DNA from: Candidatus Neomarinimicrobiota bacterium
GTDB lineage: Bacteria; Fidelibacterota; SORT01
DNA: 32,912 nt
Direction of reading: 5' to 3'
NCBI GenBank assembly: GCA_022573815.1
Contig: JACZTG010000024.1
Span: 1 to 32,912, forward strand
Within the stretch, counting starts at the first letter, position 1. The number at the start of each line of letters is the position of its first letter. The translations under genes and the position numbers were made by a program. The notes beneath the pieces were generated by a model. That model searched no databases and had not been told where the DNA came from. It saw only the letters and a list, made by a program, of their open reading frames with translations. Shown piece after piece: positions 1 through 32,912 of the stretch.

Positions 1-56
1 ATATCGATGCGCCGGGAGTCGGCGAAACTATCGGCAAATTTGCGGTGATTAAATGA
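1..56 (+). CDS. C-terminal end of an unidentified protein (partial)
   Basis: The window opens inside a reading frame that runs from base 3 to a TGA at 54-56 and encodes a short tail ending GETIGKFAVIK. It has no start in the window. The tail is too short to assign to a family. It lies about 160 bp upstream of the GH130-type gene on the same strand, with a promoter in between, so it is probably the last gene of a separate unit. That it is coding at all is inferred from the protein-like composition only. Confidence 0.45.
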   Translation, partial: IDAPGVGETIGKFAVIK

Positions 57-81
57 CATTCTCCGGACGAAATCAGCAACG

Positions 82-99
82 GATATTCAGCCGAATATC
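82..99. repeat. Short inverted repeat (7-bp arms)
   Basis: GATATTC at 82-88 and GAATATC at 93-99 are perfect inverted arms around a 4-base loop. It sits just after the stop of the partial gene at 56, where a terminator would be expected. However, the stem is AT-rich and no T-run follows directly; the T-run at 131-138 is about 30 bases away. A weak terminator or a protein-binding site are both possible. Confidence 0.3.
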
Positions 100-164
100 T
101 TCAGCAATTGGTAACCTGTCTCGTATTCTCTTTTTTTTAACGATGTAGTTCGATTTAGAAAAAA

Positions 165-193
165 TTGGCAACGCATTTTGTCCTATTTATAAT
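165..193 (+). promoter_or_regulatory. Sigma-70-type promoter of the GH130-like gene
   Basis: TTGGCA at 165-170 (5/6 match to the -35 consensus), a 17-base spacer and a perfect TATAAT at 188-193. The expected transcription start is near base 200, which leaves a leader of only about 15 bases. The Shine-Dalgarno AAGGAG (198-203) lies right at that start, so initiation is probably at the upstream edge of the range or the message carries a minimal leader. Confidence 0.6.
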
Positions 194-214
194 TAAGAAG
201 GAGAAATAATAATC

Positions 215-1189
215 GTGAAGTTGAAACGTTATAGTGGTAATCCAATTTTAGAACCGAGGGGTGATGATTGGGAGTCTGTATCTGTTTTTAACCCGTCAGC
301 AGTCTATAAAGACGGCAAAATACACCTTTATTATCGCGCATTGGGAGATTATTATCCAAGTGTTTCAAGGATTGGATATGCGATATTTGATGATGATTTA
401 AATTTAGTGGAGCGGCAATCAGACCCTGTGTTGATTCCGGATGAAAGAATGTGGGAGTGGTCGTTAGAAGACCCAAGAGTCACTGAAATCGACGGAGATA
501 TTTATCTGACGTATGTTGTAACGACTCCAAATCCTCCCAGTGAGATACGAAAACGGTTGGGCATTCCCAAACCTGGACCAACCGCGCAACCCAGAACTGC
601 TTTGGCTACGGTCAAAGATTTTAGGGAGTTCAAACGCTATGGTTTCATTACGCCATATGGCGCCGATGAACGCGATGTCGTGCTCTTTCCTGAAAAAATT
701 GGCGGAAAATATGCCGTACTACATCGACCACATAACTGGGTTGGAGAAGAATACGGAACTTCGGGTCCGTCTATCTGGTATGCCGAGACGGATAGTATTG
801 ACCAGAAGATAACAAATCATAAACTTGTAATGAAAGCGGAAACAGAGTGGGAGGGAAATAAGCTGGGAGCCGGACCTCCTCCCATAAAAACGGAATCCGG
901 TTGGCTTTTGATTTACCACGGCGTCGATAGTAACAAGGTTTACCGGGCTGGAGCTGCGCTTTTGGATTTGAAAGAGCCGTGGAATGTGCTTGCCCGTACA
1001 CGGGAACCTATTCTTGAACCGATTGAAGATTTTGAAAAAAACGGAGATGTTCCGAATGTGGTGTTTCCCGAAGGTATGGTTGTCGTTGACAAATCGCTCA
1101 TAGTTTTTTATGGCGCTGCTGACAAAGTTTGTTGCGCTGCTTCTGTTAACTTGGATGAATTTATCGGAGATTTACTTTCAGAGGAGTGA
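215..1189 (+). CDS. GH130-family glycoside phosphorylase/hydrolase (mannosyl-phosphorylase-like)
   Basis: A 324-residue cytoplasmic protein with the five-bladed beta-propeller signature of GH130. It has NPILEP near residues 9-14, FNPSAV at 25-30 followed by a YYRA strand, and SLEDPRV around 83-89, where the DPR motif is expected to hold the catalytic Asp (D86). Further on are an LFPE segment, GAGPPP and a C-terminal PEGMVV strand. Known members phosphorolyse or hydrolyse beta-1,2- or beta-1,4-linked mannosides; the linkage cannot be read from the sequence. The start is GTG at 215 with AAGGAG at 198-203. No signal peptide is seen. It has its own promoter, and about 600 bp separate it from the glycan locus downstream. 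A role in recycling or trimming mannose-containing glycans is inference. Confidence 0.85.
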   Translation: MKLKRYSGNPILEPRGDDWESVSVFNPSAVYKDGKIHLYYRALGDYYPSVSRIGYAIFDDDLNLVERQSDPVLIPDERMWEWSLEDPRVTEIDGDIYLTYVVTTPNPPSEIRKRLGIPKPGPTAQPRTALATVKDFREFKRYGFITPYGADERDVVLFPEKIGGKYAVLHRPHNWVGEEYGTSGPSIWYAETDSIDQKITNHKLVMKAETEWEGNKLGAGPPPIKTESGWLLIYHGVDSNKVYRAGAALLDLKEPWNVLARTREPILEPIEDFEKNGDVPNVVFPEGMVVVDKSLIVFYGAADKVCCAASVNLDEFIGDLLSEE

Positions 1190-1804
1190 TTATAAGAATT
1201 ATCATAATTTGAAGTCCGGGAGGAAGAAGAATTCAATGCTTGGTCAGCTGAGAAAGCATCCGAACTCGCCGGTGAAGTATGGTAGGGAAATTTATAGAAA
1301 ATAATTCTGAAGATATTTAGCTAATATCCCCAATCAATCTATTTGTTATCGCATAATAGATTCTTAAGTAGCCAAATCGGGACACGCAAATGGTCTCTAT
1401 TTGGTCATTAGTCCCCGTAAGTACCTGATACTCAAAATACAACATAGTAGTGAAAACCGATGTGTCTCCCGACTTGGCGGGGACAGGCTGTGCTTCTTCC
1501 AGAGGAATTCCTGCGGAAGATTCCCCCAAGGAGGTCCCTTCGGGACGCGAGGCGCCGCCACTTAAGCCAATATGAATATCAGTTTATCCTTATCGATGGA
1601 ATATTCGATGTTTTGGCAAAATTCAGGAGGCATCCCATATATTACCGTCTAATCATTAAAGTTATTGATTGAAAGACCGATAATATTCTTATGGAAGTAC
1701 CACCGGCGGAATTATGCTTCAAAACTGCGGACACAGTGAGAATGGTATCCGAAGGGGTAGCTGTTGCTGCATCTTAACGAAATTAGGAAGCATCCGGCAA
1801 CCTA
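1190..1804. other. 615-bp gene-poor stretch with possible gene debris
   Basis: No convincing gene is present. The distal part (about 1568-1777, plus strand) has protein-like composition in one frame: a segment ending at a TGA (1670-1672) is followed in the same frame by an open stretch with an ATG at 1691 and a TAA at 1775-1777 (28 residues, ending VAVAAS). This could be a decayed gene. Around 1222-1280 another short frame reads like a protein C-terminus ending at a TAG near 1280. None resembles a family I recognise. The middle holds the GC-rich folded element described separately. Confidence 0.4.
1463..1560 (+). ncRNA. GC-rich structured element, candidate RNA or dispersed repeat
   Basis: Three local hairpins follow one another. 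TGTCTCC (1463-1469) pairs with GGGGACA (1479-1485), with one G-T pair. TCTTCC (1495-1500) pairs with GGAAGA (1515-1520) around a palindromic AGGAATTCCT. GTCCC (1534-1538) pairs with GGGAC (1542-1546). A long-range helix TGGCGG (1475-1480) with CCGCCA (1555-1560) would enclose the last two hairpins and competes with the first. The island is clearly more GC-rich than its flanks. It matches no riboswitch or housekeeping RNA I know. A mobile or dispersed repeat is an equally good reading. The strand is uncertain. Confidence 0.35.
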
Positions 1805-3742
1805 ATGCAGGCTATTCATTTCATACTTCTCACAGGAATTCTGAGCTTTAATTGGTGGCTGCGTTCTCGATTCAGGAACCAACCTCTTGACTGGGACCAC
1901 GGAATTTACGGCTATCTGAATTATTGGTATCAAAAAGAAGGCAGAAATATAATACCAGTGCACGGTAAATCGGATAGCCTGATAAGCTGGGGTAAACCCG
2001 GATTGACATATCTGATGTGGGTGGTGGTAAAACTGTGCGGAGCTAATCCAAGGAAGATAAGAGATTTTGATTCGGCGTATTATCTCCTGAATACGCTTGG
2101 AGTATTTTGGCTGGGGAAAGTTGCATTTAGCGTCGAAGTCGGATTGGCTGCTGCCGGCATATATGCTTTTTATTCGAGCGTTCCATTCACGTGGACAGCG
2201 GACGAAAATCCGGAAAACTATCAAACGCTGTTTATTACCCTTTCAACCGCAGCTTTTATACAATACGTAAGAACCGGTTCAGACATTTGGCTGGTTTTCT
2301 CAGGGGTGACCGCATTTCTAACTATACTTTTAAAGCAGAACAGCACGCTGTATTTTGCGGGATTTGGATACCTGCAGCTGTTTATGTTAAATGACTACAC
2401 AGGTTTTTTACTTTTCACCGGCAGCGTTACGGTTCCCCATTTGCTCCTCTTCGGATTTTATATGAGCAGGGGCTATTCCCTTAAATGGCTTTTAGGAACT
2501 TTTCTTATCTATCCTTCGCTTCACTCAATTTCATATATAATGAACCTCACGCGGGAAAAAGGTAAATGGGTTACTCATAAAGATAAGTTGTCGAAGTTGA
2601 TACAGCTAAAAATAAACGTCTCCGCATATATGAAAGAATCTTCTCCTCTCTGGCTCGCTGGAATATTAGGATTGGCGTATATAAGTTATAATGAAACAGG
2701 ATATACCAATTTTATCTTTTTGAGTTTATTCTCCGGAATAATTTTAGGATACTTCCTGCCTCACAAATTCTTCCCAAACTACTTTATTCCGTTTACTCCG
2801 GTTTTGGCAGTTGCCGCATCGTATTGGATAATAGAAAGTGCGACCTTAAATTTGGGCGTAGCGGATGGCTATCTGACTATTTCAGCTTCTTTAGCGTTAG
2901 CGGGTCTTGCCGTTCTGTCAATTTCACCGTTATACGCGTATTTTTTCAAATCTACTCCATCCGAACAGGCGCTTTATCAATATAAACACAGCCTACCGAA
3001 CTTCCTGGCTTCGGAGGAGATAGCAAACCATATTAAAGAAAACACATCTCCTGAGGATACGATATTTGTCTGGTGCTATAACCCGGAGATCTATTTCCTC
3101 TCCGAGAGACGTTCAGCTGTAGGGCATTTGCTTTTCAATCGTGGTATAACGAGAACGATTATCGATATGAGTTTCGAAGAGATCTATTTGAGGATGATAG
3201 ATGACCTTGTTTTAAACGAAGCAAAATACATCGTTTTGATAACCGGCGGAATGTCAACAGACTTAATCAAGAAACTTACCGGACTTGAATACGAAATGGA
3301 TAAAAGATTCAATACAAGATTAGGAGTCGATGATTCACGCGCTTATACAACATATAAATTGAACAGCGCCTCGTTCGTGCCCGCTTTATCAAAAATGGGC
3401 GAGAAAGATTATAATTCCGGCAACAACTCAAGGGCGTTGGAGATATTTGAAAAGCTCGTAAGGATAGAACCTTCAAACGCCGAGTACAAAGTAAGTCTTG
3501 CAACAGTGTTGTGGGCGGAGGATGAAAAGGAAAAGGCGCGTGAACAGATTGATCGTGTGCTGTCATTAGACCCCGAATATAAAGACGCTATCATCAGTTT
3601 TGCTGAAATGGCGCGGGATGAGAGCGACCGGAAAATGGCAGTCAGCTATTTTGAAAATTATTTAACGACAGAAGGATACGATCCGGAGATTGAGGTTTAC
3701 CTCTCAGATTTTAACAATGAGCTGAAGGTGGAAATTGAATAA
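1805..3742 (+). CDS. GT-C-type membrane glycosyltransferase with C-terminal TPR domain
   Basis: A 645-residue integral membrane protein with about 11-12 hydrophobic segments over residues 1-385. A soluble domain follows, and tetratricopeptide-like repeats fill about 527-645 (the G-D-Y-NSGN-ALEIFEKLVRIEPSN pattern and its repeat). The loop after the first membrane helix has an acidic PLDWDHGIY motif, placed as in polyprenyl-phosphate-sugar-dependent GT-C enzymes of the ArnT/PMT type, where an early acidic residue is catalytic. It probably transfers a sugar from a lipid carrier on the periplasmic face. The start ATG at 1805 follows an in-frame TAG at 1784-1786, so it cannot lie much further upstream; no strong Shine-Dalgarno is seen. 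Its end overlaps the next gene by 8 bases. Substrate unknown; the family call is by topology and motif. Confidence 0.75.
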   Translation: MQAIHFILLTGILSFNWWLRSRFRNQPLDWDHGIYGYLNYWYQKEGRNIIPVHGKSDSLISWGKPGLTYLMWVVVKLCGANPRKIRDFDSAYYLLNTLGVFWLGKVAFSVEVGLAAAGIYAFYSSVPFTWTADENPENYQTLFITLSTAAFIQYVRTGSDIWLVFSGVTAFLTILLKQNSTLYFAGFGYLQLFMLNDYTGFLLFTGSVTVPHLLLFGFYMSRGYSLKWLLGTFLIYPSLHSISYIMNLTREKGKWVTHKDKLSKLIQLKINVSAYMKESSPLWLAGILGLAYISYNETGYTNFIFLSLFSGIILGYFLPHKFFPNYFIPFTPVLAVAASYWIIESATLNLGVADGYLTISASLALAGLAVLSISPLYAYFFKSTPSEQALYQYKHSLPNFLASEEIANHIKENTSPEDTIFVWCYNPEIYFLSERRSAVGHLLFNRGITRTIIDMSFEEIYLRMIDDLVLNEAKYIVLITGGMSTDLIKKLTGLEYEMDKRFNTRLGVDDSRAYTTYKLNSASFVPALSKMGEKDYNSGNNSRALEIFEKLVRIEPSNAEYKVSLATVLWAEDEKEKAREQIDRVLSLDPEYKDAIISFAEMARDESDRKMAVSYFENYLTTEGYDPEIEVYLSDFNNELKVEIE

Positions 3743-4736
3743 AAAGAAAACAATAGTGACCGGGGGAGCAGGATTTATCGGCAGTCATATTACCGAAAGG
3801 CTGCTCGGCGACGGACACGATGTGACTGTTTTGGATAATTTTTCAACCGGCAGGCAGGAAAACCTGCATCATTTGTCAGAGTTTGAGAACCTGAATGTAG
3901 TGCATGCCGACATATCTGTTCAGGAAGAGATAACGGAATATTTCGCGGATGTGGATTGGGTTTTCCATATCGCTGCTTTGGCTGATATAGTCCCCTCGAT
4001 AGTGAATCCGTCTCTTTATCATAAGTCAAACGTTGACGGCACAGTCTCGGTTTTGGAAGCTTCAAGAAATGCCGGAGTGGAACGATTTATTTATGCCGCA
4101 TCGTCTTCTTGCTACGGATTGACAAAAGAGTTTCCGACTCCTGAATCGGCAAAGACAGAGCCTGAGTATCCATACGCTTTGACAAAATTTGTCGGAGAAC
4201 AATATGTCATGCATTGGGGGAAGGTTTATGACCTGCCGGTGGTGAGTCTCAGGATGTTCAACGTATATGGGCCGCGTTCGAGAACATCGGGAACTTACGG
4301 GGCTGTATTCGGTGTGTTTCTTGCCCAAAAATTGGCGGGCAAACCGTTTACGGTCGTTGGTGACGGGACTCAGACAAGGGATTTCGTATCTGTGACGGAT
4401 GTTGCGGATGCTTATCTGAAGGCTGCGGAATCAGATGTGACAAACGAGATATTTAATGTGGGTTCCGGAAACGCCTATTCGATAAACAGGTTGGTGGAGC
4501 TGCTTGGCGGAGATGTGATATTCGTTCCGAAACGACCGGGCGAACCGGACTGCACATTCGGGGATATTTCAAAGATCAGGGGAACCCTTGGTTGGCAGCC
4601 CAAAGTCACTTTTGAAGAGGGCGTAAAGACAATGTTGGATAACATAGAGTATTGGAATGAGGCTCCTGTTTGGGAGCCTGAGGCGATCAGCGAAGCAACG
4701 GAGGAGTGGTTCAAATATCTTGGATGCGCGGGATAA
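3735..4736 (+). CDS. NAD-dependent sugar epimerase/dehydratase (extended SDR, GalE-like)
   Basis: A 333-residue extended short-chain dehydrogenase. The Rossmann motif GGAGFIG is at 10-16, the acidic coenzyme-binding turn is at VLDNFSTG (33-39 region), the catalytic serine lies in AASSSCYG (about 121-128) and the Tyr/Lys pair in YALTK (Y147, K151). Length and the FNVYGPR segment fit UDP-glucose-4-epimerase-like enzymes acting on NDP-sugars in the cytoplasm. The start is TTG at 3735, preceded by GAAGGTGG and overlapping the previous stop by 8 bases, so it is translationally coupled. Exact activity (4-epimerase, 4,6-dehydratase or heptose epimerase) cannot be decided from sequence alone. Confidence 0.85.
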   Translation: MNKKKTIVTGGAGFIGSHITERLLGDGHDVTVLDNFSTGRQENLHHLSEFENLNVVHADISVQEEITEYFADVDWVFHIAALADIVPSIVNPSLYHKSNVDGTVSVLEASRNAGVERFIYAASSSCYGLTKEFPTPESAKTEPEYPYALTKFVGEQYVMHWGKVYDLPVVSLRMFNVYGPRSRTSGTYGAVFGVFLAQKLAGKPFTVVGDGTQTRDFVSVTDVADAYLKAAESDVTNEIFNVGSGNAYSINRLVELLGGDVIFVPKRPGEPDCTFGDISKIRGTLGWQPKVTFEEGVKTMLDNIEYWNEAPVWEPEAISEATEEWFKYLGCAG

Positions 4737-6246
4737 AATAGTAAAACTTGAGGAGCTTCCCGAACTTCTGAAGGAGCATCGGAAAGCCGGCCAGAAAGTC
4801 ATACTCTGCCATGGAGTGTTCGATCTACTTCATCCCGGACATATAAAGCATATAGAAGCGGCAAAGAAAAACGGCGATATATTGGTGGTGACCATAACGC
4901 CGGATGAGTATGTGAATAAAGGACCGCATCGGCCGGTTTTTGATGAGCTCTACAGAGCGGAAACGATAGGCGCCTTAGAAAAAGTGAATTACGTTGCTAT
5001 CAACAAGTGGCCCTCGGCGGTTCATACGATAGAATTATTGACTCCCGATATTTATGTAAAGGGAAGCGATTATAAGAATCCTGATGAGGATATCACAGGA
5101 GAGATAGCCAACGAAAATAAGGCTATCGCTAAAGTGGGCGGACGAATAATCTACACAGATGAGGAAACATTTTCTTCATCAAAGATCATCAACGAAAACC
5201 TGCATCTGATTTCAGATGAAGCGAAGAAATTTATCTCCGGGCTAAAGAACCGTTATTCACAAGGAGAGATACTCGGCACTCTGAATTCACTACAGGACCT
5301 GAAAGTTACGATAGTCGGTGAGGCTATAATTGACGAATACATATACGGCGATACTATAGGCAAGTCCTCGAAAGACCCTCATTTAGTTCTCAGGCAGAAA
5401 AATATTGAAATCCATCTCGGCGGTTCGCTCGCCATCGCAAATCAGGTTGCGGAATTCTGCGGAGATGTAACCTTGGTAACCTATTTAGGCGATAGAGAAT
5501 CATACGAGGAATTGATCAAGGAGAAGCTTAATCCGGACATTATAACAAAATTTATTTACAAGACCGATTCTCCCACAATAGTTAAAAAACGGATAATTGA
5601 TGACTATTTCTTTCATAAGCTGATCGAAATTTACACGATAAATGACGAAGACCTGAGTAAGAAGCAGGAGAAAGAGCTAATCGAAATTCTTGACGCTCAG
5701 CTTGATGAATCCGATGCCGTGTTGGTTTGCGATTACGGTCATGGTCTGATATCGGAGAACACGATAAACTCTTTAAGCAAAACAAAGACTCACCTTGCAG
5801 TGAACGTGCAGAGCAATGCCGGTAATTTTGGCTATAATTTTATTTCAAAATATCCGAGAGCGGAACTGGTCACGGTGGATGAATCCGAACTGCGTCTTGA
5901 AAACCGGAATAAGTTTGGAGACGTAGAGGACTTGCTCGAAAACGTGTACGAAAAGATGGATTATGGACAGATTATCGTTACGCGGGGAGCGAACGGGAGC
6001 AGCGCATTCTCCCGGGAGACAGGACACATAAAAGCTCCCGCGCTTGCCGGAAATATCGTTGACCGGATGGGAGCGGGCGATACTTTCTTTTCACTTTCTT
6101 CGCTTCTGAGCGCAAGGGGTGTGCCTCTCGAAATTGTGTCGTTCATCGGGAATGCGGTAGGAGCGCTGGCTGTAAAAATAGTCGGAAACAAAGAGCCTAT
6201 CACGAAAATATCGTTGAAAAAAACACTTATATCATTGTTAAAATGA
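4720..6246 (+). CDS. Bifunctional sugar nucleotidyltransferase-PfkB kinase (RfaE2-RfaE1-like, reversed order)
   Basis: A 508-residue cytoplasmic fusion. The N-terminal half is a cytidylyltransferase-fold domain, with GVFDLLHPGH ending at residue 41, YVKGSDY at about 112-118 and SSSKII at 152-157. The C-terminal half (from about 187) is a ribokinase/PfkB domain with the GAGDTFF catalytic motif (GAGD 451-454). HldE of Escherichia coli has the same two activities in the opposite order (kinase first). The likely job is phosphorylation of a sugar phosphate at C1 and transfer of a nucleotide to it. I place the start at TTG 4720, 14 bases after GGAGGAG (4700-4706). The ATG at 4657 would prepend about 21 residues of arginine-rich sequence that is a shadow of the upstream gene. 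The gene overlaps that upstream gene by 17 bases. Substrate unknown. Confidence 0.85.
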   Translation: MDARDKIVKLEELPELLKEHRKAGQKVILCHGVFDLLHPGHIKHIEAAKKNGDILVVTITPDEYVNKGPHRPVFDELYRAETIGALEKVNYVAINKWPSAVHTIELLTPDIYVKGSDYKNPDEDITGEIANENKAIAKVGGRIIYTDEETFSSSKIINENLHLISDEAKKFISGLKNRYSQGEILGTLNSLQDLKVTIVGEAIIDEYIYGDTIGKSSKDPHLVLRQKNIEIHLGGSLAIANQVAEFCGDVTLVTYLGDRESYEELIKEKLNPDIITKFIYKTDSPTIVKKRIIDDYFFHKLIEIYTINDEDLSKKQEKELIEILDAQLDESDAVLVCDYGHGLISENTINSLSKTKTHLAVNVQSNAGNFGYNFISKYPRAELVTVDESELRLENRNKFGDVEDLLENVYEKMDYGQIIVTRGANGSSAFSRETGHIKAPALAGNIVDRMGAGDTFFSLSSLLSARGVPLEIVSFIGNAVGALAVKIVGNKEPITKISLKKTLISLLK

Positions 6247-7247
6247 ACGAATTTAAAAAGATAGCGATCACCGGCGGCGGTGGATATGTAGGGAGCGAAC
6301 TCGTCCCAACGCTTCTTGAACAAGGGAAAGAAGTAACCGTTCTGGACCTCTTCATCTACGGGGAAGATGTGTTTGGAGAGTATAGCGGTCACAAGAATCT
6401 TCGATGCATAAATGGCGACATACGAAATAAGGATGACCTGCGTGAGGCTTTCAGCGAATCCGAAGCAGTTATTCATCTCGCCTGTATCTCCAACGACCCG
6501 AGTTTTGATCTGAACCCAACATTGGGCAAAAGTATCAACCTTGATTCGTTTGACGGAATACTCTCCACATTGGAGGAAACAGGCGTACAACGGTTCATAT
6601 ACGCAAGTTCGTCCAGCGTTTACGGCGTCAGAGAGGAAGCGGATGTGAAAGAGGATACTCCGAAAAATCCTCTGACGGATTATTCGCGATTTAAACTGAT
6701 GTGCGAAGAAAAATTATCAGAATGGAAAAATCCCAACAAGTCGGATTGGACGATAATCAGACCCGCAACCGTATGCGGCTACGGAAAACGGCTTCGGTTG
6801 GATCTGACGGTAAACCTTCTGACTATTCACGCTCTTATAAACAACAGCATAAAAGTATTCGGCGGAAAACAACTTCGCCCGAATATTCATATTAACGATA
6901 TGGTTCGAGTCTATACAACCGTTCTTGAGGCTGATTCTGAAAAGATACACGGTAAAGTATTCAATGCGGGGTATGAAAATCGATCGGTGGAGGATATCGC
7001 CTTGATGGTTGCGGAAGAAGTCGGAAAGGATAGTATTGAAATAGATTATGTCCCCACTGACGACATCCGCTCTTACCATGTCAATTCCGATAAGATCGGC
7101 AGAGAACTCGGCTTTGAAACTAAACACACTATAGAGGACGCTATCACCGGAATTATTGCCGCTTATAATAAAGGCACCGTAAAAGACGGTATGAACAACC
7201 CACTTTATTACAACATAAAGCGGATGCAGGAGCTGAACCTGTCATGA
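6243..7247 (+). CDS. NAD-dependent epimerase/dehydratase (extended SDR)
   Basis: A 334-residue extended SDR with a GGGGYVG coenzyme motif at 11-17, an HLACISNDPSF segment at about 78-89, catalytic serines in ASSSSVYG (121-128) and the Tyr/Lys pair in YSRFK (Y147, K151). The HLA.ISNDPS pattern is typical of a sugar-nucleotide or sugar-phosphate SDR subgroup common in surface-glycan clusters. ATGA overlaps with the genes on both sides (6243-6246 and 7244-7247) place it firmly in the operon between the nucleotidyltransferase-kinase and the transketolase. It is only distantly similar to the SDR at 3735, so it probably performs a different step. Confidence 0.83.
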   Translation: MNEFKKIAITGGGGYVGSELVPTLLEQGKEVTVLDLFIYGEDVFGEYSGHKNLRCINGDIRNKDDLREAFSESEAVIHLACISNDPSFDLNPTLGKSINLDSFDGILSTLEETGVQRFIYASSSSVYGVREEADVKEDTPKNPLTDYSRFKLMCEEKLSEWKNPNKSDWTIIRPATVCGYGKRLRLDLTVNLLTIHALINNSIKVFGGKQLRPNIHINDMVRVYTTVLEADSEKIHGKVFNAGYENRSVEDIALMVAEEVGKDSIEIDYVPTDDIRSYHVNSDKIGRELGFETKHTIEDAITGIIAAYNKGTVKDGMNNPLYYNIKRMQELNLS

Positions 7248-8074
7248 TGACGACGATGGAAGTCGCAAACTCTCAGCTGGAGCGAATCGCCTCAAAAGCC
7301 AGAAAAGAGATAGTTCGAATGTCGTTCGAGTCAAAATCTCCTCATCTCGGCTCGTCTCTATCGGTGGTGGATATACTTATCGCCGCTTATTGGTACGGTC
7401 TGGACGTAGACCCGGAGAATCCCTACGGAGAGGGGAGAGACCGATTGATATTCAGTAAGGGACACGCAGCTGCCGCTCTTTATGCGGTATTGGCTCTCAG
7501 AGGATTTTTTTCTTTAGATCTGCTGGACAGTTACGCAAGGGAAGATACCTTGCTGGGCGAGCATCCGATAGCAAACGCTTTGCCGGGTTTGGAAGTCGCA
7601 ACCGGATCACTCGGTCACGGTCTTCCGATGGGAGTCGGGGTTGCGCTTGCAAACAAGATCAAGAATTACAACGCGAAAACAATTGTAGTGATGAGCGACG
7701 GAGAATGTAACGAGGGTTCGGTATGGGAAGCAGCGATGTTCGCTCCGGCGCACGACCTCGAAAATCTTATGGTAGTGATAGATTTTAACAAGTGGCAGGC
7801 AACAGGAAGAAGCAGGGAAGTTCTCTCGCTTGACTCTTTGGCGGAAAAATGGGAAGCGTTCGGATGGTCAACATATGAAGTGAACGGGCATGATATGACC
7901 GAACTGGCTGATGCGATGAGTTATTTCCCCGATAACAGTTGCAAACCGATAGCGATAATAGCGCACACCATAAAGGGTAAGGGCGTTTCTTTTATGGAGG
8001 ACGACAATAATTGGCATTATCGGATTCCGACTGAGGATGAAGTCGGGAAAGCAATCCTGGAGCTGACTATCTAA
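7244..8074 (+). CDS. Transketolase N-terminal (TPP-binding) subunit
   Basis: A 276-residue protein corresponding to the first half of transketolase. It has the SKGHAAAALYA segment, GSLGHGLPMGVG and the thiamin-diphosphate/Mg motif starting SDGECNEGS and ending at IDFNK. It should bind TPP and form an active site with the partner encoded immediately downstream, transferring a two-carbon ketol unit between sugar phosphates. Split transketolases occur in archaea and many bacteria, both as housekeeping enzymes and inside polysaccharide clusters; the context here argues for the second use. The start ATG overlaps the previous stop (ATGA), and the stop overlaps the partner's start (TAATG), favouring one-to-one synthesis. 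Confidence 0.9.
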   Translation: MMTTMEVANSQLERIASKARKEIVRMSFESKSPHLGSSLSVVDILIAAYWYGLDVDPENPYGEGRDRLIFSKGHAAAALYAVLALRGFFSLDLLDSYAREDTLLGEHPIANALPGLEVATGSLGHGLPMGVGVALANKIKNYNAKTIVVMSDGECNEGSVWEAAMFAPAHDLENLMVVIDFNKWQATGRSREVLSLDSLAEKWEAFGWSTYEVNGHDMTELADAMSYFPDNSCKPIAIIAHTIKGKGVSFMEDDNNWHYRIPTEDEVGKAILELTI

Positions 8075-9036
8075 TGAGAAACGCCTTCGCAGATGAACTT
8101 TTAAAGCAGAGCAAATTGCGGGACGATATCGTTCTCGTTACAGGGGACATTGGTAACCGCTTGTTCGATCCTTTCAAGGAAGCAAATCCAAACAATTTTT
8201 ATAATGCCGGAGTTGCTGAAGCGAACGCTATCGGAATGGCGGCAGGGTTGTCTATGGGCGGTTTCAAGCCGATAGTCTATACGATTGCCACATTTGTTAC
8301 CGCGCGATGTTTTGAGCAGATAAAAGTAGATGTCTGTTACAACGGCAATCCCGTAATAATCGTCGGCGTTGGAGGAGGATTCTCTTATGCGGGTAACGGA
8401 GCAACGCATCATTCGTTCGAGGATATTGCGATATTAAGGTCGCTTCCCGAAATCAGCATCGTGGCTCCCGCAGATTCCTATGAGGTAAGAGGGGCGTTAC
8501 GGGCGGCGTTAAAACATGATAAACCGGTATATCTCAGGCTGGGCAAGAAAAACGAACCGCTCGTGCATGATTCAGTTCCGAATTTTTCTATCGGAAAAAG
8601 TATAAGACTGAAAAAGGGCAACGAGGTTTGTATTCTCTCAACGGGAAATATAACTCCTGAAGCGATGGCGGCGGCTGAGATGCTCGAAACTGAGGGGATT
8701 TCAACGGAACTGATGAGTTTCCATACTATAAAACCGCTTGACAGGGAATACCTGGAAGAGGCGTTTAATAACTTCAGATTGGTTGTGACCGTTGAGGAAC
8801 ACGGTATTATCGGAGGTCTGGGTGGCGCTGTTTCTGAATGGAAAGCGGCAGAAGAACTTCGAAGCGAGATTACCGCAAAGTTGTTGTCAGTGGGAGCGAA
8901 AGACAGTTTTATGCACCGAAGCGGCAACCAGACATACGCCAGAAAACATTTCGGGCTGGATTCGGAGAGTATCAGAAGCAGGATAACGGAAGTGTATGAA
9001 AAGACTTACCTGTCGGAATTGGGAGTAAGTTTTTGA
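8074..9036 (+). CDS. Transketolase C-terminal (pyrimidine-binding) subunit
   Basis: A 320-residue protein matching the Pyr and C-terminal domains of transketolase. The catalytic glutamate that activates the TPP aminopyrimidine is expected at E49 in NAGVAEANAIGMAAGLS. THHSFEDIAILR and an APADSYEVR strand follow, then the C-terminal domain with VEEHGIIGGLGGAVSE. It pairs with the preceding subunit, with starts and stops interlocked by one base. Acceptor and donor sugars cannot be read from the sequence. Its place between an NDP-sugar SDR and a dehydrogenase suggests that the ketose it makes is reduced or activated for glycan synthesis. Confidence 0.9.
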   Translation: MRNAFADELLKQSKLRDDIVLVTGDIGNRLFDPFKEANPNNFYNAGVAEANAIGMAAGLSMGGFKPIVYTIATFVTARCFEQIKVDVCYNGNPVIIVGVGGGFSYAGNGATHHSFEDIAILRSLPEISIVAPADSYEVRGALRAALKHDKPVYLRLGKKNEPLVHDSVPNFSIGKSIRLKKGNEVCILSTGNITPEAMAAAEMLETEGISTELMSFHTIKPLDREYLEEAFNNFRLVVTVEEHGIIGGLGGAVSEWKAAEELRSEITAKLLSVGAKDSFMHRSGNQTYARKHFGLDSESIRSRITEVYEKTYLSELGVSF

Positions 9037-10079
9037 AAACGACTGCAGCGGTATTAGTTGAAACAGGGAAACCTCTTGAACTTATGGATATAGAAATTCC
9101 AAAACTGAAAGAGGGTCAGGTGCTTGTGGATGTATTATACAGCGGTATATGCCGCACACAAGTTCTCGAATGCCGCGGACACAAAGGTGAAGACAAGTTC
9201 CTGCCGCATTGTCTCGGACATGAAGGGACGGGAAAAGTTTTGGAAGTCGGGATCGGGGTCACAAAGGTAAAAGAAGATGATTATGTTTTGCTTTCCTGGA
9301 TGAAGGGCGAGGGCTATGACGTTCCGGGCACTGTTTACGGGAGTAACGGCTACCGGATAAACGCGGGCGGTATTACCACTTTTATGAATCAGAGTGTGAT
9401 CAGCGAGAACAGACTTACCAGGATAGACGGTAGCTTACCTTTGGATGAAGCAGCGCTTTTGGGCTGTGCGGTCCCTACAGGGTTCGGTGTGTTAAGAAAC
9501 ACTGTGATTGCCAAAAAGGGCGATTCGGTGGTGGTTTTCGGGGTCGGCGGAATCGGGCAATGCGTTGTTCAGGGCGCAAAGATAGCGGGTTGCGACCCGA
9601 TAATAGCGGTAGACCTATTTGATGATAAACTCGTTACCGCAAAGAGTGTGGGAGCTACTCATCTTATAAACCCAACTGAGTGTGATCCTATAGAAGAGAT
9701 AAGAAAAATCTCTGCCGATGGATTGGATTATGCGGTTGAGGCTACCGGAATTCCCCGAGTTATGGCTCAGGCGCTTGCATCTGTAAGGGTAAGGGGTGGG
9801 AGTGTGATCGTCATAGGGAATGCTAAAGAGGGTGATCTGCTGCAATTGGATCCGCACGAACTCAATATGGGCAAGAATATATTGGGAACATGGGGTGGCG
9901 ACAATGATCCCGATAAAGATTTCCCCGAATATCTTGAAATGTTCGAATCGGGAGTGATAGACCTTGCGCCTCTTATCACACAGTCCTACACGCTTGAGCA
10001 GGTAAATCAGGCGATTGACGATCTGGATACCGGGAAAACGCTGCGTCCTATAATTCAAACTTCAAACGGATTTAACTGA
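9033..10079 (+). CDS. Zinc-type medium-chain alcohol dehydrogenase lacking the structural-zinc lobe
   Basis: A 348-residue MDR-family oxidoreductase. Catalytic-zinc residues are visible at C40 (SGICR), H63-E64 (GHEG) and C145 (LLGCAVPTG), and the Rossmann motif is VFGVGGIGQ. The lobe at 86-112, which in classical ADHs carries four cysteines for a structural zinc, has none. Family logic gives NAD(P)-dependent oxidation or reduction of an alcohol; in this context a sugar or polyol phosphate is likely, as in TarJ-type ribitol-phosphate dehydrogenases. The start is TTG at 9033, overlapping the upstream TGA (TTGA). The substrate assignment is inference. Confidence 0.85.
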   Translation: MKTTAAVLVETGKPLELMDIEIPKLKEGQVLVDVLYSGICRTQVLECRGHKGEDKFLPHCLGHEGTGKVLEVGIGVTKVKEDDYVLLSWMKGEGYDVPGTVYGSNGYRINAGGITTFMNQSVISENRLTRIDGSLPLDEAALLGCAVPTGFGVLRNTVIAKKGDSVVVFGVGGIGQCVVQGAKIAGCDPIIAVDLFDDKLVTAKSVGATHLINPTECDPIEEIRKISADGLDYAVEATGIPRVMAQALASVRVRGGSVIVIGNAKEGDLLQLDPHELNMGKNILGTWGGDNDPDKDFPEYLEMFESGVIDLAPLITQSYTLEQVNQAIDDLDTGKTLRPIIQTSNGFN

Positions 10080-10083
10080 CATA

Positions 10084-10683
10084 ATGATCATCGGAATTGA
10101 TTTTGATAATACTATCGTCAATTATGACGGAGTGTTCGCGGCAGCTGCGGCGGAGAAAAATATGCTTCCCGAAAACAGCTTGAAAACAAAAGAAAGCGTG
10201 AAACAGATGTTGCTCGGTGAGGGCAGGGAAGCTGAATGGACGGAACTCCAGGGTTACGTGTACGGGACCAAAATGGATGATGCCCGTATCTATAAGGGTG
10301 TTGAGGATTTTATCGGTATATGCGCTGAAATAGGCTGGGAAACGGTTGTTATCAGCCACAAGACGAGGCATCCGGTCATCGGCCCCCAATACGATTTGCA
10401 CGCTGCGGCTCTGCAATGGATAAAATCGAGCGGATTAATGCTCAGTGACGTTTTCTTTGAAACCACAAGGGAATACAAATATGCGAGGATAGCTCTCATC
10501 CGGTGCGATATTTTTGTGGACGATCTACCCGGTTTTCTTCTGGACAGCGGCTTCCCGGAAGAAGTTAACGGGATATTATTCGATCCGAATAATCAACATA
10601 AGGACAGCGATGAACTAATGAGATTCAACTCGTGGGAGATGATAGGGACCCTTTTTCCTGAAAATTCGGCGCTGTCGGTTTGA
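10084..10683 (+). CDS. HAD-superfamily phosphatase
   Basis: A 199-residue HAD hydrolase with all core motifs: nucleophile and acid/base Asp in DFDNT (D6, D8), the motif II serine in VISHKT (S91), a lysine near 132 (motif III) and the paired acidic residues of FVDDLP (D146, D147). An insertion at about 20-75 could be the cap. It probably removes a phosphate from a sugar-phosphate intermediate, the role GmhB has in heptose synthesis, although it is not clearly a GmhB orthologue. The start ATG follows the ADH stop by 4 bases without a strong Shine-Dalgarno; its end overlaps the next TTG start. Confidence 0.8.
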   Translation: MIIGIDFDNTIVNYDGVFAAAAAEKNMLPENSLKTKESVKQMLLGEGREAEWTELQGYVYGTKMDDARIYKGVEDFIGICAEIGWETVVISHKTRHPVIGPQYDLHAAALQWIKSSGLMLSDVFFETTREYKYARIALIRCDIFVDDLPGFLLDSGFPEEVNGILFDPNNQHKDSDELMRFNSWEMIGTLFPENSALSV

Positions 10684-11717
10684 AAGTGTCATTAAATAAT
10701 CAGGCAATCATTTTATTAAGTAAAATTGGAGATCTGTCTCCGTTTGCAATTAAAGAAATCAGCGGCGGAGCAAATAACCGTGTGTATGAACTCGAAACCA
10801 GCAAATATAAGTATTTGATGAAATCTTATTACACGGACAAAGAGGACAGGAGAGACCGGTTAAGCGCAGAATTCGGCTTTTCCGATTTTCTCTGGTGCGA
10901 AGGTATTCACCGCATCCCTCGTCCCGTAGTTCAGGATATGGAAAACAGGAACGCATTATTTGAATACGCGGAAGGAAAGAAAATTTTGCCGGAAGACGTT
11001 GATGAACATCTCGTATCGGAAGCATTGTACTTCTGGGTTGAGCTAAACTCCCGAAAGAATTCTACACGGGCTAAAAGTATTCACAAAGCGTCTGAAGCAT
11101 ATTTTTCAATTAACGGACATCTAAATAACGTAAGCAACCGATTAAAGAGTTTGAGCGAGATAAAGATAGATTACGACGTTTCTAACACCGCAAAATTATT
11201 TGTGAATGATAATCTTATTCCTTATTGGGACAGCGTAAAGAGTGAAGTTGTGGCCGACTCCGCTGTAGAGGGAATAAAAATTAGCGACATATTACCGGAT
11301 ACTGACTGGTGTTTATCGCCATCAGATTTCGGGTTTCACAATGCAATTATAACGGAATCCGGGGCGCTGAGATTTTTCGATTTTGAATACGCCGGATGGG
11401 ACGACCCGGCAAAGCTTGTTTGCGACTTTTTTTGTCAACCTGAAATTCCTGTAAGCATGAAACATTTTTCGGCATTTTCTGAAACCGTATCATCAGAATA
11501 TTCTGATGCCGGCTTTCATCAATTCAGGATGAATCTCCTACTGCCAGTTTATCAGATGAAATGGTGCGCCATAATGCTGAACGATTTCCTTTCCAGCGGA
11601 AACAGGCGGCGTGAATTTTCCAATAGTAATATATCCCGGGAAAAACGGTTAGAAAAGCAGCTGGAAAAATCTATGAATAAGTTTGAATCAATGCTGAGCG
11701 AAAGAGCAGAGGTCTAA
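10680..11717 (+). CDS. Aminoglycoside-phosphotransferase/choline-kinase-fold kinase
   Basis: A 345-residue protein with the APH-family kinase fold. A glycine-containing ATP loop ISGGANNRVY is at 27-36, followed by a VAIK-equivalent LMKSY (46-50). The catalytic loop LSPSDFGFHN is at 212-221, with D216 the expected base in place of the usual HxD, and the metal-binding segment is FDFEYAGWDDP at 233-243. In glycan clusters such kinases phosphorylate a sugar, choline or a related small hydroxyl compound. The TTG start at 10680 interlocks with the preceding stop (TTGA), and the next gene starts directly after its stop. The target is unknown; antibiotic resistance is unlikely given the context. Confidence 0.75.
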   Translation: MKVSLNNQAIILLSKIGDLSPFAIKEISGGANNRVYELETSKYKYLMKSYYTDKEDRRDRLSAEFGFSDFLWCEGIHRIPRPVVQDMENRNALFEYAEGKKILPEDVDEHLVSEALYFWVELNSRKNSTRAKSIHKASEAYFSINGHLNNVSNRLKSLSEIKIDYDVSNTAKLFVNDNLIPYWDSVKSEVVADSAVEGIKISDILPDTDWCLSPSDFGFHNAIITESGALRFFDFEYAGWDDPAKLVCDFFCQPEIPVSMKHFSAFSETVSSEYSDAGFHQFRMNLLLPVYQMKWCAIMLNDFLSSGNRRREFSNSNISREKRLEKQLEKSMNKFESMLSERAEV

Positions 11718-12380
11718 ATGGCTTATATAGATTTTCTTACGGATCAGCATTCGGGAACCAAGCGCGATTATCTGGCGAGGATGACAGAATACCCGAAAGC
11801 GGAAGCTATCAAAAAGGCTAAATCATATGGATATGATTACTGGGACGGAGACAGAAAATTCGGGTTCGGCGGATATAAATATGACGGCAGATGGCGTTCT
11901 GTAGCTGAAAAGATCGCCACACATTACGGTCTTAAGCCGGGAGACAGTGTGTTGGATGTGGGCTGCGGTAAAGGGTTTCTGCTTTACGAATTGACTCAGG
12001 CGGTTCCGGGATTGAAAGTTCAAGGGATAGACATTTCGGAATATGCCGTCGAAAATTCCAAAGAGGAAATAAGGGGTAACTTAAAAGTTGCGGATGCCGT
12101 GTCGCTTCCTTTTGAAGATAACAGTTTTGATCTGATTATATCATTAAATACGCTTCATAACCTTTATTGCTATGACTTGGATAAGGCGTTTTCAGAGATA
12201 GAGAGGGTTGGAAAGAAAAATAAATATATCGTTGTAGAATCTTACCGCAACGAGGAAGAAAAAGTCAATATGATGTGCTGGGTGCTGACGGGAGAATGTT
12301 TCTTTTCTCCCGAAGAGTGGGAATGGTGGTTCAGCCACAGCGGATATTCAGGCGATCATGGATTCATATATTTTGAATAA
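11718..12380 (+). CDS. Class I SAM-dependent methyltransferase
   Basis: A 220-residue Rossmann-fold methyltransferase with motif I VLDVGCGKG at 78-86, the acidic end of strand 2 in VQGIDIS, and motif IV SLPFEDNSFDLIISLNTLHN. The N-terminal 60 residues, including a YWDGDRKFGFGGYKYDG segment, are typical of a subgroup found next to sugar-biosynthesis genes. It probably methylates a sugar or phosphate hydroxyl or carbon. It starts at the base following the previous stop, so coupling is tight. A second, unrelated methyltransferase follows 30 bp downstream, suggesting two methylation steps on the same glycan. Confidence 0.8.
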   Translation: MAYIDFLTDQHSGTKRDYLARMTEYPKAEAIKKAKSYGYDYWDGDRKFGFGGYKYDGRWRSVAEKIATHYGLKPGDSVLDVGCGKGFLLYELTQAVPGLKVQGIDISEYAVENSKEEIRGNLKVADAVSLPFEDNSFDLIISLNTLHNLYCYDLDKAFSEIERVGKKNKYIVVESYRNEEEKVNMMCWVLTGECFFSPEEWEWWFSHSGYSGDHGFIYFE

Positions 12381-12410
12381 AAGTTTTTTAAACTTTTAGA
12401 AGAGGGCAGA

Positions 12411-13103
12411 ATGACGACAGAAATATTATTACCGAAACATCACAAAGATCAGTTTGACCATGGCTATGAAAACGATAGCGAAGAAAAGTTCATATTGGGC
12501 CCCCATGCCTATTTTTCGCTGAAGAATGATCCGAAGCATCTTCTCTTTCATCTCGCCAGGTATAAGTTCGTTATGAAAATGATGAAGCCTGATTTCAGGG
12601 TAATGGAGGTGGGCTGCGGTGATGCCTTCGGCACTGTTCTTGTGGCGTCGGCTGTCAGGAGTGTGAACGCTACCGATTGGGACAGCAGGATGGTGGAGGA
12701 TAACCGTGAAAGAATGCAGCAGTTCGAGAATATCCGTTTTGACGTTTATGACGCTACATCGGGACCGTTATCCGGAGGACCTTATAACGCCGCTTATTCC
12801 TTAGACGTTATCGAGCATGTGGAGCCGAATAAGGAAGATGTGTTTGTGAGAAATATCGCTGATTCACTCACGGACGACGGGATGTTGATACTCGGCACTC
12901 CAAATAAGTACGCTGAAGAATGGGCTTCACGTGAAAGCAAAATAGGACACATAAATTGGAAAACACATGAAACTTTGGAAAGTCTCCTGAGCAACTGTTT
13001 TCAAAACGTTTTTATGTATTCGATGAACGATGAAGTGCTGCACACCGGATTCGACAAGATGGGGCATTATGTGCTTGCTGTAGGTTCGGTTCCTAAACGT
13101 TAA
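12411..13103 (+). CDS. Class I SAM-dependent methyltransferase
   Basis: A 230-residue methyltransferase with motif I VMEVGCGDAFG near 64-74, an acidic strand-2 residue in NATDWD, motif IV YSLDVIEHVEP and a LILGTPN strand. It has a good Shine-Dalgarno (AGAGGG, about 12400). It belongs to the Methyltransf_11/23 group by motif style but is not a close paralogue of the enzyme just upstream. It sits near the end of the plus-strand glycan operon. The methyl acceptor is unknown; a sugar residue is the likely target from context. Confidence 0.78.
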   Translation: MTTEILLPKHHKDQFDHGYENDSEEKFILGPHAYFSLKNDPKHLLFHLARYKFVMKMMKPDFRVMEVGCGDAFGTVLVASAVRSVNATDWDSRMVEDNRERMQQFENIRFDVYDATSGPLSGGPYNAAYSLDVIEHVEPNKEDVFVRNIADSLTDDGMLILGTPNKYAEEWASRESKIGHINWKTHETLESLLSNCFQNVFMYSMNDEVLHTGFDKMGHYVLAVGSVPKR

Positions 13104-13134
13104 TTATCAGGGGGTAAAAAATATTTCAGATAAG

Positions 13135-14121
13135 ATGAAGGTTGTGGTGTTAGGGAGTAACTCCTTTTCGGGGAGCGATTTTATTGATCTGCTGCTGGAA
13201 GAAGGCGAGTATGAAGTTATTGGTGTCAGTCGGTCACCTGAAAAAAATAGTGTTTTCCTTCCTTATAACAACAGGAGCTCCGGGGATTTCAGCTTCCATC
13301 AATTAGACATGAATAAAGATATGCCCGAGTTGATAAATTTGCTTGATGATACGGAACCCAGCTATGTAGTAAACTTTGCCGCTCAAAGTGAAGTTGCTCC
13401 GAGTTGGGAGCATCCCGAACACTGGTATGAAACTAACGTGGTATCGCTTTCAAAAATGATTAATTTCTTGAAAGACCGCAGTTACTTGAGGAAATATGTT
13501 CATATATCTTCGCCTGAGGTTTACGGCTCATGCGAAGGATCCGTATTTGAAGACGCTCCTCTCAATCCCTCCACACCTTATGCGGCGTCAAAAGCGGCAG
13601 CGGATTTACATTTGTTTACAATTCAAAAAAACTATGATTTTCCGCTTACGATGATACGTTCAACGAATGTATACGGAGCGCATCAGCAGCTCTGGAAAAT
13701 TATTCCGCGCACTATTATTTATATAAAAAGCGGGAAAAAACTCCAGCTTCACGGCGGCGGCACGGCGGTTAAGTCATTTATACATATCAGCGACATCTCC
13801 TTAGGAGAATTGAGCGCAATGTTGTCGGGTTCGAAAGGAGCTATTTATCATCTGTCACCCGACGGCGGTTATTCCGTGCGAGAAGTGGTTGAGATGATAT
13901 GCGAAAAAATGTCAGTCGAGTTCAGCGAAGTAGTGGAAAGTGTGGAAGAACGTCCCGGACAGGATAGGGCATACGTTATTGATTCTAAAAAAGCAAGAAT
14001 AGAATTTGACTGGCAGCCGCGTGTGTCAATGGAGGATGGAATTGATGGGGTAGTATCATGGATAAATGCCAATTGGGATAAGATAAAAACTCTGCCTCTT
14101 GATTACATCCACAAGCCTTAA
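13135..14121 (+). CDS. NAD-dependent epimerase/dehydratase (GDP-mannose 4,6-dehydratase-like SDR)
   Basis: A 328-residue extended SDR with catalytic YAASK at 149-153 and ISSPEVYG supplying the serine. Its coenzyme loop is GSNSFSG (7-13), so the middle glycine of the usual GxxGxxG is a serine. NFAAQSEV at about 80-87 and the STNVYG strand resemble GDP-mannose/CDP-glucose 4,6-dehydratases. ATG 13135 lies 20 bases after a GGGGG run; an in-frame ATT at 13123 would fit that spacing better but is a rare start. This is the last gene of the plus-strand operon and meets the convergent wbuC-like gene with only 3 bases between stops. Confidence 0.8.
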   Translation: MKVVVLGSNSFSGSDFIDLLLEEGEYEVIGVSRSPEKNSVFLPYNNRSSGDFSFHQLDMNKDMPELINLLDDTEPSYVVNFAAQSEVAPSWEHPEHWYETNVVSLSKMINFLKDRSYLRKYVHISSPEVYGSCEGSVFEDAPLNPSTPYAASKAAADLHLFTIQKNYDFPLTMIRSTNVYGAHQQLWKIIPRTIIYIKSGKKLQLHGGGTAVKSFIHISDISLGELSAMLSGSKGAIYHLSPDGGYSVREVVEMICEKMSVEFSEVVESVEERPGQDRAYVIDSKKARIEFDWQPRVSMEDGIDGVVSWINANWDKIKTLPLDYIHKP

Positions 14122-14124
14122 GAA

Positions 14125-14619
14125 CTATTCAGACAAATCCTCTAAAAAGAGAACTATCTCATCCGATTCGGACTCATGCGGAGCCCAGCTGGCGTATTCA
14201 GTGTCCGATTGCTTAAAGGGTCCGTTAGTAATCTCATGAAATACCACGTATTCTGTCTGTGGGATGACCATGTGCCAGGCTTCCTTTGAGAGCCTGTAGA
14301 TAAGATTCAGGTGAGCATCTGTTGCGCTCATTTCGATTCTTTTGGTCACCTGCCCTGATTCGTCGAAGAGTATCACCGTAAGTTCTCCCTCAATGATGTG
14401 ATACGATTCTGATTTGCCTATATGCCGATGAGGACGAATATAACTGTCCCGGCAAAGTCCGATGACCATCTCCTGAACCGGATCGTTTTCGCTCAAGTGC
14501 ATGCAAATCCTCGACCTTCGGAGTGCGGAGTTCTCAGCCAACTCCCTGAGGACTGAAAGATCGTTTTCACTGAGTTCAAGGACCTCGTTGGAATTATAAA
14601 TTATCGGACTCTCAGGCAT
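14125..14619 (-). CDS. wbuC: WbuC-family cupin metalloprotein
   Basis: A 164-residue protein with the WbuC cupin pattern. IRPHRHIGKSESYHIIEGEL supplies H64, H66, E71 and H74 as likely metal ligands, with another histidine at H116 (EAWHMVIP). WbuC proteins are encoded in many O-antigen loci; their biochemical role is not established, though the fold suggests isomerase- or dioxygenase-like sugar chemistry. AAGGGA upstream of ATG 14619 serves as ribosome-binding site. It is the last gene of the minus-strand operon, 6 bases after the aminotransferase gene, and ends 3 bases from the stop of the convergent SDR gene. Confidence 0.8.
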   Translation of the reverse strand: MPESPIIYNSNEVLELSENDLSVLRELAENSALRRSRICMHLSENDPVQEMVIGLCRDSYIRPHRHIGKSESYHIIEGELTVILFDESGQVTKRIEMSATDAHLNLIYRLSKEAWHMVIPQTEYVVFHEITNGPFKQSDTEYASWAPHESESDEIVLFLEDLSE

Positions 14620-14625
14620 AAAAAT

Positions 14626-15717
14626 TTATCCCTTATAAAACTCGGTTATAGAGGAAACAACGTATTCAATTTCCTCGTTGGAAACAGCTTCGCTTGCAGG
14701 AAGACTGAGGATCTCACCGATGATCTTTTCAGCGTTCGAGAATTCCGCGCGGGATTTGTCTTTGTAAGCCGGTTGCAACGGCATAAGTATCGGATGACGT
14801 ATCTTAACTTCTATCCCTTTCGATTCAAGATGTTTTTTCAATTCATCTCTGTTCTCACACCGAATAGTATATGTGTAATATACCTGTCTTTCTCCATCGC
14901 TGTCTTCCGGAGTTACTACTAAATCACGAAGCAGTTCGGAATAGCTGCCGGCTACTTCCCTTCTTCGTTCAACAATGTCTTCAACCCTGTTGAACCGCAC
15001 CAGCAACATAGCTGCCTGAATAGTATCAAGTCTGCTGTTTAATCCCGGCTCAACGCACAGTTCTCTGTCAATAGTTCCGGCATAGCGCAAGCTGATCAAA
15101 CGCTTTTTAATTTCGGGGTCATCCGTAACTATAACTCCAGCCTCTCCGACCGCAGCGAATATTTTCATCGGATTAAGACTGAAACAGGCGATGTCTCCGA
15201 AAGAACCTGCTACACTGTCGTTAAATCGGGCGGAGAACGACTGAGCGGCATCTTCTATCATCAGTAAATTATGTTCCCTGACAATTTCAGATAACTTGTC
15301 CATCTGACAGACTTTTCCGTTAAAATGAACCGGAAGTAGCGCTTTGGTTTTATCCGAGATTAGTCTTCGCACGCTATCGGGAGAAATGTTCTGGTCGTCG
15401 GCAATATCCGCAAAGACAGGAGTAGCGCCAGTAAGAGAAATCGCATTGGCAGTGGCTATCCAAGAAAGTGAGGGAGCGATAACTTCGTCCCCGGGACCGA
15501 TGCCGAGACTTCTGAGTCCGAGATATAAAGCGTCGGTTCCCGAGCTGACTCCCACGGCATAATTTCGTCCGCAATGTTCTGCGAAACGTGTCTCGAACTC
15601 TTCCACCTCGGGGCCGAGAACCAACCTGCCGTGTTTCATAACGGTTTCTACGGCATCAAGCAGCTCGGAACGCTCCTCCTCAGAGGTTATAGAGAGATCA
15701 AGGAAAGGGACCTTCAT
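14626..15717 (-). CDS. DegT/DnrJ/EryC1/StrS-family sugar aminotransferase
   Basis: A 363-residue PLP-dependent enzyme. SSGTDAL at 58-64 binds the phosphate, D156 in IEDAAQS contacts the pyridine nitrogen, and K185 in SLNPMKIFAA is the Schiff-base lysine. The family transfers an amino group from glutamate to a keto-NDP-sugar, so its substrate is probably the 4-keto (or 3-keto) product of one of the SDRs in the convergent operon. AGGAAGG precedes ATG 15717. Length and motifs are normal. Confidence 0.9.
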   Translation of the reverse strand: MKVPFLDLSITSEEERSELLDAVETVMKHGRLVLGPEVEEFETRFAEHCGRNYAVGVSSGTDALYLGLRSLGIGPGDEVIAPSLSWIATANAISLTGATPVFADIADDQNISPDSVRRLISDKTKALLPVHFNGKVCQMDKLSEIVREHNLLMIEDAAQSFSARFNDSVAGSFGDIACFSLNPMKIFAAVGEAGVIVTDDPEIKKRLISLRYAGTIDRELCVEPGLNSRLDTIQAAMLLVRFNRVEDIVERRREVAGSYSELLRDLVVTPEDSDGERQVYYTYTIRCENRDELKKHLESKGIEVKIRHPILMPLQPAYKDKSRAEFSNAEKIIGEILSLPASEAVSNEEIEYVVSSITEFYKG

Positions 15718-15724
15718 ATCGAAG

Positions 15725-16015
15725 TTATGATTTCCTTCCTGAAAATAGTTTATACATGCTGAACCCGAAACTGTTTAGCAGCCAGAATAAGGGTATAGTC
15801 AAAGCCCGGTATAGATTGAGCCCGACTCCGGGAAACAATCCTAAAAAGGTAATTGTTTGATAAAAAGTTTTTGTCCATAGACCGAAAATTATTAAAATCA
15901 GTGCTATCACTCCAGGACTCATCCCAAAATAAAACAAAAAATAGCCGATGGACAAAAGTATAAACCATTTGAGCCATAACCTTCTGAAATCCCAAATTAT
16001 TTTGTAAATACTCAT
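15725..16015 (-). CDS. Small multi-pass membrane protein in glycan operon
   Basis: A 96-residue protein beginning MSIYKIIWDFRR, with two strongly hydrophobic helices (about 16-30 and 32-48), a further hydrophobic stretch at 53-67 and another at 70-84, then a basic tail SGRKS. I choose ATG 16015 because it forms an ATGA overlap with the stop of the upstream GT2 gene. The longer frame from 16123 would overlap that gene by 112 bases and add a polar extension that is its shadow. No family is recognised. Position between a GT2 and an aminotransferase gene suggests a membrane partner for lipid-linked glycan assembly. Confidence 0.6.
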   Translation of the reverse strand: MSIYKIIWDFRRLWLKWFILLSIGYFLFYFGMSPGVIALILIIFGLWTKTFYQTITFLGLFPGVGLNLYRALTIPLFWLLNSFGFSMYKLFSGRKS

Positions 16016-17016
16016 CCTGCCCTCAAAGCGGATTTGAATTTCGACAGTTGATAGGTCAAGAAAGAGACGAACCGATCGAGAGATCTCCTTATCAAAACCG
16101 TAAAATTTAGGATTCCTGTCCAACCGAATTTTGAGAGTTTAGATTTACTATAGATAATCGAGATCACTTCTCTTAGATACTCACGTTTTTCTTTCGATCC
16201 TTTCGCGGTAATAAGCGCTCTGAAAAGCTGCTGTCGTTCAAAATAGCTGATGAATTCGGATGGGAAAAGGTCGCTGTACTCCGTTCTCATTATATTTGCG
16301 GCTCTTCTCTTATTTTCAAGCCATAAGGTGACATCTGATTTGGTTGAAGCCGCTAAGCCTTCGTCAAGTCTGCGCCATGCAGCGAGAGGCTCCGGTATGT
16401 AGCAAACTCCGTGGCGGAGAGCCAGTACAAGATGAATAAATCCATCACTGAAAGAGCCGAGATTCTGGTCGAACCCTCCAACATTCAATAAGCGCTCACG
16501 GTGAAACGCCACAGAATTTCCCATCATCCATGAACCGAAATCCCGTATCAACCGATAGCTATCGCCGGGCGAAAAATATTCCGACTTTTTTGATACCACC
16601 GGTGTGGGACAAATTCCTAAATTTTCTCCTTTTTCTCCTAATAAAATTGAAAGTGTCGAGCAAAGAGCGGCTTTCGGATGCCTCTCGAACATCGCCATAG
16701 TTTTCTCAAGGAATCCGGGCATTATTACATCATCGGCGGCAACTCCATAAACATAATCGCCCTTTGACATTTCCACTAAACGGTTAACGTTGTAAAGAAC
16801 GCCGCGATTTTTTTTGTTACGGATTATTTTAATTATCGGATATTTCTCGGCAAACTTTTCAATAACATCCAAGCTGTTGTCTGTGGAACAATCGTCAATA
16901 ATTATAAATTCCATCGGCTGGTAAGATTGCTCAAGAACGGCTTTTAGCGAATATTTCAGGAAGCGGCTATGATTATAATTAGTCATATAAACCGTTAGTG
17001 TCGGTTTTTTCTTCAA
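16012..17016 (-). CDS. GT2-family glycosyltransferase
   Basis: A 334-residue GT-A-fold glycosyltransferase. The nucleotide-binding acidic cluster IIIDDCSTD ends at residue 46, the N-R-G segment is near 70-72, and the metal-binding DxD equivalent is AADD (93-96) in YVYGVAADDVIMPG. The acceptor/base region includes GGFDQNLGSFSDG and AWRRLDEGLA. It probably adds one sugar to a growing lipid-linked chain at the inner membrane; the C-terminal 70 residues are basic and could contact the membrane. The start is TTG 17016, interlocked with the stop of the GNAT gene (TTGA). Donor and linkage unknown. Confidence 0.88.
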   Translation of the reverse strand: MKKKPTLTVYMTNYNHSRFLKYSLKAVLEQSYQPMEFIIIDDCSTDNSLDVIEKFAEKYPIIKIIRNKKNRGVLYNVNRLVEMSKGDYVYGVAADDVIMPGFLEKTMAMFERHPKAALCSTLSILLGEKGENLGICPTPVVSKKSEYFSPGDSYRLIRDFGSWMMGNSVAFHRERLLNVGGFDQNLGSFSDGFIHLVLALRHGVCYIPEPLAAWRRLDEGLAASTKSDVTLWLENKRRAANIMRTEYSDLFPSEFISYFERQQLFRALITAKGSKEKREYLREVISIIYSKSKLSKFGWTGILNFTVLIRRSLDRFVSFLTYQLSKFKSALRAG

Positions 17017-18074
17017 AGTTTTATCCTGTCAATATCGCCGTCACCCCGCGATATATACCATTCGGAGAAATCAATTTCCCTTTTTTTCATATGGGGAGGA
17101 GTATCTATGGCGAGACTAATTCCTCCGTTATTGAAATTTAACGGTCTGAAAAGAAATGGAATGTTCTCCTTGAAAGAGTCTTCGTTGATAAACCCGTTGG
17201 AATCGAAAGAATTGTTTGTGCCGGAATCGGTGCAGAAGAAATCAATCATAATTGCGCCGGAACTAATGCCCTCTTTGAGAATAAACGACAGCGCATTTTT
17301 TGCCGATTCACCGTTGAAATTCCAGTCTATTATTTTAAGGACACTCTCTTTTTTGTCCATAATATTTTCGATTCGATAAACCGCAAACATATTGCCGGGT
17401 CCGGTGATAGCTTTGTAGTTATGCCCGGGAATATCGAAGTATCGCCAGTTCAGGAATTTGCCGGAGCGGCGGACATAACCTTTGACGGTTGGTTGATCTT
17501 CAAAACGGAATTCGTCCGTATCGCTAAAACGTCCAACAGGGCTAATATCAGTTGAATCTCTAAATTTTGAAAGCATTTCCTCAGATTTCAATAACGTATT
17601 CAGGGTAGAATCGCCAGTTAAGGAAAATAAAGCGAAAACTTTTTCGGAATCGATTATTCCGATTCGACGAGGCATTTTATCGAGCAGCGGAACGTTTAAA
17701 CGGTTATAGATGTCTATTGAGGCATCGCTGAGACCGATATAGAACCTGTTATCGAATTTCTCCCACAGTTTATACATAAGATTTAAACCGGAACCGTTTG
17801 ATCCTGAGGTATACCAATTGTATGCAAAGCAACCGGTTTGCACTTTGTTGTCATAAATAAATTCAATGGGGATATAACCCAAAAAGCCGACTATTTTTGA
17901 ATTATCCCACTCAATCCAAAAGGAGTATTCTCCGTTTTCATTGCCGGGTTGGTTTTTGAACTGCCAATTAAAGTAATTGAGTTCCTGAAGACGTGGATTA
18001 TGCTTATATACATTGCTGAACAACTCAAAAAGAGCGGGAATATCTTCAACCGTACATCTTTTGATTTCACTCAT
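17013..18074 (-). CDS. GNAT-type acyltransferase of a glycan locus
   Basis: A 353-residue protein whose N-terminus (residues 1-90) looks like a GNAT domain: MSEIKRCTVEDIPALFELFSNVY, a NYFNWQFKNQPG segment and IVGFLGYIPIEF. A second half with FLNWRYFDIPG resembles the duplicated GNAT arrangement seen in long acyltransferases of polysaccharide clusters. It may N- or O-acylate an amino sugar, for example the product of the DegT aminotransferase encoded downstream, or take its acyl group from the carrier protein encoded divergently. Both partners are inference. A 47-base gap separates it from the radical SAM gene, and its stop overlaps the GT2 start. Confidence 0.65.
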   Translation of the reverse strand: MSEIKRCTVEDIPALFELFSNVYKHNPRLQELNYFNWQFKNQPGNENGEYSFWIEWDNSKIVGFLGYIPIEFIYDNKVQTGCFAYNWYTSGSNGSGLNLMYKLWEKFDNRFYIGLSDASIDIYNRLNVPLLDKMPRRIGIIDSEKVFALFSLTGDSTLNTLLKSEEMLSKFRDSTDISPVGRFSDTDEFRFEDQPTVKGYVRRSGKFLNWRYFDIPGHNYKAITGPGNMFAVYRIENIMDKKESVLKIIDWNFNGESAKNALSFILKEGISSGAIMIDFFCTDSGTNNSFDSNGFINEDSFKENIPFLFRPLNFNNGGISLAIDTPPHMKKREIDFSEWYISRGDGDIDRIKL

Positions 18075-18121
18075 ATTAGTATTTATAAGAATTTGTATCT
18101 ACATTTGAGATCTTGAAAACA

Positions 18122-19126
18122 TTAAGCGAATTGTGGTGATCGCTTTTTCTCGAGACTGAACTCTTCATCAAATAGCCTGCATCCACGGCACATACTAATA
18201 TCATTGCGATTTCCGGATTGATGTTTCTCACGAATTTCCGTCCATTTCTCATTCTTCCAGACTTCCGCTATTGATTGCGTATTTATGTCTCCGATGTTCA
18301 TATGGGCATCGTAGTCTTGTCCGCAAAGTGGCACTATTCCCATAGCGGTTATATGCATTGTGGACCATGGAAGAATACATGGGTGATAAATCGAGCCGTA
18401 ATCAGGAATATTACCTTCCCATTCAACCTGATTTCCCCAGCTGTGGGCTTGTTTCATATAAATCCGGTCGTGCGGTTTTCTGAGCAGGCTCCAAAATGAT
18501 TCCCATCGTTCCATTTCATCTCTCTGGTCGGAATCAGTTAGATTGAAAAAAGATACGCCTCTGACCCGAACGACCATGTCAGGTTTCATCCTCTCACGAA
18601 GTTCAAAAAACTTTACGATATTCTTTAATGTAGTTTCGAATTTCAAGCCCACCCGCATCTTTTCATATTGTTCCTTCTCAACGGAATCAATAGAGAACAT
18701 TATCTCGTCAAGTCCCGCTTCGATAATTTCTATCGCTTTTTTCTCGGTCAGCAACGATGCGTTAGTAGATATACTTGTCCTTTTTATCCCTGCTTTTTTA
18801 AGCTTTGCAATGTGCAGCGCAATGTTTTTGTCCATTAACGGCTCGCCGGCTCTTTGGACAGCGACAAATTCAATCCAATCAGAATATTTGCTCATTTCAT
18901 CTACAATTTTATCAAATAGTGATTCAGGCATAAACGGAACCGATTTGTCCCATTCGTCCACAGGGCAAAAAGGACAGTGGGCATTACAAAGTCTAACCGT
19001 CTCAATCTGAAAATATTTTGGAAATTCTAAAGCTTCTTTGTAGTTGTCAAGGCTTAATCTCCTTGCGATATCCATCATCTCAAGGTTTAGGCTTGCTTTA
19101 GTTACCTCATTTTTATTCACTATCAT
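18122..19126 (-). CDS. Radical SAM protein with SPASM-like C-terminal domain
   Basis: A 334-residue protein with the radical SAM iron-sulfur motif C47-x3-C51-x2-C54 (RLCNAHCPFC) and a C-terminal cysteine set (C250, C268, C313, C316 in HPC, PLCGQD and CRGC) typical of SPASM/twitch domains that bind auxiliary clusters. SAM-binding elements include the RAGEP and SIDS strands. SPASM enzymes modify peptides, sugars or small molecules by radical chemistry; inside a glycan operon a sugar dehydration, epimerisation or oxidation is the likeliest use. The start ATG at 19126 has TAGGGA nine bases upstream. It is the first gene of the minus-strand operon. No precursor peptide gene is evident nearby. Confidence 0.85.
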   Translation of the reverse strand: MIVNKNEVTKASLNLEMMDIARRLSLDNYKEALEFPKYFQIETVRLCNAHCPFCPVDEWDKSVPFMPESLFDKIVDEMSKYSDWIEFVAVQRAGEPLMDKNIALHIAKLKKAGIKRTSISTNASLLTEKKAIEIIEAGLDEIMFSIDSVEKEQYEKMRVGLKFETTLKNIVKFFELRERMKPDMVVRVRGVSFFNLTDSDQRDEMERWESFWSLLRKPHDRIYMKQAHSWGNQVEWEGNIPDYGSIYHPCILPWSTMHITAMGIVPLCGQDYDAHMNIGDINTQSIAEVWKNEKWTEIREKHQSGNRNDISMCRGCRLFDEEFSLEKKRSPQFA

Positions 19127-19446
19127 TTTGAAAATCCCTAATTTAAAATGCTGTGTTCGATATTGGGCTACTTTAATTTATAGTGATCAATGAGATAATC
19201 ATGATAGGACAATATTTCTTCTGCCTGCTTTTAAAAGTTCTCACTATAGCACTTTCTTTCACATTTTTCATACAATAATATTATCGGTGAAAATCGCTAA
19301 GACTTTAATATTTCACTGTTTAGCCTCTGAATTATTGAGCGATATGTATCGGTAATCGTATAAATTGAGATAAACATTTCCTATAGTGATAAAAGATTGA
19401 ACTTGTTAAATTATCTGTTCGGGGAAAACATGGATTTTATACCGGA
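19127..19446. promoter_or_regulatory. Divergent intergenic control region with TATAGTGA repeats
   Basis: This 320-bp AT-rich gap separates the minus-strand glycan operon from the fkbH-like gene. The octamer TATAGTGA occurs at 19179-19186 and 19382-19389 on the plus strand and inverted at 19241-19248 (TCACTATA). The spacing is irregular (about 62 and 141 bases between centres). Three copies in one short non-coding gap suggest a regulator-binding site, though in AT-rich DNA chance remains possible. The plus-strand promoter within it is listed separately; I see no convincing minus-strand promoter. Confidence 0.4.
19335..19364 (+). promoter_or_regulatory. Putative sigma-70 promoter of the fkbH-acp unit
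   Basis: TTGAGC (19335-19340), an 18-base spacer and TATAAA (19359-19364). Transcription would begin near 19371, leaving a leader of about 85 bases that contains one of the TATAGTGA copies (19382-19389), which could therefore act as an operator. Confidence 0.45.
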
Positions 19447-19455
19447 GTGGAACCG

Positions 19456-21147
19456 TTGAGTAGTAAATTGATAAGAAAATTCTCTTATTCGGACTTATTG
19501 TCGTTGTCGAATAATTCTGAAGAGGATGACAAAAACTCCTATAAAATAGGCTTTCTTCGTTCATACTCTATAGAAGTTATGGAGCCTGTATTAAGAGGTT
19601 TGACTCTGTTTGAACAATATTCATTGGACTGTAAGTATAGTAATTTCAATAATATACTTCAGGATTCGTTCGAGTTGGAAAATATATTCTCCGGAGAATT
19701 TGATATGCTTATCGTTAATTGGCGAAAAGCTGATATCGGCGATTCTGATTCGGAAACAGCAAAATATGTCGAGACAACTTTAGGGAATATTTCCTCTTTT
19801 ATGGAGAGGAATCATTCGGTCAGGGTTCTTGTTCATTCGTTCATAAAGGATGAGGCTGTAAATAAGTCTGATGAAATAATAAGAGAGTTTTGTGAATCCA
19901 ACGCTAACGCTTACCTCTTGGATATGGAAAAAGTGAGATCAATGATGCCCGAAGTAAATATCTATTCCGAAAGTATGGAACGAATCGCGAAATATCCGTT
20001 GACTAAAGAAGCGACGATCCTGATAGCCAAACGATACCTTTCGATAATGAGGATCGTATTCGGCTTTCAAAAAAAGTGCTTATCAATTGATCTGGATTAC
20101 ACGGCATGGGATGGGATTTTAGGCGAAGACGGAGAGGAGAGTGTTTACGATTCTCTGAAAACCGGCACAGGATATTCTGAATTTTGGGAATATATGACGA
20201 CCCTTCTGAAGAACGGAGTAATTCTGTGTATTAACAGTAAAAATAACGAGGAGGATGTAAAGCAGCTGTTTGAAAATCGTAATATGCCTCTCGCCTGGGA
20301 TGATTTTATTGTCAAACAAATAAACTGGTTGCCCAAGAGTCATAATATACAAACGATAGCGAAAGAGCTGAATATTGGTGCGGATAGTATCGTCCATTTA
20401 GATGACAGCGAGTTCGAATGTGAGGAAATTTTGGCTGGAGTCCCGGAAACTACAGTGGTGTATTCGGGCGATGGTCCTCAGGAATCGGTGCGGATATTGA
20501 CCGAAGGAGGATATTTTGACTCACTTACCCGGTCAGTTGATGACAGTCTCAGAACTGAATCTTATCGCTCCGAACAGAAACGAAAGGAAGAGAAATCTTC
20601 ATATCCGGATCTGAATTCATTTATTAAGTCACTCTCGTTACAGCTTACTGTTTTTAAAGTCAGAGAAACTGATCTTGACCGGATTAGCCAGCTTTATTTA
20701 AAGACCAATCAATTCAATATGACCACTATAAGGTACAGTATGGGTGAGTTGAAAAAGTTTATTTCCGATTCAGATAAATTATTGTATGGCTATTCTCTTG
20801 AGGATAAATTCGGAGAATATGGAATTATCGGCTCTTACTTGATAGATTTGAAAGAATCTGAATGGCGTATCGATTCTTTCCTGATGAGTTGCCGCGCTAT
20901 AGGAAGAAAAGTCGAATTTGCGGTGATGAACAAAATTGTGACAGACGCGTTGGTAAACGGCGTCAATAAGTTATTCGCGCAGTACGAAAAAACCCCTAAA
21001 AACGGGTTTTTGGAAAAGTTTTATGATGAGTTAGGGTTCAAACGAATAAGAGTGGATAACAACAGGGTCACCTACGAATTGAACAGTTCAGAATACCGGA
21101 ACGTTAACGAGGGGATGATAAAAATCAGAGAACTGAATGATGGATGA
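19456..21147 (+). CDS. FkbH-like HAD-IIIC family protein (acyl/glyceryl transfer to ACP)
   Basis: A 563-residue three-part protein: an N-terminal SGNH-like region (to about 195), a HAD domain with nucleophile motif SIDLDYTAWDG (DLDYT 212-216), INSKNN (SKN 261-263) and HLDDSEFE (DD 316-317), and a GNAT-like C-terminal domain from about 380 (LKTNQFNMTT, SYLIDL, SCRAIGRKVE). Characterised FkbH proteins take glycerate from 1,3-bisphosphoglycerate, dephosphorylate it and load it on an acyl carrier protein; such a carrier follows directly. The usual DLDNTLWGG is altered here to DLDYTAWDG. I choose TTG 19456 because GGAG (19444-19447) is 8 bases upstream; GTG 19447 would overlap that site. The gene overlaps the ACP gene by 11 bases. 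Confidence 0.82.
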   Translation: MSSKLIRKFSYSDLLSLSNNSEEDDKNSYKIGFLRSYSIEVMEPVLRGLTLFEQYSLDCKYSNFNNILQDSFELENIFSGEFDMLIVNWRKADIGDSDSETAKYVETTLGNISSFMERNHSVRVLVHSFIKDEAVNKSDEIIREFCESNANAYLLDMEKVRSMMPEVNIYSESMERIAKYPLTKEATILIAKRYLSIMRIVFGFQKKCLSIDLDYTAWDGILGEDGEESVYDSLKTGTGYSEFWEYMTTLLKNGVILCINSKNNEEDVKQLFENRNMPLAWDDFIVKQINWLPKSHNIQTIAKELNIGADSIVHLDDSEFECEEILAGVPETTVVYSGDGPQESVRILTEGGYFDSLTRSVDDSLRTESYRSEQKRKEEKSSYPDLNSFIKSLSLQLTVFKVRETDLDRISQLYLKTNQFNMTTIRYSMGELKKFISDSDKLLYGYSLEDKFGEYGIIGSYLIDLKESEWRIDSFLMSCRAIGRKVEFAVMNKIVTDALVNGVNKLFAQYEKTPKNGFLEKFYDELGFKRIRVDNNRVTYELNSSEYRNVNEGMIKIRELNDG

Positions 21148-21382
21148 ATCTGAAATTAGACTTAAAATTATACAGGTACTTTCAAAAGTATTGAACCTGT
21201 CCGAAAAAGAGATCAGAGAAAAGATAGAGAACGGCGATCTTATTTTCTGGGATTCATTGACTCACCTTAATCTGATTTTTTCCCTTGAAGATGAGTTCGG
21301 ATTATCGTTTACCGAAAAAGATCTTATCGGGATGGAAGATTTTGATAAGATAATGAGCAGGATAAAAGAAAAGACCGATTGA
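21137..21382 (+). CDS. Acyl carrier protein
   Basis: An 81-residue four-helix carrier protein with the phosphopantetheine attachment serine at S40 in IFWDSLTHLNLI, matching the DSL motif. ATG 21137 or 21140 could start it. The start lies inside the 3' end of the fkbH-like gene, so the two are translationally coupled. It is not next to fatty-acid genes, and no ketosynthase or adenylation gene is in the window, so a dedicated role carrying the FkbH product is likely. The acceptor of the acyl group is unknown. Confidence 0.85.
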   Translation: MMDESEIRLKIIQVLSKVLNLSEKEIREKIENGDLIFWDSLTHLNLIFSLEDEFGLSFTEKDLIGMEDFDKIMSRIKEKTD

Positions 21383-21842
21383 TAAGATTACTCGTAAAAA
21401 TCAAATCCTAATATACGAAAATAGTTAGGAGCACAATTCCCAGGGACAGGATCAGTAAAAGCACATCAATGAATATCTTAGCGATAAAAAAGTAATAGGT
21501 GTAATAATAAATTCTTGAAGTTGCAAATAGTCTTACGCCGCCCATTACCATAAGCTTCTGCGGAGAACATTTTTTGGATTCCAAAAAAGAAGTTGTAGAA
21601 AAAGCCCTTAATATTCCGGAAATAACCTTTAGTTTTTTCAGCGGCAGATATTCATGGCCCGGCAAAAAAGAGTGGCCGCGCATTTTTTCTGAACAATACG
21701 GTAATCGTGCCTTTGTAGATATTACGAATCAAAAAACCGAGCTTATATTATATGATTGAACGAATCATCAATTCAACGAAACAGATAAATCAAAGTAACG
21801 CGTGCGACATTTTCTTTAACATCAACTTAATATTCCATACGC
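21383..21842. other. 460-bp gene-poor gap with gene debris
   Basis: The gap lies between the ACP gene and the convergent dehydrogenase pair. It contains an orphan coding-like fragment on the plus strand (listed separately) and, on the minus strand at 21408-21551, a 47-codon frame starting MVMGG that ends in a long hydrophobic helix. The two overlap at 21511-21551. A weak TCCTAA/TTAGGA hairpin at 21406-21430 follows the ACP stop but lacks a T-run. No mobile element is visible. Confidence 0.35.
21574..21759 (+). pseudogene. Orphan 61-codon frame, probable gene remnant
   Basis: A TTG at 21574 with GGAG (21562-21565) eight bases upstream opens a 61-codon frame with protein-like composition (FFSGRYSWPGKKEWPRIF, then NRAFVDITNQK, ending ELILYD). 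The same frame is open back to 21511, which reads like a continuing protein and suggests the 3' end of a lost longer gene rather than a small gene. No family is recognised. The promoterless position between two convergent units fits a relic. Confidence 0.3.
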
Positions 21843-22847
21843 TCAATTGGAATAATTCTCAATCCGAACCGGTCTCTCTTCCAGGAGAGATTGTTTCGCA
21901 GCGAGGCCAATTAATACCGGAATAAAGCCATCTCGTCCGGTTACGGGTACTTGCCCGTCTTCTCGTATGACCCGGATAAATTCTTCAATTTCTATCCGGT
22001 ACGACTCTTTGTAGCGCTCAAGGAAGAAATCCATAGGTTTATCCGAGATGACGCCTTGTGAGGTTTTCAGAACTGTTTGAAAACGAGTTCTGTTCTCTGT
22101 GGACATACTGCCATTTGACCCGAATACCTCCACTCGTTGATCAAAACCATAGACTGCCTGACGACTATTATGTATAAGAGCCATTGCTCCGTTTTCAAGT
22201 TTCAGAGTGGTTAGGGCTGTATCAATATCCCCACCCTTGCCTATGGAGGGATCTATCAAGACAGCACCGGCTGAATAAACTTCTACTACTTCACTTCCTG
22301 ACAAAAAGCGTATTAAATCAATATCGTGGATGGTCGTATCCAAGAATAGGCCGCCGGATGTGATAAGATACTCTGCGGGCGGGGGCGCCGGATCAAGGTT
22401 TGTGATCCTTATAAGATAGCTCCGGCCAATCACTCCGGAATCGATAGCCTCTTTCAGTTGTACCAAGTCCGGATCGAAGCGGTGATTGAATCCTATCTGT
22501 AGTTTAACTCCCTGCAGCTCGACCACCTTAAGAGTTTCAGCGATAGTTTTTGGGTCAAATCCTATGGGCTTTTCGCAGAAGATGTGCTTTCCGGCTTGCG
22601 CTGCCTTGACGATCTGCTCAATGTGGAATGCGGATGGGGAGCAGATAATTACGGCTTCGATTTCGTTGTCTGAGAAAATCGCGTCCGCGCTCTGAGCATA
22701 GTTCAGTCCGATATTTTCCGCCCATGCTTTATCTGCCTTTAGGTCGGCGATGATTTTGAGATGCGTGCCCGGGATTCGTAGGATATTCTCAGCATGCAAT
22801 TTGCCTATTCTACCTGTGCCGATTAGACCGAGTGTGATATTTTTCAT
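21843..22847 (-). CDS. Gfo/Idh/MocA oxidoreductase, inositol 2-dehydrogenase-like (copy 2)
   Basis: A 334-residue NAD(P)-dependent dehydrogenase. The Rossmann motif GLIGTGRIG lies at 7-15, CEKP at 91-94 gives K93, and GGLFLDTTIHDIDLIR gives D170 and H174. These form the Lys-Asp-His set characteristic of IolG-type inositol dehydrogenases. The likely reaction is oxidation of a cyclitol or sugar alcohol or acid to the keto form. It is a full-length paralogue of the upstream gene and overlaps it by 4 bases (ATGA), so both are made from one message. Exact substrate unresolved. Confidence 0.85.
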   Translation of the reverse strand: MKNITLGLIGTGRIGKLHAENILRIPGTHLKIIADLKADKAWAENIGLNYAQSADAIFSDNEIEAVIICSPSAFHIEQIVKAAQAGKHIFCEKPIGFDPKTIAETLKVVELQGVKLQIGFNHRFDPDLVQLKEAIDSGVIGRSYLIRITNLDPAPPPAEYLITSGGLFLDTTIHDIDLIRFLSGSEVVEVYSAGAVLIDPSIGKGGDIDTALTTLKLENGAMALIHNSRQAVYGFDQRVEVFGSNGSMSTENRTRFQTVLKTSQGVISDKPMDFFLERYKESYRIEIEEFIRVIREDGQVPVTGRDGFIPVLIGLAAKQSLLEERPVRIENYSN

Positions 22848-23851
22848 CTCTCAACCTTAACGGGTCTATTCTTCTTAAATGATAACTCAGCAGCTTGGGC
22901 GATCTTGACGGCCTGCAAGGCATCTTGACCTGTGACCGGCGGAGTAGTTTGATTTCTGATAGAGGAAAAAAATTCCCGCAGTTCCGTAACGTAGGCTTCT
23001 TTATATCGCTCAACGAATGAATAGTGTGGTTTATCGGTAAACACTCCTTCAGCAGTACTCAGTATCGTACTGGTAGGCGTGGTATTAAGCGCTCTGATGC
23101 TACCTTCAGAGCCGAATACTTCCAGCTGCTGATCATATCCGTAATTCGTTTCCCTGCTGACGTCTATAATGCACAACGAGCCGTCCGTCATCTGAAGGGT
23201 GATTAAAGCGGTATCAATATCGCCGAGTTTTTCGAATTCGGGATCAATCAGCGCGGCGCCTGCGGAATAAACCTTTTCTACTTCACAACCGCTGATGTAA
23301 CGCACCATGTCGAAATCATGGATGCAGAAGTCGAAAAAAAGACCGCCGGATCTACTAGCGTAAGCTGCGGTTGGTCTTTTCGGGTCGCGATTGGTTATCC
23401 TGATGACATGAGTTTTGCCGATTTTACCGGACTGGACGATTTCACGGACGCGCGTGAAGTTTGGATCAAACCGGCGGTTAAATCCGACCTGGAATAACAC
23501 ACCTGCCGCTTCGACGGCTTCAATTGCTTCTGCCACGCCCTCAGGTTCGAAGGCAACAGGTTTTTCGCAGAAAATATGTTTACCGTTCTTCGCGGAACTT
23601 TTAATTAAGGCTACATGAGCCGGAGAGGGAGCTGCAATAACCACTGCCTCGATTTCAGAATCGTGTATGACTACATTCTCGTCGAGGAAATGCTCCGGAA
23701 TACCCATTGTTTCTATCCAGTTCTCATCTAAATTTGGACCGGCAACAGCCTTGAGTAAAACATCAGGAAAGTTGAATATAATATTTTCCGCGTGCATCTT
23801 ACCGATGTGTCCTGCGCCGATTAATCCGGCAACGATAGGTTTAGAATGCAT
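22844..23851 (-). CDS. Gfo/Idh/MocA oxidoreductase, inositol 2-dehydrogenase-like (copy 1)
   Basis: A 335-residue protein with the same architecture as its downstream neighbour: GLIGAGHIG at 9-17, CEKP with K97, and GGLFFDFCIHDFDMVR with D174 and H178. AGGAGGT (plus-strand positions 23865-23871, read on minus) lies 13 bases before ATG 23851, a strong ribosome-binding site at slightly long spacing. The duplicate pair may act on two epimeric substrates, or in an oxidation-reduction relay that converts one inositol or sugar to its epimer. No other inositol-catabolic gene is in the window. Confidence 0.85.
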   Translation of the reverse strand: MHSKPIVAGLIGAGHIGKMHAENIIFNFPDVLLKAVAGPNLDENWIETMGIPEHFLDENVVIHDSEIEAVVIAAPSPAHVALIKSSAKNGKHIFCEKPVAFEPEGVAEAIEAVEAAGVLFQVGFNRRFDPNFTRVREIVQSGKIGKTHVIRITNRDPKRPTAAYASRSGGLFFDFCIHDFDMVRYISGCEVEKVYSAGAALIDPEFEKLGDIDTALITLQMTDGSLCIIDVSRETNYGYDQQLEVFGSEGSIRALNTTPTSTILSTAEGVFTDKPHYSFVERYKEAYVTELREFFSSIRNQTTPPVTGQDALQAVKIAQAAELSFKKNRPVKVER

Positions 23852-24050
23852 GGATATTTATAATACCTCCTGAGACCAGCTGCCAGTTATCTATATAATC
23901 CGCTGAACAATTGCACTTATACAAGACGAAATATATACGACATCCCTTACGCATGCAACAGTAAATAATTCTAAGCTTATTACCCATTCGCCATTACGGG
24001 ACAGATCGTGATACGGGAATAGCTCCCATTCAGCCGCTGATTTAATATTC

Positions 24051-24080
24051 TTGACAATTCCTTTTAGAATAGCATATTTT
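24051..24080 (+). promoter_or_regulatory. Possible promoter of the lipoprotein remnant
   Basis: TTGACA (24051-24056, perfect -35), 18 bases, then TATTTT (24075-24080). If used, transcription would start near 24087, just after the TTG at 24079, so translation would begin further in, for example at GTG 24094. It may now be a relic promoter serving a broken gene. Confidence 0.35.
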
Positions 24081-24993
24081 GCAGCAATCAATCGTGCATT
24101 TTATCGGAGTTCGTATCAAACGCAGATGGCTGAAAGTTTATGGCAAGTCAGTATGTGCAACTGTTTTGCATACGCTGGTTCTTATATCCGTTACGAGTGT
24201 CATATCTTGCTCCGATGGTTTGGGACCCGTCGCCGGACTCAATGGTAAGGTCAACTTTTTAGGAGAATGGCCTGATAGTTTGGCTGGCGCTGTAGTCGCT
24301 GCTTTTTTGAGTATTCCCTCGAGTTTGGATGAGGACCCTTAAGGTATAAGCGATATTATTCCGAACGGAATTGAAGAATCATCTTATTTCATCCAACTTA
24401 ATCCTGCAAGGTACGCAATGATTCTCGTTGCGGGAATCAAACCGGATTCATCTGCGGTTTTATTGAAAGTTTTTGCCGGTGTGATTGTAGAAGCAGGCAC
24501 AGAAACTCCAAACATCGATATCAGCGATGGCGTTATCAGGTTCAGGAACGTTAGCGCCGCTTTCACACAGGGAATGGAATTTTCTCTTTCTTCTAATCCG
24601 TTCGGGAGATTGGAAATCGTAACGTTATATACTTATATCGATTCAGGAGACAAAGTATTGAGAGTCCCGCTTACCTATAGGCACAAGCATATATTTGCAC
24701 TCTATCCCTCCATAAAGCTGGCGGATATTAAACTTACAATGGAATACAGATATAAAAGCCGGGTTGACAGGGTAGCCATTTTCCAAGAAAATCCTATCAC
24801 CGGTCAGGACAAAAGGATTCCGATAAAGTTAATTGACGTTAGAGTTGAAGTTCCTATTTCTATAGGGCACATCAGATTCACCATTGCGAATCTGACCAAT
24901 TATCATTATACAGAAATTGAGCGTTCGATGAGACCCGGACGAAGTTTCGTTATATCATTCAGTACAATTATTAATCATACCAAAACGCCGTAG
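24079..24993 (+). pseudogene. Broken lipoprotein / TonB-dependent receptor chimera
   Basis: One frame holds two unrelated parts. The 5' part (24079-24339) encodes a basic start, a hydrophobic segment and the lipobox-like SVISC, then a domain beginning LNGKVNFLGEWPDS. It is interrupted by TAA at 24340-24342. The same frame continues with coherent sequence (ISDIIPNGIEESSYFIQLNP..) through an ATG at 24418. From about 24523 it changes to an outer-membrane beta-barrel C-terminus: RFRNVSAAFTQGMEFSL, alternating strands and a final ANLTNYHYTEIERSMRPGRSFVISFS typical of TonB-dependent receptors. The plug and most of the barrel are missing. I infer a deletion that fused a lipoprotein gene to a neighbouring receptor gene, plus a nonsense mutation. 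It is probably non-functional. Confidence 0.65.
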
Positions 24994-25295
24994 AATACTT
25001 ATTTGCACATCTATCAATAGCCGAGGCAGTGTTTTTCTGAAGTAAATCAATTTCCATTTCCCTTAATAGATTTTATTTTTCTTGATATAACGAATCCTAA
25101 TCTTCATATTATACCGAATATGAAATAAACGATCATGTTCACTATTAATAGATGTTTATGTAATAATGGCCGATTGCCGGGAGGCTTTTTAAGTTACACA
25201 AACTGCCACATTATTATCTAAAACCATATTTCCTCTGATCCTTCAGGTTTCTGCGCCAAATTACAACACCGCCAAACAAAAGGAGATAATCTAAT
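24994..25295. promoter_or_regulatory. Leader region of the MddA-like gene with inverted repeat
   Basis: This 302-bp AT-rich gap contains the perfect inverted repeat TTCATAT (25103-25109) / ATATGAA (25118-25124) with an 8-base spacer. It overlaps a weak promoter-like pair, TTGATA (25082-25087) and TATTAT (25107-25112, 19-base spacing). The palindrome could be an operator. A leader of about 170 bases would follow, ending in AAGGAG ahead of the ATG. No known riboswitch is recognised in it. Confidence 0.35.
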
Positions 25296-26027
25296 ATGGG
25301 TAAACTAATAGCTTTCTTATATGGAATTATTGCGTACGCGGTATTTTTTGGATCCTTTTTATATGCTATCGGATTCGTCGGTAATTTGATAGTGCCTAAA
25401 TCCATTGATTCGGGCATGGAAGGACCACTTATGGAATCTATACTAATCAATGCATTGCTGCTTGGTCTTTTTGCCGTCCAGCACAGCGTCATGGCGCGGC
25501 CGGCTTTTAAAAACTGGTGGACGAAATTTGTTCCGAAGACTGTGGAGCGAAGCACTTATGTACTTATCGCAAGCTTGCTGCTTTTCCTTATGTTCTGGCA
25601 GTGGCGACCATTGCCGGGAATAGTATGGAATGTCGAGAACAGTACAGCATCGATGATCCTGACTGTGCTTTTCTGGGCCGGCTGGGGTATTGTGCTTGTA
25701 TCAACATTTATCATCAATCATTTTGACCTATTCGGATTGAGGCAGGTGTATGCCAATTTACGGAGCACAGAGCTTACACCGCTTAAATTTCAAACAAGGT
25801 TATTCTACAAATATGTGCGCCATCCTATAATGACAGGATTCATAATAGCATTCTGGGCGGCGCCGCAGATGTCGCTGGGGCATCTAATTTTCGCCGTCGC
25901 AACGACAGGCTATATCATAATAGGTATTCATTTTGAAGAGAAAGACCTGATAGACATCCACGGTGACACTTATACAGAATACCGAAACAATGTATCAATG
26001 CTATTCCCATTGCCCAAGAAGAGATAG
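25296..26027 (+). CDS. mddA: Methanethiol S-methyltransferase-like membrane protein (MddA/NnrU/ICMT family)
   Basis: A 243-residue membrane protein of the isoprenylcysteine-methyltransferase fold. [20 protein letters not shown] (21-40), [13 protein letters not shown] (57-69), ERSTYVL and WQWRP are the segments I associate with MddA. The SAM-binding C-terminus has [10 protein letters not shown] (RHP 175-177) and [16 protein letters not shown]. MddA methylates methanethiol to dimethyl sulfide using SAM at the inner membrane. Five to six hydrophobic helices are visible. A strong AAGGAG precedes ATG 25296. It is a single-gene unit: a long leader upstream, a strong hairpin terminator downstream. 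Substrate identity is by resemblance; related NnrU-type proteins remain an alternative. Confidence 0.78.
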
Positions 26028-26054
26028 AGCAAAAGATAGTAAGACGGCAATTTA

Positions 26055-26088
26055 TTCAAAAGCCCCGCTTGATGGTGGGGCTTTTGAA
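26055..26088 (+). terminator. Rho-independent-type terminator after mddA
   Basis: Perfect 12-bp stem: TTCAAAAGCCCC (26055-26066) pairs with GGGGCTTTTGAA (26077-26088) around a 10-base loop. Flanking A- and T-runs sit within the stem, so it could work in both directions. It lies 28 bases after the mddA stop and isolates it from the tetR unit. Confidence 0.8.
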
Positions 26089-26116
26089 TTAGATGGCAGA
26101 AAAATCGGAATATTTC

Positions 26117-26158
26117 TTGTAATCTGTAAATAATGTTCATAAATTGACCACATGGTCA
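26117..26158 (+). promoter_or_regulatory. tetR promoter with palindromic operator over the start codon
   Basis: TTGTAA (26117-26122), 17 bases and TAAATT (26140-26145) form a modest promoter whose start point would fall at about 26152, the tetR ATG itself. Overlapping this is the perfect palindrome TGACCA-CA-TGGTCA (26145-26158), with the ATG in its centre. This is the size and symmetry of a TetR-family operator, suggesting autorepression of the downstream operon. Confidence 0.5.
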
Positions 26159-26853
26159 TTTCAAAATTCATTACCCGAAAGAAGATTGAGGAGCCTGAAG
26201 AATCAGAGCAATTCAATCATCTACCCGCTGAGAAAAAAACCAGAATTACAGATGCGTTCATAAGCGAATTCGCTAAAAAGGGTTTTAGGGCGGCAAGCAT
26301 GAATAAGATTGTGGAGCGGGCAGGTATCTCAAAAGGCTCAATCTTCAATTATTTCACTTCAAAAAACCAACTGTTTATGTATGCGTATAAAGTTGCGTTT
26401 GAGCGCGTCAAAGAATATCTACGCGAAGTCAGGGATGAGACAAAAGACGAAGAATTTTTTACCCGATTTCAGAAAGTAATGGAAGCGGGTGTCCGGTTCG
26501 TCAAGAAACATCCCAATTTGGCGAGGATTTATTACCGGATATTGTACACGGGTGATTCGCCTGAAGGAGTAGCGATTTTGCAGGAAATACATGCGGAATC
26601 TATGAAGTTTATAAGCTCCTTCGTTGAGCAAGGCGTTGAGAGAGGCGAAATATCAGCGGAGATTGATGTGGATAAGGCTGCTTTCATTCTTGAAAGCGTA
26701 CTAAACCGATTTCTGCAAGTTCAGCATCAGAACGTTCTGGACCCATCTTTAAAGCTTTACGGCGCAAGCAGCGAAGAATCTGAGCGGTGGATAGAAGAAA
26801 TGGTGACTCTGTTAAGAAATTGGATGGGAGTAAATTCAAATGAAGCTAAATAA
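26152..26853 (+). CDS. TetR-family transcriptional regulator
   Basis: A 233-residue repressor-type protein. The N-terminal helix-turn-helix is at about 31-76 (ITDAFISEFAKKGF, then MNKIVERAGISKGSIFNYFTSKNQL), and a longer helical ligand-binding domain follows. An N-terminal extension of 30 polar residues precedes the HTH. No Shine-Dalgarno is visible before ATG 26152, consistent with a leaderless message from the promoter placed over it. The 3' end overlaps the substrate-binding-protein gene by 14 bases, making it the first gene of the ABC/prenyltransferase/receptor operon, which it probably controls in response to the transported or derived compound. Confidence 0.88.
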   Translation: MVISKFITRKKIEEPEESEQFNHLPAEKKTRITDAFISEFAKKGFRAASMNKIVERAGISKGSIFNYFTSKNQLFMYAYKVAFERVKEYLREVRDETKDEEFFTRFQKVMEAGVRFVKKHPNLARIYYRILYTGDSPEGVAILQEIHAESMKFISSFVEQGVERGEISAEIDVDKAAFILESVLNRFLQVQHQNVLDPSLKLYGASSEESERWIEEMVTLLRNWMGVNSNEAK

Positions 26854-27787
26854 ATCATCCAAAGTCATAATGCTCGGAGCGCTTATTTTATCCCTGATTA
26901 CGAGTTGCTCCGATTCAAAGAAACCGGTTGACTTAAAGTTCGGCGTATTGCCTGTGATACAGGCATTGCCTCTTTTCGTCGCGGTAGATAAGGGGTTTTT
27001 CGAGGAGGCATCGTTAAATGTAGAACTCGTTAATTTCAGGTCTGCAATGGGAATTGACATCGCGCTGACCGCAGGTCAAATTGCCGGATATTTCGGAGAT
27101 TTGATAACTCCGGTGATCTTAAAGTCGAATAGTACTCCCGTTCGCATAGCTGCTTCATTCACTAATACGGTTCATAATCAGAGGATGTTCGCGCTTTTGC
27201 TGCCACCGGGTGCCGAAAAAATCACTGTTTCCGAAGCTGCAAAATTGGGAATTGCCACGAGCTCCAACACGATTGTGGACTATTTCATTTATCTGCTGTT
27301 AGGCGGGAAAGAGACCGAAAATGCCACTGATTATAAAATCGTGGAAACGAAAAATATTCCCATTCGCCTCCAACTGTTATTGAACGGCCAGTTTGCCGCA
27401 GCTGTATTGTCAGAACCAATGGTAACATTCGCGGAGATGAACGGGGCGCAGGTAATTGGGGAAGACAGGGGAATGCCGTTTTCGGTTACGACACTTTCAT
27501 TTACAGAAAATTTTTTAGAAGATTCCCCCGAGATTGTAAAGACTTTCCTGCAAGTGGTAGAAAAATCAATCAAATATATTGAAGCTAATCCCGATTCGGT
27601 TCGCCAAATTATGAACTCTCATGTGAACGTTCCAAAGGAACTTCAGGATAGCATTGCAATCCCCAAATTTCCTGAAGCTGCACTTCCGGACCATGAACAG
27701 CTTGATAATGTTATCGATTGGCTGAAAATGAAACAGATAATCAAGACAGAAATACGTTATGAGGACTTGATAATTCGTGACAACTAA
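26840..27787 (+). CDS. ABC transporter substrate-binding lipoprotein (NMT1/SsuA type)
   Basis: A 315-residue lipoprotein: signal peptide 1-22 with lipobox LITSC (C23), then a type II periplasmic-binding fold of the SsuA/TauA/THI5-NMT1 group (LKFGVLPVIQALPLFVAVDKGFFEEASLNVELVNF at the N-lobe, an AGQIAGYFGD hinge and LSEPMVTFAE). Relatives bind sulfonates, pyrimidine thiamin precursors or aromatic acids; the ligand here cannot be read. GGGAG precedes ATG 26840, inside the tetR 3' end. It works with the ATPase and permease encoded next. Confidence 0.88.
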   Translation: MKLNKSSKVIMLGALILSLITSCSDSKKPVDLKFGVLPVIQALPLFVAVDKGFFEEASLNVELVNFRSAMGIDIALTAGQIAGYFGDLITPVILKSNSTPVRIAASFTNTVHNQRMFALLLPPGAEKITVSEAAKLGIATSSNTIVDYFIYLLLGGKETENATDYKIVETKNIPIRLQLLLNGQFAAAVLSEPMVTFAEMNGAQVIGEDRGMPFSVTTLSFTENFLEDSPEIVKTFLQVVEKSIKYIEANPDSVRQIMNSHVNVPKELQDSIAIPKFPEAALPDHEQLDNVIDWLKMKQIIKTEIRYEDLIIRDN

Positions 27788-28535
27788 TAATAATCTTCTT
27801 AAAGTCGAAAACCTCAGTAAAGTTTTTCCAAACGGCGATAAAGAAAAGGTGGTGCTTTCGGGGATTAACATAGATTTGGCAGTGGGTGAATCCATTTCAA
27901 TTGCGGGGCCGTCGGGATGTGGAAAAACTACGCTGCTGCTTATCATAGCGGGTCTGATTTCTCCGACGGCAGGCAACATATCTCTGAACGGAAAGGCTTA
28001 CTCTAAACCAAGTAACGATTTAGCCTTGGTATTGCAAGACTACGGCTTGCCACCGTGGAAGAGAGTGAAAGAAAACATCACTCTCGGAGCGCGCCTGCAA
28101 AATATTACGGTAAGCGATGATGAGTTGAATGACCTGAAATCTCAGCTTAAAATTGAGGGATTAGATCATTTGTATCCTCATCAATTAAGCGGAGGACAGC
28201 GACAGCGAGTCGCCCTGGCGAGGACTCTGTTGCTAAAACCTAAATTGTTGTTATTGGACGAGCCGTTCGCCGCCATTGATGCGCTTACCCGGGAAAGCCT
28301 CCAAAAAATGCTGTTAAGAATTTCCGATCAACGTAAACTGAGTTTCATAATTGTAACGCATAACGTGGAAGAAGCGTCTCTTTTGGGCGGACGAATAATG
28401 GTTATGGAATCAAACGGAGGAGCTATCAACACAGTTATTGATAATCCCGGTTTTTCGAGTGACGGCTACCGGGAAACACCTGAGTTCTTTGAAATGGTCA
28501 ATCATCTGAGACAGGTTTTGAAGGCAACAAGTTAA
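27777..28535 (+). CDS. ABC transporter ATPase (NitT/TauT type)
   Basis: A 252-residue nucleotide-binding subunit with all motifs: Walker A GPSGCGKTT (44-52), Q-loop LVLQDYGLPPW, signature LSGGQRQRVALAR, Walker B LLLLDEP, D-loop AAID and the switch histidine in IVTHNVEEA. The start is GTG 27777, overlapping the lipoprotein gene by 11 bases. It drives import with the adjacent permease. Length is normal for the family. Confidence 0.93.
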   Translation: MTTNNNLLKVENLSKVFPNGDKEKVVLSGINIDLAVGESISIAGPSGCGKTTLLLIIAGLISPTAGNISLNGKAYSKPSNDLALVLQDYGLPPWKRVKENITLGARLQNITVSDDELNDLKSQLKIEGLDHLYPHQLSGGQRQRVALARTLLLKPKLLLLDEPFAAIDALTRESLQKMLLRISDQRKLSFIIVTHNVEEASLLGGRIMVMESNGGAINTVIDNPGFSSDGYRETPEFFEMVNHLRQVLKATS

Positions 28536-28537
28536 TT

Positions 28538-29281
28538 ATGCCGAGGTATTTATCATATTTGATAACATTGGCAATTGTTCTATTAATTTGGTATGCCGCG
28601 TCAATTCAATTGGGCGCCAACTTGCTGCCGAACCCGATTTCAGTATTGAGTCTTCTGCTGAGTGAGGCGGGCAGCGCGGATTATTGGGCTCACGTGGGGA
28701 TAAGTTCGTGGCGAATTATAGCGGGAGTGGGATTGGCGTTTATCTTTGCTGTGCCGTTGGGATTAATCGTGGGAAGCAGCCCGAAGATAAATAGAATTTT
28801 TTCGCCGATAATATATATGAGTTATCCTGTGCCGAAGATTGTTCTTCTGCCGATAATACTGCTTCTGTTTGGTATCGGCGATGCGAGTAAAATAATTCTC
28901 ATTATGCTGATTGTATTTTTTCAGGTTTTTATCACGTCACGGGATGCGGCGCGAAATATAAGTAAAGAGATGATTCTCTCTTTCAGGTCACTTGGCGGAA
29001 ACAGACTTCAATATTACCGGCATATAGTTCTCCCTGCAAGCCTGCCCGGTATTTTTACGTCAATGCGTTTAGCGGGAGGCACGGCGGTAGCGGTCCTGTT
29101 TTTCGTGGAATCTATCAGCGCATCCCACGGGCTTGGTTTATACATCATAGATGCGTGGGGTAGGGCAGATTACACGGCAATGTATGTCGGCATTGTATCT
29201 ATGTCCTTTTTAGGGATTATCCTGTATGAATTTTTCGAAATTTTGGAAAGAAAAACCTGCAAATGGAAATATACTCAATGA
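28538..29281 (+). CDS. ABC transporter permease (NitT/TauT, BPD type)
   Basis: A 247-residue inner-membrane permease with about six hydrophobic helices. The cytoplasmic EAA-like loop reads SFRSLGGNRLQYYRHIVLPASLPGIFTSMRL in part (the G-x9-LP pattern). NPISVLSLL and YPVPKIVLLPI are typical of the SsuC/TauC group. It starts 2 bases after the ATPase stop and ends within the prenyltransferase start (ATGA at 29278-29281). Confidence 0.92.
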   Translation: MPRYLSYLITLAIVLLIWYAASIQLGANLLPNPISVLSLLLSEAGSADYWAHVGISSWRIIAGVGLAFIFAVPLGLIVGSSPKINRIFSPIIYMSYPVPKIVLLPIILLLFGIGDASKIILIMLIVFFQVFITSRDAARNISKEMILSFRSLGGNRLQYYRHIVLPASLPGIFTSMRLAGGTAVAVLFFVESISASHGLGLYIIDAWGRADYTAMYVGIVSMSFLGIILYEFFEILERKTCKWKYTQ

Positions 29282-30165
29282 AATTCGGGAGATGGAATGA
29301 TTGGGTTCAGGCGAGCCGCCCGCCATTTTACATCGCTACGTTCATTCCGCTCACAATGGGATTCGTGCTTGCGGGAAATGAGGGCATCTGGGAACCCGCT
29401 CTATTCGCAATAATTAATTTGGGAGCTTTTTTAGTTCACCTCGCTACTAATATCGCCAACGATTATTTCGATCATGTGCAGGGAAGCGATTCAGGGGTTT
29501 CAATCGGCGGCTCCCGCGTAATTCAGGAGGAAAAGATTTCTCCGAATGTCCTTTTAACCTCAATAATATTGATGTATGCGGGCGCAACAGGGGTAGCGAT
29601 ATATCTCACGAGCTCGCTGAATATACCGGAATTATGGTGGCTTCTGTCATTTGCGTTTCTAAGCAGTTTGTTTTATGTGGCGCCGCCGATTCGATACGGA
29701 TACCGAGGTCTTGGAGAGCTGTTGGTAGGGATAAATATGGGTCCTATCATAGTGTTGGGTTCTTATTGGGTGATGACGGGGACTCCCAGCGTTGAACCTG
29801 TCTGGATTTCAATTCCGGCAGGTCTGATGGTCGCTTTCATCCTTTATTATCAAAGTTTGCCGGATATGGTAACCGATGAAAACGCGGGCAAACGAACGCT
29901 TGCCGTCCGACTTGGCAGAAAAGGAGCTCAGATCGGGATAATAGTTTTCGGGGTGGCTGTTTATTCGGCAATCATCTTCGAATATATCACAGGAAGATAT
30001 TCCGCAGTGAGTCTGGTTTCAATTATAACGCTACCGCTTTTCATAAAAATTGTGAGTTTAGCAAAGAGGACTTCAGATTGGGTAGAGCTGGATAAACATG
30101 GAAATTATGTGCGGTTGTTCTATCTGATAAATGGAGTGATACTGATATTGGCGATCAACATATAA
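29278..30165 (+). CDS. UbiA-family prenyltransferase (MenA-like)
   Basis: A 295-residue integral membrane prenyltransferase with both Asp-rich, Mg-diphosphate-binding motifs: NDYFD (61-65, followed by HVQGSD) and DMVTD (196-200, followed by ENAGKRTLAVRLG), plus eight to nine hydrophobic helices. The ANDYFD..GSD and DEN.GKRTLAVRLG strings resemble MenA, which prenylates 1,4-dihydroxy-2-naphthoate in menaquinone synthesis, but no men or mqn gene is in the window. I place the start at ATG 29278, which interlocks with the permease stop; an upstream in-frame ATG at 29263 would add five residues. Being co-transcribed with an importer and a receptor gene is unusual for this family. Confidence 0.85.
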   Translation: MKFGRWNDWVQASRPPFYIATFIPLTMGFVLAGNEGIWEPALFAIINLGAFLVHLATNIANDYFDHVQGSDSGVSIGGSRVIQEEKISPNVLLTSIILMYAGATGVAIYLTSSLNIPELWWLLSFAFLSSLFYVAPPIRYGYRGLGELLVGINMGPIIVLGSYWVMTGTPSVEPVWISIPAGLMVAFILYYQSLPDMVTDENAGKRTLAVRLGRKGAQIGIIVFGVAVYSAIIFEYITGRYSAVSLVSIITLPLFIKIVSLAKRTSDWVELDKHGNYVRLFYLINGVILILAINI

Positions 30166-30199
30166 AAAACAAAAACTACAAAAAATAGAAGAGGCAAAA

Positions 30200-32614
30200 A
30201 TGGGAAGTAAACTATACGCGGTAACGCTAATTGTACTATTGGCAGTAGGTTCGGTCTATGCCGGATCCGGCACAATCAGCGGAGTCATCACGGGCGAAAA
30301 CGGTAATCCGATTATAGGCGCTAATGTATGGCTTAAAGGCACTACGATAGGCTCGTCAACACGAATAGACGGCAGTTACCGGATAAGCGGAATTCCAAAT
30401 GGAGCATATCAGATAATTGCTGCTCATATAGGAAACCAATCTGTGGAAATTCCTATCATTGTCACAGGGAATAGCGCGGAGATAAATATAACTATGCTGG
30501 AAGGATTTATTTACGGTGAGGAAGTTGTCGTATCAAGCACGCTCAGACCACAGAAATTGGTGGACGCGCCTGGAACTATCTCGGTAGTATACACCGAAGA
30601 GCTCCACAAAGCGGCGGGATTTTCGTTCGCGAATTCTATACAGAACGTCAAAGGCGTTAACGTCTATCGTAACGGTATTGACGGAGTCGGCATCAGCGCG
30701 CGAGGTTTTATGACCGCTTATAACTATCGTTTTCAGCTTATGACCGACGGAATGAACAGTATGCTCACGGGCAACGGTTTCTCCGGAACGCATATGAATC
30801 TCACATCGAAGGAGGACCTGGAACGGGTAGAGGTAGTGGTCGGGCCGAGTTCCGCGCTATATGGTCCCAACGCTCATAACGGAATGATGAATGTTATAAC
30901 GTTGCATCCGAGAGATTCGCAAGGCGGGATATTAGTGGTTGGCTCCGGTCAGAACGATATTATTAATATCAGAGGTCGCTATGCCGGTGTGTCCGGACCC
31001 TTCTCATATAAAATTAACGCCGAGAGTCTCACAGGAAAAGATTGGGATGACAACAGGAAATATTGGCTGGATCTGAACGGTAACGGAACCGAAGATGACG
31101 GCGAGTTCACCATTGAAGGAAACAATTTTCCCATTGAGCATCTCCGTGGAAGTGGGAACGTTTTTTATGATTTGAACGAAGATATCGAACTAACCGGCGG
31201 CTACAGCTATTACAAATTTTCGACGCGGAATATGACCAATATCGGTCACAACATCATAAAAGACTGGAAGATGCAACGCTGGAATATCGGAGCGACACAT
31301 CCTCGATTTTTTGTTCGGCTTCATGGTAGTGAAAACGAATCCGGTGAATATTATCAGGAAGATATCAGGGCTCTTGTTCAGTTAGCATTTGGACTAACTC
31401 AACAACAGGCGATAGACGCGACCAACTTAGTAGATAAGTCAACCTCCATCGCGGGCGAGGTACAGGGTAATATACTGCTTGAAAAAATCAATCTTATCGG
31501 TGGTGTGAGCTGGGAACATGAAACACCCATAAGCGAACGTACTGTCCTTCTGGACAGAGGCATTGACCCCATATCAGGATTGTTAACAGGAGAGAATATA
31601 ACCGTGGATCAGGTTGGATTTTACGGGCAGGTTGAGCGTGACCTGATTAAGGATTTCGAGTTCACCACGGCATTCCGGTTCGACACTCACAGCAACTACG
31701 AAAGCCAGCTGAGTCCGCGATTCGGATTGGTTTGGAAAGGTCTGAAGAACGGAAATTTCAGAGTGACATGGAACCGCGCGTTTCAAGCGCCTTCCATCGC
31801 GCAGCAATATCTGTATATCGCGATACCGGGTTCACGGTATCAGGCAGGTAACGGGTTAGGGTTTACTTTGGCTGACGGTTCTACCATAGATCCGCTTGAG
31901 CCTGAAATAAACGAGACGTTCGAATTCGGTTACAAGGGTACGCCTCTGAACAGATTATTCGTGGACGGAAGCTATTACATCAGCAAATACACCAATTTCA
32001 TAAGCGGATTTATTCCTGTCGGAAACGCGGTGAAAATGGGTGATACCGATCTCGACCCGTCTCTTCCGTTGCTGACATATTTGAATTTCGGTGAAGTCAC
32101 GTTGACTGGATTTGACGTTGAACTAAAATACAGCCTGGACAACAGCTATCGCCTGTTCGGTAATTTCTCCTTTGTGGACGCGTCGGATTTCGATAACGAA
32201 AAAGAGAAAGCAAAGACCACAGCTGATGCGCAATTTTACAGTGGCTTCTTTTTTAACACCGCTGAAATGAAATGGCATCTCGGTATTGAAGGGAAGGACA
32301 TCGGCACTCCCGGTCTTGATCTGTCAATTAAAGCGCGTCACGTTAATGAATATGACTTCGTCTCGGGGAAATGGTCTGCTACACAAGCAGGAGCCGGCAC
32401 TATTCCGGCATTTGCGGCAGGAAATCCATACTACGCGGATAACGGTCCGCTGGGCGGATTCACGCTTGTTGACCTAAACGCCGCCTATCCTGTGAACGAA
32501 ACTGTTTCTTTGGTTCTGAATATTGAGAATGTATTTGATACAGAAGCGTTTCAGATGGTAGGCTCGCCGTCAACAGCCAGATTAGCGATATTGGAAGTTA
32601 AGTATTCGTTTTAG
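30200..32614 (+). CDS. TonB-dependent receptor with CarboxypepD_reg-like N-terminal domain
   Basis: An 804-residue outer-membrane receptor. Signal peptide 1-21 ends in VYA. A CarboxypepD-regulatory-like beta-sandwich covers about 24-105 (SGVITGENGNPIIGANVWLKGT). A TonB-box-like EEVVVSS precedes the plug (about 108-235, with ERVEVVVGPSSALYGPNAHNGMMNVIT), and a 22-strand-type barrel ends in the terminal aromatic KYSF. GAAGAGG precedes ATG 30200. It probably brings the substrate of the upstream ABC system across the outer membrane. It is the last gene before a strong terminator. The ligand is unknown; there is no visible siderophore or SusD partner. Confidence 0.93.
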   Translation: MGSKLYAVTLIVLLAVGSVYAGSGTISGVITGENGNPIIGANVWLKGTTIGSSTRIDGSYRISGIPNGAYQIIAAHIGNQSVEIPIIVTGNSAEINITMLEGFIYGEEVVVSSTLRPQKLVDAPGTISVVYTEELHKAAGFSFANSIQNVKGVNVYRNGIDGVGISARGFMTAYNYRFQLMTDGMNSMLTGNGFSGTHMNLTSKEDLERVEVVVGPSSALYGPNAHNGMMNVITLHPRDSQGGILVVGSGQNDIINIRGRYAGVSGPFSYKINAESLTGKDWDDNRKYWLDLNGNGTEDDGEFTIEGNNFPIEHLRGSGNVFYDLNEDIELTGGYSYYKFSTRNMTNIGHNIIKDWKMQRWNIGATHPRFFVRLHGSENESGEYYQEDIRALVQLAFGLTQQQAIDATNLVDKSTSIAGEVQGNILLEKINLIGGVSWEHETPISERTVLLDRGIDPISGLLTGENITVDQVGFYGQVERDLIKDFEFTTAFRFDTHSNYESQLSPRFGLVWKGLKNGNFRVTWNRAFQAPSIAQQYLYIAIPGSRYQAGNGLGFTLADGSTIDPLEPEINETFEFGYKGTPLNRLFVDGSYYISKYTNFISGFIPVGNAVKMGDTDLDPSLPLLTYLNFGEVTLTGFDVELKYSLDNSYRLFGNFSFVDASDFDNEKEKAKTTADAQFYSGFFFNTAEMKWHLGIEGKDIGTPGLDLSIKARHVNEYDFVSGKWSATQAGAGTIPAFAAGNPYYADNGPLGGFTLVDLNAAYPVNETVSLVLNIENVFDTEAFQMVGSPSTARLAILEVKYSF

Positions 32615-32638
32615 TTCGAAATAGTCCGATTATAATAA

Positions 32639-32664
32639 TAAAGCCCCTTATTCAAGGGGCTTTA
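32639..32664. terminator. Bidirectional terminator between the receptor gene and typA
   Basis: Perfect 11-bp stem TAAAGCCCCTT (32639-32649) / AAGGGGCTTTA (32654-32664) with a 4-base loop. It lies 24 bases after the receptor stop and 36 bases from the typA stop, so it can serve both convergent genes. Confidence 0.85.
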
Positions 32665-32700
32665 CTATTTCATATCAGTTTTTAAGAAACAAAAAGCGAT

Positions 32701-32912
32701 CTAAGATTTACTCCTGGCCGCTCGGACTCTGTCACTCTCACTTAGGAACTGTTTTCGGAGGCGGACGGATTTGGGGGTTATCTCAAGATATTCATCATCG
32801 CTCATAACGCTCATCCCTTTTTCGATGGTCATCTCCAGCGGAGTAGTAAGTCGGATAGCTTCATCGGCACCTGAAGAGCGCATATTGGAGAGTTGTTTTC
32901 CCTTGATGGGAT
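32701..32912 (-). CDS. typA: GTP-binding translation factor TypA/BipA, C-terminal end (partial)
   Basis: The frame runs from a TAG at 32701-32703 back out of the window without interruption. Its sequence has the conserved BipA C-terminus: GKQLSNMRSSGADEAIRL, then DDEYLEITPKSVRLRKQFLSES. TypA/BipA is a ribosome-associated GTPase needed for growth under stress and for 50S subunit assembly. Only about 70 residues of some 600 are present; the internal ATG at 32883 is not the start. It marks ordinary core genome beside the accessory loci. Confidence 0.93.
   Translation of the reverse strand, partial: PIKGKQLSNMRSSGADEAIRLTTPLEMTIEKGMSVMSDDEYLEITPKSVRLRKQFLSESDRVRAARSKS

Follow-up and report, generated by a model that had tools for sequence, protein, structure and literature searches.

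Organization of the Locus

The window analyzed here is a stretch of 32,912 nucleotides that constitutes one entire contig of a Candidatus Neomarinimicrobiota MAG (2.39 Mb in 65 contigs, 96% complete). Six genes, identified by ORF listing together with Pfam and NCBIfam scans, encode a TetR-family regulator, a lipoprotein substrate-binding protein (SBP), the ATPase and permease of an ABC importer, a UbiA-type prenyltransferase, and a TonB-dependent receptor (Table 1). As had been stated in a preliminary description of this DNA, all of them run in the same direction and most of them overlap, the junctions from TetR to the receptor measuring −14, −11, +2, −19, and +34 bp. The last of these values confirms the short gap reported between the prenyltransferase and receptor genes. 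A terminator-like hairpin, also part of that description, follows the receptor; it is singled out by its position and quality, since the overall number of hairpins in the scan was not above that of shuffled sequences. For the prenyltransferase, the second ATG at position 29278 is the more probable start codon; it forms an ATGA overlap with the stop codon of the permease, a common arrangement.

Table 1. Genes and signals of the operon, with their positions in the window.
Feature	Position	Strand	Basis
Palindrome TGACCACATGGTCA, overlapping the start codon of TetR; probable operator	26145..26158	.	One match in the window
TetR-family regulator	26152..26853	+	PF00440 (E 8.5e-15), TetR_C_5-like
Lipoprotein SBP, NMT1_2/SsuA-like, lipobox LITSC	26840..27787	+	PF13379 (E 2e-9)
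ABC importer ATPase, NitT/TauT type	27777..28535	+	PF00005 (E 7.6e-32)
ABC importer permease, NitT/TauT type	28538..29281	+	PF00528 (E 5e-25)
MenA-like UbiA prenyltransferase	29263..30165	+	PF01040 (E 2.5e-29)
TonB-dependent receptor, CarboxypepD_reg N-terminal domain	30200..32614	+	PF13715, PF07715, PF00593
Terminator-like hairpin, 3' end of the operon	32639..32664	+	11-pair stem, 4-base loop, CTATTT tail

Family Placement of the Encoded Proteins

The prenyltransferase carries the motifs NDYFDHVQGSD and DMVTD, which conform to the MenA patterns NDxxDxxxGxD and DxxxD within a UbiA fold. Its best NCBIfam models are 1,4-dihydroxy-2-naphthoate (DHNA) polyprenyltransferases, all of them under their cut-offs (TIGR00751, 100.2 against 102.15; NF004751, 133.5 against 264). 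Because every curated MenA score lies below the cut-off, the protein was not filed as MenA. When its profile was compared with the PDB, the one chain matched was UBIAD1 (8djk), along its full length and at E 4.4e-26, which places the enzyme on the MenA/UBIAD1 side rather than on the UbiA side. UBIAD1 is the MK-4 synthase. The operon enzyme thus resembles MenA and UBIAD1 in fold, in both Asp-rich motifs, in the extent of the UBIAD1 match, and in its best models; it differs from them in its scores, in belonging to a separate clade, in a host lacking the Men pathway, and in the presence of an importer in the same operon.

The SBP, a permease with a BPD_transp_1 domain, and an ABC ATPase together define an importer of the NitT/TauT type, and their order is kept in the related loci L056 to L060. 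The scores lie below the equivalog and subfamily cut-offs of SsuABC, TauABC, and SaoXAP. Against TIGR01728 (SsuA_fam) the SBP scored 63.7 bits, under the cut-off of 163.5, and among solved structures it comes closest to 4nmy and to proteins of the THI5/THI13/ThiY type. The ATPase comes nearest to SaoA (209 of 360), TauB, and NtrCD, and the permease to SaoP, TauC (114.5 of 342), and SsuC, all under cut-off. AlphaFold models built from three-sequence alignments were of poor quality for both the SBP (pLDDT 44) and the prenyltransferase (pLDDT 49.6). The best named matches of the receptor are heme and siderophore receptors.

With the NitT/TauT importers (SsuABC, TauABC, NtrABC, ThiXYZ, SaoXAP) the operon shares an NMT1/SsuA-type SBP accompanied by one ATPase and one permease. 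In contrast to these systems, its proteins fall under every curated equivalog cut-off and share the operon with a prenyltransferase and a TonB receptor. The combination of a receptor with an SBP, an ATPase, and a permease across two membranes also recalls vitamin uptake by BtuB with BtuFCD, from which the operon is distinguished by its importer type and by a candidate cargo-using enzyme encoded between permease and receptor.

Conservation of the Operon

Profiles of the prenyltransferase and of the SBP were each run against 245 genomes of the phylum. The former matched six genomes at E < 1e-100, the next best value being 1e-52, and the latter (E 1e-15) returned the identical six and no others. 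Four of the carriers belong to one family (G000, G196, G197, G198) and two to a second (G033, G034). Four further genomes carry all six genes in unchanged order, at loci L056 (the locus of G198, identical to L004), L057, L058, and L059, with a shortened receptor ORF in L058; five of the six occur in L060, where the contig edge falls inside the SBP gene and the remaining genes are present. This recurrence in order argues against a chance grouping. The flanking genes vary among relatives, and the six genes are therefore taken as the unit; the upstream gene MddA was considered as a member and rejected, as it does not adjoin the operon in relatives. Identity to the window proteins amounts to 70–87% in the first family and, for every gene, to 41–57% in the second. 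The TetR orthologs are 85–86% identical within the family and 45% in the second, and the receptor orthologs, found at the same position, 80–84% and 55–56%, respectively. The importer hence lies beside this prenyltransferase in 6/6 Neomarinimicrobiota genomes that encode it (in one of them at a contig edge), and the neighbourhood of the six genes, whose conservation had been raised as a check, is retained.

A relative of the prenyltransferase was found outside this set of genomes in SZUA-178, deposited as a proteobacterium (genome G245, locus L005). Half of the 12 genomes of the G245 class encode such an enzyme at E 1e-95 or better. The order TetR–SBP–UbiA is seen at four loci (L094 to L097), the contig of L005/L093 holds the SBP followed by UbiA, and in L098 the copy is decayed, its SBP being shortened and its UbiA interrupted by a stop. 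Identity to the window proteins is 40–43% for TetR, 40–44% for the SBP, and 47–51% for UbiA. In a tree with the other UbiA proteins of the phylum, the enzymes of the operon and of these triads form one clade (support 100/100). The SBPs of this class have a plain signal peptide and no lipobox, no ATPase, permease, or receptor gene adjoins the triad loci, and PF02621 was not found in G245. With no importer genes beside the triad in the second phylum, the most conserved core consists of the regulator, the SBP, and the prenyltransferase.

The motif TGACCNNNNGGTCA has a single match in the window, where 0.02 would be expected by chance, and this match is the perfect palindrome listed in Table 1. 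The same motif lies on or within about 45 bp of the TetR start at the four further Neomarinimicrobiota loci with all six genes (L056 to L059) and at all four ordered triads of the second phylum (L094 to L097). Its arms are constant amid neighbouring sequences and spacings to the start codon that vary, at a protein identity of 40–45%, and it therefore resembles a real operator. From this sequence pattern, the unit is likely under TetR control in both phyla.

Quinone Metabolism of the Host and of the Phylum

A search of the host's own genome yielded three UbiA proteins: CyoE (262 bits against a cut-off of 210), a GGGP-type prenyltransferase (best model PRK12884), and the operon enzyme, which is the sole MenA-like one. 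A role of the latter in heme O synthesis was ruled out, as CyoE sits elsewhere beside the cytochrome oxidase genes. Neither the classical Men pathway, judged by MenD and MenB, nor the futalosine Mqn pathway, judged by MqnA/MqnD, was detected. In the host genome, MenD and MenB gave no match above cut-off; two weak MenD matches proved to be acetolactate synthase and IolD, and the best MenB match a short-chain enoyl-CoA hydratase. MqnA/MqnD (PF02621) are found neither in the host nor in any operon-bearing genome, and MenD is missing from the other five operon genomes as well, four of the six genomes being more than 90% complete. In the host MAG, the missing 4% could hide single genes. UbiE/MenG is present (226 bits against a cut-off of 158), as are two copies of NuoH and the cytochrome oxidase genes, so the host should need a quinone. 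The genome thus retains a MenA-like enzyme and MenG together with a quinone-dependent chain and lacks the upstream genes. The refuting outcome named in the preliminary description, namely that this prenyltransferase is the only menA of a complete menaquinone pathway with an importer not conserved beside it, is accordingly not what was found: the pathway is missing and the importer is conserved.

Across the phylum, MenD (E 1e-30) occurs in 71 of the 245 genomes and PF02621 in eight, with both in one, and 167 have neither; among the good genomes, the latter fraction is 53 of 94. That all four good operon genomes lack both routes has a chance probability of about 0.1 before kinship is allowed for, and this absence is not significant alone because route loss is common in the phylum. 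An anticorrelation between the operon and menD/mqn within the phylum was rejected as evidence, being statistically too weak. Genome G195, of the same family and 96% complete, has neither the operon nor either route and encodes two other MenA-like UbiA proteins. Another head-group route or uptake system therefore probably exists there, and unrecognised routes or other uptake systems probably exist in the phylum at large.

A Candidate Salvage System for a Quinone Precursor

It had been proposed that the cell imports an aromatic or quinone precursor and prenylates it at the membrane, possibly as quinone-precursor salvage. This proposal is upheld in part: the missing pathway, the sole MenA-like enzyme, and the conserved importer speak in its favour, while the frequency of route loss and the second phylum without an adjacent importer speak against it. 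Whether the operon is a salvage system for a quinone head-group precursor is, in our judgement, evenly balanced; that the precursor is DHNA itself is a more tentative suggestion, which we hold to be possible yet rather doubtful. The operon is a strong candidate for, and not a demonstration of, an importer of quinone precursors with a prenyltransferase coupled to it. The direction of transport, the SBP ligand, the UbiA substrate, and the TetR effector named in what follows are those that we infer.

In the proposed scheme, the TonB receptor would carry a soluble precursor, most likely DHNA or a close naphthoate, over the outer membrane, the lipoprotein SBP would catch it in the periplasm, and the NitT/TauT-type ATPase and permease would move it into the cytoplasm. 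The MenA-like enzyme would then attach a polyprenyl chain in the membrane, UbiE/MenG, encoded at another site, would complete the quinone, and the finished molecule would serve the chain of complex I and oxidase. TetR may sit on TGACCNNNNGGTCA at its own start and leave it in response to the quinone, its precursor, or a redox signal.

Salvage would account for the shared operon of importer and enzyme, for the retention of the enzyme without a pathway, and for the constant partnership of the SBP with UbiA. It is favoured by the co-occurrence of SBP and UbiA in identical genomes with the gene order kept across two families, by their linkage under a like TetR and operator in another phylum, by the retention of MenG and NuoH without MenD, MqnA, or MqnD, and by the match of the UbiA profile to UBIAD1 alone. 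It is weakened by the triads without an adjoining importer, by the UbiA scores under the MenA cut-offs, and by G195.

The same prenyltransferase could instead act as MenA in a de novo head-group route that has gone unrecognised and is widespread in menD-less Neomarinimicrobiota, with the importer bringing some other need of that route or of the respiratory chain. In favour of this reading, many of the 167 genomes without MenD and PF02621 keep other MenA-like UbiA proteins, including PAS–UbiA fusions that never co-occur with menD and the two additional enzymes of G195. However, the operon neighbourhoods share no candidate head-group genes, and the constant partner of UbiA in both phyla is an SBP and not a biosynthetic enzyme; we consider this route unlikely as an account of the operon. 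An equally low probability is given to an importer whose cargo is unrelated (of sulfonate, thiamin pyrimidine, heme, or siderophore type), UbiA merely being needed under the same condition. The resemblance of the SBP, ATPase, and permease to SsuA/TauB/SaoA-type and THI5/ThiY-type proteins, as well as the heme and siderophore receptors among the top named matches of the receptor, would suit such a cargo, but none of the SsuA/TauB/SaoA-type equivalog cut-offs is reached. Moreover, the two phyla have in common the linkage of SBP and UbiA, with the same TetR and operator, and vary in ATPase, permease, and receptor, the opposite of what is expected of a transporter that merely picked up a UbiA.

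The triads of the G245 class, with SBPs free of a lipobox and of adjoining transport genes, also allow another view, in which the SBP-fold protein is not mainly a transporter subunit. It would carry or sense a quinone-related compound in the periplasm, in concert with UbiA and TetR, and the importer parts would have been added in Neomarinimicrobiota. Proteins of this fold may be enzymes, as exemplified by THI5, MqnA, and MqnD. On the other hand, orphan SBPs often work with transporters encoded at other sites, and in Neomarinimicrobiota the genes for SBP, ATPase, and permease make up a single overlapping unit. Of the explanations weighed here, this is the least probable, and an improbable one.

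Relation to Known DHNA Salvage

Salvage of DHNA as such has precedents. Porphyromonas pasteri and some P. gingivalis keep only the last two genes of the pathway and grow on DHNA, and the presence of menA and menG in the absence of upstream genes is a known signature of DHNA users (PMC9704088). The same signature marks quinone auxotrophs, and Lactiplantibacillus plantarum retains both genes (PMC8303990); the route by which it takes up quinones is unidentified (PMC10746273). A 2016 survey of quinone pathways noted that import genes were still to be annotated and would need prediction followed by testing (PMC4746308). The literature searched yielded no importer for such precursors, and nothing on a UbiA enzyme with an ABC importer and TonB. 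The host of the operon is like these bacteria in retaining the genes for prenylation and methylation and the respiratory machinery with MenD and MenB missing (PMC9704088, PMC8303990, PMC10746273). No importer is known in them, whereas here the candidate prenyltransferase shares an operon with a TonB receptor and an ABC importer.

The operon thereby supplies specific candidate proteins and a putative operator for precursor import. With a confidence somewhat short of even, it might represent the first importer of a quinone head-group precursor to be defined from genomes, in which a TonB and ABC system dedicated to DHNA-like naphthoates is wired by TetR to a prenyltransferase that anchors them in the membrane and allows hosts that have stopped making the ring to respire on precursor leaked by their neighbours. 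If so, the TetR–SBP–UbiA core would point to the same way of life in an unrelated phylum. Together with TGACCNNNNGGTCA, this core offers a sequence signature with which to seek auxotrophy for quinone precursors. Auxotrophy of this kind is a concealed nutritional need and could be part of the reason that Neomarinimicrobiota and other such groups are hard to cultivate.

MenA-like UbiA Genes Outside the Operon

Fusions of an N-terminal PAS_9 domain to a MenA-like UbiA prenyltransferase (about 430 aa) occur in other Neomarinimicrobiota; judged by frame length and among the matches listed, approximately 38 of the 245 genomes of the phylum carry one. Among these same matches, no genome combines such a fusion with menD, the marker of the classical menaquinone route, where 11 shared genomes would be expected (hypergeometric 6e-7, uncorrected for kinship and based on a list shortened by the hit threshold). 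It is possible that the PAS-UbiA fusions represent a second menD-independent quinone route, or else a sensor.

Further MenA-like UbiA genes are found in individual genomes. In G034, a carrier of the operon, a fusion of a PNPOx-like domain to a MenA-like UbiA lies about 210 bp beyond the receptor gene and is followed by genes for a methyltransferase and a NUDIX protein. G195, a family member of the window's genome, has neither the operon nor menD nor mqn (futalosine route) genes. One of its MenA-like UbiA genes has a CrtI-like desaturase on one side and PAP2 on the other; another adjoins a CAAX-type protease, shared with G197.

Genomic Surroundings of the Operon

The respiratory genes that follow the operon in G198 are absent beside it in the other genomes. 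In the window, the gene directly upstream of the operon is mddA, whose product forms dimethyl sulfide, here in a Neomarinimicrobiota genome. The BtuB-like remnant preceding mddA is probably a decayed receptor gene. The large cluster of the window includes nucleotide-sugar epimerases, a DegT-type aminotransferase, a glycosyltransferase and two Gfo/Idh oxidoreductases in tandem (names from reading).

Coordinates of the features discussed (L, loci of related genomes)
Feature	Location	Remarks
PAS-UbiA fusions	L064:6162-7433, L065, L066, L068, L069, L071, L072, L018-L040	
PNPOx-like domain fused to MenA-like UbiA	L060:5553-7064	G034
MenA-like UbiA genes of G195; CAAX-type protease shared with G197	L061:5711-8886, L062/L063	
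4Fe-4S protein after UbiA	L096:9009-10286 and L097:6431-7711	~425 aa; two G245-class genomes (second phylum)
Molybdopterin oxidoreductase and NapB-like cytochrome gene after operon	L056:1043-4036	G198; names from reading
MddA, methanethiol S-methyltransferase	window 25296-26027	375 bits vs cut-off 270
TonB receptor remnant	window 24418-24993	191 aa; match limited to C-terminal end of BtuB-like receptor
Large cluster, surface-polysaccharide type	window 215-23851	gene names assigned by reading
Split transketolase pair	window 7244-9036	within the cluster; name from reading
FkbH-like protein	window 19447-21147	within the cluster; name from reading
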